From: Roseinatronobacter sp. S2 | Lineage (GTDB): Bacteria > Pseudomonadota > Alphaproteobacteria > Rhodobacterales > Rhodobacteraceae | Assembly: GCF_029581395.1 (NCBI RefSeq) | Contig: NZ_CP121116.1 | Coordinates: forward strand, 1-64,000 | DNA: 64,000 nucleotides | Reading direction: 5' to 3' | Shown: positions 1-64,000 of the stretch, one piece after another | Position numbering within the stretch: the stretch's first letter is position 1 | Layout: each line of letters opens with the position of its first letter | Program-made: the position numbers and the translations under genes | The notes under the pieces: generated by a model | Databases searched by the model: none | What the model was told of the DNA's origin: nothing | What the model saw: the letters and a program-made list of their open reading frames with translations, nothing else

Positions 1-740
1 GAAAAATTGCCTTCGATATACCACGCCTTCAGGGCAACGGGGCAGCGCGCCACAATATCATCGCACAGGGCATTCGTGGCGATTGTCACCATGTTCTGGC
101 CCGCCGCATCGCCGGTTGTATAGCGGCAGATCAGGAACACCACGTTATTGTCGATCATCGGCTCCACCGACACCAGTTTGCCATGCCGTGTGGTGGATTC
201 TGCCGCGGCCTTCAGCGTCTCAACCTCGGTCACGACCCATTCGACGAACAGCCCCGCATTCAGCAGGTTTTCCAGCACAAAGGCCGGTGTGCGGATGACC
301 CCTTCATACAGGATTGCCGTGCTGATGCCCCCTGATTTGGTGGCGGCATAGGCCCCGCGCGCATAGGACGCGACGAGTGCGGCTTCGGTGGTGGCCATTG
401 GCACATGAAAATCACCGTGCGCATTCAACCCGTTGATCCGCAAAGGGCCGATAATCCCGACAGGCAGTTTCACAGTTCCGATGAAATTTTCTATATTGGC
501 GTTAAACTGCTCTGGCATGGCCATTGTCAGCGGGTCGGCGATTGCATCGCGATCTGATGCGTCGGTGGTGTTGGCCAGACGGGTCCAGTATTTCGCGACA
601 GATGCCTGTGTAGCCTTGCGAACGGGGCGCAGGGTGGTGAACTGCGCATCGCTTGGCAACATGCGTTCATGCAGCGGGGAGTCAAAAAAACGGGCCCGAA
701 TTCTATTCAGCATGTCCTTGACATGGGAAGGAATAGTCAT
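1..740 (-). CDS. HMG-CoA reductase, class I type (N-terminal part, cut by window edge)
   Basis: The enzyme reduces 3-hydroxy-3-methylglutaryl-CoA to mevalonate, the committed step of the mevalonate isoprenoid route. The reverse strand reads openly for 246 residues to the window edge. It contains the class I signatures ENFIGTVKLPVGIIGPL, FHVPMATTEAALVAS (the TTE glutamate is the family's catalytic acid) and TGDAAGQNMVTIATNA, ending at WYIEGNF just before the usual SGDKK segment. ATG at 740 has no clear ribosome site. A GTG at 803 preceded by GGA would add 21 residues, so the start is uncertain. It lies 110 bp downstream of the WavE-like gene on the same strand and may be the last gene of that operon. 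Most bacteria with this enzyme have class II; these motifs are class I. Whether the gene is intact beyond the edge cannot be seen. Confidence 0.85.
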   Translation of the reverse strand, partial: MTIPSHVKDMLNRIRARFFDSPLHERMLPSDAQFTTLRPVRKATQASVAKYWTRLANTTDASDRDAIADPLTMAMPEQFNANIENFIGTVKLPVGIIGPLRINGLNAHGDFHVPMATTEAALVASYARGAYAATKSGGISTAILYEGVIRTPAFVLENLLNAGLFVEWVVTEVETLKAAAESTTRHGKLVSVEPMIDNNVVFLICRYTTGDAAGQNMVTIATNALCDDIVARCPVALKAWYIEGNF

Positions 741-850
741 TGACGCATACCATTGGTTGAAATTGCCCGTGCCAGAACACGCATAGGCGACAATGTGTGT
801 CACCAAATTTCCAAAATGGCAACAATCAGCGGCAAACAGGCGCTGCTGTA

Positions 851-1948
851 TCAGGGCTTCACGACAGCCTGATTGAAAAGCTGGTGCTGCACGGGTTCAA
901 ACGGCGTGGCATCCTTGGGCTGCACCTGACCGGAATACAGCAGCATCCAGTCCTGAAACCCCATCTCATGGCGGTTGGACACCGCGTCATAGCTTTGCGT
1001 CATTTCACGCTGCGTGTGAAGCTGCGTCTTGACCCAGAAAAAGTCAGTCGCGGCATAATCGACAAACGCGAAATGGTCACGGTAGGCCGCCCAGCTGTCG
1101 GCAAGCGACCAGTCCAGTTCGCGCCCCATGCGCTGCAAGAACCGGCTGGCAAAATAGCATTCCGCCGCGCCCAGCCTGCACAATTCGCCAATCGGCGTTT
1201 TGGTAAAGATCGAAGGCAGATCATCCGGCCAATGCGCGGGGGCGTGGTCCATGCGCAACGGGGGTGTCCAATAGGCCAGCATGTCATCCGCATGGCCAAA
1301 AACGGTCTGGTCGGTCACATGATAGGGGGCATATTTCAACGACCCATGCCCCACACCGATAATGCGGTGGCGTTGCGCGGTCGCCCCACCAACCGCAAAC
1401 CCCTGCGCCACAGCCACCAGAAACGGCAGCACATCGGGCGCATATAGCCGCTGGTCGGTGCGGGTTTTCATCACCCATTCGGCCCCGTCCTGCACCGCGC
1501 GTTCCACCCCTGCCGCCGCGGAAACCAGTTGCATGTTGATATTGAACAGCCCCGCATAATCGGGCTTGCGGCTAAGAACCACTGTCACCCCAAGGTCACG
1601 CGCCGCCGCCAGAAACGCAGGGTCCGTGTCGTCCCATGTGGACAGGATCAACTGGCAGTCGCGCATGCTGCGGGTATACAGGCGCAATGTTTCCAGCGTG
1701 AAATCATCGGCCATGAAGGGCGGGCCCTGCATGACCACGGCCGCGCGCGGGTGCGCAATGGACGGGTCCGGCCATGTGCCGATCTGGTCTGCGCGTTTGG
1801 GCCGGTGATGCAAGGTTGTGTAATCGTCGCTATGCACGTTTTCCTGCGCGATAACCCAGCGCCGCAAACGTCGCAACAGGCGCGCGCGCAGCGATTTTGT
1901 CCCGCCACGCTCTGGCCCAAGCGGCGGCTTTGGTGCAGCGGTGCTCAT
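851..1948 (-). CDS. WavE-family lipopolysaccharide synthesis protein
   Basis: A 365-residue protein resembling WavE, a family needed for lipopolysaccharide core or surface glycan synthesis in Vibrio, with a GT-A glycosyltransferase-like fold. Family features visible are AAVVMQGPPFMADDFTLET near residue 70, the segment CQLILSTWDD, and VMKTRTDQRLY, which matches the conserved KTRTDQR block. There is no signal peptide or membrane segment, so it is probably a cytoplasmic or membrane-associated transferase. Its ATG overlaps the end of the upstream nucleotidyltransferase gene by four bases, which points to translational coupling. Donor and acceptor sugars cannot be deduced. Confidence 0.8.
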   Translation of the reverse strand: MSTAAPKPPLGPERGGTKSLRARLLRRLRRWVIAQENVHSDDYTTLHHRPKRADQIGTWPDPSIAHPRAAVVMQGPPFMADDFTLETLRLYTRSMRDCQLILSTWDDTDPAFLAAARDLGVTVVLSRKPDYAGLFNINMQLVSAAAGVERAVQDGAEWVMKTRTDQRLYAPDVLPFLVAVAQGFAVGGATAQRHRIIGVGHGSLKYAPYHVTDQTVFGHADDMLAYWTPPLRMDHAPAHWPDDLPSIFTKTPIGELCRLGAAECYFASRFLQRMGRELDWSLADSWAAYRDHFAFVDYAATDFFWVKTQLHTQREMTQSYDAVSNRHEMGFQDWMLLYSGQVQPKDATPFEPVQHQLFNQAVVKP

Positions 1949-2715
1949 GGCGTGCCCCCGGACGGCAACACGCCTGCAACGGCCTGACGCGACAGCGGCA
2001 AGGCCAGAAACGCCTCCAGATCGGCGGGCGTGCCGATGCCATACATCCCCGATCCGACACCGCCAATACTGTGGCAGACCACCCTGCCCCCTTCGGCAAT
2101 CAGGCGGTCATAGGCGGGGGCGACATAGAATTCGCCGTTCACGCGCAGATCAGCGGCAATCATGGCATCAGCGGCACGCACAAAATCGCGCCCGCGTGCA
2201 AAATTATAAATGCCGACTGTCGCTTCATTCGACACCACTTCCTTTTCGACAACGCCGGTCACGCGGCCATCGGCGTTGCGGCGCACGAAGGACCATTTTG
2301 CATCATCCGCCCACATCGTCATGATCAACCCGTCCGCACCCTGTTGCGCGGCCAGATAGGTGTTGATCTCCGCATCAATATACTGGTCGCAATTTGCAAT
2401 CATCAACGGGTTGTCATTGTCGATTGCCTCGCGCGCCAGAAGCACGGTGCAGGCAGCGCCGTCGGTCACGCCGTCCAGCAGGGTCAGGGTGCATCCCGGC
2501 GCCCAGTCGCGCAACAAGGCGTCCAGCCGGTAGCGTTCCGCATGCTCGCGCTGCAACAGAAAATGGAACCTGTGCGGGCAGTCGGGCGTCAGGTTGGCAA
2601 TGACAAGCCGGATCATGGGCACGTCATGCACCGCGATCAACGGTTTGGGCAGCGTATAGCCCGCATCGGTGAAGCGCTGTCCGCGCCCTGCCATGGGCAC
2701 CACGATATTCAGCAT
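1945..2715 (-). CDS. Sugar-phosphate nucleotidyltransferase (NTP_transferase), copy 1
   Basis: A 256-residue protein of the glucose-1-phosphate nucleotidylyltransferase fold. The N-terminal nucleotide loop reads VVPMAGRGQRFTDAGY followed by LPKPLI, the GxGxRx(n)KP signature. MIANCDQYID is the metal-binding aspartate region, and KWSFVRRNADGRVTGVVEKE is a later core strand. Such enzymes activate a sugar phosphate as an NDP-sugar for glycan assembly. The gene overlaps the cupin gene by 7 bp upstream and the WavE-like gene by 4 bp downstream. It is a diverged paralogue of the gene at 3034-3774. Two different transferases in one operon suggest two activated precursors, or one catalytic and one modified role. 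Confidence 0.8.
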   Translation of the reverse strand: MLNIVVPMAGRGQRFTDAGYTLPKPLIAVHDVPMIRLVIANLTPDCPHRFHFLLQREHAERYRLDALLRDWAPGCTLTLLDGVTDGAACTVLLAREAIDNDNPLMIANCDQYIDAEINTYLAAQQGADGLIMTMWADDAKWSFVRRNADGRVTGVVEKEVVSNEATVGIYNFARGRDFVRAADAMIAADLRVNGEFYVAPAYDRLIAEGGRVVCHSIGGVGSGMYGIGTPADLEAFLALPLSRQAVAGVLPSGGTP

Positions 2716-3029
2716 TCGTATTTGTCCCCTGCGACACTGGGCAGCTTGACCACGACCGTGGTGACATCGGTCAGCGCCTCAAAGTCCGTGGCCTCTCCGG
2801 GGTCGATCTTGATGATATCGCCCGCACAATGGATCTGGTCATTCATCCGCGCGCGCCCTTCCAGAATTAGCGTCACTTCCGGGGCGATCTTGTGCATATG
2901 GCGCGGCTCTTTCGTGCCGGCGGTGTAGCGTTTGACGGCAACTTCAGCGTCCTTGGTGCGCAAGGCCACCGGCGCGAAATCGCCCACAAACCAGCCCTTG
3001 AACATATCGTCCAGCTTGAAAACCTGCAT
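2709..3029 (-). CDS. Small cupin-fold protein
   Basis: A 106-residue single-domain protein predicted to form a cupin barrel. The first motif appears as GTKEPRHMHKIAPEVTLILEG, with two histidines and a glutamate that could bind metal. The second motif, around GDIIKIDPGEATDFEALTD, lacks the usual histidine. Small cupins in sugar operons are often epimerases, isomerases or sugar-binding proteins. The position between two nucleotidyltransferase genes (7-bp overlap downstream, 4-bp gap upstream) argues for a role in modifying the same sugar. No specific reaction can be assigned. Confidence 0.7.
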   Translation of the reverse strand: MQVFKLDDMFKGWFVGDFAPVALRTKDAEVAVKRYTAGTKEPRHMHKIAPEVTLILEGRARMNDQIHCAGDIIKIDPGEATDFEALTDVTTVVVKLPSVAGDKYEC

Positions 3030-3033
3030 ATGC

Positions 3034-3774
3034 TTAACCCCGTTTCAAGTTTCGTAGGTTCTGGTCATATTCCTCGACCGCTTGCGGCGTCGCGAGCGAG
3101 ATATAGTCGTCGCGGTCAATCGGCCAGATGCCAATGCGTTTTTGATTCAGAATCATTTCGTTGAAACAGGGGCACACAAAATACAGCCCGTTCACATGCG
3201 CGCCCTTGGCGATCATGGCTTGCGCGGCGGCGACATAATCCTTGCTGTGGCGGAAGTAATAGACCCCTGCGGTGGCGTGGCGGCTGATCGGGCGTTTTTC
3301 GGCGGCTTCGATCACCAGCCCGTTTTCATCGGTCTTGACGAAGGACCAGCGCGGATGCACCGAATCGAATGTGATGGTGCCACCATCCAGACCGGCGGCG
3401 CGAAACCCGTCTATCACGGCGGCCAGATCGGCCCTGATCACCTGATCGGCATTCGCAATCAGCAATTCATCATCGCCCAGCAGGTAATCAATCCCCAAAA
3501 GCGCGGTGCAGGCCGCCCCTGCCGTGTCGCCATCGGCGCGGATGACCACGCAACCCGGCACCATCAGTTCCAGCACATCGCGCATATAAAAGCGCTGGTC
3601 ATCTTCCTTGCGGATGATGAAAATAAAGCGCGCATCCGGGATGTCGCGCAACCCGTCAAACGCATGTTCAACCAGCGACCGGCCCGCGATTTCAACCATC
3701 GGCTTGGCAAAAGGATAGCCCGCATCACGAAACAGCTTGTCGCCCCCGGCCATGGGAATAAGGACATTGATCAT
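3034..3774 (-). CDS. Sugar-phosphate nucleotidyltransferase (NTP_transferase), copy 2
   Basis: A 246-residue nucleotidyltransferase-fold protein. It starts VLIPMAGGDKLFRDAGYPF followed by AKPMVEI; the loop carries GGDK where copy 1 has GRGQR, so the usual arginine is shifted or replaced. LLIANADQVIRAD is the expected metal-site region and HPRWSFVKTDENGLVIEAAE the later core. It probably forms an NDP-activated sugar or polyol for the same glycan. The ATG overlaps the stop of the upstream HAD gene by four bases. The altered loop may mean a different nucleotide or substrate preference. Confidence 0.78.
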   Translation of the reverse strand: MINVLIPMAGGDKLFRDAGYPFAKPMVEIAGRSLVEHAFDGLRDIPDARFIFIIRKEDDQRFYMRDVLELMVPGCVVIRADGDTAGAACTALLGIDYLLGDDELLIANADQVIRADLAAVIDGFRAAGLDGGTITFDSVHPRWSFVKTDENGLVIEAAEKRPISRHATAGVYYFRHSKDYVAAAQAMIAKGAHVNGLYFVCPCFNEMILNQKRIGIWPIDRDDYISLATPQAVEEYDQNLRNLKRG

Positions 3775-4403
3775 ATGGCCACCTCCTCGGCGCGGGCGAT
3801 TGCGCCCAGAATCCGGTCCAGTTGCACATCATGCACCGAATTGACCACCAACAGCTTGCAGCCCGCATCCTCGGCGGCTTTTATGCCGTTGGGGTTATCC
3901 TCGACCACCAGACAATTCGCGGGGGACACGCCAAGCGCGTCGCAGGCTTTCAGGTAGATATCCGGTGCGGGTTTCGCGCGCGCGACATCTTCGTTGCTGA
4001 CGATGACATCCAGATACGGCATAAGCGCGCTTTTTTGCATCATCAATTCGCAGCTTGACCGCACGGAATTGGACCCAAGCCCCAGCTTGTAGCCCCGCGC
4101 CTTCAGGTTCGAAAGCGCGAATTCATGCACGAAAAGCGGGCGGCATTTCAGATGCACCTGATCGGTGGTGTATTGCTGTTTCATGTCGTTCAGAAACCCG
4201 TGCAACGCGCGCGGCAGACCGCGTTCCTGCGTCAGCATTTCCAGCTTGCGCCGCGTTGGCAGCCCGTCAAACGTGGACAGGTGATCAGCGCGCGAGATGG
4301 TAAAGCCAAACAACTCCAATGCGCGGTTCAGCGCATCATAATGCCAGTCCTTGGCATCAATCAGCACCCCGTCCATGTCGAAAACGACAGCTTCAATGGT
4401 CAT
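3771..4403 (-). CDS. HAD-superfamily phosphatase / phosphomutase-like hydrolase
   Basis: A 210-residue HAD enzyme of the beta-phosphoglucomutase-like subfamily. Motif I is VVFDMDGVLID (nucleophile and acid-base aspartates), followed by a helical cap. GSNSVRSS supplies the motif II serine, and VVEDNPNGIKAAEDAG supplies the motif III/IV acidic residues. It would dephosphorylate or isomerise a small phosphorylated sugar or polyol in the cytoplasm. It overlaps both neighbours by four bases, so it belongs to the polysaccharide operon and probably prepares the sugar that is activated by the nucleotidyltransferases. Confidence 0.82.
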   Translation of the reverse strand: MTIEAVVFDMDGVLIDAKDWHYDALNRALELFGFTISRADHLSTFDGLPTRRKLEMLTQERGLPRALHGFLNDMKQQYTTDQVHLKCRPLFVHEFALSNLKARGYKLGLGSNSVRSSCELMMQKSALMPYLDVIVSNEDVARAKPAPDIYLKACDALGVSPANCLVVEDNPNGIKAAEDAGCKLLVVNSVHDVQLDRILGAIARAEEVAI

Positions 4404-5029
4404 AGGCCAAACAACTCCTTCGCGTCAGCGGGAAAATCGGTACACAACAGCAGCCCCTCGGCCTGTGGCAGGTCCGTGGCCGCCAGTGCATCCCATACGG
4501 GGCGGCAGGCGCGGCCGTGCAACTCGGGCGAGACAACGCATACCCGTTTTCCGGCGTCCAGATAACGGCGGATCACATCAGCGTCCCACCAATCGGACTG
4601 AAACCCGTCCAGCCAGACACCGGCAGACTCTGCCAGCAAAACGGGGTCGGGTTCAATATCGCTACGGCGGGTAAAAACCGGCACGCCCGCGCGCAGCCAG
4701 CCCAGCATGTCGGGAACAGCCATGTCAAAGACAAAGGCATCGCGCGGCGCAAACCGCGCCAGAAGCGGGGCCAGCAACGGCTGCAATCCGTCACATTTTA
4801 TGTTCAGGGCAAGCGGCAGGTTGCTATCATGCCGGGCGTGCAGTTCAAAAACTACCTCGGCGGTGATGGCGCAGGCATCAGGCGGGTCATGCGCCACCAC
4901 AAGCGTGCCGTTCAGGTCGCGCAAATCCGTTTCGGTGCCGAACCCCTGCGCGAAGGAATGCACAAATGCCTCCGACGTGTTCTTTTCGGCAGGGATGCGC
5001 CAGAACCCCCGGTGGCTTAGAATGATCAT
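4400..5029 (-). CDS. Glycerophosphodiester phosphodiesterase-like TIM-barrel protein
   Basis: A 209-residue protein of the PLC-like phosphodiesterase fold. HRGFWRIPAEKNTSEAF corresponds to the HRG...PENT motif, GTETDLRD to the ExD metal site, and VVAHDPP to the second catalytic histidine region. It is shorter than typical GDPDs (about 240-300 residues) but keeps the N-terminal catalytic elements. The likely role is cleavage of a glycerophosphodiester or related phosphodiester; in this operon it could supply or trim a glycerol phosphate used on the glycan, which is inference. It is the first gene of the minus-strand operon, and a well-formed sigma-70 promoter lies about 40 bp upstream. Confidence 0.75.
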   Translation of the reverse strand: MIILSHRGFWRIPAEKNTSEAFVHSFAQGFGTETDLRDLNGTLVVAHDPPDACAITAEVVFELHARHDSNLPLALNIKCDGLQPLLAPLLARFAPRDAFVFDMAVPDMLGWLRAGVPVFTRRSDIEPDPVLLAESAGVWLDGFQSDWWDADVIRRYLDAGKRVCVVSPELHGRACRPVWDALAATDLPQAEGLLLCTDFPADAKELFGL

Positions 5030-5066
5030 TACGCCTATACATCCCTGAGAAGTCTTGCAAATTCAG

Positions 5067-5095
5067 GTATAGCTGTTCATCTGCAAAGCGGTCAA
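5067..5095 (-). promoter_or_regulatory. Sigma-70-type promoter of the polysaccharide operon
   Basis: Read on the minus strand, a -35 box TTGACC (5095-5090) and a -10 box TATACC (5072-5067) are separated by 17 bp. Transcription would start near 5060 and give a leader of about 30 bases before the GDPD-like ATG at 5029. It is the best promoter candidate for the operon running down to position 851 or beyond. Confidence 0.55.
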
Positions 5096-5206
5096 CACAA
5101 TCAGCGGAACCTGGCGGGCTTGTGGGCCTTTGGGGCGCGGCCATGGGCAAAAATGGCGCGATATCGCCCCCCTGCCCCGCCACTGGCGCGCAGCCATGAC
5201 CCGCGC

Positions 5207-6622
5207 CTAGATATCTGCAAAAATATCCGGCGCGATTTCCTCCCAGAAGGTAAAGATTGCCTGCGCGTTCAACGCACTTGCCCAGCCCTGTCGGGCAAAA
5301 TCGGCGCGGTCCAGATCGGCCTCCAGCCGCGCCATAAAAAGCCGGTTGTCGCGGTCTTGCTGTTCGAGGTCGCGCGCGGCGGCCACGGCGCGCACCCGCG
5401 CCAGCTTGGCGGCGCGTTCGCGGCGGGCCTGCGATATCTCGGCCTCGCGCCGCGCTTCGGCGTCACGGGCGCGGGCGGCTTCCTTTTGGCGGCGCGCGGC
5501 ATCGGCCACGGCCTGCGGACTGGGCGCGGGGTTGGGCGCGTCTTGCGGGGCATAATCATTGCGCAGCGCGGCGGCCAGATACCGCACAGGGCTTTTTACA
5601 TCGCCCTGCCCTTCGACATATTCCAGCTTGCCGCGCACATGCTCTTCGCCATGCTCGGAAATCCATTGCCGCGCCAGACGGTCCGACACCCCCATGCCGA
5701 TCAGCCGCTTGTAGATCGCGCTGCTGCGCATCCCTTCGCCATCATCAATATCGAACATCGCCAGTTGCGGGTTTTCGCGGATAAGAAAGCGGATTTCACT
5801 GACCGCCCTGCCCTTGCGGCGGAATTCAGGTGTCAGGATGATGTTGGAATTCTTGTTCACCTCGGCAACGGCGGGCTTGATGATCTTGGCGTTCAGTTGC
5901 TTGAAGCTTTCATAATACGCGCTGCCATCCACCCCCATCAAACGGCGGAACAGGTCAATAGGCCACCACCCCGTAGACCCCGTTCTGATAAACCTGAAGC
6001 AGTTTTCATATAGCGCCAGCGCATGCCCGCTGGTGAAACGACGCTGGATATTCAGATTGATCAGCGCAAAAACTTTTGGGTCGTGCAGTTTTTCGGCCAG
6101 CGCGGGCGAATAGGAATATTCGCACACCCCGCCGCGCAGCCGTGCATAGGCCAGCAGCGCCGACACGCCCCATTCCTGTTCACCCTGCTCATTCAGCATA
6201 TCCCATTCCGCCAGCGTTTCGGCCAGCGAACGCAGCGCATCTTTCAGCGTGTCCATGTCGTTGGAGTTGTAGCCGATCATCAGGCACAGCGTGCGCGCAT
6301 CAATGCTGTGCTTTTGGCGCGTGATCAGGTGGTCATAGGCATTCAGCAGCAGCACATTGGACAATTTGCGCTGCAACAATGTCAGCTTGCCCGACACATG
6401 GATCGCGGCCACGTTCTTCTTGACCGACGCCTTGGCCAGCACCGCTTTCTCGCTGGGCGTTGCTGCCTGATTCCGAACTTTCGGCATTGCTGCCCTGCCT
6501 TTGCTGCGTTTTGACTGTCGCGTCCTGCCCGTGGCCATTGGCTGGCCAGCTTTTGCATGCACCATGCCGCCAAAGGAACCCACGATCAAGGAAGCAATAG
6601 GTTCCATAGGCAAGAATCGCAC
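5207..6622 (-). CDS. Plasmid replication initiator, Rep_3 (RepB) family
   Basis: A 471-residue initiator that would bind the iterons and open the origin. The Rep_3 winged-helix core begins at GKLTLLQRKLSNVLLLNAYDHL near residue 78, and SIDARTLCLMIGYNSNDMDTLKDAL and FTSGHALALYENCFRF are typical of the family. The C-terminal third, after about residue 355, is an Ala/Arg/Glu-rich stretch likely to be a long coiled coil. The start used is GTG at 6622, supported by AGGA seven bases upstream; ATG codons at 6607 and further in are alternatives. The gene diverges from parA, with the iteron origin between. The isolated iteron copy at 6630-6645 abuts the ribosome site, so Rep probably represses its own synthesis. 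Confidence 0.85.
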   Translation of the reverse strand: MRFLPMEPIASLIVGSFGGMVHAKAGQPMATGRTRQSKRSKGRAAMPKVRNQAATPSEKAVLAKASVKKNVAAIHVSGKLTLLQRKLSNVLLLNAYDHLITRQKHSIDARTLCLMIGYNSNDMDTLKDALRSLAETLAEWDMLNEQGEQEWGVSALLAYARLRGGVCEYSYSPALAEKLHDPKVFALINLNIQRRFTSGHALALYENCFRFIRTGSTGWWPIDLFRRLMGVDGSAYYESFKQLNAKIIKPAVAEVNKNSNIILTPEFRRKGRAVSEIRFLIRENPQLAMFDIDDGEGMRSSAIYKRLIGMGVSDRLARQWISEHGEEHVRGKLEYVEGQGDVKSPVRYLAAALRNDYAPQDAPNPAPSPQAVADAARRQKEAARARDAEARREAEISQARRERAAKLARVRAVAAARDLEQQDRDNRLFMARLEADLDRADFARQGWASALNAQAIFTFWEEIAPDIFADI

Positions 6623-6629
6623 ATCTCAT

Positions 6630-6645
6630 CCTGCAAACGGGTTCC
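6630..6645 (+). repeat. Isolated iteron copy at the rep start
   Basis: CCTGCAAACGGGTTCC, identical to two of the iterons at 6832-6869, sits immediately upstream of the rep GTG and overlaps its ribosome-binding region. Binding of Rep here would block its own expression, a common autoregulation in iteron plasmids. Confidence 0.7.
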
Positions 6646-6831
6646 TTAATAGGACGATTCAGGACGGTTGGGCAAAAACGCCGGGGGCAGACCGGCTTGC
6701 CGCGCCTGACTGAAGGCGCTTTTCCGACAGTATGGCGAATCAACACCGAATCGGGGCAATCTTGCCTACAAAAGGGGGCGGAAACGCGCGTATTGGCCCC
6801 CGATATGCAGGAAACATGGCCCATACACGCC

Positions 6832-6935
6832 CCTGCAAACGGGTTCCAATGCCCCTGCAAACGGGTTCCTTTACACCTGTAGGCGGGTACCGATGATCCC
6901 GTAAACAGGTCCCACTGGTCCTGTATTCAGGTGCC
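6832..6935 (+). repeat. Iteron array, five copies at exact 22-bp spacing (origin of replication)
   Basis: Five related 16-bp units start at 6832, 6854, 6876, 6898 and 6920. The first two are CCTGCAAACGGGTTCC; the others diverge stepwise (CCTGTAGGCGGGTACC, CCCGTAAACAGGTCCC, CCTGTATTCAGGTGCC). The 22-bp phase equals two helical turns, so all units present the same face. Beside a Rep_3 initiator this is the expected origin layout. Confidence 0.85.
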
Positions 6936-7135
6936 CAACTATGCGTAAGTCTTTGTATAATAACGGTTATTTTGGCACAAAGATTCTTAAAGACTCTTAT
7001 AACTCTTACAATCTTTATAGCGGCGCTTCGCGTGTGTGTTTTCTTCATTTCATGATTTTCAGAAAAACGCGAAATCGCCAGATCATCATTTCACGAAATA
7101 CCGGAATTTGGCACGCAGATCAGTCCTGAAAACAA
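6936..7135. other. AT-rich segment beside the iterons (probable unwinding region)
   Basis: The bases directly after the iterons are strikingly AT-rich in this GC-rich sequence (for example TTTGTATAATAACGG and CTTATAACTCTTACA near 6955-7010). This is where an iteron origin usually melts. No consensus DnaA box was recognised by eye. No gene is evident here. Confidence 0.5.
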
Positions 7136-7155
7136 GCTGTCCCCGCGGGGACAGC
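7136..7155. promoter_or_regulatory. parS-like palindrome, copy 1 (upstream of parA)
   Basis: GCTGTCCCCGCGGGGACAGC is a perfect 20-bp palindrome about 90 bp before parA. Its inner 18 bp recur exactly inside parA and inside parB. Perfect 14-20-bp palindromes clustered at parAB are typical ParB-binding centromeres. Confidence 0.7.
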
Positions 7156-7235
7156 GCGTAGATTCCCCAAGAAAGGTGATTGGCGTCCTGCCGTTTTCCG
7201 CGTAGATTGATGGAAAACAACGATTACCGTTTTCC
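7155..7235 (+). promoter_or_regulatory. Repeats in the parA promoter region (candidate ParA/Rep operator)
   Basis: CGCGTAGATT occurs twice (7155-7164 and 7199-7208). GGAAAAC (7212-7218) and GTTTTCC (7229-7235) form an inverted repeat with a 10-bp gap, ending 12 bp before the parA ATG. Such elements often serve autoregulation of par operons. The binding protein is not known from the sequence. Confidence 0.4.
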
Positions 7236-7247
7236 CGCAGCTAAGAA

Positions 7248-8564
7248 ATGACAGGCCACATGTTCACACATCAAGACCTCGCCGATCTTCAGGCCCAATC
7301 CTTGCGCATGCAAAGCTGGATTCGCCGGCAAACCTATTCACCTGAACATGAAAAGACCCTGCGCCGCTTTTCAAGTTGGGAATTGTCGGAACTTATTTTG
7401 CAGGTCAACCAGTCAACGCTTCGTGGAAAACTGGCCGCTGACCCGTCCCTGCCCCAAGGGCTGGTCGAAGAAGATGGCCGCCAGCGCTGGTTTTCGCTGG
7501 AAGAAATCAATGAACTGCGCCGCCGCCTTCGCATCGGGCGCAAATCGCTGATGGCCCCGCGCCCACAAGGCAAGCGCGCCTTGCGCGTGGCGATTGCCAA
7601 TTTCAAAGGGGGCGCAGGCAAATCCACCGTTGCGCTGCATTTCGCGCATGCCGCAGCCCTTGATGGCTACCGCGTTCTGGCCGTTGATTTTGACCCGCAA
7701 GCGACACTTTCGCATTCCATGGGCCTGTCCGACGTGGCCGAGGAATACACCGTCTGGGGGATCATGGCGCGCGATCTTATCCATGAAACCGAACGTATGA
7801 ACAGCTCGCTTCGTGGTGCCGAAAGCGGGTCCGCCCTGCCCCAGCGCGGCCTGCCTGCGGCAATAACCGAAATGGGCCTGTCTGATCTGCGCATCGCAGA
7901 TTTCATCAAGCCCACATGCTGGCCCACAATCGACATCATCCCGTCCTGCGCAAATGCCGCATTTGTGGAATTTGCCAGCGCGCAATACCGCCACCTGAAC
8001 CCCGAATGGTCGTTCTTTGCGGCCGTGTCGCGCTTTCTGGATTCGCTGCCGCATGACAGCTACGACATGATCCTGTTCGATTGCCCGCCCGCAATCGGCT
8101 ATCAGTCGATGAATGCGGTTTTTGCTGCGGACATGCTGTATATCCCGTCCGGCCCCGGCTATTGGGAATATGATTCAACCACCAGTTTCATCGGCCAGCT
8201 GGCCGAAGCGTTGGAGGATCTGGGGCGTTTTGGTGCAACTGTCCCCGCGGGGACAGCACGTTTGCCAAAGGAATTTCTGGATGTCCGTTTCCTGCTGACA
8301 CGGTTTGAACCGAACAATGATTTGCACCGCGCGATGGAAACAGCATTTGGAAAGGTGTTCGGCGATAGAATGGCGCAACACCCGATTGAACTGACCCGCG
8401 CGGTGGAGCAATCGGGGCGCTTCCTGTCCTCGATCTACGAGATTGATTACCGCCAGATGACACGCGAAACATGGCGGCGGGCGCGGGGGTCTTTTGATCG
8501 CGCATACGGGGAATTTCGCACCCATGCCCTAAGCGCATGGGACAAGCTGGAGGATACACCATGA
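7248..8564 (+). CDS. parA: ParA-type partition ATPase
   Basis: A 438-residue Walker-type partition ATPase. The first 100 residues form a helical DNA-binding region (ending in a MerR/HTH-like LEEINELRRRLRIGR), as in type Ia ParA. The deviant Walker A is FKGGAGKST at residues 119-127, AVDFDPQATLS follows at about 145-155, and the Walker B region is MILFDCPPAIGY. ParA drives plasmid segregation together with ParB and a centromere. The parS-like palindrome at 8239-8256 lies within the frame and encodes VPAGT. ATG 7248 has a weak ribosome site (TAAGAA); ATG 7260 is an alternative. The stop overlaps parB's start as ATGA. Confidence 0.92.
   Translation: MTGHMFTHQDLADLQAQSLRMQSWIRRQTYSPEHEKTLRRFSSWELSELILQVNQSTLRGKLAADPSLPQGLVEEDGRQRWFSLEEINELRRRLRIGRKSLMAPRPQGKRALRVAIANFKGGAGKSTVALHFAHAAALDGYRVLAVDFDPQATLSHSMGLSDVAEEYTVWGIMARDLIHETERMNSSLRGAESGSALPQRGLPAAITEMGLSDLRIADFIKPTCWPTIDIIPSCANAAFVEFASAQYRHLNPEWSFFAAVSRFLDSLPHDSYDMILFDCPPAIGYQSMNAVFAADMLYIPSGPGYWEYDSTTSFIGQLAEALEDLGRFGATVPAGTARLPKEFLDVRFLLTRFEPNNDLHRAMETAFGKVFGDRMAQHPIELTRAVEQSGRFLSSIYEIDYRQMTRETWRRARGSFDRAYGEFRTHALSAWDKLEDTP
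8239..8256. promoter_or_regulatory. parS-like palindrome, copy 2 (inside parA)
   Basis: CTGTCCCCGCGGGGACAG, an exact 18-bp copy of the core of the palindrome at 7136, lies in the parA frame and is translated as part of ATVPAGTAR. Conservation of a perfect palindrome inside a coding region points to selection on the DNA itself. Confidence 0.7.
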
Positions 8565-9637
8565 GCAAACGCCGCGTTTTCGATATCGGGTTTCCCGATG
8601 ATGCGATTGAAGCTGTCCCCGCGGGGACAGAACAGGCAAACCGCCGCAGCCCGATGGCCGCCGCCATTTCCGAGAATGCCGAAGCGCTGCGTGACCGTGC
8701 CGAGGTCGAGGCGCAAATCCGCGCCGAAAATGATGCGCTCGCGCATGAATTTGTGCGCCTGAAGAAGCTGGGCGTGGTCGTTGACATGATCGCGCTGGAC
8801 GATATCCGCGCGACAGCCCTGACGCGCGACCGCGCCATCGGGCGTGATGATGAACTTGATGAACTGAAGGACTCGATCCGCGCCATCGGGCTTTCGAACC
8901 CCATTCGCGTGGTGGCGCGCGATGACGGGTTTGATCTGGTGCAGGGGTATCGGCGGCTGGCCGCATATCGGGAACTTCTGGCCGAAACCGGCGACACCGA
9001 AAGCTGGGGGCGCATTCCCGCAGGTTTGATTCCCGCCGACGGATCGATCGAGGGGCTGTATCGCCGCATGGTCGACGAAAACATGGTCCGGCGCGATGTA
9101 TCTTTTGCCGAAATGGCGGAACTGGCGCGTGCCTATACGCTCGACCCTGAAACCACGGCCACGACACTGGATGCCGCCATCGCCACGCTTTATGCATCGG
9201 CCAACCGGCAAAAACGTATCTATATCCGCAATTTCGCGCGGATGCTGGATGCGTTGGGTGACAGCCTGCGGTATGCGCCGGAAATCCCGCGCGCGCTGGG
9301 TCTGTCGGTCTGGAAACGCATTGACCGCGAACCCGAAACCGCAGCGCGATTGCGCGGGCGGCTGGACACAGAGCCTTCGCGCAGCCCCGAGCGGGAGTTG
9401 GAAATCCTGCGCGTCTATGCCGAAACCACAACCAAACCGGAGCAGGCGGCGCAGGCCAGCCCCGCGCGCAAACCCGGCGCCAAGACCACCTTGCGCGTGG
9501 CGCATGGGTCCGAGATGGCCCAGCTTCGCGCGTCGGAAGGGCGGGTCGAATTGCGATTGCCGCGCGATTTTGCGGCGGTGGATCGTGGCAGGCTGGAACG
9601 CGCGGTGACGGCCTTTCTGTCCGCGCTGGATGACTGA
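8561..9637 (+). CDS. parB: ParB-type centromere-binding protein
   Basis: A 358-residue ParB/Spo0J-family protein. The N-terminal CTP-binding domain is seen in SIRAIGLSNPIRVV and LVQGYRRLAAYREL (the GxRRxxA box), followed by VDENMVRRDVSFAEMAELA, matching the ENxxRxDLS motif. A helix-turn-helix region and a basic C-terminal dimerisation part follow. ATG 8561 is chosen because GGAGG precedes it and it overlaps the parA stop. The parS-like palindrome at 8613-8630 falls at residues 18-23 and encodes AVPAGT, the same VPAGT pentapeptide as in ParA. It would load on the palindromes and spread. Confidence 0.92.
   Translation: MSKRRVFDIGFPDDAIEAVPAGTEQANRRSPMAAAISENAEALRDRAEVEAQIRAENDALAHEFVRLKKLGVVVDMIALDDIRATALTRDRAIGRDDELDELKDSIRAIGLSNPIRVVARDDGFDLVQGYRRLAAYRELLAETGDTESWGRIPAGLIPADGSIEGLYRRMVDENMVRRDVSFAEMAELARAYTLDPETTATTLDAAIATLYASANRQKRIYIRNFARMLDALGDSLRYAPEIPRALGLSVWKRIDREPETAARLRGRLDTEPSRSPERELEILRVYAETTTKPEQAAQASPARKPGAKTTLRVAHGSEMAQLRASEGRVELRLPRDFAAVDRGRLERAVTAFLSALDD
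8613..8630. promoter_or_regulatory. parS-like palindrome, copy 3 (inside parB)
   Basis: A third exact CTGTCCCCGCGGGGACAG, 52 bp into the parB coding region, translated as AVPAGTE. Together with the copies at 7136 and 8239 it makes a three-site cluster spread over 1.5 kb. Confidence 0.7.
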
Positions 9638-9658
9638 CATACGCCCTGATGTGGCAGG

Positions 9659-10543
9659 TCAGTCCAGCAAGCCCAGCTTTTCTGCCCGTTCCAGCAGCAT
9701 TTTCACAGATGACGGCTGCCAGCTGGTGCGCCCGCGCGGCGTGCGTTCGCGCATCGCTTCCAGCCGGTCGCAGATGGCTTGCAGCGTGATGTCGGGATTC
9801 GCGCCCTTGATGGCCGCCACAATCGCGGGCAGGCGGTCATCGCTGTCGCGCCGACCCGCGCGGGCCAGCACGGATTCATTCAGGAACCCGTCGCGGACAT
9901 AGGCGCGGACCGCGCGCAGCAGTCGGCTTTGCGTCCAGCGCCGCGACGGGGGCAGGGGGGCGTTGATGATGCGCAGCACATCTTCCCACGCCATATCGGG
10001 GCGCAACCGGCGCACATGCGGCACCCAGTCCTGCGCCCCCTCGTTCAGCCGTTCCATATACCCGTCCTGCCGCGCCAGCCGCACCTTGCGCAGGGCCGCC
10101 GGGTCGCGCGCCCGCAGGCCGGGATTTCCGCCAATGCGGCCTTTGGTTCGCGCACTGGCCAGCCCGGCTTTCGTGCGCTCGCGGATCAGCGCACGTTCAA
10201 ATTCCGCCGCTGCGCCCAACACCTGAAGCGTGAATTTTCCCTGCGGGGACGCGGTATCGATCGGGTCCTGAATGGAGCGGAAGAACGCGCCCTTGGCGTC
10301 CAGCCGTTCAATCACCTCCAGCAAATGCGACAGCGACCGCGCCAGCCGGTCGATGCGCACCACCACCAGCGTGTCGCCCTTGCCAACGCGTTCCAACACC
10401 CGCGCCAGCACCGGCCGCGCGCGGTTCCCGCCCGAGGCCTGTTCTTCATGAATCTCGACACAGCCCGCTGATTTCAGGGCCTGCGACTGGGGCAGGGGGG
10501 TCTGATCCTCGGTAGAGACGCGTGCATAGCCGATCAGGGGCAT
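9659..10543 (-). CDS. Serine recombinase / resolvase
   Basis: A 294-residue recombinase of the resolvase/invertase family. The catalytic serine is in IGYARVSTEDQ near residue 10, and VVVRIDRLARSLSHLLEVI carries the conserved arginines. GAAAEFERALIRERTKAGLASARTKGRIGG is the E-helix region. The C-terminal part (after about residue 150) is longer than in Tn3 resolvases and probably holds DNA-binding helices. It lies convergent to parB with a 21-bp gap. Next to rep/par the likely job is resolving plasmid multimers, although a transposon origin is possible. The AT-rich region upstream contains inverted repeats that may be its crossover site. Confidence 0.88.
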   Translation of the reverse strand: MPLIGYARVSTEDQTPLPQSQALKSAGCVEIHEEQASGGNRARPVLARVLERVGKGDTLVVVRIDRLARSLSHLLEVIERLDAKGAFFRSIQDPIDTASPQGKFTLQVLGAAAEFERALIRERTKAGLASARTKGRIGGNPGLRARDPAALRKVRLARQDGYMERLNEGAQDWVPHVRRLRPDMAWEDVLRIINAPLPPSRRWTQSRLLRAVRAYVRDGFLNESVLARAGRRDSDDRLPAIVAAIKGANPDITLQAICDRLEAMRERTPRGRTSWQPSSVKMLLERAEKLGLLD

Positions 10544-11003
10544 GAAATCCTGCCTTTTGCAATTACGGATGCGGCGAATAAACGACCGATTGTAAACGAA
10601 TGCAAGGGGGGTCTGTGTGATAGCGCTGATGCAAAACCCCTTGGTTTCCCTGCATTCAGCACGATCTGCGGCGGGTTAGCCCGTGTCGCGCACGCGTGCT
10701 ATATATATAGAGGTGGATTGCAGCCGTGGAAAACCCTTAGGTAATACGCATAATGTAAATATTTTGCATATATAGCACCGAAGCATCCTTATTAATATGA
10801 TGATACAGATGACCTGTGCAGGGCCGCGCCGGACCTATCAAGCACGGGTGCCAACGAAGCGCTGCGTGACCGCATCGGAGTGGACGGCGCCGATTGAATG
10901 GCCTGCGGGCGCAGTCGTGATTTCATGGATTCTTATCAAAAATGTCATGTCCCTGTGATCCTGAGACGGCACCCCTTGCGTGAACAGCGCAATGGAGAGC
11001 GAC
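10544..11003. other. Intergenic region upstream of the recombinase with inverted repeat (candidate res site)
   Basis: No gene seen. GTGCTATATAT (10696-10706) and ATATATAGCAC (10768-10778) form a perfect 11-bp inverted repeat 61 bp apart within an AT-rich island. A paired-site arrangement just upstream of a resolvase gene is where res sites normally lie. The rest should hold the divergent promoters of the recombinase and the ABC operon, which I could not place. Confidence 0.4.
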
Positions 11004-12167
11004 ATGCGACGTAGGGACATCCTTCAGTTGGGTCTGGTCGGCCTTGGTGGCATCAGCATGGGGCAGCTGTTGCGCCCGGTGCGGGCATTCGGGCAAGCGA
11101 CGACGACCCTGAATTTGTATACGGGGTCGGATTCCAATATCTCTGATTTCCTCGCGAATACGGTAAAGCCCGCGTTTGAGCGGGTTCATTCGGGCGTGAA
11201 CGTCAACGTTGTGATCGCGCGCGAAGGTGGCGGCACGCAGGCCATGGCAGAGCGCGCGCTTGCGGCCCTGCGTCAGGGCGCTGATCCCCAGATGGAAATG
11301 ATCGAATCCTTCGACCCCTTCCTGCCGGTGGGCGCGGTCGATGAGGGACTGTGGGTTAATCTGGCCGAGGCCGGGCTTGAAAACTATCAGAAGATCGACC
11401 CGCTTTGGCTTCAGACGCCCCATGGAATGCCCTATCGCGGCAGCCAGGTGGTTCTGGCCTACGACACGACGCGCCTTGATCCTGCTGATGCGCCGCGGAC
11501 ATGGGAGCAGCTTGAAACGTGGATCCGCGACAATCCCGGCGCGTTCACCTATAACCGACCTGACCGGGGCGGCTCGGGCGGGAATTTCGTGCGCCGCGCG
11601 ATCCTTGAAGCCAATGGGCGCGACCCGTCGCTGTTCCGGGTCGACAATTTCGATGAGGCTGTGGCGGCCGAGCGGCTCTCGGGCGGGTTCGACATCCTTG
11701 CCGGGTTGGTGCCGTATCTTTTTGACGGCGGCTCCTATGCGGCGGGTAATACCCAGTCCATCCAACTGCTGGCCAATGGTGCGGTGACGATGGTGCCCGC
11801 ATGGTCAGATCAGGCGCTTCAGGCCGTGTCGCTGGGCGTGCTGCCCGAGACGACGGGCTTCATGCAGTTGCAGGATCTTTCGCTGGGCGGAAGCTCGCCC
11901 CAGGCGGTTGTTCCGACCAATACGCCCAATCTTGAGCATGCGCTTGCGCTCGCTGACTTCATGCTGTCCGAGGAAATGCAGGTTGCCGTGGTCGAGGAAA
12001 TCGGCGGCTTTCCGGCTGTCGCGTGGGAGCATCTGCCCGCCCGGCTGCAAGAGCGGTTTGCCGATGTTGCTGCAACCTCTGTCTTCTCCTTCCCGGGTGG
12101 CGATTGGGCGGCAGCGGTAACCGATGGCTGGTACCGCGAGGTCGCGCCGAATATCCCGCGCGATTAA
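11004..12167 (+). CDS. ABC transporter substrate-binding protein (Tat-type signal)
   Basis: A 387-residue periplasmic binding protein of the extracellular family 1/6 type. The N-terminus MRRRDILQLGLVGLGG has a twin-arginine-like pair and a hydrophobic stretch, with probable cleavage near VRAFGQA. The body starts TLNLYTGSDSN and contains EGGGTQAMAERALAAL and SGGFDILAGLVPYLFDGG. ATG 11004 is chosen because GGAGAGC lies just upstream; an earlier GTG at 10980 is less likely. It heads an operon with two permeases, an ATPase and two phosphoesterase-like enzymes. That context points to a phosphodiester, glycerol-phosphate or phosphonate ligand, but the ligand is not visible in the sequence. Confidence 0.85.
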   Translation: MRRRDILQLGLVGLGGISMGQLLRPVRAFGQATTTLNLYTGSDSNISDFLANTVKPAFERVHSGVNVNVVIAREGGGTQAMAERALAALRQGADPQMEMIESFDPFLPVGAVDEGLWVNLAEAGLENYQKIDPLWLQTPHGMPYRGSQVVLAYDTTRLDPADAPRTWEQLETWIRDNPGAFTYNRPDRGGSGGNFVRRAILEANGRDPSLFRVDNFDEAVAAERLSGGFDILAGLVPYLFDGGSYAAGNTQSIQLLANGAVTMVPAWSDQALQAVSLGVLPETTGFMQLQDLSLGGSSPQAVVPTNTPNLEHALALADFMLSEEMQVAVVEEIGGFPAVAWEHLPARLQERFADVAATSVFSFPGGDWAAAVTDGWYREVAPNIPRD

Positions 12168-12175
12168 TCGCGCGC

Positions 12176-12209
12176 GGGTCGCGCTGGCGCGTATGTGCCG
12201 GCGCGACCC
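12176..12209 (+). terminator. Stem-loop between binding-protein and permease genes
   Basis: GGGTCGCGC (12176-12184) pairs with GCGCGACCC (12201-12209), giving a 9-bp GC stem without a T-run. Such hairpins after binding-protein genes usually protect the upstream message or partly attenuate the permease genes. Confidence 0.5.
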
Positions 12210-12266
12210 CGCCAAGGTATCGCGGCGGCGCGATGCACGAAGTCAACAGATCGTGAAAGGCAGGTC

Positions 12267-13148
12267 ATGACGCCACAGACTGTCATGATGCAGGGTGCGG
12301 AACGGCGGCTTGGCGCCCTGCGCGGGCTTGCGCTGGTCGCTGTTCCCGTTGCGCTGGTCGCGGCGCTGATAATCGCGCCGATCTTTCTGGCCCTGGCCGA
12401 TACGGTGGTGTTGCGCGATGACGCGGGCATTCGCCTGACGCTTGCGCCGTATGTTTTTTTCTTTTCCGATGCTTACAGTCTGCGCAATCTGGGCCTGACC
12501 ATCTGGACCACGATGGTCAGCACGCTGATCTTGCTGGCTTTGGCGGTGCCTATCGCGATCTATCTGCGCTTTGCCTTCGGGCGCTGGCCTGCGGTGGTGC
12601 AGGCGCTGGCGATTTTTCCGCTTTTCGTCCCCTCCATCATCCTTGCCTATGCGTTCGTGCGTGTGCTGGGGCCGAACGGGATGGCTGATATGCTGCTGGC
12701 CGCGATGGGGCTGCCACGTCTGCGCTCTCCCTATCTGACAGTCTGGGGACCTGTTATCGGCTTTGTCTGGGACAACCTGCCGCTGGCGGTGGTGATCCTG
12801 ATGTCCGGGCTGGCCAATGTCAGCCGTTCAGCCGTGGAGGCGGCGCGCGATGTCGGCGCGGGCAAGCTGATGGTGTTTCGTCATATCATCCTGCCGCGCA
12901 TTCTGGTCTCGATCCTTGTGGCCGCGTCTTTCGTAGTGCTGGGCATCTTCTCGGCATTCACCTTTCCCTATCTGCTGGGTCCGGCCTCTCCCGAGATGAT
13001 GGGTCCGTTCATGCAACGCACCTTTGGCGATGTGCTTGACCCGGTGCAGGCGCGTGCACAGGCGGTCGTGACGTTCATTTTCTGTGCAGTCTTTGGCTGG
13101 TTCTATGTCCGGGCGATTGCCCGCAACCGCAAGGCAGATGCAACATGA
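12267..13148 (+). CDS. ABC transporter permease (subunit 1)
   Basis: A 293-residue inner-membrane permease with about six hydrophobic segments (for example ALVAVPVALVAALIIAPIFLAL and LVSILVAASFVVLGIFSAF). The coupling-helix motif is SAVEAARDVGAGKLMVFRHIILP, the EAA motif that contacts the ATPase. ATG 12267 is preceded by GGCAGG. The stop overlaps the second permease start by four bases. It forms the channel with the permease at 13145 for the ligand delivered by the upstream binding protein. Confidence 0.87.
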   Translation: MTPQTVMMQGAERRLGALRGLALVAVPVALVAALIIAPIFLALADTVVLRDDAGIRLTLAPYVFFFSDAYSLRNLGLTIWTTMVSTLILLALAVPIAIYLRFAFGRWPAVVQALAIFPLFVPSIILAYAFVRVLGPNGMADMLLAAMGLPRLRSPYLTVWGPVIGFVWDNLPLAVVILMSGLANVSRSAVEAARDVGAGKLMVFRHIILPRILVSILVAASFVVLGIFSAFTFPYLLGPASPEMMGPFMQRTFGDVLDPVQARAQAVVTFIFCAVFGWFYVRAIARNRKADAT

Positions 13149-14005
13149 CCCTGGCTGACCCGATGGCACCACTTCCCGGCACGACGCGCCCGCGCACGCA
13201 TCGCGCCCAGATCGACTGGCTGGGAATCGCGATGTCGCTGGCTTTGGGCATTGTTATCATCGGTCCGCTGGTGGTGGTCGGCATGTGGGCCTTTGCCGAG
13301 GTCTGGCGCTACCCGGCCGCCCTGCCGCAGCAATGGGGGCTGCGCTTCTGGCATGTGACCCTGGCGCGCAATGATGTCTGGTCGGCGATCACGACGTCGC
13401 TGCAGTTGTCTGCTGTGGTTACATTCCTGTCGGCACTGATTTGCCTGCCTGCTGCCTATGCCTTCGCGCGGTTGAATTTTCCGGGTCGCAATATCCTGTT
13501 CCTGTCCTTTTTGACCGTCCATGCCTTTCCGAAATTCGGGCTGCTGATCTCGATTGCCGCGATTTTTCTTGGCCTTGGTCTGGTCGGCACGTTCTGGGGG
13601 GTGGTGCTGATTCAGCTGGTCAATACCCTGATGTTCATGATCTGGATCCCCACGGCTGCCTTTCTGGCGGTGGATCGCAGGCTGGAGGAGGCCGCGCGCG
13701 ATGTGGGTGCCGGGCCGGTTCGGGTGTTCTGGTCGGTTACCCTGCCGCAGGCGCTGCCGGCCATTATCGCGGCCGTGTTGCTGACTTTCGTGGGCACTTT
13801 CTATGAAACCGAAGGGGCGTGGCTGATTGGTGCGCCGCATATCCGCACCATGCCCATTCTTATGATCTCCTTCATAAATAACCAGCTTGTGGTGCAGCTT
13901 GGGGCGGTGCTGTCGGTAATGCTGTGGGTTCCGTCCTTCCTGATGCTGCTGTTTGCGCGCCGGTTCCTTGGCCCGCAAGCGCTTGGGCGCGGGCTGGGCG
14001 GTTAG
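13145..14005 (+). CDS. ABC transporter permease (subunit 2)
   Basis: A 286-residue partner permease of the PotC/UgpE/PhnV type. Membrane segments include IAMSLALGIVIIGPLVVVGM and GLLISIAAIFLGLGLVGTF, and the EAA-type loop is RRLEEAARDVGAGPVRVFW. It overlaps the first permease by ATGA and is followed after 15 bp by the ATPase gene, so expression is coupled. Like its partner it has no ligand-specific signature that I can read. Confidence 0.87.
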   Translation: MTLADPMAPLPGTTRPRTHRAQIDWLGIAMSLALGIVIIGPLVVVGMWAFAEVWRYPAALPQQWGLRFWHVTLARNDVWSAITTSLQLSAVVTFLSALICLPAAYAFARLNFPGRNILFLSFLTVHAFPKFGLLISIAAIFLGLGLVGTFWGVVLIQLVNTLMFMIWIPTAAFLAVDRRLEEAARDVGAGPVRVFWSVTLPQALPAIIAAVLLTFVGTFYETEGAWLIGAPHIRTMPILMISFINNQLVVQLGAVLSVMLWVPSFLMLLFARRFLGPQALGRGLGG

Positions 14006-14020
14006 ACAAGAGGTTGGGCT

Positions 14021-15154
14021 ATGGCGACTTTGACGTTACAGGGACTTTCGAAACGCTTCGGCGATACGATGGCTGTCGAGGCATTCGATCTTGAGGTGGG
14101 GGAGGGCGAGCTGGTCTGCCTGCTTGGCCCCTCCGGTTCCGGCAAATCGACGGTATTGCGCATGATTGGTGGGTTTGAACTGCCCTCAACCGGGTCGGTG
14201 CTGATCGGGGGCGAGGATGTAACGCGCATGCGCCCGGAGCGCAGGCCCACCAGCACCGTGTTCCAGAGTCATGCGCTGTGGTCGCATATGAATGTTGCGG
14301 GCAACATTGGCTTCGGGCTGAAACTGCGCAAGCTGTCGCGCGCAGAGGTTGCGCAGAAGGTTGAAGACGTGCTCGATCTTGTGGGGTTGCGCGGGCTGGC
14401 CGAGCGTCGCCCGGATCAGTTGTCGGGCGGACAACAGCAGCGCGTGGCACTGGCGCGCGCACTGGTGCTGGAGCCGAAGATCCTGTTGATGGATGAGCCT
14501 TTTGCAAGCCTCGACCAGCATCTGCGCGAGCGCCTGCGCGAGGAAGTGCGCGATCTGCAACGCCGTCTTGGCATCACCATGCTGTTCGTGACGCATGGAC
14601 AGGACGAAGCCCTGTCGCTTGCGGATCGGATTGTGGTGATGCAGGCAGGGCGGATAGAGCAGGTGGACAAGCCCGATCTGCTTTATCGCGCGCCGCGCAC
14701 GCCTTTTGTTGCGGGCTTCATCGGGGCAATGAACATGCTTGAGGCGCCGGTGCAGAACGGGCGTCTTGAGCATCCGCAGCTGTCCTGCGCGGCGCCGGTT
14801 CCGGACGGGGCTGCGTTTCTTGCAGTGCGACCGGAATCGCTGGGGCTTGCGAAGCCCCAGTCACAGACGGCACAGTCCCAGATGGTGCAGTCCCTGCAAC
14901 GCCCGGCGAAGGTGCATCGCGTGACCGATTTCGGAAATCATGCGGTGGTCGAGGTCACCCTGGACAATGGGCAACGTGTGCGCGCGATGCTGATGGAGCC
15001 ACCCGCTTTTGAACAGGGGGACGAGGTGATGCTGACACCGCGTGCCTATACGCTTTACCGCGATGACCGCGTGATCTGGCGCACGCAAAGCCCGAAGCTG
15101 GCCGCCGCGACAGCCCTTGATGCGCGGCCCGTAAATCAGGGGATGAGTATATGA
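14021..15154 (+). CDS. ABC transporter ATP-binding protein (MalK/PotA type)
   Basis: A 377-residue importer ATPase. Walker A is GPSGSGKST near residue 35, the signature is LSGGQQQRVALARAL, Walker B is ILLMDEPFASLD, and the switch histidine is in VTHGQDEAL. The C-terminal 120 residues form a TOBE-type regulatory domain typical of MalK, UgpC and PotA. It energises the two upstream permeases. Its stop overlaps the GDPD-like gene start by four bases, tying the hydrolase to transport. Confidence 0.9.
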   Translation: MATLTLQGLSKRFGDTMAVEAFDLEVGEGELVCLLGPSGSGKSTVLRMIGGFELPSTGSVLIGGEDVTRMRPERRPTSTVFQSHALWSHMNVAGNIGFGLKLRKLSRAEVAQKVEDVLDLVGLRGLAERRPDQLSGGQQQRVALARALVLEPKILLMDEPFASLDQHLRERLREEVRDLQRRLGITMLFVTHGQDEALSLADRIVVMQAGRIEQVDKPDLLYRAPRTPFVAGFIGAMNMLEAPVQNGRLEHPQLSCAAPVPDGAAFLAVRPESLGLAKPQSQTAQSQMVQSLQRPAKVHRVTDFGNHAVVEVTLDNGQRVRAMLMEPPAFEQGDEVMLTPRAYTLYRDDRVIWRTQSPKLAAATALDARPVNQGMSI

Positions 15155-16050
15155 CGGCGATTCCACAGGACGTGGCGCAAACCGGCCCGGAGTATGTGCG
15201 GGATGATGCGATTGCCCTTTGGCATGGCGATCATCGCATTGCGTTGAAATGGCACCGTGCGCGGCGCAGGCAGGGCGATCCCGCCTTCACCCTTGCACGC
15301 ATGGCACAGGGTCTGCGTCTTGGCGCCAGTGTCGAAATCGATATACAGCCCCATGCGTCGGGCGGGTTTGCCATTCTGCATGATGCTGTGCTGGAGCGTG
15401 AAACCGATGGCCGTGGCCATGTTGCGACCAGCACGGCCGGAACCCTGCGCCAGTTGCGCAGGCGCGATGATTGCGGCGTGGTTCTGGACGAGGCAGTGTG
15501 CCTTCTGGAAGATCTGCCCGCGCGTTTGCCGGGTGCTGGCCCTGGACCTGATGCAGTGCTTCAGCTTGATCTGAAATGCGCGAACGCGGCGATCAGTCCG
15601 GCACATCTGCGCGGTTTTGGGGCGCTGCCCGGGGCGCTGCGCAGGCATCTGATCATTTCCGGGATGGATGCGCAGGCAGTACGCCGTCTGGCCGAGGCAG
15701 CGCCGGAGGTCAGGCTTGGGCATGATCCGTGCAATGAGGCAGCGCTGACGGCCTTGAACAGCGCTGCGGATGCAGAAGCCTTTGTCGCGCAAGCCCTGGC
15801 CGAACAGCCCCTTGCGCGAATGATCTATCTCGATATCCGGTTGATCCTGCGCCTTGATGCGGCCGGTTTCGACATCATCGCGGCATTCCATGATCAGGGG
15901 CGCACCGTGGATGCCTATACACTGAAATCCATCGATGCGGGCGCGCTGACGGTGGCACGGCGGTTGATTGCGTTGCGGGTGGATCAGATCACAACCGACG
16001 ATCCCGAGGGGCTGGCTACCGCGCTTGGCCGCGCATCCTGCGGGCAGTGA
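15151..16050 (+). CDS. Divergent glycerophosphodiester phosphodiesterase-like protein
   Basis: A 299-residue PLC-like phosphodiesterase-fold protein. GASVEIDIQPHASGGFAILHDAVLERETDGRG contains the ExD metal pair and the HD catalytic histidine of GDPDs. The first motif is WHRARRR rather than HRG, and the PENT element is not preserved, so catalysis may differ. LQLDLK and ITTDDPEGL later fit barrel strands. It has no signal peptide and would act in the cytoplasm on an imported diester. It is translationally coupled to the ATPase gene, as ugpQ-type enzymes are in Ugp operons. Confidence 0.72.
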   Translation: MTAIPQDVAQTGPEYVRDDAIALWHGDHRIALKWHRARRRQGDPAFTLARMAQGLRLGASVEIDIQPHASGGFAILHDAVLERETDGRGHVATSTAGTLRQLRRRDDCGVVLDEAVCLLEDLPARLPGAGPGPDAVLQLDLKCANAAISPAHLRGFGALPGALRRHLIISGMDAQAVRRLAEAAPEVRLGHDPCNEAALTALNSAADAEAFVAQALAEQPLARMIYLDIRLILRLDAAGFDIIAAFHDQGRTVDAYTLKSIDAGALTVARRLIALRVDQITTDDPEGLATALGRASCGQ

Positions 16051-16077
16051 GGTGCGGCAGATGGGGACACAAGGCAG

Positions 16078-17466
16078 ATGCCGATGACAGGTGATATATC
16101 GCAGCGCGTCCAGATGTTCGCTGGCAGGCTTGGTGTGGCCGATCAGGCCAGCCATGTGGTGCATGACTTTGCGGTTGCGCCCGGCACCGGCACGCTGCGG
16201 ATCAGCCTCGCGCACAGCCCCGGTCATCCGGGGGAAGGCAAGGTTGCGCATCAGTTGTCGATTTCCGTCTATGGGCCAGACGGCCCGCGCGGCACGCGCC
16301 ACAACGCGGCGGATCAGTCGCCGGTGATTTCGCGCGCTGCGGCCTCGCCCGGGTATATGCCCGGCGCGATCGAGCCGGGTGCGTGGCGGGTCGAGATCGA
16401 CGTGCATCGCATTTTGCCGCCTGGCGAAGTAGATTACCGTCTGGAGATCCGCTGCGATCCTGACGAATTGCCCGCTGCAAGTGCGCTTCCGGAACCTGCG
16501 CCGCAGCAGCAGCAGTCGGCAGCAGGCTGGTTCCGGGGCGACCTTCATGGCCATACTCACCATTCTGACGGGGCGATGAGCGTTGCGGAATATGTTGCCT
16601 ATGCGCAATCCCGAGGTCAGGATTTCGTTTCGCTGACCGATCATAACACCGCATCCGGGCTGCGCGAACTGGACGCGCTGGCCGGCACGATGGCGGCAAT
16701 CGGCGGGGTGGAACTGACGACCTTTCACGGCCATGCGCTTGCCCTTGGAACGCGCGACTGGCAGGAGTGGCGTATCACCGACGGGCGCACGATGGCACAG
16801 AGCGTTTGTGCGCATATGGCGGCGGGCCATGTCTTCGTGATTGCCCATCCCATGCAGCATGGGCATCCTTGGTGCACGGGCTGCACCTGGGCCTATGCCG
16901 ATGTCTGGCCAGGACCGGCGCGCCATGTCGAGGTCTGGAATGGTCCGTGGATGCGCGAGGGGGCGGAGGCGTTACATAATGTGCTTGGGCTGAAGCTGTA
17001 TCATCACTGGCTGATGGCCGGGCATCGGCTGGTTGCCACCGCTGGCAGCGATCTGCACCGGCCCTGGCAGACGGGCGTGCGCGCACCGCAAATGGGCATC
17101 CGGGCAGAAAGCCTGAGTGAGCCAGCCCTGCTTGCGGGGTTGCAGCGGGGCCATGCCTATCTGACCAGCGGCCCCGAATTACGGCTGGATGTGCACCATT
17201 CCGATGGGACAACCGGGATCATGGGCGATCTTTTCGCGGCAGGAAAAGCCCGTCTTACGCCGGTCTGGTCCGCGGTGGCCGAAGGTTCCGAGTTGCGAGT
17301 GTTGGTCGATTCCGAGCCTGTGCTGACATGCGCGGCCGATTCGGCCATGTCCGTGAGCCTTGATCACGTTTTTGGTGCCCGCGCCTGGGCTTTGGCCGAG
17401 TTGCGCGGGCCGGCCAATGAGCTGCTGGCAATGACGAATCCGGTGTTCTTTGGCGATTGGGCATAG
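16078..17466 (+). CDS. PHP-domain metal-dependent phosphoesterase (CehA/McbA type)
   Basis: A 462-residue protein. An N-terminal beta-rich region (about 1-150) precedes a PHP domain: GDLHGHTHHSDGAMSVAEYV and DFVSLTDHNTASG give the metal-binding histidines and aspartate, FVIAHPMQHG and TAGSDLHRP the later ones. The C-terminus is beta-rich again. PHP enzymes of this subgroup hydrolyse phosphoesters or carbamate/amide-like substrates with a polynuclear metal centre. It follows the GDPD-like gene by 27 bp and probably completes breakdown of the imported compound. ATG 16078 and 16084 are both possible. There is no clear signal peptide. Confidence 0.8.
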   Translation: MPMTGDISQRVQMFAGRLGVADQASHVVHDFAVAPGTGTLRISLAHSPGHPGEGKVAHQLSISVYGPDGPRGTRHNAADQSPVISRAAASPGYMPGAIEPGAWRVEIDVHRILPPGEVDYRLEIRCDPDELPAASALPEPAPQQQQSAAGWFRGDLHGHTHHSDGAMSVAEYVAYAQSRGQDFVSLTDHNTASGLRELDALAGTMAAIGGVELTTFHGHALALGTRDWQEWRITDGRTMAQSVCAHMAAGHVFVIAHPMQHGHPWCTGCTWAYADVWPGPARHVEVWNGPWMREGAEALHNVLGLKLYHHWLMAGHRLVATAGSDLHRPWQTGVRAPQMGIRAESLSEPALLAGLQRGHAYLTSGPELRLDVHHSDGTTGIMGDLFAAGKARLTPVWSAVAEGSELRVLVDSEPVLTCAADSAMSVSLDHVFGARAWALAELRGPANELLAMTNPVFFGDWA

Positions 17467-18057
17467 GGCAGGGCGCTTGTGTGTGCTGCGGCTGAGCCGA
17501 TATGGCGACCAGTATACGCGTTTCGACACGCTTTATATGGCGCGGTTGATCAGGCCCGTCACATCCGGACACCCCTTGATCCGGGCAGCACGCACATACG
17601 CGCGATAGAATGCGTTCGGATGTCTTGCTTTTATTGTGCAGATGGGCTGTCGCGGCCATCATGGCGCATTATCGTGCATAATGCGGTGATACGCGCTTAT
17701 AGCGGGTTTTGGCCGTGCTGCAATTCTGCGCAGTGCATGATGCCTTGCACATCAAAGTGAATTTTTCGGCGAAATGTCGGTTACAGACCTTGAAACGTCG
17801 GTTGTGTTTCATGCATGTTGCACAGCAAGCGCTTGCGGATAAATTACTTCGGTGATCGAAGTTTTCCGCGTGCAGTGGCCGGACCGGGCCGCTCGGCGCA
17901 ATCAGCATGACGGGGCGCGCAGTGTCAGACCAGCGGCGCCCGCATGAAAAAAAAGAAACGTCCCGAGTTCAGGCATGCGCTTCTGGCGCGGCTGCTTCGT
18001 CGAACGCAGACGGAATGCTTTCGCCGATCAACTCATGATGACGATGTGGAGACAGAG
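17467..18057 (+). promoter_or_regulatory. Long leader and promoter region of the betaine/methyl-cycle operon
   Basis: No convincing gene. A candidate promoter has TTGCAC (17818-17823) and TAAATT (17840-17845) spaced by 16 bp, with the perfect 12-bp palindrome GCAAGCGCTTGC (17825-17836) between the boxes; its centre resembles LacI-family operators. A hairpin ACTTCG-gtgat-CGAAGT followed by TTT (17846-17865) comes next and could attenuate. Upstream lie an inverted repeat CGCATTAT/ATAATGCG (17665-17685) and TGAAAC/GTTTCA (17791-17811). None matches a riboswitch class I know. Confidence 0.45.
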
Positions 18058-19746
18058 ATGATGGATGACAAAAGCCGCAATGCGGAACTGACCATGACTG
18101 AACAGGTTTACAGCGAGGACCCGCTGGCCGACCGTGAAACCGATATGTACCGAAAGGAATATATCACCACCTTCGTCAACAAGTGGGACGAGTTGATCGA
18201 CTGGAAGGGACGTGCAGAAAGCGAAGGACAGTTCTTCATCGATATTTTGCGCGCACGCGGCAAGGAACGCGTTCTGGATGTCGCTTGCGGAACAGGCTTT
18301 CATTCGGTGCGCCTTACGGAGGCGGGATTCGATGTCACCGCGTCCGACGGGTCGGCAGCCATGGTCGCCAAGGCGTTCGAGAACGGCCAGAAGCGCGGGC
18401 TGATCCTGAAGACGACACAGGCCGACTGGCGCTGGCTGAACCGTGACGTCCATGGCAAGTATGATGCCATCGTGTGTCTGGGCAATTCGTTCACGCATCT
18501 GCATGACGAAAACGAGCGTCGCCGCGCCTTGGCGGAATTCTATGCAGCACTCAAGCATGATGGTATTCTGATACTTGATCAGCGGAATTACGATGCCATG
18601 CTCGACAAGGGTTTTTCGAGCAAGCACAAGTATTACTACTGTGGTGATCAGGTGGTGGCAGAGCCGGATCATGTCGATGAAGGGCTGTGCCGGATGCGCT
18701 ATTCCTTCCCCGACGGGTCGTCCTATACCCTGAACATGTGCCCGATCCGGAAGAATTATGTGCGGCGGTTGCTGTCCGAGGCCGGGTTCGAGCGCGTGCG
18801 CACCTATGGCGATTTTCAGGAAACCTATGCCGAAGATGACCCCGATTTCTTTATACATGTCGCCGAGAAATCCGCGCTGCATCTGGTTCGTTGGGGTGAT
18901 GGAAGCAAGGGTGATGCAAAGCAGGATATCCGCAACATTACCGAAACTTATTACGACAGCGTTGATGCAGATACGTTCTATTCGACCATCTGGGGCGGAG
19001 AGGATTTGCATGTCGGACGCTACACGACAACCACCGATATTCGCACGGCGAGTGATCTGTCGATCGCGGAAATGATCGCGCGGCTGCCTAAGATGACCGC
19101 CGCAACCCGCGTTCTTGATCTTGGATCAGGTTATGGCGGCGCGATGCGCACACTGGTGCGAAAAACAGGCTGCGAGGCGGTATGTCTGAATATTTCGGAA
19201 ACGCAGAACGAATACAATCAGGGCAAGATTCGTGCGGCCAAGCTTGGCAACCGGATCAGCGTTCGCCACGGTGCCTTTGAGGATGTGCCAGAGGCAGATG
19301 AAAGTTTTGATGTTGTCTGGAGTCAGGACAGTTTCCTGCATTCCGATCAGCGCGACACTGTGCTGGCCGAAGCGTGGCGCGTGCTCAAGCCCGGGGGGCA
19401 CCTGATCTTTACCGACCCCATGCAGGCCGATGATGCCGATCCGGCAGCCCTGCAACCCGTCTATGACAGGCTTAGCCTTAATAGTCTTGGTTCACCGCGC
19501 GCTTATCGTCACGCCGCCCAATCGCTTGGCTTCGAGATACTGGAGCAGGAAGATGCCGTTGCCGATCTGCGGACGCATTATGCCCGCGTTCGTGAAGAAC
19601 TTCTTTCCAATTACGATCAGCTTATCGAGGGCGGCGCTTCGGCAGCGTATCTCGACAAGATGGCCGTTGGATTGCAGAATTGGGTGAGTGCCGCCGACGC
19701 GGGCCATCTGGCCTTCGGGATTCAGCATTTCCGCAAACCCGCCTGA
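18058..19746 (+). CDS. Fused glycine/sarcosine N-methyltransferase and dimethylglycine N-methyltransferase
   Basis: A 562-residue bifunctional enzyme making glycine betaine from glycine by three SAM-dependent methylations, the de novo osmolyte route of halophiles. The N-half (to about residue 275) matches glycine/sarcosine methyltransferase: KWDELIDWKGRAESEGQFF, motif I VLDVACGTGFHSVRL, ADWRWLNRD, and HKYYYCGDQVV. The C-half is sarcosine/dimethylglycine methyltransferase-like: TFYSTIWGGEDLHVGRY, motif I VLDLGSGYGGAM, SQDSFLHS. ATG 18058 has GGAG six bases upstream; an upstream ATG at 17944 would add 38 basic residues not expected for the family. The genes that follow regenerate SAM and remove S-adenosylhomocysteine. 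Confidence 0.93.
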   Translation: MMDDKSRNAELTMTEQVYSEDPLADRETDMYRKEYITTFVNKWDELIDWKGRAESEGQFFIDILRARGKERVLDVACGTGFHSVRLTEAGFDVTASDGSAAMVAKAFENGQKRGLILKTTQADWRWLNRDVHGKYDAIVCLGNSFTHLHDENERRRALAEFYAALKHDGILILDQRNYDAMLDKGFSSKHKYYYCGDQVVAEPDHVDEGLCRMRYSFPDGSSYTLNMCPIRKNYVRRLLSEAGFERVRTYGDFQETYAEDDPDFFIHVAEKSALHLVRWGDGSKGDAKQDIRNITETYYDSVDADTFYSTIWGGEDLHVGRYTTTTDIRTASDLSIAEMIARLPKMTAATRVLDLGSGYGGAMRTLVRKTGCEAVCLNISETQNEYNQGKIRAAKLGNRISVRHGAFEDVPEADESFDVVWSQDSFLHSDQRDTVLAEAWRVLKPGGHLIFTDPMQADDADPAALQPVYDRLSLNSLGSPRAYRHAAQSLGFEILEQEDAVADLRTHYARVREELLSNYDQLIEGGASAAYLDKMAVGLQNWVSAADAGHLAFGIQHFRKPA

Positions 19747-19753
19747 GATTGCT

Positions 19754-19772
19754 GGCGAGGGTGGCCCTCGCC
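19754..19772 (+). terminator. Stem-loop between methyltransferase and metF genes
   Basis: GGCGAGGG (19754-19761) pairs with CCCTCGCC (19765-19772) over a 3-base loop, without a T-run. It may stabilise the methyltransferase message or partly attenuate the downstream methyl-cycle genes. Confidence 0.45.
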
Positions 19773-19815
19773 GCGTCATATCCCCTACCTGTCCATCAAT
19801 CACGGAGAGCGGCCC

Positions 19816-20694
19816 ATGACCGGGATTGCGACCGATGACCCTTATTCTGTATCGTTCGAGCTGTTCCCGCCCAAGACCGCGGCGGGGCTTGCCCAGCTTG
19901 GTGATACGGTCACCCGACTGGCAACAGCCGCGCCCGGTTATTTTTCAGTGACCTATGGCGCGGGTGGCAGCACCCGCGACCGCACGGCGCACGTTGTTGA
20001 CATGGTCAGGCGCAGGACAAACCAGCCTGTTGCGCACCACCTGACCTGTGTGGGGGCGTCGCGGTCCGATATTGATGCGCAGGCGCGTGATCTTTGGACA
20101 AGCGGCATCCGCCGCATTGTTGCGCTACGCGGCGATCTGCCCCCGGGCGAGGCCACGCCGTCCAACGGCTATCATGACGCGGCGGAACTTGTTGCCGGAT
20201 TGCGTCGCGTGGCTGATTTCGACATTTCGGTTGCCGCCTATCCGGAAATCCACCCAGAGGCTGCCAGCGCACAGGCCGATCTGGACCATCTCAAGCGCAA
20301 GCTTGATGCGGGCGCGTCCTGTGCCATCACGCAATATGCGTTCGATACGGACCAGATTCTGCGGTTCATTGACCGCGCGCGGGCTGCTGGCATCACCGCG
20401 CCGATTGTTCCGGGCATCATGCCCGTTGCCAATTTCAAAAGCCTAAAGCGGTTTTCGGCCAGTTGCGGCGCGTCGATCCCGGATTGGCTGGTGACCATGT
20501 TTGACGGGCTGGACGATGCGCCCGAAACGCGCGCCATGGTTGCGACCAGTGTTGCAACCGAACAATGCCGCCGTCTGATCGCGGGCGGGGTCGGGGCATT
20601 GCACATCTACACGCTTAATCGGGCGGAGGTAAGCCTGGCGATTTGCCGGGCGCTTGGCATGACGCCTGAAATCCGCGCCGAGACGGCGGCATAG
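19816..20694 (+). CDS. metF: Methylenetetrahydrofolate reductase
   Basis: A 292-residue FAD-dependent TIM-barrel enzyme that reduces 5,10-methylene-THF to 5-methyl-THF, the methyl donor for methionine synthase. Typical blocks are [10 protein letters not shown] near the N-terminus, [51 protein letters not shown] and [19 protein letters not shown] precedes the ATG. It sits between the betaine methyltransferase and the methionine synthase genes and feeds methyl groups into the cycle. Length and motifs are normal. Confidence 0.95.
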
Positions 20695-20708
20695 CAAGGA
20701 CAAAGCTG

Positions 20709-21764
20709 ATGAACACCAGACACTCTCTCGAAGATCACCTTGCCCGGCGCATTCTGGTGATCGATGGGGCCATGGGCACCATGATCCAGCAATCGAAACC
20801 GGACGAGGCGGCCTATCGCGGGACCCGTTTCGCCGATCACCCGCAGGATGTGGGCGGCAATAACGAGTTGCTGAGCCTGACACAGCCCGACATGATCCAC
20901 CGGATTCATGCCGAGTTTCTGGACGCGGGCGCCGATATCCTGTGCACCAACACCTTTGGTGCGAATTCGATTTCGCAGGCGGATTACGGCATGGAACATC
21001 TTGTGGCCCAGATGAATGCCGAAAGCGTGCGGATCGCACGCGCGGCCGCCGACGCAGTTGCCACGCCCGAGCGGCCCCGCTGGGTTGCCGGCGCGATCGG
21101 GCCTACAAACCAGACCGCCAGCATCAGCCCCGATGTCAACAATCCGGGTTACCGGGCCGTCAGCTTTGACGATCTGGCCGACGCTTACGGCGCGGCTGCG
21201 CGCACGCTGATCGAGGCGGGCGCGGATTTGCTGCTGGTCGAGACGATCTTTGACACGCTTAACGCGAAAGCGGCGCTTTATGCCATCGACAGCCTGCGCG
21301 ACGCGGGCCTGACCGTGCCGCCGCTGATGATATCGGGCACGATCACCGACCGCTCCGGTCGCACGCTGACCGGCCAGACGCCCGAGGCATTCTATGTCTC
21401 GCTTGTGCATGCCAAGCCGCTGTCCATCGGGCTGAACTGCGCGCTGGGTGCCGCCGATATGCGCGCCCATATCCGCGCCATTTCCGGGCTGGCCGAAATT
21501 CCGGTCAGCGCCTATCCGAATGCGGGTCTGCCCAACGAAATGGGCGGCTATGATGAGCAGCCCGAAGAAACGGCCCACCACTTGGGCGAATGGGCCGATG
21601 CGGGGCTGGTCAATATCGTGGGCGGGTGCTGCGGCACGACGCCCGCACATATCGCAGCGATTGCCCGTGCAGTTGCGGGCAAACCGCCGCGCAAGGTGCC
21701 CGCCAGGACACCGCGGCTGCGCCTGTCGGGGCTGGAGATGTTCGAGGCCGCAGGTGCGGACTAA
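20709..21764 (+). CDS. metH: Cobalamin-dependent methionine synthase, homocysteine-binding module
   Basis: A 351-residue stand-alone homocysteine S-methyltransferase domain, equivalent to the first quarter of full-length MetH. It contains [12 protein letters not shown] near the N-terminus, [28 protein letters not shown], and the zinc cysteines in GLNCALGA and [11 protein letters not shown]. It activates homocysteine for methyl transfer. The remaining MetH modules are encoded 18 bp downstream as a separate protein, so the two polypeptides together form the enzyme. Such splits are known among Rhodobacteraceae. It is not a truncation: both ends fall at domain borders. Confidence 0.93.
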
Positions 21765-21782
21765 CCGCCAAAAGGATTTCCC

Positions 21783-24443
<2,661 letters not shown>

Positions 24444-24512
24444 CCAAGGCGCAGCGTCTGCTGATCCGCAGCAGGCGCAATGCAATCACAAATCTTCAAG
24501 GAAAGGGACAAG

Positions 24513-25697
24513 ATGAGCGACAAGACTTGGCTTTTCACCAGTGAATCGGTGTCCGAAGGGCACCCCGACAAGGTCTGCGACCGCATTTCTGATGCGGTGC
24601 TTGATGCCTATCTGACAGCCGACCCGCAATCGCGCGTCGCCTGCGAAACGCTTGCCACCACTGACCGCGTGGTCATTGCCGGTGAAGTGCGCGGGCCAGA
24701 CAACGTGCGCCAGCATGTCGAAGAACTTGCGCGCATGGCGATCAAGGACATCGGTTATGAACAAAAGGGTTTTTCATGGAAGACCTGCGCGGTTGAAAAC
24801 CTGCTGCATGAGCAGTCGGCGGATATCGCCATAGGCGTCGATGAAGGCGACAAGGGCGAAGAAGGTGCAGGCGATCAGGGCATTATGTTCGGCTTTGCCT
24901 GCAACGAGACCGACCAACTTATGCCCGCGCCAATCCAGTTTTCACACCGCATTCTGCGCTACATGGCCGAGGATCGCAAATCCGGTGCCCAGACCGGGTT
25001 CGGCCCCGATGCCAAAAGTCAGGTAACGCTGAAGTATCGCAACGGGTTGCCTGTCGCCGTCGATACGGTCGTGGTTTCGACCCAACATATGGAGCACCTG
25101 ACACAAGCCGAAGTCCGCGAGATGGTCAGGCCCTACATAAAGCGGGCTTTCCCCTCTGACTGGTCGCTGCCCGAAGACAAGCTTATCGTGAACCCGACAG
25201 GCAAATTCGTGATTGGCGGCCCTGATGGCGATGCAGGGCTGACCGGCCGCAAGATCATCGTGGACACCTATGGCGGTGCGGCACCGCATGGGGGCGGCGC
25301 ATTCTCGGGCAAGGACCCGACCAAGGTGGACCGCTCTGCCGCCTATGCCGCGCGCTATCTGGCCAAGAACGTGGTCGCCGCCGGACTGGCCGACAAATGC
25401 CAGATCCAGCTGGCCTATGCCATCGGTGTGCCAGAGCCGGTTGCTGTTTATGTCAACACATTGGGCACCGGACGCGTGGACGAGGACAAGCTTGCCGCGA
25501 CCCTGTGTGACATGGTCCGCCTGACGCCGCGCGGCATTCGCGAGCATCTTGACCTTCTGCGGCCCATTTACGCGCGCACGTCTGCCTATGGCCATTTCGG
25601 GCGCGATGCCACCGCCGATGGTGGCTTCTCATGGGAGAAGACAGACCTAGCGGATGAGTTGGCGCGCGTTTTCGGTGCCACCGCCGCAGCCGAGTGA
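24513..25697 (+). CDS. metK: S-adenosylmethionine synthetase
   Basis: A 394-residue enzyme forming SAM from methionine and ATP. Family blocks are [21 protein letters not shown] near residue 10, [18 protein letters not shown] (read here as EEGAGDQG), and [19 protein letters not shown] for the phosphate-binding P-loop. ATG 24513 follows AAGGAAAGGGA and gives the usual start [12 protein letters not shown]. Its place in the operon lets methionine made by MetH flow straight to SAM for the betaine methyltransferase. The leader carries a hairpin (about 24452-24476) but does not match the SAM riboswitch classes I know. Confidence 0.96.
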
Positions 25698-25726
25698 ACT
25701 ACAGATACAAGCAAGGAAAATTTATC

Positions 25727-27136
25727 ATGAACAAGCCCGATACCTCTATTCGAACGGACTATGTGGTTCGCGACATCGATCTGGCGGAATATGGCCGCAA
25801 GGAGATTGATATTGCCGAAACCGAAATGCCGGGGCTGATGGCGGTGCGCGAGGAGTTTGGCACGACCAAGCCGCTGAAGGGCGCGCGCATTGTGGGCAGT
25901 CTGCACATGACCATACAGACAGCGGTTCTGATCGAATCGCTGATCGCGCTTGGCGCTGATGTCCGCTGGGCGTCATGCAACATCTATTCTACGCAGGATC
26001 ACGCCGCAGCAGCAATCGCAGCAGGTGGCACGCCGGTATTTGCCGTCAAGGGCCAGACCCTGGAAGAGCACTGGGATTATCTGGATCGGTCGTTTCAGTT
26101 CCCCGACGGAGCGAACATGATCCTTGATGATGGTGGTGATGCCACGCTTTATGTGTTGCTGGGCGCACGGGCGGAAGCTGGCGAAGATATCATCCCGGTG
26201 CCCCAGTCCGAGGAAGAGAAAGTCGTCAAGGCGCAGATCAGGAAGCGCATGGCACAAACCCCCGGCTGGTTCACAAAGACCCGTGACGCGATCAAAGGCG
26301 TATCCGAGGAAACCACCACCGGCGTGCATCGTCTGTATGAGTTGCAGCGCAACGGCCAGCTTCCTTTCCCTGCAATCAACGTCAATGACAGCGTGACCAA
26401 GTCGAAATTCGACAACAAATACGGCTGCAAGGAATCGCTGGTTGACGGCATTCGCCGCGCCACCGACACCATGATGGCGGGCAAAGTGGCTGTGGTGTGC
26501 GGCTATGGCGATGTTGGCAAAGGGTCTGCCGCCAGCTTGCGCGGCGCAGGTGCCCGCGTGAAAGTGACCGAAGTTGACCCGATCTGCGCGCTGCAAGCCG
26601 CCATGGACGGGTTCGAGGTGACAACGCTGGAAGATGTGGTCAGCACCGCTGATATTTTCATCACCACCACCGGCAACAAGGACGTCATCCGCATCGAGCA
26701 TATGCGCGAGATGAAGGATATGGCGATTGTCGGCAATATCGGCCATTTCGACAATGAAATTCAGGTCGCCGCCCTGAACAACTACAAATGGACCAATATC
26801 AAGGATCAAGTGGACATGATCGAGATGGGTCCGGGCAAGCGCATGATCCTGCTGTCGCAGGGCCGCCTGCTGAACCTTGGCAATGCCACCGGCCACCCCA
26901 GTTTTGTGATGTCGGCCAGCTTCACCAATCAGGTGCTGGCCCAGATCGAACTTTGGAGCAAGGGGGACCAATACGGCAATGATGTCTACGTCTTGCCCAA
27001 GCACTTGGATGAAAAGGTCGCGCGCCTGCATCTGGAACGGATCGGCGTGAAGTTGACGGAACTGCGCCCCGATCAGGCCGACTATATCGGCGTGACGCCC
27101 GAAGGCCCGTTCAAGCCCGAACATTACCGCTATTGA
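25727..27136 (+). CDS. ahcY: S-adenosylhomocysteine hydrolase
   Basis: A 469-residue NAD-dependent enzyme that splits S-adenosylhomocysteine into adenosine and homocysteine, removing the inhibitory product of methylation. It shows [42 protein letters not shown], the NAD loop [17 protein letters not shown] and the C-terminus [11 protein letters not shown] 25727 has AAGGAAAA upstream, giving MNKPDTS. It follows metK by 29 bp and precedes the adenosine kinase, completing product clearance for the betaine pathway. Confidence 0.96.
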
Positions 27137-27146
27137 GGAGTCGTTG

Positions 27147-28139
27147 ATGACACTGAAAACACCTCATATCGTGGGCCTTGGCAACGCGATCGTCGATGTC
27201 GTGGTCGCTGTGGACCCATCTGTTATTGACCGTCATGGCCTGAGCATGGGTGGGATGCATCTTGTCGATGCCAAAGCAGCCCGCACGCTTTTTGACGAGG
27301 TCGGGCCGGGGGTGCGCCAGTCCGGCGGATCGGTGGCCAATTCCATCGCGCATCTGTCCGAGACCGGCGTGAAGGGGACGTATCTTGGCAAGGTCGCCAA
27401 TGACGAGCTTGGTCAGGTCTTTCGCGATGAAATGGCTGCGATGGGTATTGCTGCGCCCGTTGCTGTTGCACAGGATGAGTCGCTGGGCACGGGGCGCTGC
27501 GTCGTTCTGGTCACACCCGATGGTGAACGCACGATGAGCACCCATCTTGGTGCCGCTGTCGAGATTTTGCCTGCGGAGGTGCGCGCGCCCATGCCCGACG
27601 CCTTCGATATTCTTTTCGTCGAAGGGTATCTGTGGGATGCGCCGAATGGCGCGGCAGCAATAGAAACAGCGGCAGAGCTTGCCAAGGCGGCTGGCGCGCG
27701 CATCGCAATGTCGCCGTCGGACGCGGGCTGCGTTGCGCGCAATGCAGCCGCGATGCAAGGTTTCATCACACGTTACTGCGATATCCTGATCGGCAACAGC
27801 GTTGAGATTGACGCGCTTGCGGGAACCAACGGGGCCGAAGCTGCGCTTGACTGGGCGCTGAGGCAGGTTGCGGTCGCCGCCGTGACAGAGCACGACAAGG
27901 GGTCGCTGGTGGCCGATGCGACGGGCCGTCACCGTATCCCTGCTGTTGCCGTGTCCCGCGTGGTGGATACAACCGGCGCTGGCGATGCCTATGCCAGCGG
28001 GTTTCTGGCCGCGCTCGCACTTGGCGAGAGCATCATTGATGCCGGTCAGCGCGGGGCAGAGATGGCCGCGAAAGTCCTGGTGCATTACGGCGCCCGCGAT
28101 GGCGCTGCGGCGCGGGCGATTTCCCTTCCCGCTGCCTGA
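27147..28139 (+). CDS. Adenosine kinase-like PfkB-family sugar kinase
   Basis: A 330-residue ribokinase-superfamily protein. Signatures are GLGNAIVDVVVAVD at the N-terminus, SGGSVANSIAHLSETG (substrate loop) and DTTGAGDAYASGFLAAL with the catalytic aspartate near residue 275. GAGGAG precedes ATG 27147. Immediately downstream of ahcY it most likely phosphorylates adenosine to AMP, pulling the reversible hydrolase reaction forward; this assignment rests on context and family. It is the last gene before a strong hairpin at 28151. Confidence 0.85.
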   Translation: MTLKTPHIVGLGNAIVDVVVAVDPSVIDRHGLSMGGMHLVDAKAARTLFDEVGPGVRQSGGSVANSIAHLSETGVKGTYLGKVANDELGQVFRDEMAAMGIAAPVAVAQDESLGTGRCVVLVTPDGERTMSTHLGAAVEILPAEVRAPMPDAFDILFVEGYLWDAPNGAAAIETAAELAKAAGARIAMSPSDAGCVARNAAAMQGFITRYCDILIGNSVEIDALAGTNGAEAALDWALRQVAVAAVTEHDKGSLVADATGRHRIPAVAVSRVVDTTGAGDAYASGFLAALALGESIIDAGQRGAEMAAKVLVHYGARDGAAARAISLPAA

Positions 28140-28150
28140 ATTTCACCGAA

Positions 28151-28180
28151 GTTCCGGGGCGCGGAATGCCGCCCCGGAAC
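28151..28180 (+). terminator. Strong hairpin ending the methyl-cycle operon
   Basis: GTTCCGGGGCG (28151-28161) and CGCCCCGGAAC (28170-28180) form a perfect 11-bp stem with an 8-base loop just after the kinase gene. There is no long T-run, so termination may be bidirectional or factor-assisted; the LysR gene converges from the other side. Confidence 0.65.
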
Positions 28181-28271
28181 AATATCGGGGCAGAGAGCTG
28201 ACAGACCTGTAAGGGGGGGGTATCAGGCTTTGGTGCTGCCACGATGATCTGCGCATTTAGCGATCAGAACT

Positions 28272-29216
28272 TCAGTCCTGGAAAGCCCAGTCTGGTAACA
28301 TCGGCTCGATTTCCTCGCGCACGATACGGGTGGCAAACGCGATCGGATCGCCAAGTTTGGTGTGTAAAGGGACAATCATCGAATAGCTTAGTTCGACACG
28401 CGGCATGAAGCGGCGGATCACGATGGCATTGCTGCGGCACGCGCGGGCAGAGAACGGGTCCATCAATGCAAGACCGACCCCTTCGGAAACAAGGCTTCCT
28501 GCGGTTGCAGCAAACAGTATTTCGCCGACAATATTGGGCGATATCTGCTCGGCCGCAAAAACATCGTTGATCTGGGGGCGGATGCTGCCGCTTTGGCCAA
28601 GCACTATCAGCGGTTCATGTTCAAGTTGGGACACATGTATGGTGTCATTCGCCGCCAGCGGGTGCGACCGCGGGAGTACGCAAACGGCCTCGACCCGGCT
28701 TTCATGCACGACACGCACATCATCCGCGCTGGCGGGCAGGGTGCAAAATCCCAGATGATGCTGCCCCCGCGCAATCTGGTCTGCAATCGACATGGAACTG
28801 TCGGTATGGATGCTGAAACGCAACTCGGGGTAGGCGCGCCGCAAGGCCCCGACCACAACCGCCACATATTCCAATGACAGAAAAGGCGGCGCCGCAATCC
28901 GCATCAGCGTTTGTGGAAAGCGCTTGATCGTGCGCGCGGCCTGTTCGATCTGATGCAGACCCAGAAAGACGCGCTCCACCTCCTCCATAAGGCGCAAAGC
29001 GTTGTCAGTGGGTTTCAGCCGCGGACCGTTGCGTTCAAAAAGCTTCAGCCCCAGCCCCAGTTCCATATCGGCGATCAGCCTGCTTACGGCGGGTTGGGAA
29101 ATAGACAGCATTTGTGCCGCCGACGTCATCCCGTGTGTTCGCATGACGGCGCGAAATGCCTCTACCTGGCGCAAGGTGACGCGCGGCAAGGGAGTATCTT
29201 TCGGAAGGTCTATCAT
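28272..29216 (-). CDS. LysR-family transcriptional regulator
   Basis: A 314-residue LysR-type regulator. The N-terminal winged helix-turn-helix reads LPRVTLRQVEAFRAVMRTHGMTSAAQML and SISQPAVSRLIADMELGLGLKLFERNG. A periplasmic-binding-like effector domain follows from about residue 95. It is divergent from the TRAP transporter operon, with 118 bp between, and probably controls it in response to the transported compound. The shared region has CATTATAG at 29227 and 29255, which could be part of the binding site. Confidence 0.9.
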   Translation of the reverse strand: MIDLPKDTPLPRVTLRQVEAFRAVMRTHGMTSAAQMLSISQPAVSRLIADMELGLGLKLFERNGPRLKPTDNALRLMEEVERVFLGLHQIEQAARTIKRFPQTLMRIAAPPFLSLEYVAVVVGALRRAYPELRFSIHTDSSMSIADQIARGQHHLGFCTLPASADDVRVVHESRVEAVCVLPRSHPLAANDTIHVSQLEHEPLIVLGQSGSIRPQINDVFAAEQISPNIVGEILFAATAGSLVSEGVGLALMDPFSARACRSNAIVIRRFMPRVELSYSMIVPLHTKLGDPIAFATRIVREEIEPMLPDWAFQD

Positions 29217-29334
29217 AACTCTAGCGCATTATAGGATACTTTATTGATATTTGACATTATAGTTAGGTTGTCTGATCCTTTGTCAATGAAGAAGGCGCAC
29301 ACCAAGCGTCACAATCAACAGGGAAAGGTTCAAA

Positions 29335-30321
29335 ATGAAAAATATTGCTCAGCTTTCAACTGTCTGCGTTCTTCTTGCCGGCATCGCGCTGCCGACAACG
29401 GCCCAGACGTTGCGCCTGTCAACACAGGCCAATGCACCACACCCGTGGCTTGATGCCGCCGAAGCGCTGCGCGAGGATATGCTGGAGGCGACGGACGGGC
29501 GTGTGGATATCCGCATCTTCAGCGGCGGTTCGCTTGGAAATGACGCAACCGCACTGGACGAAATGCGCTTGGGGACAATCGACATCCTGATCGGCGGCAC
29601 GCAGGAAGCCACGCCCTTCTTTCCCGAATTTCAGCTTTTCTCGCTCAGCTATCTTTTTGCCAATGATGAGGCACTTCGCGCGACGGTTGCCACAGACAGC
29701 GCTGTTTCAGACTATTTTCGCGATGTGTATGCGAATAACGGAAGTGGGCTGAAACTGCTTGCGCTGACAGGGGGCGGCGTCCGAAATCTTAGCAACCGCA
29801 GACATAGCGTGACTGAGATCGAAGATATTTCCGCCCTGCGGATGCGTGTGCCGGGGTCGCGTATGGACGCCTTGATGTGGGAAACATCGGGTGCGCTGCC
29901 GTCCTCGCTGCCGTTCACAGAGCTATACACAGGCATGCAGACAGGCGTTGTCGATGCATTCGAGAGTACGATCAGCGCCTATGTCGCAAACAAGCTGTAT
30001 GAGGTTGCGCCCTATCACGCCCGGACTGAACATCAATTCATGGTCAGCCATATCACCATGAGTCAGGCCAGCTTTGACAGGCTTAGCCCCGAGGATCAGG
30101 ACGCGTTGATGGACGCCGCCGCGCGCGCCTCTCAGGTGGCTATTGATGCGGGCATCCAATATGACCAATCGCTGCTGCAACCGCTGATCGAAAGCGGGCA
30201 GGTGACCGTGACCGAGGTTGACAAGGCACCCTTTATTGAAATCGTCGCGCCACTGCATGATCAGGTCGCCGCCGAACTTGATGTCGCGGATCTGCTGGAA
30301 TTGATCCGCAGCGTCGAGTGA
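29335..30321 (+). CDS. TRAP transporter substrate-binding protein, DctP family
   Basis: A 328-residue periplasmic binding protein. The signal peptide is MKNIAQLSTVCVLLAGIALP with cleavage after TAQ. The mature part shows LRLSTQANAPHPW, RVDIRIFSGGSLGND, LRMRVPGSRMDALMWETSGALPSSLPFTELYTGMQTG (arginine that binds the carboxylate) and VDAFESTISAY. GGGAAAGG precedes the ATG. It delivers an organic acid to the DctQM membrane subunits. The adjacent opine-dehydrogenase-like gene hints at an amino-acid-derived carboxylate. Confidence 0.9.
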   Translation: MKNIAQLSTVCVLLAGIALPTTAQTLRLSTQANAPHPWLDAAEALREDMLEATDGRVDIRIFSGGSLGNDATALDEMRLGTIDILIGGTQEATPFFPEFQLFSLSYLFANDEALRATVATDSAVSDYFRDVYANNGSGLKLLALTGGGVRNLSNRRHSVTEIEDISALRMRVPGSRMDALMWETSGALPSSLPFTELYTGMQTGVVDAFESTISAYVANKLYEVAPYHARTEHQFMVSHITMSQASFDRLSPEDQDALMDAAARASQVAIDAGIQYDQSLLQPLIESGQVTVTEVDKAPFIEIVAPLHDQVAAELDVADLLELIRSVE

Positions 30322-30362
30322 CCACCCGAACCAGGTCTGTATCAGAGAAGGTCGGTGCGCGC

Positions 30363-30863
30363 ATGATAAGCAAGCTCAACAACATCATAGAGGCTATACT
30401 GAAGATCACAGGCGGTGTTCTGTTTGCAGCCTTTATCTTGGTGATCCTGTTTCAGGTATTTGTTCGGAATTTCATTTCGATGTCCTTTGTCTGGACAGAT
30501 GAAATCGCGATGTTTTGTTTCATCTGGAGTGTCTTTCTTGGCGCCGCCATAGGATACCGCCACGGATTGCATTACGTTGTCGAAGTTGTTCCCGAACACT
30601 ATGTGCGCATCAACCTTTTCCTGCGCCTGCTGGCTATTGTCCTTGGGTTTCCCTTGATCTGGGTGATGGCCGTCAATGGTCTTGAATATGCCCAGCTTGG
30701 CTGGCGGCGTTATTCATTTTCGCTTGGGTTTCCGCTGTTTTACCAGAACATCGTCGTCGCAATCAGCGGCGCGGCAATGATGCTGTTTACAATAGAGATT
30801 GCCTTTCAGGGTTTGCGGGAAGTCCGGGGAATATCCTCCATCGGGGGCAAGGAGCCGGAATGA
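30363..30863 (+). CDS. TRAP transporter small permease, DctQ family
   Basis: A 166-residue protein with four membrane segments, such as GGVLFAAFILVILFQVFVRNF, EIAMFCFIWSVFLGAAIGYRHG and LFLRLLAIVLGFPLIWVMAV. It contains WTDEIA and the GYRHG loop typical of DctQ. ATG 30363 gives the normal N-terminus; a GTG at 30318 overlapping the dctP stop would add 15 residues. It overlaps the DctM start by four bases. It is the small subunit needed for DctM function. Confidence 0.87.
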   Translation: MISKLNNIIEAILKITGGVLFAAFILVILFQVFVRNFISMSFVWTDEIAMFCFIWSVFLGAAIGYRHGLHYVVEVVPEHYVRINLFLRLLAIVLGFPLIWVMAVNGLEYAQLGWRRYSFSLGFPLFYQNIVVAISGAAMMLFTIEIAFQGLREVRGISSIGGKEPE

Positions 30864-32160
30864 ATTCCATCGTCATATTATTGGGAAGTTTCATCGCACT
30901 GATCACCCTGCGTGTTCCAATTGCCTTCGCAATAGGTGTGTCGTCATTGCTGACGGTGCTGACACTTGGTCTGCCGCCGACATCGGTGGTCAATCAGATG
31001 GTGTGAACATCAACTCTTTCGCGCTGCTGGCAGTTCCTTTTTTCCTGCTGCTTGGACGGTTGATGAACGACAGCGGCATCACCGAGCGGCTGATGATGTT
31101 CGCGCAATCCATGGTCGGACACATTAAGGGCGGCCTTGGTCACATCAATGTTCTGGTAAGTATGATGTTCGCCTCGATGTCAGGTTCGGCTGCGGCAGAC
31201 ACTGCCAGTGTCGGGGCGATCATGATTCCGACCATGAAGAAGGCAGGTTATCCGGCCCCTTTTGCGGTGGCGCTGACCGCGACATCCTCGACCTTGGGGG
31301 TGATTATTCCGCCATCGATCCTTTTCGTAATATACGGTGCGTTCGGGAACATCTCGATTGCGGCGCTGTTTCTTGCGGGGATCGTGCCCGGTGTGCTCGT
31401 TGGGCTTGTGCAGATGGGTTACACATATCATGTTGCCAGCCGCTATGGCGTCGTGAACCCCGAACGCGTTGACTTTCGTGGTCGGCTGCGTTCCGGGCGG
31501 ATGGCGGCACCAGTGCTTCTTATCCCCATCGTCATCCTGGGCGGTATCACCAGCGGCTTTTTCACAGCGACCGAAGCGGCTTCTGTTGCTGCATTGATCG
31601 GGTTTGTGCTGGCAGTGGTCGTCTATCGGACCATCAGGCCGGGGCAACTGTTCGAGCTGATCTCTTCTACGGTCGTGGCCTATTCTTTGCCGATGTTCGC
31701 GGTGGCAGCCGCCGGGATCATGGGTTGGCTGATAGCCTATATGGGCATCGCGCAGGATGTTGCGGACTTCATCCTGGGTGTGTCGGATCACCCGATTGCG
31801 GTGATGCTTATGATAATGGTCTTCTGCCTGCTGGTGGGAACTGTCCTCAGCCCTATGACCGCAGTGATCATCTTCTTGCCGATCATCAAGGAACTGACAA
31901 GTGCCGCGCAGATATCCGATATTCACATGGCACTTGTTGTCTGCCTTTCGCTTGCCGTCGGGCTGACAACGCCACCTTATGGCATTTGCCTGCTGATCGC
32001 GGCGCAAATCGGCAATGTTTCGACGCCCCGTGCGTTCATGGCGGTCCTGCCCATCGTTGGGCTGACACTGCTTGTGATCATCGGGGTCATTCTATTGCCG
32101 GATGTTTTCCTTTTTCTACCACGCACGTTCTTTCCGCAATCCTTCGGAATCGCTGGCTGA
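30860..32160 (+). pseudogene. TRAP transporter large permease, DctM family, with apparent single-base frameshift
   Basis: Translation from ATG 30860 gives a normal DctM N-terminus (MNSIVILLGSFIALITLRVP ... PPTSVVNQMV) but meets TGA at 31004. The rest of DctM continues at once in another frame (NINSFALLAVPFFLLLGRLMND ... to 32160), with FASMSGSAAADTASVGAIMIP and ATSSTLGVIIPPS as family landmarks. Adding one base near 31000-31004 would restore an alignment of normal length. This is either a real inactivating deletion or a sequencing error. If real, the TRAP system has no functional large subunit here. Confidence 0.8.
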
Positions 32161-32188
32161 ACGTCGCCCAAACAACCAGAGACAGAAT

Positions 32189-33250
32189 ATGAAAGTTGCA
32201 ATTCTTGGTGGTGGTGCCATTGGCATCACCTATGCTGCCATGCTGACCCGGTCCGGCCATGATGTCGTTCTGTGGTCTGAAACGGCGGGTCCGTTGAATG
32301 ATACAATATATGTCGAGGGTGCGTTCAGCTTCTCGGGCCATATCCATCAGGACTCTGATCTGCGCAAGGCGGTTCAGAACGCAGATGTGCTTATTTGTGC
32401 GCGCGGTGCCAGAGGCACGCAAGACCTGATCGACCAGCTTGTGCCGTTAACCACGTCTGGCCAGACACTTATCTTCAGTGCGGAACTTAGCCTGTGTTCT
32501 GCCTATGCGGACCAGTTGCTGAAAAGCGCGGGCAAACAGGTCCCGATCATGTCGTGGTCTACCACTGTTGTCACTGCGCGCCGGATTGCTGCCGACCGCA
32601 TCAGCTGTGGCACCGTTCGGGACCGGGTTGACTACGCAGTAACCGCTGCGCGTGTCCCAGACGACAGCCAGACGGTGCTGGGGGGCTTGTTCAACACAGA
32701 GTTCCGCGAATTGCCCAGTGCCCTGGCTGTTGCCCTGAGCAACCTTAACCCGCCCATACATCTTGCCAATGCGCTGGCCAATCTGACGCGAATAGAAAAG
32801 GCCGAGAATTGGGAGAATTATGCCGGTATCACACCATCAGTCGGGCGTGTGATCGAAGCGCTTGATCTGGAACGGCTGGCATTGGCGGCGCATTTCGGAT
32901 TGAAGGTGCGCACAGTTTTCGAACACTATCTTTCAACGTTTCCGGGCATCACAGCCGGCCCTGTGACCGCAATGGCATCACAAGTCAGCAGCAAGGGTCC
33001 GTCTGTGCCCGGGCCACGGTCACTTGATACGCGCTATTTGACCGAGGACATTCCTTTTGGGTTGGTTCCACTTGTACATATTGCCGGTCTTGTCGGTGTG
33101 GACATGCCACTTCACAAGGCAGGGATCAGACTAGCATCTGTTTATGCCGGACAAGATTTCGGGGCCGAGAACCGGATGCTCGGGGCTGTATCCGAGCATT
33201 TGAAAACACACAAAAGCCCCTGTCAGACTATACCTTCCGGCCCTGCATAA
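32189..33250 (+). CDS. Opine/octopine dehydrogenase-family protein
   Basis: A 353-residue NAD(P)-dependent dehydrogenase. The Rossmann loop is MKVAILGGGAIGITYAAML at the N-terminus, and the C-terminal all-helical domain contains NLNPPIHLANALANLTRIE, which matches the octopine/nopaline dehydrogenase family's conserved NPxxHP-like block. GITPSVGRVIEALDLERLALAAHFG follows. ATG 32189 gives the standard start; an open frame extends upstream without merit. It follows the TRAP genes by 28 bp on the same strand, so the transporter may import an opine-like imino acid that this enzyme oxidises. Ketopantoate reductase-like function is an alternative. Confidence 0.75.
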   Translation: MKVAILGGGAIGITYAAMLTRSGHDVVLWSETAGPLNDTIYVEGAFSFSGHIHQDSDLRKAVQNADVLICARGARGTQDLIDQLVPLTTSGQTLIFSAELSLCSAYADQLLKSAGKQVPIMSWSTTVVTARRIAADRISCGTVRDRVDYAVTAARVPDDSQTVLGGLFNTEFRELPSALAVALSNLNPPIHLANALANLTRIEKAENWENYAGITPSVGRVIEALDLERLALAAHFGLKVRTVFEHYLSTFPGITAGPVTAMASQVSSKGPSVPGPRSLDTRYLTEDIPFGLVPLVHIAGLVGVDMPLHKAGIRLASVYAGQDFGAENRMLGAVSEHLKTHKSPCQTIPSGPA

Positions 33251-35509
<2,259 letters not shown>

Positions 35510-35880
35510 AGGATAGAGCCAACCCGCGGTTGAATGCTCTTTCAACGCTATGTAGGGCCGCAGATTTCGCGGCCTTACAATATCACTTCGGTTGTGCGAA
35601 CGGCGGTATGGTCAGATCATCTCTCCGCCGTGGCTGGCAGATTCCACAATTTCCGCTTGCGTGAAGGCCAGCAGTATCTTAGTGAAACTATCAGGAATTA
35701 AGCATGTCGCCCTTCATGCGCCATCCAGCCCCTGTGCCAGACCCGCGCCTGACCAATCAGACCCGTGAAAGAAGCAGGAGCCATTTATTGTGGCAAGGTC
35801 TTATTCTTTTTCTTTTTCGTGCCCCGACGTCGTGCAGGGCGGGTTGCGGTCAGTAAACGTGCCACGAAAGGCGCGCAGCG
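35510..35880. other. Intergenic region between thiC and the AraC regulator
   Basis: It holds a second hairpin GGCCGC-agatttc-GCGGCC (35556-35574) and no convincing gene. A 50-codon frame at 35704-35856 has a hydrophobic stretch but no ribosome site or known motif. The promoter of the regulator should lie in the last 100 bases; no clear Fur-type box was seen. Confidence 0.4.
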
Positions 35881-36843
35881 GTGCAACTGATGGCAGGTGA
35901 TGAATTCCGACCGCGAATGACCACCCAGACCAAGGCATTGCAGACGCTTGATCCGTTGGCTTACCGTCGATTTGGTGGTGCGATTGCTGATTTGTGGAAA
36001 GTGCGGGGCGCGGCTGGCGGTGGCGGCTTTTATATTGCGCCCGATCCCAGACTGGTGGTGTTTCTGGATGACGACGTGCCGCCATTTCTGATGCGCACCT
36101 CACCTGCAATGCCGTGCCGGTCCCAGCTTCGTGCTTTTTTCATTCCGGCCAATACCCCATTATGGAGTCATCTGGACGTGGCGTGCGATTTCCGCCATCT
36201 TGATATTCACCTTCAGTCGGCAAATCTGGCTGCGCGGATCAGGCACGGTGGGTTGCGCGCGGATACCAGCACGCCCCGGTTTTTTGACGACAACCAAAAC
36301 CTGCTGACCCTTGCCCGGCTTGCAGCGCGCGAAATATCGCAGGGCAAGCAGAATGATATGATGCTTGACGGATTGCTGACCGCGATTCTGGCTGATGTTT
36401 TTGAACCAGACAGGGAAAATGGCACCAGCCCTGATGATCGGCACGATTTACCCCCAAAGGGGCTGAATGCCCGTCAGGTTGCGGCGCTGGAAGATCTGGT
36501 GCTGTCGGATCTGTCAAATCCGCCCGGTGTCCGCGCCATGGCGTCCCGGCTTGGGTTGTCCGAGGGCCGCTTTGCGCACGCCTTTCGCGAAGCGCTTTCG
36601 ATGAGTCCGTCGAAATGGGTGACCCTTAAACGCCTGCGCATGGCCGAGCAGATGATGCTGGAGCAACGGTTGTCGCTGGCGGACATCGCTTATGCCACGG
36701 GGTTTGCGGATCAGGCCCATATGTCGCGCGTGTTCAGTTCACAAAACGGGATGCCGCCATCGCGCTGGCGAAAGCTGCATGCCGCGCGGGAATCTACAAG
36801 TTGCAGCAGGTTCCTTCAAGACTTGCACGAAAGACCAAGTTAA
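35881..36843 (+). CDS. AraC-family transcriptional regulator of the siderophore locus
   Basis: A 320-residue regulator with the AraC DNA-binding domain in the last 110 residues: GVRAMASRLGLSEGRFAHAFREALSMSPSKWVTLKRLRMAEQMML followed by SLADIAYATGFADQAHMSRVFSSQNGMPPSRWR, the two helix-turn-helix units. The N-terminal sensor domain is not assignable. GTG 35881 has AAAGG nine bases upstream; ATG 35890 is possible. It lies 35 bp before the TonB-dependent receptor, as PchR/FepR-type regulators do, and likely activates receptor expression when its siderophore is present. Confidence 0.88.
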   Translation: MQLMAGDEFRPRMTTQTKALQTLDPLAYRRFGGAIADLWKVRGAAGGGGFYIAPDPRLVVFLDDDVPPFLMRTSPAMPCRSQLRAFFIPANTPLWSHLDVACDFRHLDIHLQSANLAARIRHGGLRADTSTPRFFDDNQNLLTLARLAAREISQGKQNDMMLDGLLTAILADVFEPDRENGTSPDDRHDLPPKGLNARQVAALEDLVLSDLSNPPGVRAMASRLGLSEGRFAHAFREALSMSPSKWVTLKRLRMAEQMMLEQRLSLADIAYATGFADQAHMSRVFSSQNGMPPSRWRKLHAARESTSCSRFLQDLHERPS

Positions 36844-36878
36844 ACGCTCGACAATTGTGCAGTATCAGAGGTCCCTTA

Positions 36879-38999
36879 ATGAAAACCTATCCTTTGCTCC
36901 TTGCGGGCGGCAGTTTGATGGCGGTTATGTCCACTGGCGCGCTAGCACAGGACACGCCCCGCGACACGTTTCTGGGCACCCTGACCTTGTCGGGCGGTGA
37001 AAACCCCACCGCGCCGCTGGACAGCAGCGTCGCGCAAAATGCTGCCAGCACCAAGACATCGCGCCCGATCACCGAGGTTCAGGCATCGGTATCGGTCATT
37101 CCCCGTGCCCAGATCGAGGCAACCGGCGCGCGCAATCTTGCGCAGGCCCTGACCTATTCCGCCGGTGTCGTGGCCGAGAATTATGGCGGCGATCCGCGGT
37201 TTGACAGCCTGTTCCTGCGCGGCTTCAATCTGGAAAACGACAAGTTCCTGGACGGCTTGCGCCTGATGCGGTCGACGCAATTCCCCACAAGCGCCCCGGC
37301 ATTTGACCTGTATGGCATCGAGCGGGTTGAAGTGCTGCGCGGACCCGCTTCCTTGCTATACGGCGCGGGAACGCCGGCGGGCATTGTGAACATGATCCAG
37401 AAACGCGCGCAGGCTTCCGGGGATTTTACGGAAACCGGCATATCAGCGGACAGCAACGGGTCGCTGGCGCTGTATGGTGATGCCAATCGGGTGGTGAATG
37501 GCCGGCTGGCCTGGCGGGTAACGGCCCGTTTGTCGAATGACCGCACGGATGTTCGCCAGATCGACAACAAGCGCGGCTATCTGGGCCTGTCGGCCAGCTA
37601 TCGACTGGGTGATGCCACCGAGATAGAGGTTATGGCGAGCTATCACGCCGATGAACCCATGTCGCCGACGGGTGTGCCGCCATCACTGGTCGGGGTTGTG
37701 AATGCGCGCGACCTGCGCGCGTTCAATTTCGCCGATGATGCGTTCAACACAAGTGACCGCAAGATGACCACGCTGGGTTTCGGGATCACGCATGAATTCG
37801 ACACCGGCTGGAAACTGAACGGGACGTTCAGGTATACAAATTTTGCATGGGATTACCGCAACATTTACCTTTCGGGGGGCGCTACGGGAACTGTCGTCAA
37901 TCGCGGTGCTATTGACCAGCGCGAACGCTTCACAGCGGCTGCCGCCGATATCCGCCTGTCGGGACAGGTGGACACAGGGGCCATCCGGCATGAACTGACC
38001 TTCGGCGTTGATGCACAGCGCCTGTCCGAGGATGCAAGCTCTGCCTTCTCCAATGTCAATGCGATTGATTTCGCCGCCCCGGTCTATGGCAATGCCGTTG
38101 CAGATGCGCCTTGGTACACCGCTGAAAAGCGCGTTCGTGCAACCCAGATCGGGCTGTATGCGCTGGACGAAATGAGCATGGGAAACTGGCGTGCAACACT
38201 GGGGTTGCGTCATGAATGGACACGCCAGAAAGGTGAGAATGTCACCAATTTCAGCAACACGGATTTTGCCCGTTCCGACCAGCAACTGACGGGGCATGCG
38301 GGGTTGGGGTATGTCTGGGACAGCGGTGTTTCGGCCTATCTGTCTTATGCAACATCCTATCTGCCGCAACCGGGCTTTGATATTGACGGCAGCACCCTGA
38401 AACCCACACAGGGCAAGCAATGGGAACTTGGTGTCAAATATGCCCCCACCGCATTTGAGGGCCTTTTCACCGCCGCAGCCTATGACCTGCGTGAAACCGA
38501 CAGAAATACGACCGTCACCGAAACCATCGGCGGCAATCCGGTCACAGGGCTGCGCCAGATCGGGCAGGCGCGCATTCGCGGGCTGGAGTTGGAAGCCGTT
38601 GCCGAATTTGGCGAAGGCTGGCAGGTCAAATCCGCGTATACCTATACGACCACACGGATCACGGGCGACAATAACGGCAATGAACTGGCCAACACGCCCC
38701 GCCACGCCGCCAGCCTGTGGGTGTCGCATGACTTCCGCAAGGGCGCGCTTGAAGGGCTGACCCTTGGCGCGGGTCTGCGTCATATCGGGGGGCGTTGGGC
38801 CAGTGATGCCAATGCCGAACGGCTGGATGCCGTGACCTTGCTTGATCTGGGCGCAAGCTACGAATTTGCGTCTGGAATGACGGGTCGGCTAAGCATTTCC
38901 AATGTGGCGGACAGGGCCTATATTTCGGCCATAGGGCACAGTTCCAGCTATTTCGGCAACGGGCGCACCTTGCAGGCCAGCCTTTCGCATAAATGGTGA
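36879..38999 (+). CDS. TonB-dependent ferric-siderophore receptor
   Basis: A 706-residue outer-membrane receptor. The signal peptide (MKTYPLLLAGGSLMAVMSTG, cleavage after ALAQ) is followed by a TonB-box/plug domain: VQASVSVIPRAQIEATGARNLAQAL, FLRGFNLENDKFLDGLR, GIERVEVLRGPASLLYGAGTPAGIVNMIQKRA. A 22-strand barrel follows, with YELG-type turns and the terminal SLSHKW whose last aromatic residue is the usual barrel-assembly signal. The plug is of the FhuA/FoxA hydroxamate-siderophore class. ATG 36879 has AGAGG upstream. Its stop overlaps the next gene. Confidence 0.93.
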   Translation: MKTYPLLLAGGSLMAVMSTGALAQDTPRDTFLGTLTLSGGENPTAPLDSSVAQNAASTKTSRPITEVQASVSVIPRAQIEATGARNLAQALTYSAGVVAENYGGDPRFDSLFLRGFNLENDKFLDGLRLMRSTQFPTSAPAFDLYGIERVEVLRGPASLLYGAGTPAGIVNMIQKRAQASGDFTETGISADSNGSLALYGDANRVVNGRLAWRVTARLSNDRTDVRQIDNKRGYLGLSASYRLGDATEIEVMASYHADEPMSPTGVPPSLVGVVNARDLRAFNFADDAFNTSDRKMTTLGFGITHEFDTGWKLNGTFRYTNFAWDYRNIYLSGGATGTVVNRGAIDQRERFTAAAADIRLSGQVDTGAIRHELTFGVDAQRLSEDASSAFSNVNAIDFAAPVYGNAVADAPWYTAEKRVRATQIGLYALDEMSMGNWRATLGLRHEWTRQKGENVTNFSNTDFARSDQQLTGHAGLGYVWDSGVSAYLSYATSYLPQPGFDIDGSTLKPTQGKQWELGVKYAPTAFEGLFTAAAYDLRETDRNTTVTETIGGNPVTGLRQIGQARIRGLELEAVAEFGEGWQVKSAYTYTTTRITGDNNGNELANTPRHAASLWVSHDFRKGALEGLTLGAGLRHIGGRWASDANAERLDAVTLLDLGASYEFASGMTGRLSISNVADRAYISAIGHSSSYFGNGRTLQASLSHKW

Positions 39000-39880
39000 C
39001 GGCGCGTTCCCTGTCGCGCAGGCGCATGCTGTCGTTGATTGGCCTGGGGCTTTTGGGTGCTGGGCCCGGCCGCACCGCGCAGGCGGGGCAGGGAATGCGC
39101 ATTGCCGCGATTGATTGGGCGATGGCGGAAACAGCCATCGCCCTTGGTGCTCCGGTTACAGCGCTGGCAGAACTGCGCGCGTTCCGCCGTGCGGCCCCGC
39201 AACTGGACACAACCAGCGCAACCGATCTGGGCTTGCGCGGCGCGCCCAATCTGGAAGCGCTCAGCCTGATCGGGGCCGATCTGATCCTGTCGTCAAATTA
39301 CTACGCCTTCGTTGAACCGCAACTGGCGCGGATTGCGCCAGTGTTCAGCCGGGCCATCTATGTGCCGGGACACGAACCATTCCCGCGCGTCATGACCCTT
39401 CTGGACGGGCTGGGCGCGCGTCTGGGTGTTCCTGATCATGCCGCTCACACACGCGCAGGGTACGAGGCCAGCTTTGCCCGGCTTGCCGCGCAGGCACGTC
39501 CGTTTGCCCGCCGCGACCTGCTGCTGATCCAGATCGGGGATGCGCGCCATATGCGCGTCTTTGGTCACGACAGCCTGTTTGGGGGGGCGGTCACCGCACT
39601 TGGCTTGCGCAATGCGTGGGGGGATGGCACGCGGTTTGCCTTCGCCGCGCCGGTTCCGATCACGCATCTGGCGCGGTTTGCGCAAACTGCGCTGGTCATT
39701 GTCGGCGATGTCCCGCATCAGGCCCGCCGCGCCCTGAGCCGTGGCGCGTTATGGAACAGCCTGCCGCAGGTGCGGGCAGGGCGCGTGCATCATCTGCCTG
39801 AATTCAGCGCTTTCGGGGCGATCCCTTCGGCGCTGGCATTTGCCACGGCCCTTGTTGCCGCATTGGAGCAGCAGGCATGA
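38993..39880 (+). CDS. Siderophore ABC transporter substrate-binding protein (FhuD-like)
   Basis: A 295-residue periplasmic binding protein of the helical-backbone TroA/FhuD class. The N-terminus SLSRRRMLSLIGLGLLGAG has twin arginines and a hydrophobic core, suggesting Tat export. The two lobes begin at MRIAAIDWAMAETAIALGAPV and DLLLIQIGDARHMRVFG. NLEALSLIGADLILSSNYY is the typical ligand-lobe block. The ATG overlaps the receptor stop, so receptor and periplasmic carrier are made together. Probable ligand is a hydroxamate-type ferric siderophore. Confidence 0.85.
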   Translation: MVTARSLSRRRMLSLIGLGLLGAGPGRTAQAGQGMRIAAIDWAMAETAIALGAPVTALAELRAFRRAAPQLDTTSATDLGLRGAPNLEALSLIGADLILSSNYYAFVEPQLARIAPVFSRAIYVPGHEPFPRVMTLLDGLGARLGVPDHAAHTRAGYEASFARLAAQARPFARRDLLLIQIGDARHMRVFGHDSLFGGAVTALGLRNAWGDGTRFAFAAPVPITHLARFAQTALVIVGDVPHQARRALSRGALWNSLPQVRAGRVHHLPEFSAFGAIPSALAFATALVAALEQQA

Positions 39881-41850
39881 AATCAGCTGTTCTGGGCACG
39901 GGCTTCGCTGTCGCGGGCGTGTTGTGGCTTCTGGCCGCAGCCCGATTGTTGCCGCCCGCACAGTGGCTGGTCTGGCCCGGCCCGATGCACGCCCTGACGC
40001 TGGAGCAGTTGTTGTTTTACTTCAGCATGCTGCCGCGTCTGGCCATGGCGTTGCTGGTCGGGGCCATGCTGGGGCTGGCGGGCGGGCTGATGCAGGCGGT
40101 GCTGCGCAACCCGCTGGCCGATCCAACCACGCTGGGCAGCGCATCTGGCGCGCAGCTTGCGATTGTCGCCGTCACACTTTACGCGCCTGCGGTGCTGTCA
40201 TTCGCGGGGGTGTTTCCCGTCGCATTGACCGGGGCGGGCCTGACAACAGGGCTGGTGCTGGTCCTTGGGGCGCGGCGTGATTTCGCACCTGTCACTGTAA
40301 CCATTGCAGGCATGCTGGCGGGGCTTCTGGCATCCGCCATCGCCACCGCAATGACGCTTGCACAGGGGCATTACCTGTTGTCGCTGATTATGTGGAATGG
40401 CGGCGCGCTGACCCAGATGGACTGGTCGGGCACGCAGCGGATGGTGGTTGCGCTTGCGCTAGGGCTGGTCCTTGCCGCCATGCTGGCGCGTCCGCTGCTG
40501 GTGTTGGGGCTTGGCGGGGCATCCGCGCAGGGGCTTGGGCTGCGCGTGGCCCCGCTGCGGGCGGGTGTTTTGTTGCTGGCTGTGGCGTTGTCCGCGCTTG
40601 TGTCGGCAGAAGTGGGGTTGGTGGGGTTTGTGGGCCTTGCTGCACCGGCGCTGATCCGCGCGCTGGGGGTGCAGGGGCTGCGCGCACAGCTTTTGGCGGC
40701 ACCTGTCGCAGGGGCAATGCTGCTGGCACTGGTGGACAGCCTGCTTTTACTGGTCGACACGCTGGGGGGACCGGCCCTGCCTGCGGGCGCGCTGACCGGG
40801 TTGATCGGGGGGCCGTTGCTGATCTGGCTGCTGTCGCGGTTGCGCACAACGGTTCCGCCGCGTTCTGAAGGTGCCGCGCATCCGGCGGCGCGCGCGCACG
40901 CGCCGCGCCGCATAATTTCGGCGCTGGCGGTCGCGCTGGTTTTGCTGACACTCGCCGCAGTGTTGTTGGGGCGCGGGCCTTATGGCTGGGGATTTGTTCC
41001 GCCGGAATTCATCGTGCATTTTGTGCCATTGCGCGCGACGGCGGGTCTGGCCGCGCTGGCGGCGGGGGCATTGCTGGCGTCTGCCGGGGCCTGCCTGCAA
41101 CGGCTGAGTGCGAACCCCATGGCGGCGCCCGAAGTGCTGGGTGTCACAGGTGGCGCGGCACTGGGATATGCAATTGCGGTTTTCGTGCATGACGGGGCAG
41201 GGCCGCTGACACTGGGCATCGGCGCGGGCATCGGCGGGGCGGCCGCGTTGATGCTGCTGGCGGCACTGGCGCTGCGCCATGACATGGCCCCCGTGCGTGT
41301 GCTGCTGTCGGGCCTTGCGATCGGGGCTTTTGCGTCGGCGGTACTGGGCGGGATCATGGCATCTGATGACCGGCGGGCATGGCTGATCATGGGCTGGATG
41401 GCAGGCAGCGCGGGCCAGACCACACCCGCAGGGGCGATGGGGCTGGCTGTGCTTGCCGTGGCCGTGCTGGCCCTGTTGCTGGTGTGCGCGCGCTGGCTGG
41501 ATATTCTGCCATTGGGTGCAGCCGTGGCCCGCATGCTGGGCGTGCCGGTGGTTGCCGTGCAACTGGGTCTGATTGTGCTGGCGGGGCTTGCCACAGGGGC
41601 CGCGACGCTTATTGTAGGTCCGGTCAGTTTTGTTGGCCTGATGGCCCCGCATCTGGCGCGCAGTCTGGGGCTGGTGCAGGCGCGTCATTTCGTTGCGGGA
41701 AGCTGGCTGATCGGGGCCGGGCTGATGACACTTGCGGCGTTCGGGGCGCGCACGGCCAGCTATCCCTATGATCTGCCCATGGGGTTGTTTGCAACGCTGA
41801 TCGGCGCACCGTGGCTGTTTGTGCATCTGATGCGAAGGACAAGGGGATGA
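39877..41850 (+). CDS. Siderophore ABC transporter permease, double-length FhuB type
   Basis: A 657-residue protein consisting of two fused FecCD-type permease halves (about 1-325 and 340-657), each with about ten membrane segments. The repeated motif appears as GGLMQAVLRNPLADPTTLGSASGAQ in the first half and GACLQRLSANPMAAPEVLGVTGGAA in the second. The coupling loops EVGLVGFVGLAAPALIRAL and GPVSFVGLMAPHLARSL also recur. Only FhuB-class systems use one double permease, which supports a hydroxamate siderophore. It overlaps the genes on both sides by ATGA. Confidence 0.93.
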   Translation: MKSAVLGTGFAVAGVLWLLAAARLLPPAQWLVWPGPMHALTLEQLLFYFSMLPRLAMALLVGAMLGLAGGLMQAVLRNPLADPTTLGSASGAQLAIVAVTLYAPAVLSFAGVFPVALTGAGLTTGLVLVLGARRDFAPVTVTIAGMLAGLLASAIATAMTLAQGHYLLSLIMWNGGALTQMDWSGTQRMVVALALGLVLAAMLARPLLVLGLGGASAQGLGLRVAPLRAGVLLLAVALSALVSAEVGLVGFVGLAAPALIRALGVQGLRAQLLAAPVAGAMLLALVDSLLLLVDTLGGPALPAGALTGLIGGPLLIWLLSRLRTTVPPRSEGAAHPAARAHAPRRIISALAVALVLLTLAAVLLGRGPYGWGFVPPEFIVHFVPLRATAGLAALAAGALLASAGACLQRLSANPMAAPEVLGVTGGAALGYAIAVFVHDGAGPLTLGIGAGIGGAAALMLLAALALRHDMAPVRVLLSGLAIGAFASAVLGGIMASDDRRAWLIMGWMAGSAGQTTPAGAMGLAVLAVAVLALLLVCARWLDILPLGAAVARMLGVPVVAVQLGLIVLAGLATGAATLIVGPVSFVGLMAPHLARSLGLVQARHFVAGSWLIGAGLMTLAAFGARTASYPYDLPMGLFATLIGAPWLFVHLMRRTRG

Positions 41851-42641
41851 ACCTGTTTACGGTAAGCGGCCTGCAATTTGACGTGGGTGCGCGCACAATA
41901 CTGAAGGGGCTGGACCTGAACATCGCGGCGGGCACGCTGACCGCGCTGGTTGGCCGCAACGGGTGCGGGAAATCCACATTGATCAAGCATCTGTCCGGCC
42001 AGATCAGGGCGCAACAGGGTGCTGTGCATTATCGCGGGGCCTGCCTGTCTACATGGCAGGCCCGTGCGCTGGCGCGCGATCTGGCCTATCTGCCCCAGAC
42101 CACGCCTGCGGCCGAAGGTGTCACGCTGGAAGAACTGGTGGCACTTGGCCGCTACCCATGGCGCGGCGCATTGGGCCGGATGCGTGCCCAGGATCATGAT
42201 GCAGTGGCACAGGCCATTGCCCGTTGCGGGCTGGAGTCCCTGCGCGAACGTCTGGTCGATACCCTGTCGGGGGGCGAGCGCCAGCGCGCATGGATTGCGA
42301 TGATGCTGGCGCAGGGGGCGCGCAGCCTGCTGCTGGATGAACCCATCTCGGCGCTGGATGTCGCCCATCAGGTCGAGGTTCTGGGCTTGCTGGCCGATAT
42401 GTGCCGCAATCACGGATATTCGGTTGTTGTTGTCTTGCATGATGTGAACATGGCCGCACGGTATTGCGACCATGTCGTCGCCCTGAAATCGGGGCAGGTG
42501 GCGCTGCAAGGCCCGATTGACACCCTTATGACCCCGGACGCATTGGCGCAGGTCTATGACCTGCCCATGCAGGTGCATCATGGTGCACACCAGCCATTTG
42601 CCTTGCCGACACACCGCACCGGAGGACGCCATGTTGCGTGA
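41847..42641 (+). CDS. Siderophore ABC transporter ATP-binding protein (FhuC-like)
   Basis: A 264-residue ATPase. Walker A GRNGCGKSTLIKHLSG is near residue 35, the signature LSGGERQRAWIAM near 140, Walker B SLLLDEPISALD and the switch histidine in VVVLHDVNMAARYCD. It powers the FhuB-like permease upstream (ATGA overlap). The start MNLFTVSGLQF at 41847 is set by that overlap. The last 11 bases overlap the following ABC gene, extending the operon. Confidence 0.92.
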   Translation: MNLFTVSGLQFDVGARTILKGLDLNIAAGTLTALVGRNGCGKSTLIKHLSGQIRAQQGAVHYRGACLSTWQARALARDLAYLPQTTPAAEGVTLEELVALGRYPWRGALGRMRAQDHDAVAQAIARCGLESLRERLVDTLSGGERQRAWIAMMLAQGARSLLLDEPISALDVAHQVEVLGLLADMCRNHGYSVVVVLHDVNMAARYCDHVVALKSGQVALQGPIDTLMTPDALAQVYDLPMQVHHGAHQPFALPTHRTGGRHVA

Positions 42642-44331
42642 ATTTCTGTCCTATTATCTTCCACACAAGCGGTTGTTCAGTTGGGTATTCGGCGCGGCCA
42701 TCCTGTCGGGGTTGCTGGAGCTGGCCTTTCCGCTGGCCATTGCCGCATTCATCGACACATTGCTTCCGGCGGGCGATCTGTATCTGATCCTATGGGCGGC
42801 GGCAGGGTTGCTGGCGGTTTATCTGCTGAATACGGCCCTGATGGCGGTGGTGATCTATTGGGGTCACAAACTGGGGATCGAGATCGAAACCGACATGCGC
42901 GCGCGCGCCTTCGCGCATCTGACCCGCCTGTCATGGGGGTGGTATGACCGCGAACATACCGGCAAGCTGGCCGTGCGCGTCACGCGGGATCTGGAAGAAG
43001 TCGGCGAGGTTGCCCATCATGGCCCCGAGGACCTGTTCATCGCTGTCATGACCTTTTTGGGGGCATTCGCGCTGATGGCGCTGCTGCATCCGTTGCTGGC
43101 GCTGGTCACAGGTGTCATTGTGCCGCTGACAAGCTGGCTTGTGGTGGTCTATGGCGGGCGCATGACGCGGACATGGCAGGCCATCTATGCCCGTGTTGGC
43201 AATTTCAACATGCGTCTGGAAGAAGCACTTGGTGGTATTCGTGTGGTGCAGTCCTTCGGCAACGAGGCCCATGAACGCGGGCTGTTCGCCCGTGACAATC
43301 ATGCCTATCGCGCAACCAAGCTGAACGCATACCGGATCATGGCGACGTCCAGCGCGATCAATTACATGGGCCTGCGTTTCGTGCAGCTTGTTGTCATGGT
43401 TCTGGGTGCGGGGTTCGTGCTGCAAGGCAGTTTGTCGGCAGGCGGGTTCGTGGGGTTTTTGCTGCTGGTCGGGGTCTTCGTGCGCCCGCTGGACAAGATC
43501 GCGGCTGTGATCGAAACCTATCCGCGCGGGATTGCCGGGTTCCGGCGGTATCAGGCGCTTTTGGCAACTCAGCCCGATATCTCCGACCCCGCTGATGCCC
43601 GTCCCGCGCCCGTGTTTCGCGGGGATATCAGCTTTGATCAGGTCAGCTTCGGGTATGACCCTGCGCGCCCGGTGCTGCGCGATGTAAGCTTTCGCGTAGA
43701 TGCAGGCCAGACTGTTGCCTTTGTTGGGCCATCGGGGGCGGGCAAAACGACGCTGCTGGCGCTGTTGCCGCGGTTTTACGACCCGCAGGCAGGTCAGATC
43801 CGCATCGATGGTCACGCGCTTTCGGGTATGACGCTGACATCCGTGCGGCGCCAGATCGGGCTGGTCAGTCAGGACGTGTTTCTGTTTGGCACAACCTTGC
43901 GCGACAATATCGCCTATGGCCGTCTGGGTGCGTCCGAGGATGAGATACTGGACGCCGCCCGCCGCGCGCAGCTTGATGATGTGCTGCACGCCCTGCCCGA
44001 TGGGCTTGATACCCAGATTGGTGAACGCGGTGTGATGCTGTCGGGCGGGCAGAAGCAACGTGTGGCCATCGCCCGCGCCTTTTTGAAAAACCCGCCGATC
44101 CTGATACTGGACGAGGCTACTTCGGCGCTGGACAGTGAAACGGAAGCCCGCGTGCAAAGCGCGCTGGACGATCTGTCAAAGGCGCGCACAACACTTGTTA
44201 TCGCGCACCGGTTGCGCACCATCCGCAATGCCGACCGGATCATCGTAATGAAGGACGGCCAGATCGCAGAGATGGGCGATCATTCGGGGCTGGTGGCGCA
44301 GGGCGGGCTTTATGCGCGCCTTGCCAGTTAA
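42631..44331 (+). CDS. Fused-domain ABC transporter (type IV exporter fold) in siderophore operon
   Basis: A 566-residue half-transporter with an N-terminal six-helix membrane domain (about 1-310) and a C-terminal ATPase domain. Walker A is GPSGAGKTTLLALLPRFYDP, the signature LSGGQKQRVAIARAFLKN, Walker B ILILDEATSALD, and the switch is IAHRLRTIRNADRI. GGAGGACG precedes ATG 42631, and the gene overlaps the FhuC-like gene. It works as a homodimer. Two roles fit the operon: exporting a siderophore or its remnant, or inner-membrane uptake as in mycobacterial IrtAB. No siderophore-synthesis gene is seen nearby. Confidence 0.87.
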   Translation: MLREFLSYYLPHKRLFSWVFGAAILSGLLELAFPLAIAAFIDTLLPAGDLYLILWAAAGLLAVYLLNTALMAVVIYWGHKLGIEIETDMRARAFAHLTRLSWGWYDREHTGKLAVRVTRDLEEVGEVAHHGPEDLFIAVMTFLGAFALMALLHPLLALVTGVIVPLTSWLVVVYGGRMTRTWQAIYARVGNFNMRLEEALGGIRVVQSFGNEAHERGLFARDNHAYRATKLNAYRIMATSSAINYMGLRFVQLVVMVLGAGFVLQGSLSAGGFVGFLLLVGVFVRPLDKIAAVIETYPRGIAGFRRYQALLATQPDISDPADARPAPVFRGDISFDQVSFGYDPARPVLRDVSFRVDAGQTVAFVGPSGAGKTTLLALLPRFYDPQAGQIRIDGHALSGMTLTSVRRQIGLVSQDVFLFGTTLRDNIAYGRLGASEDEILDAARRAQLDDVLHALPDGLDTQIGERGVMLSGGQKQRVAIARAFLKNPPILILDEATSALDSETEARVQSALDDLSKARTTLVIAHRLRTIRNADRIIVMKDGQIAEMGDHSGLVAQGGLYARLAS

Positions 44332-44350
44332 GAGGGGCGCGCTGTGATAC

Positions 44351-44457
44351 TGCGTTTCCGCTTTTCGCTGAAATGCCAGAAACGCATTAAGCTTCTGTTT
44401 TGTTGTAATTTCAAACCGGAAAACCCCATCAACTTTTTCTGAAATTGCTTTAATGCG
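44351..44457. repeat. 107-bp dispersed intergenic repeat, copy A
   Basis: Aligns without gaps to 51168-51274. Both begin with an inverted repeat GCGTTTC ... GAAACGC (44352-44358 and 44379-44385 here) and share CTTCTGTTTTGT and CTTTTTCTGAAA. Each lies just behind a gene end, here the ABC transporter. Read on the minus strand both are open and give similar peptides, but with many amino-acid differences. Confidence 0.75.
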
Positions 44458-44476
44458 TCATCCTGTTTTGTGACCG

Positions 44477-44500
44477 AAGGCCGAAACCGGCTTTTGTTTT
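44477..44500 (+). terminator. Rho-independent terminator of the siderophore operon
   Basis: AAGGCCG-aaac-CGGCTTTT followed by GTTTTC forms a short GC stem extended by A-T pairs, with a T-rich tail. It lies after copy A of the dispersed repeat and about 150 bases behind the ABC transporter stop. Confidence 0.6.
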
Positions 44501-44691
44501 CGTTCGCACTTGGTTTCCGGTCATGTCTGGACAAAAGTTTCTGATCGTAGATAACTTGCTGAATACTGTGGATTCCAGCGGGGCAGGAACGCCCGTATCT
44601 TATTCAGAACGACCGATGGGGAAGGGGTGCCCTTTGCGGCCCTGCCATATTTCCATCAGGTCAGATAGACGGACAGCGCCCGAGGTTTCTT
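44501..44691. other. Intergenic region before the MFS gene
   Basis: About 190 bases after the terminator; together with the repeat it fills the 360-base gap from 44332. No gene or clear promoter was recognised. Confidence 0.4.
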
Positions 44692-45933
44692 TTGTCGAAC
44701 GCACTGATCAGAACCAACCGTGACTATCGCCTGCTGCTTTCGGCAAGTTCGGTGTCCAACCTTGGCGATGGGGTCGCGATGGTCGCGCTGCCCTGGCTGG
44801 CCACCCTGCTGACCAGGGATCCGCTGTTGATCGCGGCGGTTGCGACGTCTCAGCGTTTGCCCTGGTTGCTGTTTGCTTTGCCGGCGGGGGTCTGGACTGA
44901 TCGCGCGGATCGTCGACTGCTTATGGTGCGCGCTGATCTGGTGCGCATGATCCTGATGATTTTCATTGTTCTGATGGTTGTGTCGCAGACTGCGTTCCCA
45001 TTGCAGGAAAGCGCCGGGCCAACCGCCATCCTGTCGCTGATTTTGATTGCCTTTCTGTTCGGTTCTGCCGAAGTGGTGCGCGACAATGCCGCGCAGACGG
45101 TTCTGCCGTCGATAGTCGCGCATGCTGATCTGGAACGCGCCAATGGCCAGATGTGGAGCGCTGAAAAAATTACCGGGCATTTCATCGGGCCACCCTTGGC
45201 GGGGGTTCTGATCGCATCATCGGTGGTGCTGCCATTCGGAATTGACGCGGCGATCTATGCGCTATCGGCTGTGTTGATCTGGATGATCGTGCTGCCGCCG
45301 CGCAAAGCCAAGGTTACAATACGCTTTTGGGGCGCGCTGCGCGAGGGGCTGGGCTGGATGCGGCGCAATCCGGTCATCCTGCGGCTTGCGATCATGCTGG
45401 GCGTGATCAATGCAGTGTTTATCGGCGGGATGACGATCCTGGTGCTTTATGCGCAAGAGGTTCTGGGCCTGTCCGCAACCGGGTATGGCCTGCTGCTGAC
45501 GGTCGGTGCGATCGGCGGCATTGCCGGAGGGCTTTGTGCACCGGTTGTCGCCGCCCGGTTGGGCATGCGCCGCAGCCTTTTGGTGGCATTGGGCGGTTTT
45601 GTCATCGTCAACCTGATGATCGGGTTTTTCGGGTCGACGGTGGTGGTTGCAGCTGCGCTGTTTGTCGAAGCGGCAGCAGGCATGCTGTGGAATGTCGTCA
45701 CGGTCAGCTATCGTCAACGGCTGATACCCGACGATCTGCTGGGTCGGGTGAATTCGGTCTACAGGTTCTTTGGCTGGGGGGCGATGCCATTTGGCGCAAT
45801 CGGGGCTGGGGCACTGGTTACAGTGCTGACACCCGTTCTGGGGCGGACCGAGGCGCTGCACACGCCCTATCTTTTCGCGGCCGCCGTCTGTGGACTGCTT
45901 ACGATCTTTGCGATTGTCCGCCTTCGCTTCTAG
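44692..45933 (+). CDS. MFS transporter (enterobactin-exporter/EntS-like family)
   Basis: A 413-residue membrane protein with about twelve hydrophobic segments. The first loop reads NRDYRLLLSASSVSNLGDGVAMVALPWLA, and the loop 2-3 motif ALPAGVWTDRADRRLLMVRADLVR is typical of the MFS_3 (EntS-like) subgroup. The start is TTG at 44692 with GAGG six bases before it. Placed after the siderophore operon it might export a siderophore or a drug. A terminator separates it from that operon, so a functional link is only suggestive. Confidence 0.83.
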   Translation: MSNALIRTNRDYRLLLSASSVSNLGDGVAMVALPWLATLLTRDPLLIAAVATSQRLPWLLFALPAGVWTDRADRRLLMVRADLVRMILMIFIVLMVVSQTAFPLQESAGPTAILSLILIAFLFGSAEVVRDNAAQTVLPSIVAHADLERANGQMWSAEKITGHFIGPPLAGVLIASSVVLPFGIDAAIYALSAVLIWMIVLPPRKAKVTIRFWGALREGLGWMRRNPVILRLAIMLGVINAVFIGGMTILVLYAQEVLGLSATGYGLLLTVGAIGGIAGGLCAPVVAARLGMRRSLLVALGGFVIVNLMIGFFGSTVVVAAALFVEAAAGMLWNVVTVSYRQRLIPDDLLGRVNSVYRFFGWGAMPFGAIGAGALVTVLTPVLGRTEALHTPYLFAAAVCGLLTIFAIVRLRF

Positions 45934-46036
45934 AGTATGTTGCTCAAGAGTGGGAACCGGTTTTGAGCTTCTCGAACATGCGAAATCAATAAGTTAGAGC
46001 ATGTCTCGTGAATGCGAATGAACGTGATATGCCCTA
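45934..46036. repeat. Intergenic palindromic repeat unit (two hairpins)
   Basis: Starting one base after the MFS stop, TGTTGCTCAA pairs imperfectly with TTGAGCTTCTCGAACA around GGGAACCGG. A second arm pair, TAGAGCATG (45995 region) and ATATGCCCTA near 46025-46036, forms another stem. Pairs of such palindromes with AACCGGTTTT and AGAGCATG are typical of short repeat families dispersed in alphaproteobacterial intergenic DNA. Only one copy is seen in this window. Confidence 0.5.
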
Positions 46037-46160
46037 GCGAATGCGCGGCGGCTGAAGCCTGCCGGGGGCGGGGCCCCAATGTCGGGAAAAACTGTCGGGT
46101 GACAGTGAAGAACACGAATTCTGTCATTCGTTGCCATCGGACATCTATGATCCACCTGAA

Positions 46161-49100
46161 TCACGACAAAGCCGCTTCAGTTGGCGAACGGGGCGTGTCA
46201 GCGCGGGCAACCCCGGCTGCGACACGCCGGCCTTCTTCGCGTTCAAACAACAGATAGTAGAACACAGGCACCGCAATCAGCGTCAGAACCGACGCGAAGG
46301 CCAGCCCCGCCATGATCGTGACAGACATAGACACGAAGAACGCATCCCACAGAAGCGGTGCCATCCCCAGAATTGTCGTGGCCGCCGCCAGAACCACCGG
46401 TCGCAGCCGCGAGACGCAGGCGGTAACGATCGCGTCGCGCAGCGCGATGCCTTCGGCGCGCACAAGATCAATTTCCTCGACCAGCACAATGCCGTTCTTG
46501 ATCAGCATTCCCGACAGACTCAGAAGTCCGAGAAGCGCTGTGAAGCTGAAGGGAATGCCGGTCAACAGCAAGCCCACCACCACCCCGTTCACCGACATCG
46601 GCACCAGAAGCCAGATGATCAGCGGCTGACGCAGCGCCGAGAACAGAAACACCGAAATCAGCACCATCACGATCAGGCTGAACGGCAGTTGGCGGGCCAG
46701 ACTGGATGTTGCTTTGGCCGAGTTTTCCAGCTCTCCGCCCCATTCCATTCTATACCCGATGGGCAGGGGCATCGCCTCGACCGCACCGCGGATTTCGGCC
46801 TGTACCGCGGCGGCGTTCTGGCCCTGCGCGACATCGGCACCCAGCGTCAGCGTCAGTTCCCGATTGCGCCGGTGCAGCAGGGTGTTCTGTGGTTCAAACA
46901 CCAGCCCGTCAATGACCTGTTCGATGGGCATGAAGGAACTGGTGCTGGAGGAATAGACAACCTGATCCATAAGCCCAAGCCCGCTTGAGCGTGGTTGCCG
47001 CACGATGATGGGGATCAGGCGTTCATCTTCGCGGTAGACGCCACCGGTGGTGCCATCGGTGGCAAACAGAAGCGCATCTGAAATGTCATCGCGGGTGATG
47101 CCTGCGGCCTGCGCGCGGTCACTTGCGTAAAGCGGCTTGAGAACCAGTTCCTGTTCGCGCCAGTTATTGCGGACTTCATGCAAATGCGGCGAGGCCTGCT
47201 GCATCAGCGCCGCCGCTGTCACGCCCAGTTCGCGCAATACCTGCGGATCACTGCCCGACAGTCGCAGCTGGATCGGGTCGCCCCCGCCGGGACCAAACGC
47301 CAGCCGCGTGCTGCGAAATTCGCCCTCTGGCAGGGTGGCGCGTGCAAAGGCGTCCAGTTCTGCCTTCAGCGCAGGAATTTCATCCAGCCGGTGGGTTCGG
47401 ATGATCAGATGCCCATAGCTTGGATTTGCTTTCTCGGCCGAATAGGTCAGCATGAAGCGCGCGGCACCGTCGCCTGCAAACGCGGTCACGGATACCACCT
47501 CGTCGCGCGAGGCCAGCCACGATTCTACCTTCGCCAGATGTTCGGATGTGGTATGGATCGCGTTGCCCTGCGGCAGTTTGTAATGAACAAAAAACAACGG
47601 TGTGTTGGAATCCGGGAAAAATTGCTGTTTGACCTGTCCGAAACCAATATAGCACACTGCTGTCACCGCCAGAAGCGCACCAACCACCAGCCAGCGCGCC
47701 TTGATTGCAGCATGCACTACGCTGCCGTAGATCTTGAACACGCGGCCATCATATGCGCCGACGTCGCCTGCGGTGCCTTGCTTGAACAGGTAATGCGCAA
47801 GCAGTGGTGTGGCCGTGACGGCCAGCACCCATGACAGCAGAAGCGATATCGCGATCACCGCAAACAGCGAGAACATGAACTCGCCTGTCGCGTCCGGGCT
47901 AAGGCCAATGCCCGCAAATGCCATGATGCCGATAACAGTCGCCCCCAGCAGCGGGATCTGGGTTTTGCCCGCCGCCTCATCCGCCGCCTCGCGTGATGAC
48001 TTGCCGCGTCGCATGGCAATCTGCATGCCCTCGGCCACGACGATGGCATTGTCGACAAGCATCCCCATGGCGATGATCAGTGCGCCCAGCGAAATGCGCT
48101 CCATCTCGATTGAAAAAATGCCCATGAAGAACAGCGTGCCAATCACCGTCAGCAACAAAGTGCTGCCCACAACGACCGCTGCGCGCCAGCCCATGAACAG
48201 TGCCAGCACCACGACCACAATCGATACCGACATGAGCAGATTTAGCAAAAAAGCGTTTGAGGCGTCTTCGACCACCACATGCTGTTGATAAATCGGGTGC
48301 AGGTTCACCCCATAGGGAATGTCCGCTTGCAGTTGCGCCAGCCGGATATCGACGCGCTTGCCCACATCCACGATATTGTCCGACGCCACACCGGCAATTC
48401 CCAGCGTGAATGCATCCTGCCCGTCATGGCGCACAATCAGGGACGGGTGGTCCTTTTCGCCGCGATAAACATGGGCCATGTCAAACAGGTTCAGCACCTG
48501 TCCGCCCACGCCCACCGATAACCCGGCAATGGCCGACACACTGTCAGACCCGTCGGGCGACTGGATCAGCGTACGCGTGGGGCCGATATCCGCCGCCCCC
48601 GCATCCAGCACCGAGTTTGCATTGGCAATCGCACCGGCAATGGCCTGCGGTGCTACCCCCTGATTGACCGCCCGCGCCATGTCCGGTTCCACATAGATCG
48701 CCTCGGCGGGCAGTCCGGCGACATCGACATCGGCCACCCCGTCAACGGCCAGCAATTCGCGGCGCAGGAACGTGGCAAGCTGGTGCTTTTCAGCGGCACT
48801 CAGACCTTCGGCTGTTACGGCATAATAAAGACCGAACACATCGCCAAAAGTGTCATTCACCAACGGTGTGCTGACCCCTTGCGGCAGGTTACGGGCCGCA
48901 TCGCTGATCCGGTTGCGCAGTTTGACCCATACCGCAGGCAGCGCGCTTCCATCATAGCTGTCTTTGATCTCGACCTCTATCAGGGACAGGCCGGGCCGGT
49001 TGACAGAGGTGATGATGTCCACTTCAGCCATTTTCTGGATGGCGGATTCCAGCGGTTCGGACACTTCGCGCGCCACCTGATCGGCGGATGAGCCGGGGTA

Positions 49101-49250
49101 TTGCGTCATGATGACGGCCGTTTTGATGGTGAAGGCAGGGTCTTCCAGCCGCCCAAGCGAATTGAACCCCCAAAGCCCCCCCAGCAAACAGCCCAGAATC
49201 AGGATCCACGTCAGCAGGGCCTTGTCGATCGACGCGCGCGCAATGTTCAT
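46161..49250 (-). CDS. RND-family efflux transporter, inner-membrane pump
   Basis: A 1029-residue AcrB/HAE-type pump with twelve membrane helices and two large periplasmic loops. N-terminal SIDKALLTWILILGCLLGG and YPGSSADQVAREVSEPLESAIQKM mark the porter start. The proton-relay region in TM4 is GALIIAMGMLVDNAIVVAEGMQ, and the second half carries LLSLSGMLIKNGIVLVEEI. It lies 11 bp after the adaptor gene on the same strand. No outer-membrane channel gene is adjacent, so a TolC-like protein must come from elsewhere. Expression is probably controlled by the divergent TetR. Confidence 0.92.
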   Translation of the reverse strand: MNIARASIDKALLTWILILGCLLGGLWGFNSLGRLEDPAFTIKTAVIMTQYPGSSADQVAREVSEPLESAIQKMAEVDIITSVNRPGLSLIEVEIKDSYDGSALPAVWVKLRNRISDAARNLPQGVSTPLVNDTFGDVFGLYYAVTAEGLSAAEKHQLATFLRRELLAVDGVADVDVAGLPAEAIYVEPDMARAVNQGVAPQAIAGAIANANSVLDAGAADIGPTRTLIQSPDGSDSVSAIAGLSVGVGGQVLNLFDMAHVYRGEKDHPSLIVRHDGQDAFTLGIAGVASDNIVDVGKRVDIRLAQLQADIPYGVNLHPIYQQHVVVEDASNAFLLNLLMSVSIVVVVLALFMGWRAAVVVGSTLLLTVIGTLFFMGIFSIEMERISLGALIIAMGMLVDNAIVVAEGMQIAMRRGKSSREAADEAAGKTQIPLLGATVIGIMAFAGIGLSPDATGEFMFSLFAVIAISLLLSWVLAVTATPLLAHYLFKQGTAGDVGAYDGRVFKIYGSVVHAAIKARWLVVGALLAVTAVCYIGFGQVKQQFFPDSNTPLFFVHYKLPQGNAIHTTSEHLAKVESWLASRDEVVSVTAFAGDGAARFMLTYSAEKANPSYGHLIIRTHRLDEIPALKAELDAFARATLPEGEFRSTRLAFGPGGGDPIQLRLSGSDPQVLRELGVTAAALMQQASPHLHEVRNNWREQELVLKPLYASDRAQAAGITRDDISDALLFATDGTTGGVYREDERLIPIIVRQPRSSGLGLMDQVVYSSSTSSFMPIEQVIDGLVFEPQNTLLHRRNRELTLTLGADVAQGQNAAAVQAEIRGAVEAMPLPIGYRMEWGGELENSAKATSSLARQLPFSLIVMVLISVFLFSALRQPLIIWLLVPMSVNGVVVGLLLTGIPFSFTALLGLLSLSGMLIKNGIVLVEEIDLVRAEGIALRDAIVTACVSRLRPVVLAAATTILGMAPLLWDAFFVSMSVTIMAGLAFASVLTLIAVPVFYYLLFEREEGRRVAAGVARADTPRSPTEAALS

Positions 49251-49261
49251 CGTCCTGCCCC

Positions 49262-50311
49262 TTAGTTGCCAAAGCCGGAAAAGCGACGAACCCGTTGTCC
49301 GTCTTGCAGCTGTGGCAGGCCCGCCTCCACGATCTCAAGGCCATCCTCCAGCCCGTCAGTGACAATGACCCGCCCGTCATCGGCGGGTTGCACTGTGACA
49401 GGCATTCGGCGGACCGGACCGGTTCCGTCCGCGTCCGCTTCAAAAACAAGCACATAGGTTGTGCCATCCGGGTTGATGCCCACTGCCGATGCGGGCAGCA
49501 GCACGCCTTGCAGCCCGTCCTGCACCCGTGCGGTTACCGTCGCCGAGGAGCCGGGCAGAACACTCAGCCCGTCGGTGGATTGCAGCGCCAGAGAGAGCCT
49601 GAACGTCTGACCAATGGCTGATGCCTCGGCGTCGAATTCACTGATGGCCAGCGGGTAGGGGGTGCTGTTGCCGGGAAATTCTGCGAAGAACTCGATGGCG
49701 TCACGGTCGTCCGGGCGGCGGAACAGCACTTCCGGCACGTTAATCTCGATGCGCAACTCTGACATGTCATGCAGGCGAACGACGGGGGTGCCTGCGGAAA
49801 TGGTGCTGAAATTTGCGACGCGGCGGCTGGCGACCAGCGAATCGAAAGGCGCCAGCAGGGTTGCGTGACGCAGGCGGGTTTCGGCATCACGCACCGAAAG
49901 TGCGGCCAGTTGTGCCTGTGTTTCTGCATTTTCCAGCGACACCTCGCTGGCGGCGCTTCCACTTAGCCGTCGCAGACGCGCCGCTGCGCGGTCGGCCTCG
50001 TCCTGTTGCAGGCGGGCCTGTTGCAGTTGCAGATCAAAGGTTTCCACGTCCAGCCGCGCGATCATGTCGCCCTTTGCCAGTGTCTGCCCTTCGGTTACTG
50101 GAAATTCCATGATCTGACCGCCCACCTGAAACGCCAGATCAACGGTCTGACGTGCCACGACCTGACCAAAGAATTGCCGTGTCATCCACGGCTCTTGTGC
50201 GGTCACGGTTGTCACCTTGACAGGCCGCAGTGTTTCCTGCGCGGCCAGCGGCATGGCGCTGACGCCCATCAGGGTGGTGGCCAGAACAAAGACAACAGAA
50301 AATCGGGACAT
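49262..50311 (-). CDS. RND efflux periplasmic adaptor (membrane fusion protein)
   Basis: A 349-residue adaptor. The signal peptide starts MSRFSVVFVLATTLMG and is cleaved after PLAAQ. The lipoyl/barrel-sandwich halves (GQVVARQTVDLAFQVGGQIMEFPVTEGQTLAKGDMIARLD) flank an alpha-helical hairpin of about residues 95-150. A beta-barrel and the membrane-proximal domain end with GLPQLQDGQRV. ATG 50311 is chosen for GGAGGG upstream and a proper signal peptide. It links the pump encoded next to it with an outer-membrane channel. Confidence 0.9.
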   Translation of the reverse strand: MSRFSVVFVLATTLMGVSAMPLAAQETLRPVKVTTVTAQEPWMTRQFFGQVVARQTVDLAFQVGGQIMEFPVTEGQTLAKGDMIARLDVETFDLQLQQARLQQDEADRAAARLRRLSGSAASEVSLENAETQAQLAALSVRDAETRLRHATLLAPFDSLVASRRVANFSTISAGTPVVRLHDMSELRIEINVPEVLFRRPDDRDAIEFFAEFPGNSTPYPLAISEFDAEASAIGQTFRLSLALQSTDGLSVLPGSSATVTARVQDGLQGVLLPASAVGINPDGTTYVLVFEADADGTGPVRRMPVTVQPADDGRVIVTDGLEDGLEIVEAGLPQLQDGQRVRRFSGFGN

Positions 50312-50506
50312 CGGACCCTCCGTTGGGGGAACTTTGAAAAAGCAGATCACAAGAAGAACCGTTTAACGCAAAATGTCTGATTGTCGCGTCGTTATCGCGG
50401 TGCGCCTGATCCCAGGGCGACACGTCTGCATCTCCCGGCACCCGGACAGGTATTTCTGCGACATGCGGTGTTCCGATTCAGTTGACGGTTTGCGTTCGAT
50501 GGCTTA

Positions 50507-50526
50507 TTTATACAAAACTGTATAAA
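50507..50526. promoter_or_regulatory. Palindromic operator between tetR and the RND genes
   Basis: TTTATACAAAACTGTATAAA has perfect 8-bp arms around AAAC. It ends 11 bases before the TetR ATG, overlapping its ribosome-site region, and lies in the divergent promoter of the efflux genes. This is the expected TetR binding site for autorepression and pump control. Confidence 0.75.
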
Positions 50527-50537
50527 AAGGTCAAGAC

Positions 50538-51167
50538 ATGTCTAACGCTTTCGCCACCAGCGCCGCGCCAGTCAAGTTACCGCGCAAGATTGCAGAAGGC
50601 GCGCTGCGAGTGTTCGCAGAGCGCGGGTCCGACAAGGTGTCCGTCAGCGACCTTGCGCAGGCGTCGGGGGTGACGCGCGCGACAATTTACAACAATTGCC
50701 CCGATCCGGCGCGGATATTTAACCTCGTCGCACAACAACTGGTTACCGAATTACGGGACTCCATTGCTGCGGCGGCAGTGGACGAAACAGACCCGGCCGT
50801 TCAGTTGGCCATAGGCATGGGGCATTTCCTGCGCCGTGCGCATGAAGACCCGGTTTGGGGGGCCTTCATCCTGCGCTTTGCGCTGACGACCGATACCCTG
50901 CGGTCGATATTGCTGGGCCATCCCGCAACAATCGTCCAGAAAGGCATAGCCGACGGGCGCTTCTCAATTCGGTCCGATCAGATCCCGGCGGTTCTTGCGA
51001 TGATCGGGGGTGCGGTTCTTGGGCAGATCTCGCTGATCCAGGATGGTCATGCGCCATGGCGCAAAGCCGCAGCCGATCTGGCGGAACTGTTCCTGCGCGC
51101 CTTGGGGATTGACCAGCAAGAGGCGCGCGAGATCGCTCAATATGATCTGCTGGAACTTGCGCCCTAA
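50538..51167 (+). CDS. TetR-family repressor of the RND pump
   Basis: A 209-residue regulator. The N-terminal helix-turn-helix is RKIAEGALRVFAERGSDKVSVSDLAQASGVTRATIYNNC (residues about 14-54). The C-terminal ligand-binding helices are not specific enough to name an inducer. It is divergent from the adaptor-pump operon with a palindrome in the shared promoter. AAAAGG precedes ATG 50538. Copy B of the dispersed repeat begins directly after its TAA. Confidence 0.9.
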   Translation: MSNAFATSAAPVKLPRKIAEGALRVFAERGSDKVSVSDLAQASGVTRATIYNNCPDPARIFNLVAQQLVTELRDSIAAAAVDETDPAVQLAIGMGHFLRRAHEDPVWGAFILRFALTTDTLRSILLGHPATIVQKGIADGRFSIRSDQIPAVLAMIGGAVLGQISLIQDGHAPWRKAAADLAELFLRALGIDQQEAREIAQYDLLELAP

Positions 51168-51274
51168 AGCGTTTCGGTTTCTCGTTGAATCGCCAGAAAC
51201 GCTTTAGTCTTCTGTTTTGTCGCAATTTCGAACCGAAAAAGCCCATCACCTTTTTCTGAAACTGCCCTGAATGT
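51168..51274. repeat. 107-bp dispersed intergenic repeat, copy B
   Basis: Begins at the base after the TetR stop and aligns ungapped to 44351-44457. The inverted repeat GCGTTTC (51169-51175) and GAAACGC (51196-51202) is preserved. It may act as the terminator of tetR. No gene is seen from here to 51429. Confidence 0.75.
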
Positions 51275-51429
51275 TTCCTTCGAGAGGGTGTCCGGCGCGA
51301 ATAGCCGGGTTCGGCCATTGATGCGAGAACATGGTCCTGACCGGTGACGCCCGTCAGGTCATTTCGGCGACCAACCGAAGCGCCGTATTCGGTGGGGGCC
51401 GGGAAATGTGGGGCGTAAGCTGGCACTGC

Positions 51430-52233
51430 TCAGGTATGACGGGGCGTGTACAGTTCCAGAGCCGCAGCATGCAGGGATGACCAGTGCGCGCCGGCAAGCT
51501 TTCGTACCGTTTTATGCCAATCCCTATCAGGCATTACAGGTGCCGTCAGTTCAGTATGCGGCCAGTCTGTCCCGAAAAGACAATACTCCGGGGCCGCATC
51601 AAGCAACGCTGCCGCGATATCCAGGGCAGTGGCGTATTGCGGCGGTTTTGCCACGATACGGTCGGGGGCCGAAATCTTTGCATACACGTTCCGCGCCGCG
51701 ACCTGCGCCACCAGACCCGCAACCGCGTCAACGCCGCTGCCGGGTGGCGGAAAACCCATATGATCAATGACAACAGGGGGGACACCGGGTGTCGCAAGAA
51801 GTGCTTCAAGATCGGTGCGCGTGCAATCGATCTGCAACTGCAAATGCCATCCATGGTCGCGCATCCATGGCCACCACTTTTGCGTCGCGGCGAATGGCAG
51901 GCCACCCGCGTTGATCAGGTTACAGCGTATCCCACATATGCCTGCGGCCCGCAGCGCCCCGAGATCCGCAATGCTGCTGTCGGGATCGGGCACAGCCACG
52001 CCAACGCAACGGCCTTCGCTGTGGGCGAGTGCGTCAAGCAGACAGCTGTTGTCACTGCCGTAAACACTGGGCTGCACAATTACGGCGCGGGCGCTTCCGA
52101 TAGAATCGAGATGGGCGAAAAGCGCTTGTAGCGTTGCCACGGGTGGCGTGTACCCTCGTGTCGGCGACAACGGGAAGCGGTCATGATCGCCAATAACATG
52201 AACATGGCAGTCCCAGGTCGCAGTATCAGTCAT
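51430..52233 (-). CDS. Amidohydrolase-family lactonase-like protein
   Basis: A 267-residue TIM-barrel metal hydrolase of the amidohydrolase_2 family. WDCHVHVIGDHDRFP gives the HxH metal motif near residue 10, VVIDHMGFPPPGSGVD the later histidine, and YCLFGTDWPHTE the catalytic aspartate. The family includes sugar-lactone and 2-pyrone-4,6-dicarboxylate hydrolases. It overlaps the end of the IlvD-type dehydratase gene by 8 bp. In that operon it most plausibly opens an aldonolactone to the aldonate used by the dehydratase. Confidence 0.82.
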   Translation of the reverse strand: MTDTATWDCHVHVIGDHDRFPLSPTRGYTPPVATLQALFAHLDSIGSARAVIVQPSVYGSDNSCLLDALAHSEGRCVGVAVPDPDSSIADLGALRAAGICGIRCNLINAGGLPFAATQKWWPWMRDHGWHLQLQIDCTRTDLEALLATPGVPPVVIDHMGFPPPGSGVDAVAGLVAQVAARNVYAKISAPDRIVAKPPQYATALDIAAALLDAAPEYCLFGTDWPHTELTAPVMPDRDWHKTVRKLAGAHWSSLHAAALELYTPRHT

Positions 52234-53953
52234 CTGGGTGATCCGGGGAAGTCGCAGTCAGAAAGTCGAAATCGCAGCCTTGTCCGGCTTGCTGCACGGC
52301 CATTGCAAAAAGCCGGGCGTATCCGCGCTTGGGCAGGGCTGGCGCTGTCCAGTCTGCACGCCGCCGCGCCAGTTCGTCATTATCGACCAGCAAATCAAGG
52401 GTGCCTGCGCCGACGTCCAGACGAATGTGATCACCGTTACAGACCAGCGCAAGTGGTCCACCTACGGCCGCTTCGGGTGCCGCGTGCAGGACGACGGCGC
52501 CATAGGCGGTGCCCGACATTCGGGCATCAGATATCCGCACCATATCGCGGACCCCCTGACGCGCCAGCTTGCGTGGGATCGGAATAGCCCCCGCCTCTGG
52601 CATGCCGGGGGCACCGACGGGGCCGACATTGCGCAGCACAAGTACATGGTCCGGTGTCACGTCAAGATCGGGGTCGTCAATCCGCGCGGCAAGGTCCATC
52701 AGCCCGTCGAAAACCAGCGCCGGCCCTTCATGCTGCCGCAATCCCGGCGTCATGGCGGCATGTTTGATTACGGCACCGTCAGGAACAAGGCTGCCGCGCA
52801 ATACCGCGATTGCGCTTCCATCAACCACCGGGCGGGTTATGTCGCGGATCACCTCCCGGTCGCGCCAGACAGGCCAGTCGTCCAGGACCGCCGCCCATGA
52901 TTGACCGTCCGCAGCGGTCGCGGAGGAATCGAACAGCGCTGCACCAGCAAGTTCACGCAGAAGCGCGGGCAGGCCGCCTGCCGTGTGGAAATCCTGCATA
53001 TACACGCGGCCTACAGGCTTGAGGTCACACAGAATTGGTGTGTCGCGGCCTGTCGAGTCGAGCATGTTCAGGTCAAGGTGCAGCCCTGCACGCCCGGCGA
53101 TTGCGGCAAGATGGATCGCCGCATTGGTCGATCCGCCAAGCGCCTGCAAAACAACACAGGCATTGCGTATGCTTGCCTGTGTCATCAATTGCGACGGCAA
53201 AGGGGCGCCTGTTCGCGCCATCTCGACTGCGCGTTTGCCCGAGGCTTCGGCATGGCGCAGGCGTTCGGAATGCACGGCCGGGATCGTCGCCCCGCCGGGC
53301 AACATGAAGCCCAGCGTCTCTGCAAGGCAGGCCATGGTACTGGCCGTGCCCATCACCATGCAGGTTCCATGCGATGCCATGAGTTGTGATTGCGCCGCGC
53401 GCAAAGTGTCTGTGTCTATCGTCTCGGCGCGGTATTCGCCCCAAAGGCGGCGGCAGTCAGTGCAGGCGCCCAGTCGCGTGCCTTCATGGCTGCCGGTCAG
53501 CATCGGGCCCACAGCGACCGACAAGGTCGGCACGTCCGCACTTATGGCCCCCATAAGCTGCGCGGGGATTGTCTTGTCACAGCCACCGATCAGAACCGCG
53601 GCATCGAGCGGCAGCGCCCTGAGCATTTCCTCGGTGTCCATCGACATCAGATTGCGCAGATACATCGACGTCGGATGCGCAAAGCTTTCATGCAAAGAAA
53701 TTGTCGGGAAAACCATCGGCAGCCCCCCTGCCATCGTTACCCCGCGCGAGATTGCTTCGACAAGCTGTGGCGCGGTGGCATGGCACGGGTTGAAGTCCGA
53801 TCCTGTATCGCAGATTGCGATGATGGGGCGGTCCAGTGCATCAGGTCCGTATCCGCGTGACGTAAGAAAGGCTGTGCGCAAAAACTGCGCAAAACCCGCA
53901 TCACCATAGGCCGTCAGACGACCTGCAAGACCTTTTCTTTCATGATCGCTCAC
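52226..53953 (-). CDS. IlvD/Edd-family dehydratase (probable sugar-acid dehydratase)
   Basis: A 575-residue iron-sulfur dehydratase. The cluster and metal cysteines are in ICDTGSDFNPCH, LIGGCDKTIPAQL and GACTDCRRLWGEY. MVMGTASTMACLAETLG and the C-terminal RISDARMSGTAYGAVVLH are family blocks. The arrangement with sugar genes, and no other branched-chain amino-acid genes, favours a pentonate/hexonate dehydratase (arabonate, xylonate or similar) giving a 2-keto-3-deoxy acid, rather than IlvD proper. It overlaps the aldolase gene upstream by four bases and the amidohydrolase downstream. Confidence 0.88.
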   Translation of the reverse strand: MSDHERKGLAGRLTAYGDAGFAQFLRTAFLTSRGYGPDALDRPIIAICDTGSDFNPCHATAPQLVEAISRGVTMAGGLPMVFPTISLHESFAHPTSMYLRNLMSMDTEEMLRALPLDAAVLIGGCDKTIPAQLMGAISADVPTLSVAVGPMLTGSHEGTRLGACTDCRRLWGEYRAETIDTDTLRAAQSQLMASHGTCMVMGTASTMACLAETLGFMLPGGATIPAVHSERLRHAEASGKRAVEMARTGAPLPSQLMTQASIRNACVVLQALGGSTNAAIHLAAIAGRAGLHLDLNMLDSTGRDTPILCDLKPVGRVYMQDFHTAGGLPALLRELAGAALFDSSATAADGQSWAAVLDDWPVWRDREVIRDITRPVVDGSAIAVLRGSLVPDGAVIKHAAMTPGLRQHEGPALVFDGLMDLAARIDDPDLDVTPDHVLVLRNVGPVGAPGMPEAGAIPIPRKLARQGVRDMVRISDARMSGTAYGAVVLHAAPEAAVGGPLALVCNGDHIRLDVGAGTLDLLVDNDELARRRADWTAPALPKRGYARLFAMAVQQAGQGCDFDFLTATSPDHPDD

Positions 53954-54846
53954 GTTGAAACGGCTTTCTGCGACAGGGTTGCGTATAATGCCTGCGCTGC
54001 GTCCGGTTGCATGGCGACAAGCGGGGGGCGCACGCGTGCCCAGTCAGGGGTGTTGTATTGCAGCGCCAGGGTTGCCTTTATGCCCGGAATCAGTGGCCCC
54101 GCAGTGACGGCCAGCCGCAGGCGTGTTGCTTCCTGCTGTAGTGCGGTGGCATCATGTCCTGCGTGCAACGCGTTGATCAGGGCCGCAATGCCGCCTGCGT
54201 TGATGTTGGCCGTGGCCGAGATGCAGCCCGCCGCACCAAGGGGCATTGCCATTGACAGATGCGCTTCGTTGGCGGGGAATACACCGAAGCCGTCAAAGCT
54301 TTCGATCACGGCACGGGTATTGGACCAGTCACCGGAGCTGTCTTTGAGGCCAACAATGATTTCCGGAAAGCTGCGCCGCAGCCGGTCGATCAGGTCAAGC
54401 GACCAGCCGACACCGGCCATCTGTGGAATGTGATACAGGTAAATTCGTAACGCCGGATCATCAACCCCGTCAATCACCTGCGCCACATAGTTGAAAAGGC
54501 CATCATCGGACACGCCTTTGTAAAAGAATGGCGGCAGCAGCAGCACCCCGGCGCACCCCATCGTGGTTGCATGCCGACTTAGCACAATGGCGTCGTCTGT
54601 AGCACAGGCCCCTGTGCCAGGCAGAAGTTTTTCCGCATCGATCCCGCCGTTCAGCAATGCATCAAGCACGGCGCGCCTTTCCTGCATGGTCATGCTGTTC
54701 GCTTCGCTGGTGGTGCCAAGCGGTGCAAGGCCGCTGGCGCCGTCAGCGATAAGGTTGCGTGCATGGGAAAGCAGGGCGGCAGTGTCGACGCGTCCATCCG
54801 AACCGAATGGGGTCGCCACTGGTGGCCAAAGACCAGTACGGTGCAT
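53950..54846 (-). CDS. DHDPS-family aldolase/dehydratase (2-keto-3-deoxy sugar acid aldolase candidate)
   Basis: A 298-residue class I aldolase-fold barrel. GLWPPVATPFGSDGRVD opens the barrel, GTTSEANSMTMQER is the substrate-carboxylate loop, IYLYHIPQM holds the catalytic tyrosine, and IIVGLKDSSGDW holds the Schiff-base lysine. ATG 54846 has AGGAG upstream; an open extension to 54942 adds basic residues unlike the family. It is the first gene of an operon with a sugar-acid dehydratase, so it probably cleaves or dehydrates the 2-keto-3-deoxy acid. The operon promoter region at 54847-55074 carries the TTGTCAACAATT motif. Confidence 0.87.
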   Translation of the reverse strand: MHRTGLWPPVATPFGSDGRVDTAALLSHARNLIADGASGLAPLGTTSEANSMTMQERRAVLDALLNGGIDAEKLLPGTGACATDDAIVLSRHATTMGCAGVLLLPPFFYKGVSDDGLFNYVAQVIDGVDDPALRIYLYHIPQMAGVGWSLDLIDRLRRSFPEIIVGLKDSSGDWSNTRAVIESFDGFGVFPANEAHLSMAMPLGAAGCISATANINAGGIAALINALHAGHDATALQQEATRLRLAVTAGPLIPGIKATLALQYNTPDWARVRPPLVAMQPDAAQALYATLSQKAVST

Positions 54847-54991
54847 GATTGTTGCGCTCCTTCTTTTTCTGCGGCCCGGCATCTTTGATGCCCGTCTTTG
54901 GCACCTGTGCGACACAGCCGGCAGCAGGTGCCTGGAAAGCATCGCCAGCCTTCTGGTGGCGACCCTGCCACAATGTAGCGTGCATCATAAG

Positions 54992-55003
54992 TTGTCAACA
55001 ATT
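54992..55003. promoter_or_regulatory. Candidate GntR/FadR-type operator 1
   Basis: TTGTCAACAATT, followed by a GATGA element, lies in the divergent promoter of the aldolase operon and the Gfo/Idh/MocA gene. TTGTnnACAA fits the TnGTnnACnA consensus of FadR-subfamily GntR regulators, and one is encoded at 56033-56734. The same 12-mer recurs at 58563. Confidence 0.6.
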
Positions 55004-55074
55004 CTGATGATTGCAATGTGATATTTATTGAAATATTGGTATTATATGATGAAGTGTAGCAGGAATTGTCGCCA

Positions 55075-56106
55075 ATGCGAGTTTTAAGAATCGGAATTAT
55101 CGGCGCGGGTTGGGCAGCAGAGCACCACTTGCGGGCCTATGCATCACTGGGCAGGAGGGTTGCCGTCGTGGCGCTTGCGGACCCGGATGCCAGTGTGCGG
55201 ACGGCACGGGCAGCGGATTGGGGGGTTGGTCGGACCTATGACAGCGCCGCAGCCTTGCTCGCGGCATCCGATTTGCAGCTTGACGCGATCGATGTCGCTT
55301 GCCCGCGAGAGCACCATGCCGACGCGGTGCAGCGTGCAGTCGCCGCAGGCCTTGCGGTTTTTTGTCAGAAACCGCTGGCACCGACATGGAACGAGGCGCG
55401 GTCGTTGGTTGACGGGTTGCCCGCTGGCGCACGTCTGATGGTGCATGAGAACTGGCGCTATCGGCCGCACTACAGGCTTATGTGTGACTGGATCGCTGCT
55501 GGACGGATCGGACAGCTGCGTGAAGTAACGGTACGGGTTTGCACCTCAGGGCTTTTGCCGGATGCAGGCGGGTGCCTGCCGGCGCTGCAAAGGCAACCGA
55601 TGCTGGCGGGTCTGGACCGTATGCTGTTGATGGAGGTAATGATTCACCACATTGACGCGCTGCGCATGCTGGTTGGGGATATGACATTGCTGGGCGCGGT
55701 CACAGGATCTGACACCGACTGCCTGCGCGGAGAAGATCGGGCGAGTCTGCTGTTCAATGCGTCCGGGGCTGCCGTTTCCCTTATCGGCGACTTCAGGGCG
55801 CATGGCGCACCCGGTGCATTGTCTGATGCTGTGACGCTGCAAGGCACTGATGGCGTAATTTCGCTTGCGCAGGACAGGCTGAGTTTAAGTGCGGGGACAG
55901 AGGTGCTGGAAGATGTCGCGCTGGATCTTGCTGCGGATTATGCCGCATCCTACAGGGACGCGATTGCGTTTTTTCTGGATGCGGTAGAAGCAGAAGATGC
56001 AGCCCCCTTCGCGGCGCAGGTCGAAGATAACCTCAGGACGCTTGCTCTGGTTGAGCAGGCTTACGCAAGCCACGCGCCTCGGTTTCCTCTCGTTCGAGGC
56101 GGTTGA
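55075..56106 (+). CDS. Gfo/Idh/MocA-family sugar dehydrogenase
   Basis: A 343-residue NAD(P)-dependent oxidoreductase. The Rossmann loop is RIGIIGAGWAAEHHLRAYASLG, and the catalytic lysine lies in VFCQKPLAPTW, where the family usually has EKP. LLMEVMIHHIDALRMLVGDM supplies the C-terminal-domain histidines. It would oxidise a sugar to its lactone, the first step before the amidohydrolase and dehydratase encoded on the other strand. ATG 55075 has AGGAA upstream. Its last 74 bases overlap the convergent GntR gene. Confidence 0.85.
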   Translation: MRVLRIGIIGAGWAAEHHLRAYASLGRRVAVVALADPDASVRTARAADWGVGRTYDSAAALLAASDLQLDAIDVACPREHHADAVQRAVAAGLAVFCQKPLAPTWNEARSLVDGLPAGARLMVHENWRYRPHYRLMCDWIAAGRIGQLREVTVRVCTSGLLPDAGGCLPALQRQPMLAGLDRMLLMEVMIHHIDALRMLVGDMTLLGAVTGSDTDCLRGEDRASLLFNASGAAVSLIGDFRAHGAPGALSDAVTLQGTDGVISLAQDRLSLSAGTEVLEDVALDLAADYAASYRDAIAFFLDAVEAEDAAPFAAQVEDNLRTLALVEQAYASHAPRFPLVRGG

Positions 56107-56734
56107 GGTAATGCTGCTTGCTGGGCCGAAGGTGCTGGACACACAGTTCCGACAATGCCCATGAATCTGTCCCGGCCAGAAGGCCGATCATTGAATGATG
56201 CTCGGCGCGGGCTTCTGTCAGCCGGGCGAAGTTGCCCATGTCGGCCGCGCGTATAACATAGGTCATATCCATCGCGCGCTTCAGCATATCGACCAGATAC
56301 GGATTGCCGCACAGGCCGAAAAAGCCCACATGAAAGGCATCGTTGGTGGCGTGGATGTCGGGCAGGCTGCGGCTGTCAATGGCGGCTTCGTAATCGGCTT
56401 GCAGTGCCCGGACCGCTGCAATGTCGCGCGCGCTGACCGGCAGCGTGATTTTCAGTGCGGCCTGCCGGGTCAGCATCTCGCGAACTTCATAGAGCTGGCG
56501 CACTTGCTCGGCGGTGTAGCCGCGCACATGGGCACCTTTGTGCCGCTCTCGCGTGACGATACCAACGCGTTCAAGGATCATCAGCGCGGACCGGACATGA
56601 TGGCGCGACGCGCCTTTCTCGCGCGCGATGGCCTCTTCGCGCAGTCGTTCTCCGGGGCCGAAGCGTCCGAAGATGATGTCTTCCTCTATGGCGCGCGCGA
56701 CTGCGATTTCTTCATTGTCCTGATCAGTGGTCAT
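56033..56734 (-). CDS. GntR-family regulator, FadR/FCD subfamily
   Basis: A 233-residue regulator. The N-terminal winged helix has IIFGRFGPGERLREEAIAREKGASRHHVRSALMILERVGIVTRERHKGAHV (about residues 20-70), and an FCD helical effector domain with metal-binding histidines (TNDAFHVGF, ARAEHHSMI) follows. It lies 117 bp downstream of the GH39 gene on the same strand. The two TTGTCAACAATT sites upstream of the catabolic genes match its subfamily's operators. An effector such as a sugar acid intermediate is likely but not visible. Confidence 0.88.
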   Translation of the reverse strand: MTTDQDNEEIAVARAIEEDIIFGRFGPGERLREEAIAREKGASRHHVRSALMILERVGIVTRERHKGAHVRGYTAEQVRQLYEVREMLTRQAALKITLPVSARDIAAVRALQADYEAAIDSRSLPDIHATNDAFHVGFFGLCGNPYLVDMLKRAMDMTYVIRAADMGNFARLTEARAEHHSMIGLLAGTDSWALSELCVQHLRPSKQHYLNRLEREETEARGLRKPAQPEQAS

Positions 56735-56851
56735 TTGCTGCCCTTTCGATCATGCCTTCTATCCGCCATCCGGCACCCTAATCAAGCCGACAGCCCCGCA
56801 AAGATGAACCTTGCGCTGGCCCGGACGTTGCGTCATCCGGGCCATGGTTGA

Positions 56852-58459
56852 TCAGAAATCGATGCGGATCAAGCTGACACCCTGACGCGGCAGTGTCACG
56901 GGGACAGACGACAGACCATCTTCGGGCTGCAAACTGCGGTTGTACAGGCAGGGAAGTGCCGCAGCTTTGTGCAGGTCAGCGACTTGTGCGGGGGTGGGGT
57001 TCTGGGGGCTGCCCATGGACTGCCATTTCCCGAACGCATTGCCGTGGTTCGCGTCCATCCGGTATTCGCGCAGTCGTAAATTGCCGTCTGGCAGGTTGGC
57101 AATCTCGACATGTATTTCGGCACTGTGCTCTGGTTTTACAACATTGTCGTCATGGTAGTTCCATATCAGAACGGACACGCCCTTTTCATCGCGGGTCGCT
57201 ACACAATTTATGTCCGGCGCGCGGCGGATGCCCTGTTCAAGGATCTGCTGCAAAGGGAGCGCTGCATCGCTTTTCGTGGCGATCCAGTCGCCGTCAAGTT
57301 TGCCCAGCATGCGAAAGGCATTGAGCACCGGTTTGCCAACGCCGTTTGTCGCCAGATCACGGAAGCCGTCGAACCACGGTTGATCGTCGAACATGAATGC
57401 CCAGGTCACGGCGCCTTCGATGTGGATGCCAGCTTCGCGCGACAGCTCATAGGTGCGGATCATGTTTTCGATCACATACACGCCGTACAGTGGTCCGTTG
57501 CGATAGGCGTTTTGCGGGTGGACGCGGGCCGAACAGGCGGCGCAGCCTTCGGGGTCAGATTCACCTATAATTGCAGGCAGGGACTTCAGGCTGGGATATT
57601 CGGCAATGATTTCAAGATTTGCCTTGATGTCCAGCAAGTGTTTTGCCAGCCCCATGCGAACTTCGCCGTCTTTCAGCTTGGGTTGGCCCTTGGCGTGGAA
57701 TGCGATGAAGTCAATGGGCATGCCCGTCGCCACAACATGATCAAGAACACCACGAAGAAAGGCTTCTGCCTTCGGGTTCTGCCATGCGCCGCAGGTGTGA
57801 GGACCGCCAACGCGGGCTTCGGGCAGCACGTCCTTGATTGCGGTGACCGTCGTTTCAAACACGGCGCAGAACTCCGGGATGGTTCCTTTCCAGTAGTGCC
57901 CGTCAGGTTCGTTCCAGCATTCCCATGGCCAGGTGACGACGGTATCCCGGCCATAACGATCAACAAGATGTTCGGCCCAGGCCTTGATCAGGTTGCGCCA
58001 TTTACCAAGATCGTTGGGCGGAGAGGCCCAGCCGGTCATGATTGTTGAATAGGTATCTTCCAGTGACCAGGCGTGCCGGTAAGGGCCGGTGTCGTCAGAC
58101 AGCGCCTGCGGGGTAAAGCCCACCTGAACAAATGGCGTTGTGCCCGACTCGACATAGGCATCGAAAATCCGGTCCATGATTGTCCAGTCATAGACCGGTG
58201 TGCCGTCAGCCTTCTCTGTATAGGCGTTGGTCGAACCCCATTTGAGAGAGGCTTCGCCGTCGCCGCTGGTCAGCAGGTTATGCGTGCGGATATGCGGTGA
58301 CGTGCGCGCGGCGACCGAGAGATCCCGCAGCAGTGCCTGCCCATCATCGGTATAGGTGTAGTTCGGTTCGTCATAGCCGAACCAGTTCCACATCGGGTGG
58401 TAGGGGCCGGTCTTCCGGCCCGCATCCACTTGCATAGTTACCTTTTCCTGTGCGGGCAT
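56852..58459 (-). CDS. Glycoside hydrolase, GH39-like (beta-xylosidase family)
   Basis: A 535-residue TIM-barrel glycosidase with a C-terminal beta-sandwich. VVTWPWECWNEPDGHYWKG is the GH39-type acid/base motif (WNEPD), followed by RVGGPHTCG. The probable nucleophile is the glutamate in PAIIGESDPEGC. VTWAFMFDDQPWFDGFRDL and GVGKPVLNAFRMLGKL are family-like later blocks. No signal peptide, so it acts in the cytoplasm on imported oligosaccharides. ATG 58459 follows AAGGAAAG; an extension to 58561 is unlikely. It is divergent from the Opp-type transporter, which presumably supplies its substrate. Confidence 0.82.
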   Translation of the reverse strand: MPAQEKVTMQVDAGRKTGPYHPMWNWFGYDEPNYTYTDDGQALLRDLSVAARTSPHIRTHNLLTSGDGEASLKWGSTNAYTEKADGTPVYDWTIMDRIFDAYVESGTTPFVQVGFTPQALSDDTGPYRHAWSLEDTYSTIMTGWASPPNDLGKWRNLIKAWAEHLVDRYGRDTVVTWPWECWNEPDGHYWKGTIPEFCAVFETTVTAIKDVLPEARVGGPHTCGAWQNPKAEAFLRGVLDHVVATGMPIDFIAFHAKGQPKLKDGEVRMGLAKHLLDIKANLEIIAEYPSLKSLPAIIGESDPEGCAACSARVHPQNAYRNGPLYGVYVIENMIRTYELSREAGIHIEGAVTWAFMFDDQPWFDGFRDLATNGVGKPVLNAFRMLGKLDGDWIATKSDAALPLQQILEQGIRRAPDINCVATRDEKGVSVLIWNYHDDNVVKPEHSAEIHVEIANLPDGNLRLREYRMDANHGNAFGKWQSMGSPQNPTPAQVADLHKAAALPCLYNRSLQPEDGLSSVPVTLPRQGVSLIRIDF

Positions 58460-58768
58460 TCGCTTTCCTTTTTGCAGTTTGGGCGCCGAAGCTCTCGGCG
58501 CTGTCGCCGGGCACCTTGGATAGCCCGGCAAGTTGGTCCACAGCCTACGATTATCCGCCATATTGTCAACAATTAGATGAATTGGAGTTTCGCATTAATT
58601 TTTTTAATCTTTAAAAACAGTAGTTTGCAATTAAACGGAAAAAAATAGTTTGCCTGATAAGATATAATTGTCAATGATATGGCGACGAAGGCGGGATTCG
58701 CTGCTTTCGTCAGCAGGTTGGATTCGGATCGTTCGGCAAGGGCCGGTGACGAACCAGAGGGAGGACAC
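58460..58768. promoter_or_regulatory. Divergent promoter region of GH39 and Opp-type transporter, with operator 2
   Basis: AT-rich region without genes. TTGTCAACAATT at 58563-58574 repeats the motif at 54992. On the plus strand TATAAT (58663-58668) is a good -10 box, and a partial copy ATTGTCAATGAT (58667-58678) overlaps it, so a bound regulator would block the transporter promoter. TAGTTTGC occurs at 58621 and 58646. Confidence 0.6.
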
Positions 58769-60664
58769 ATGAAACTTCTCAGGTATATTTATACGACGAT
58801 AGGGGTGGTCGGCCTGGCTGCGCCAGCTCTCGCACAGGAGTTCATTTCGGGGTTGCCCCGGAACGAGACGCTTATCATTCAGGGACCGGAAGCGCAGAAT
58901 GCCGACTGGTTCAACCTCTGGGCGCCGGGTGGCGGTGCGCAGGCGAACGGCAATCAGCAGCTTTCGGCCGACACGCTTTGGTTCATCAACCCCGAGGGTT
59001 CGGGTGAAGACGCCTGGCAGAACGCCCTGGCCGCCGCGCCGCCAGAGTATAATGATGACTTCACAACAATGACCGTTTCGCTGAAGGATGGCATTTACTG
59101 GAGTGACGGCCAGCCGTTCACAGCGGAAGATGTCGTGTATACCGTTGAAACCATGATCGAACATCCTGGTATGAACTGGTCTGCGCGACTTTCGGTAAGT
59201 GTCGACACTGTCGAGGCGATTGATGATCACACTGTGGTCTTCAACCTTAAATCACCAAACTCGCGGTTTCACACGTTGTTCACCGTGCGCTGGAACGCTG
59301 CCTGGATTATGCCCAAGCATATTTTCAGCGAGTATGATGATCCCCTGACCGCGTCTTTCAATCCGCCGGTGTCGCTTTCGGCCTATGTGCTTGAGAACTA
59401 TGATTCAAACGGCCAATGGGCGATCTGGCGTCTGCGTGATGACTGGGAACGGACATCAATTGGCATGACCCTCGATTCGGCCCCCGAAGTGACGTATGTG
59501 GTCTATCGCACTGCCGGAAACCCGGATGCACGGGTAATCGAGCAGTTGAACAACAACCTTGATGTCATCAACGATATTGCCCCGGAAGGTATGTTTACGA
59601 TTGCGCGCGAAGCCGCTGACACGACTGCACAATGGCTTCCCGGCTTTCCGTTCGCGCATCCGGACCCGACGCTTCCATCGGTGCTGTTTAACAATCAGCT
59701 CGATAAGCTCTCTGATCCACGGGTTCGCTGGGCGCTTGCGCTTATGATCGATATCCGTTCGGTTTCTATGGGGTCTTATCGTGGCGCAGCCAATATTGCG
59801 GCGCTTTCGGTTCCGCCCACGGGTACAGCGATTCCCACCTATTACGAGCCGATGCAGGAGTGGCTGACAAATTTTGAACTCGATACCGGGGAAAGCACGA
59901 TCCAGCCCTACAATCCCGATATTGCCGAGCAGATAGCCGAACTTGTAACACCTCAATGGGGTGACTCGATTCCCCCGGATCCCGATCTGCGGCGCGAAAT
60001 GTTCGGTTTCGGGTGGTGGAATCAGGATGTGGACGCCGCAGCAGAATTGCTGCGCGCGGCAGGGTTCACCCAATCCGGCAACAGTTGGCTGACACCAGAA
60101 GGGGAGCCGTTTACCCTGACCTTGCAGGTTGAAGGCGACAATATCCCGACGCTGGCCCGTGCAGGTAACATCATTGCGCAACAATGGAGCATGAATGGTG
60201 TGCCAACCAACATCAACGTAGCAGGGCCAACACATTCGCAGCGTCTGGACGTCGGTGACTACGAGGCGGCAATTTTCTGGACTGTTGAAACCTGGGGCGG
60301 GCATCCCGACCTGAGTTTCTTTCTGGAGAGTTTTCACTCGGACTTCATCGTTCCGTTGGGTGAAAGCCAGCCGCCCCGCAATCTTCAGCGTTGGGAAAAT
60401 GCGCAGCTTGACGACATAATCGAACGCAACCGCGTGCTGGCGTTCGACAGTCCGGAAGTGGCCGAACTGGGGGTCGAATACCTTAAACTGGCCGTCGAAG
60501 AGATGCCGTTCATTCCCCTGATGGCTTACAACAAGTTCGCCCCTTTCGATACGACCTATTGGACAGGTTATCCCAGTATCGAAAACCCTTACGCGGCTTC
60601 TGGTCCGTTCTGGTCCAACATCCGCTATATGGTGACCGCGCTTGAACGGACAGGCGCAGAATAG
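58769..60664 (+). CDS. Opp/Dpp-type ABC transporter substrate-binding protein (SBP_bac_5)
   Basis: A 631-residue periplasmic binding protein. The signal peptide MKLLRYIYTTIGVVGLAAPA is cleaved after LAQ. SLKDGIYWSDGQPFTAEDVVYTVETM is the family 5 signature, and DARVIEQLNNNLDVINDI and KLSDPRVRWALALMIDI follow. GAGGGAGGAC precedes ATG 58769. Family 5 proteins bind peptides but also plant oligosaccharides in several bacteria. The GH39 and sugar-acid genes here favour an oligosaccharide. A strong hairpin separates it from the permease genes. Confidence 0.88.
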   Translation: MKLLRYIYTTIGVVGLAAPALAQEFISGLPRNETLIIQGPEAQNADWFNLWAPGGGAQANGNQQLSADTLWFINPEGSGEDAWQNALAAAPPEYNDDFTTMTVSLKDGIYWSDGQPFTAEDVVYTVETMIEHPGMNWSARLSVSVDTVEAIDDHTVVFNLKSPNSRFHTLFTVRWNAAWIMPKHIFSEYDDPLTASFNPPVSLSAYVLENYDSNGQWAIWRLRDDWERTSIGMTLDSAPEVTYVVYRTAGNPDARVIEQLNNNLDVINDIAPEGMFTIAREAADTTAQWLPGFPFAHPDPTLPSVLFNNQLDKLSDPRVRWALALMIDIRSVSMGSYRGAANIAALSVPPTGTAIPTYYEPMQEWLTNFELDTGESTIQPYNPDIAEQIAELVTPQWGDSIPPDPDLRREMFGFGWWNQDVDAAAELLRAAGFTQSGNSWLTPEGEPFTLTLQVEGDNIPTLARAGNIIAQQWSMNGVPTNINVAGPTHSQRLDVGDYEAAIFWTVETWGGHPDLSFFLESFHSDFIVPLGESQPPRNLQRWENAQLDDIIERNRVLAFDSPEVAELGVEYLKLAVEEMPFIPLMAYNKFAPFDTTYWTGYPSIENPYAASGPFWSNIRYMVTALERTGAE

Positions 60665-60689
60665 GCCCGGTCAACCGTGCCCTGACAAA

Positions 60690-60714
60690 GGGGGCGGCGG
60701 CGATCGCCGCCCCC
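60690..60714 (+). terminator. Strong hairpin between binding-protein and permease genes
   Basis: GGGGGCGGCG (60690-60699) pairs with CGCCGCCCCC (60705-60714) over five bases; no T-run. It probably stabilises the binding-protein message and lowers read-through to the permeases. Confidence 0.6.
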
Positions 60715-60808
60715 AGATTATCCTTCCCGACCGGGGTTATGATCCCGTCCCGCTTGCCACCCGCAAATCCCGGGTTTTCCTGAACCATAGTCCAGATTCG
60801 AGCAGACC

Positions 60809-61813
60809 ATGAACACGCTGACCGCCTATATCCTCAAGCGGCTTGGCCAGTTCGTTTTCGTCATCTTTACTGGCGTCACACTGGCCTTTTTCATCACCAA
60901 CCTGTCGCCCGTCGACCCGGTTGAGCAATCCCTGACACAGCTTACCAGCTTTGGTGCCAGTGATCCGCGCGCCGTCCAGATGATGCGTGACTCCCTTGCA
61001 GAACTTTATGGCCTTCAGGGGAACCTGTTCGAGCAGTACATAAACTTCTGGAGCAGGGTGATCCGTGCCGATTTCGGGCCATCGCTATCGGCCTTTCCAA
61101 CGCCGGTGTCGACGTTGATTCTGAACGCCGCGCCCTGGACGGTCGGTCTGTTGTTGTTGTCGATCCTTATCACCTTTGTGCTGGGTAACACCATTGGGGC
61201 GCTGGCGGGCTATTTCCGGAAGTCACGCATGCTGCGCGTGCTTGGCCTGGGCATTATGACAATCAACCCCGTTCCCCACTACTTTATCGGCCTGATCCTG
61301 CTAATCATGCTGGGGTATGTTTTTCCACTGTTCCCGATCTCGGGTGGTGCCCAGATGAACATTCCCACAGGCTTCAACTGGGCGTTCATCTCCTCTGTCC
61401 TCTATCATGGTTTCTTGCCTGCCTTAAGTCTGGTTCTCGCCGGGCTGGGCGGGTGGTTCATCGGCATGCGCAGTCTGGTGTCGAATATTGTGACGGACGA
61501 TCATGTCATCTACGCCGAACTGGGTGGCGTGCCGGGGCGGAAAATTTTCAGCCAGTATGTCGCGCGAAATGCGATGCTGCCCCAGTTCACCGGGCTGGCA
61601 ATGCAGATCGGGCAGATTTTTGGTGGCACAGTGATTGTCGAATTTCTGTTCAACTATCCGGGCATGGGGCGTCTTCTGATCCAGGGTATCTATCGTGGCG
61701 ATTACAGCCTTGTGCTTGGTGTCACGACAATCTCGATTATTGCCGTGGCAGTGTCCGTGCTTCTGATTGACCTGCTCTATCCGCTCATCGATCCACGCGT
61801 AAAACTGGAGTAA
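60809..61813 (+). CDS. Opp/Dpp-type ABC transporter permease (DppB-like)
   Basis: A 334-residue permease with about six membrane segments. It begins TAYILKRLGQFVFVIFTGVTLAFFITNLSPVDPVEQ, the usual DppB/OppB start, and ends LLIDLLYPLIDPRVKLE. The coupling region is around YAELGGVPGRKIFSQYVARNAMLPQ. It forms the channel with the permease at 61819, five bases downstream. The substrate is inferred from the locus to be a sugar oligomer. Confidence 0.9.
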   Translation: MNTLTAYILKRLGQFVFVIFTGVTLAFFITNLSPVDPVEQSLTQLTSFGASDPRAVQMMRDSLAELYGLQGNLFEQYINFWSRVIRADFGPSLSAFPTPVSTLILNAAPWTVGLLLLSILITFVLGNTIGALAGYFRKSRMLRVLGLGIMTINPVPHYFIGLILLIMLGYVFPLFPISGGAQMNIPTGFNWAFISSVLYHGFLPALSLVLAGLGGWFIGMRSLVSNIVTDDHVIYAELGGVPGRKIFSQYVARNAMLPQFTGLAMQIGQIFGGTVIVEFLFNYPGMGRLLIQGIYRGDYSLVLGVTTISIIAVAVSVLLIDLLYPLIDPRVKLE

Positions 61814-61818
61814 TAAAC

Positions 61819-62682
61819 TTGTTCACCGTCATCGGCAGTCTTCTTCGCCATAACGTCGAGTTCCTTGCAGGGTTTACGCTGACAGTGCTTATGCTGATCT
61901 TCGCCGCGCTGCATTTCTGGACACCTTATCCTGGCTTCAGCCTGTATCTGTTGCCGCCCGATATGCCGCCTTCCGGGCAATACTGGTTCGGCACGGATTC
62001 GCGCGGTCAGGACGTGCTTTGGGTGCTGTCAGAGGCGTTATGGAACACACTTATGTTCGGCCTTGTTGTCACAATACTCAGCCGTCTGATCGCAATCTCG
62101 GTCGGCATGGTTTCGGGTTATCTCGGGGGGCGGGCGGACCGTATCCTGATGTCTGTCAACGACACGTTTATTGCGTTGCCCAACATTCCGATTCTGCTTC
62201 TGGTCTATTTTGTGCTGCGCGAAAATATGACCTGGCAGATGCTGGCAATATGCGCCGCGCTGTTGGGCTGGACTTATGACAGCCGTCTGATCCGTTCGGT
62301 GACAATCAGCCTGCGCACGCGGGAGTTCACGCGTCACGGCGTCTTTTCCGGCATGAGTACCGGCCGCATTCTTGTGCGCGAGCATTTGCCCTATGTCATG
62401 CCAATTATTTTCTTTACCGCGATGAACAATCTGATCTGGGCAATCAGCCTGGAGGTGACCCTTTCCGTGCTGGGTTTTGCCGACAGCAACCGGCCCAGCA
62501 TCGGCGGAATGATTTACTGGGCCAACCAGCATCAGGCTGTAATATCGGGAATCTGGTGGTGGATTGCATTTCCTATTCTGGCGGTTGTTGTGCTGTTTCT
62601 TGGGCTATTCATGCTGGCCATGTCCGTGAACGAATATGTCGACCCCCGCAGTCGGCTTGATCGCATGGGAGGGGCGGGATGA
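61819..62682 (+). CDS. Opp/Dpp-type ABC transporter permease (DppC-like)
   Basis: A 287-residue partner permease. FGTDSRGQDVLWVLSEALWNTLMFGL is the DppC/OppC signature, and the coupling loop is SLRTREFTRHGVFSGMSTGRILVREHLP. The start is TTG at 61819, supported by GGAG nine bases upstream and by the length. The end overlaps the first ATPase gene by four bases. Confidence 0.9.
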   Translation: MFTVIGSLLRHNVEFLAGFTLTVLMLIFAALHFWTPYPGFSLYLLPPDMPPSGQYWFGTDSRGQDVLWVLSEALWNTLMFGLVVTILSRLIAISVGMVSGYLGGRADRILMSVNDTFIALPNIPILLLVYFVLRENMTWQMLAICAALLGWTYDSRLIRSVTISLRTREFTRHGVFSGMSTGRILVREHLPYVMPIIFFTAMNNLIWAISLEVTLSVLGFADSNRPSIGGMIYWANQHQAVISGIWWWIAFPILAVVVLFLGLFMLAMSVNEYVDPRSRLDRMGGAG

Positions 62683-63716
62683 TGGAACTTGACCACCTTG
62701 ATAAAGACTCCATCGCCGGGGAACATGAAGACATTCTTACGGTTCAGGACCTGAAAGCCTATTTCAAATTCGAAGGCTATGGCATCAGCCGTGAGGTGCG
62801 CGCTGTAGATGGTGCTACCCTGCGCGTGCGGCGTGGCGAGGTTTATGGCCTCGCTGGTGAGTCCGGCTCTGGCAAGACAACGTTGGTCAAGGCGCTGGCT
62901 GGTGCAATCCGACCGCCGTTAAGGGTCATGGGCGGTTCTGTCACCTATAACTTTGGTGGGGGGCAACCGATTGATATTTACGACCCTGCAATCGACGTGA
63001 AAGCGCTGCGCTGGAAACACCTGAGCTACATTATGCAAGGTTCAATGTCGGTTCTGAACCCGGTGCGCAGAATTCGCCAGTCGTTCCACGACTTCGCCTA
63101 CCGGCACATGAAGCTGCGAAAAGCCGCGTTCTGGAGCGCCGTAGAAGATCATCTGGCGCGGCTTCAGCTTGACCGGCGGATACTCGATTCCTATCCGCAC
63201 CAGCTTTCCGGGGGGATGCGCCAGCGCACGACTATTGCGCTGGCCACTGTCTGCAAACCGGAATTCGTCATCGCGGACGAGCCGACAACCGCGTTGGATG
63301 TTATCGTGCAGCGTGACGTGCTGCGGATGATAAAGAATGTGCAGCGGCAACAGGGTTCTACCATGGTCTTTGTGACACATGATATGTCGGTGCACGCAAC
63401 GATCGCTGACCGGGTGGGAATTGTCTATGCTGGCCGTCTGGTAGAAGAAGCACCAACGATCGATCTGTTCCGGGCGCCGCTACATCCGTATACGGCACAT
63501 CTGATTTCCAGTCTGCCGCGTATTGGCGATACACGCGCGCGCAAAAGCCTGCCGGGGCGCCCGCCCAATTTGGCCGATCCGCCCAAAGGTTGCCGGTTTC
63601 ATCCGCGCTGCCCGCTGGCTATCGAAAAATGCCGCCACGAGGTGCCGCCCATGGAAGGGCCACATGGTGGCAACCGCGTTGCCTGCTGGCGGCCCGGAGA
63701 GGCGGTGCTGACATGA
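62679..63716 (+). CDS. Opp/Dpp-type ABC transporter ATP-binding protein (DppD-like)
   Basis: A 345-residue ATPase. Walker [15 protein letters not shown] is near residue 65, the signature [14 protein letters not shown] near 185, Walker [13 protein letters not shown], and the switch VTHDMSVHA. The C-terminal oligopeptide_HPY extension [22 protein letters not shown] has the cysteines that can hold an iron-sulfur cluster in this family. ATG 62679 or 62682. It overlaps the neighbouring genes on both sides. Confidence 0.92.
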
Positions 63717-64000
63717 ACAATGTTCTGCAACTTGACCATGTGTCCAAAAGTTTTCGCAGCGGCGCACTTTTCATGTCGCACACCGTGGATGCGGTGCGTG
63801 ATGTAAGTTTTACACTTAGCAAGGATACCCCCGAAGTCTTTGCCATTGTCGGGCAGTCCGGTAGTGGCAAATCGACGCTGGCGAACATGATCCTTGGAAG
63901 CGAGGCGCCCAGCTCGGGGACGATCCGCGTGCATGGGCGCGACATTGCTGAAATACGCTCAAGTACAGATCGTATGGAATTCATGTCCCGCGTACAGCCG
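63713..64000 (+). CDS. Opp/Dpp-type ABC transporter ATP-binding protein (DppF-like), cut by window edge
   Basis: The first 96 residues of a second ATPase, running off the right edge without a stop. It begins [17 protein letters not shown] and shows Walker A VGQSGSGKSTLANMILG, followed by APSSGTIRVHGRDI. The ATG overlaps the stop of the DppD-like gene. It completes the five-gene importer as the usual heterodimeric ATPase partner. Confidence 0.9.
   Translation, partial: MNNVLQLDHVSKSFRSGALFMSHTVDAVRDVSFTLSKDTPEVFAIVGQSGSGKSTLANMILGSEAPSSGTIRVHGRDIAEIRSSTDRMEFMSRVQP

What the first reader, a model, noticed from the sequence alone, without database searches (positions are those of the whole stretch)
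7136..8630. Identical 18-bp palindrome three times across parAB, twice inside coding sequence
CTGTCCCCGCGGGGACAG occurs at 7137-7154, 8239-8256 and 8613-8630. The last two are translated in ParA and ParB as the same pentapeptide, VPAGT, although those protein regions are unrelated. Three exact copies in 1.5 kb cannot be chance. The simplest reading is a centromere (parS) whose sites are built into the genes of the proteins that use them, so ParB spreading would cover its own operon. Palindromic parS sites are known for the family; the embedded arrangement is the unusual part.
Basis: partly seen in the sequence, partly recalled or inferred. Interest (0 to 1): 0.8.

Follow-up and report, generated by a model that had tools for sequence, protein, structure and literature searches.

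The report
Plasmid centromere hidden inside partition genes
A Rhodobacterales plasmid appears to carry its "centromere" DNA sites inside the protein-coding sequence of the two genes that segregate it, a layout kept across many relatives, and some relatives also have the same sites scattered over the chromosome.

Summary
In detail: CTGTCCCCGCGGGGACAG lies at 7137-7154, 8239-8256 and 8613-8630 (3 found, 0.07 expected at up to 3 mismatches). The parS reading is well supported by comparison. In 79 parAB loci (window plus 78) the 12-bp core recurs at fixed places: inside the 3' part of parA in 76, inside the 5' end of parB in 45, upstream of parA in 35, downstream of parB in 55. Coding and non-coding sites share the flank base in 60 of 60 loci where both can be read. 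The embedded sites are the most codon-conserved windows of both genes. The flank (TG, CT, TT, GT) tracks ParB residue 216 (R, Y, P, K), first residue of a predicted recognition helix, and this held in further loci. ParB binding was not tested. Unexpected: this genome has 10 more copies on the chromosome, some relatives have dozens, and three relatives pair dispersed sites of matching specificity with a ParB lacking a ParA of this family beside it. That suggests Noc-like re-use of a plasmid ParB; part of the Tateyamaria copies sit in a longer repeat, so this is open. Embedded parS: new variant of a known kind.

The parts
7137..7154 (.). Candidate parS site 1: perfect 18-bp palindrome, non-coding, about 94 bp upstream of the parA start
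   Evidence: a site at the equivalent upstream place in 35 of 79 loci
8239..8256 (.). Candidate parS site 2: identical 18-bp palindrome inside the 3' part of parA (encodes VPAGT)
   Evidence: a site at this place in 76 of 79 loci; most codon-conserved window of parA
8613..8630 (.). Candidate parS site 3: identical 18-bp palindrome inside the 5' end of parB (encodes VPAGT)
   Evidence: a site at this place in 45 of 79 loci; most codon-conserved window of parB
7248..8564 (+). parA: ParA ATPase with an extra N-terminal region, RepA/SopA-like (438 aa)
   Evidence: Pfam AAA_31 1.1e-24, CbiA 2.9e-18; RepA and SopA models matched below their cut-offs
8561..9637 (+). parB: ParB-fold protein (358 aa); R216 begins the predicted recognition helix; residues 1-30 of low model confidence
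   Evidence: Pfam ParB_N 1.4e-4, below its cut-off; AlphaFold model mean pLDDT 80.3; Foldseek hits to ParB, Noc, KorB
5207..6622 (-). rep: Rep_3-type replication initiator, divergent from parAB
   Evidence: Pfam Rep3_N 8.9e-19 and Rep3_C 4.7e-14
6627..6916 (.). Five 22-bp direct repeats (66-100% identical to the reference copy), four in tandem: probable iterons between rep and parA

Best explanation
The three palindromes are ParB-binding centromere sites (parS) of the plasmid's own type I partition system. ParB probably reads the core TCCCCGCGGGGA with a conserved stretch at the start of its recognition helix (Q217-K218-R219) and the outer base pairs with residue 216. Two sites are written into parA and parB at places where the proteins tolerate a DNA-dictated pentapeptide: a region of ParA beside alignment gaps, and the probably disordered N-terminal tail of ParB. 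ParB clamps loaded at the upstream and intragenic sites would cover the operon, so one nucleoprotein complex would serve as centromere and probably as feedback repressor. Because reader and site are one piece of DNA, a change of specificity has to alter both together. Shown by comparison: conserved placement, DNA-level constraint, coupling of sites to ParB class. Inferred: ParB binding, the base-by-base recognition, clamp loading, spreading, autoregulation and partition function.
For: Placement: core with at most 1 mismatch at the parA-3' place in 76 of 79 loci, parB-5' in 45, upstream in 35, downstream in 55 (some loci are truncated contigs and count as misses). Some relatives have arrays after parB: 8 copies in Leisingera thetidis, 10 in Alloyangia pacifica, one of these with a mismatch. 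DNA-level selection: codon identity at synonymous positions ranks 1 of 429 windows in parA (TVPAG 0.95, median 0.54) and 1 of 353 in parB (VPAGT 0.78, median 0.51). Coupling: the majority base next to the core is the same in coding and non-coding sites in 60 of 60 loci where both were readable, 45 T and 15 G; the peptide is VPAGT or FPAGK/FPTGK/FPAGN accordingly. Reader: residue 216 is R in 15 of 15 TG, Y in 39 of 39 CT, P in 16 of 18 TT and K in 2 of 2 GT loci, gaps left out; it is the best class predictor in ParB, accuracy 0.97. Association: of 61 family genomes with at least 2 copies of a 14-mer form 55 have this ParB (E 1e-50), of the 234 others 23 have it (relatedness of genomes not corrected for).
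Against: No binding data. Ten of 14 copies of the core in this genome are on the chromosome contig. 23 of 78 family genomes with the ParB have fewer than 2 copies of either 14-mer form; other flanks or mismatched sites were not looked for there. Six genomes with at least 2 copies lack the ParB at E 1e-50, among them G064 with 48 (the seven listed are AT-centred) and G202 with 7. The flank-to-residue link rests on few independent switches: at least 2 for G/T, 6 for four classes. Two TT-class loci break the residue rule. A ParA column other than those in the palindrome also predicts class fairly well (accuracy 0.89). 34 of 79 loci lack the parB-internal site, so that copy is dispensable. A few G-class loci also have a site with another flank, and a CT-class locus has one G-class site.
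Confidence: 0.92

Rival explanations
1. The palindromes are operators for a transcriptional repressor (ParA with its N-terminal region, or another regulator), not a centromere.
For: One copy lies about 94 bp upstream of parA; par operons are generally autoregulated through a parS-like sequence near the promoter (passage in PMC10954446).
Against: The commonest site is inside parA and many are inside parB or downstream, up to arrays. Site class tracks ParB residue 216; ParA is 78% identical between classes against 52% for ParB, and by the ranking used its top two class columns are those the palindrome encodes (one other ParA column has accuracy 0.89).
Confidence: 0.05
2. They are a mobile or highly iterated palindromic repeat (REP-like or a coding palindromic element) that spread through the genome and happens to sit in parAB.
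For: Copies are dispersed over the chromosomes of this genome and of some relatives; two copies encode the same pentapeptide. In Tateyamaria 7 of 32 (G331) and 8 of 41 (G325) copies examined carry a shared longer asymmetric arm, and some align to each other over up to 97 and 161 bp, so part of the copies there belong to a longer repeat.
Against: No such arm in 10 copies of this genome, 7 of G295, 18 of G063 and 7 of G247. In 34 of 46 ParB genomes every copy lies in the parB locus. 254 of 295 family genomes have no GT-class copy. Places in parAB are equivalent between loci and class-coupled.
Confidence: 0.02
3. They are RNA hairpins (terminator or attenuator) in the par transcript.
For: The upstream copy reads as terminator-like on the minus strand (1 found, 0.5 expected).
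Against: Only 6900-7300 was scanned, so the intragenic copies were not tested; they are perfect palindromes without a spacer and show no T-run in the sequence. The flank base covaries with a ParB residue, which an RNA hairpin would not require.
Confidence: 0.01

Closest known systems
ParABS type Ia plasmid partition systems and alphaproteobacterial repABC RepA/RepB/parS
   Same: ParA ATPase plus ParB-fold protein plus palindromic sites; outer or inner bases that separate groups, as the 14-bp palindromes separate repABC compatibility groups (PMC5613091, passages); parS within coding sequence near repABC is discussed for Rhodobacterales (PMC9040568, passages).
   Different: Initiator is a Rep_3 protein on the other strand, not RepC; both proteins score below the RepA/RepB model cut-offs; the core TCCCCGCGGGGA is different; sites sit at conserved codons inside parA and parB.
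Bacillus subtilis Spo0J/parS (a parS inside spo0J is recalled from Lin and Grossman 1998, not seen in any call)
   Same: A centromere site inside the gene of its own reader.
   Different: A chromosomal case; here in both genes, conserved across a plasmid family and following specificity switches.
Noc and its dispersed binding sites (PMC4331003, passages: about 70 sites)
   Same: ParB fold; in some relatives dozens of palindromic sites dispersed on the chromosome and a ParB without a ParA of this family beside it.
   Different: Rhodobacterales, plasmid-type ParB; membrane helix, terminus exclusion and division control not tested.
KorB of RK2
   Same: Foldseek match (8qa8, E 1.3e-6); plasmid ParB-type protein.
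   Different: Different operator (recalled); here sites are inside the par genes.

Membership tests
ParABS partition system | ParA-type Walker ATPase gene next to parB | tested here: met
   Pfam AAA_31 and CbiA; parA and parB overlap by 4 bp
ParABS partition system | ParB N-terminal CTPase-type fold plus helix-turn-helix | tested here: met
   Foldseek E 5.4e-8 to ParB and 2.1e-7 to Noc, low TM-scores; helices 203-210 and 216-235; Pfam ParB_N below its gathering score
ParABS partition system | palindromic sites clustered at parAB, conserved in relatives | tested here: met
ParABS partition system | site specificity tied to ParB | tested here: met
   by covariation only; few independent switches
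ParABS partition system | ParB binds the site; the site gives stability and incompatibility | not testable with these tools
   needs gel shift and plasmid-loss assays
repABC RepA/RepB | curated model cut-offs reached and repC in the same operon | tested here: not met
   TIGR03453 206.7 of 348.45 bits; TIGR03454 26.5 of 201.5 bits; the initiator is Rep_3
Noc-like dispersed system (relatives, not the window) | ParB-fold protein without ParA partner and dozens of dispersed matching sites | tested here: inconclusive
   G034, G063, G247 fit, but G063 and G247 are draft contigs, G247's gene lies beside a repABC-like repA/repB, and binding is unknown
Noc-like dispersed system (relatives, not the window) | N-terminal membrane helix and control of cell division | not tested
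   -

The most novel reading that the evidence does not exclude
In several Rhodobacterales this plasmid centromere protein has been drawn into whole-chromosome service. Chromosomes carry from about 10 to more than 90 parS-like sites of the resident ParB's specificity, and at least three times, separately on the tree, ParB has become an orphan with dispersed matching sites: a convergent, plasmid-derived Noc-like system caught at several stages (local centromere, centromere plus chromosomal sites, orphan plus dispersed sites).
Probability: 0.4. Interest if true: 0.85.

Novelty: new variant of a known kind. Interest (0 to 1): 0.62.

Why it matters
Centromere and reader written into one stretch of DNA ties plasmid specificity to its own genes, so parAB cannot be transferred without sites. 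It gives a compact natural data set (four flank classes, one candidate specificity residue) for how ParB specificity evolves. If the chromosomal copies are bound, it offers possible intermediate steps for how a plasmid ParB could turn into a chromosome-wide factor like Noc.

Tried and rejected
REP-like or mobile palindrome: considered because of the dispersed copies. Rejected for the par sites, because in 34 of 46 ParB genomes the only copies of the two 14-mer forms are in the parB locus. Not rejected for all chromosomal copies: in Tateyamaria 7 of 32 and 8 of 41 copies share a longer asymmetric arm, 4 of them among the 16 shared loci below.

Chance coding of a common peptide VPxGT: in this genome 8 of the 10 chromosomal copies can be read as VPxGT in the longest or second-longest open frame, and one lies in an Obg-like protein where VPVGT may be natural (the Obg name is recalled from the sequence, no call names it). 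Rejected as the main cause because bases outside the peptide's needs are conserved too, and some copies in relatives lie outside long open frames (for example 94-166 codons at best in L151).

Conservation of chromosomal copies: this genome against G295 (Roseinatronobacter sp. HJB301; 7 loci compared) gave 2 of 10 shared, one of them on G295's ParB contig, so weak. In Tateyamaria 16 of 31 G331 loci align to a G325 locus with the site at the same place (one alignment ends inside the site, one site differs at the centre), against 8.2% identical 14-mers elsewhere in the same alignments, binomial P 4e-10. Only 39 G325 loci known to hold a site were compared and only 31 of G331's loci, so 16 of 31 is a lower bound for sharing but not a blind test.

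Single-sequence fold of ParB (pLDDT 41.8) was useless; the alignment-based model was used. Terminator, RNA hairpin and ParA-operator readings: see rivals. Literature: the motif strings occur in 8 papers of the held library, none on bacterial partition by title. Searches for parS in coding sequence and for sites inside parB or repB, for chromosomal parS-like sites and for orphan or Noc-like ParB in Alphaproteobacteria listed nothing that I recognised as this arrangement from titles and abstracts; the listed papers were not all opened. Dolowy et al. 2005 on maintenance of P. versutus pTAV3 was seen only as a reference, is not held, and may have described the Paracoccus version.

Full report
The observation. 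The 18-mer CTGTCCCCGCGGGGACAG is present exactly at 7137-7154, 8239-8256 and 8613-8630, with no further copy in the window at up to 3 mismatches; 0.07 matches were expected and 0 of 100 shuffles had three or more. The second and third copies lie in parA (7248-8564) and parB (8561-9637) and are read in the same frame as VPAGT, ParA residues 332-336 and ParB residues 19-23. The first is about 94 bp upstream of parA. The neighbourhood is a plasmid core: a Rep_3 initiator on the minus strand, probable iterons between rep and parA, then parAB. The contig is 136.7 kb.

The genes. ParA matches ParA-type ATPase models and, below cut-off, RepA and SopA. ParB is only weakly hit by Pfam ParB_N, but its model (alignment of 32, mean pLDDT 80.3, pTM 0.44) matches ParB, Noc and KorB structures (Foldseek E from 5.4e-8; TM-scores are low, 0.2-0.4 by query length for these). 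The predicted helix pair is 203-210 and 216-235, and residues 1-30 are of low confidence, so the site-encoded peptide of ParB lies in a probably disordered tail. In ParA the site lies directly beside alignment gaps, between well conserved stretches.

Conserved placement. A scan of genome contigs with ParB returned 78 loci. Together with the window, the core TCCCCGCGGGGA (at most 1 mismatch) lies in the 3' part of parA in 76 of 79, in the 5' end of parB in 45, upstream of parA in 35 and downstream of parB in 55. Truncated contigs count as misses. Leisingera thetidis and Alloyangia pacifica plasmids have 8 and 10 copies downstream of parB.

Selection on DNA, not only on peptide. Codon identity among sequences that share the amino acid is highest of 429 five-codon windows at parA TVPAG (0.95; median 0.54; 74 sequences) and highest of 353 at parB VPAGT (0.78; median 0.51; 79 sequences, including those that lack the site). 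The outer bases fall into classes TG, CT, TT and GT (and AT in 3). The majority base next to the core agrees between coding and non-coding sites in 60 of 60 loci where both could be read; parA and parB sites agree in 42 of 44, the other 2 having an asymmetric parB site. So the peptide is VPAGT in one class and FPAGK, FPTGK or FPAGN in the others, mostly alike in both proteins.

ParB residue 216 follows the class: R 15 of 15 (TG), Y 39 of 39 (CT), P 16 of 18 (TT), K 2 of 2 (GT), gaps left out. It is the strongest single predictor in ParB (accuracy 0.97); in ParA the two top-ranked class columns are those the palindrome encodes, though another ParA column reaches accuracy 0.89. Eight of 8 plasmid records agree. 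The changes on the tree are few (2 for G/T, 6 for four classes), so this is strong correlation with limited independence.

Genome-wide. Among 295 family genomes, GTCCCCRYGGGGAC occurs in 41, TTCCCCRYGGGGAA in 39, and this ParB (E 1e-50) in 78. Genomes with at least 2 copies of one form: 55 of 61 have the ParB, against 23 of 234 others, Fisher P 4e-34 without correction for kinship. In 46 of the genomes behind the 78 loci the two forms exclude each other almost fully: 11 GT only, 33 TT only, 2 both with a single GT. In 34 of the 46 every copy lies in the fetched parB locus.

Dispersed copies. This genome has 10 GT-class copies on its chromosome contig and no TT-class copy. Four Tateyamaria genomes have 60 to 77 in all, 7 to 11 of them in the parB locus; G063 has 93, G247 65, and G034 34 of the TT class. 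In Tateyamaria at least 16 of 31 loci are shared between two genomes whose aligned regions are about 76-89% identical, but 7 of 32 and 8 of 41 copies there belong to a longer repeat. In G034 and G035 all 18 chromosomal copies looked at have the CT flank that their Y216 ParBs predict. In G034, G063 and G247 the ParB relative matches only from residue 71-74 on and has no parA of this family within the stretches read (10.5, 19 and 12 kb; G247 has a 31%-identical repA-like gene). On the tree the three are separate, though G247's branch is long and weakly placed. G063's orphan sits beside genes that look like bchO and bchD, and in Roseobacter litoralis plasmid pRLO149_94 parB borders bchO and bchD-type genes, which suggests a plasmid origin; the G063 names come from reading the sequence against that record, not from a family search. 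G202 (7 copies) and G064 (48 copies) lack this ParB at E 1e-50, against a simple rule.

Verdict. The arrangement is a new variant of ParABS. The dispersed copies and orphan ParBs are the more surprising lead and need binding data.

Papers: only search listings and found passages were seen of PMC9040568, PMC3832669, PMC9025767, PMC5613091, PMC7022226, PMC10954446, PMC13342612, PMC12704722, PMC4331003, PMC3235114 and PMC3925955. PMC10954446 reports an integrative element that exploits a plasmid parABS with its own parS-like copies; PMC12704722 reports that orphan ParBs are widespread.

Noticed in passing
window 6627-6916: Five 22-bp direct repeats, four in tandem at 22-bp spacing, between rep and parA: probable iterons of the Rep_3 initiator.
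   Followed up: partly
G000 contig C1, ten places (for example 113518, 183104, 230746): Ten copies of GTCCCCRYGGGGAC on the chromosome; 8 can be read as VPxGT in the longest or second-longest frame; no copy of the reversed control pattern.
   Followed up: partly
L322, L323, L324 (G034, G063, G247): ParB relatives without a parA of this family beside them, N-terminally divergent, in genomes with 34, 93 and 65 copies of matching class.
   Followed up: partly
L310 (G034 orphan parB): The orphan ParB still reads FPAGK near its N-terminus with the palindrome, as expected of a former plasmid parB.
   Followed up: no
L325-L339 (G034 and G035 chromosomal sites): Symmetry often extends beyond the core: 7 of 18 copies read AAACCTTCCCC(RY)GGGGAAGGTTT.
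   Followed up: no
Tateyamaria loci L223, L231, L238, L271, L284, L285, L287, L299: Some dispersed copies share a longer asymmetric arm (GACAAGCTGTTCG side), in both orientations: a repeat family carrying the site.
   Followed up: partly
G064: 48 copies of the GT-type 14-mer, the listed ones all AT-centred, in a genome without this ParB at E 1e-50; perhaps another reader.
   Followed up: no
window 9659-10543 minus: Serine-recombinase family resolvase gene directly downstream of parB (Pfam Resolvase 3e-40).
   Followed up: no
L008 against L213: A region that is chromosomal in this genome lies on the parB contig in G295 with the palindrome kept: exchange between plasmid and chromosome.
   Followed up: no
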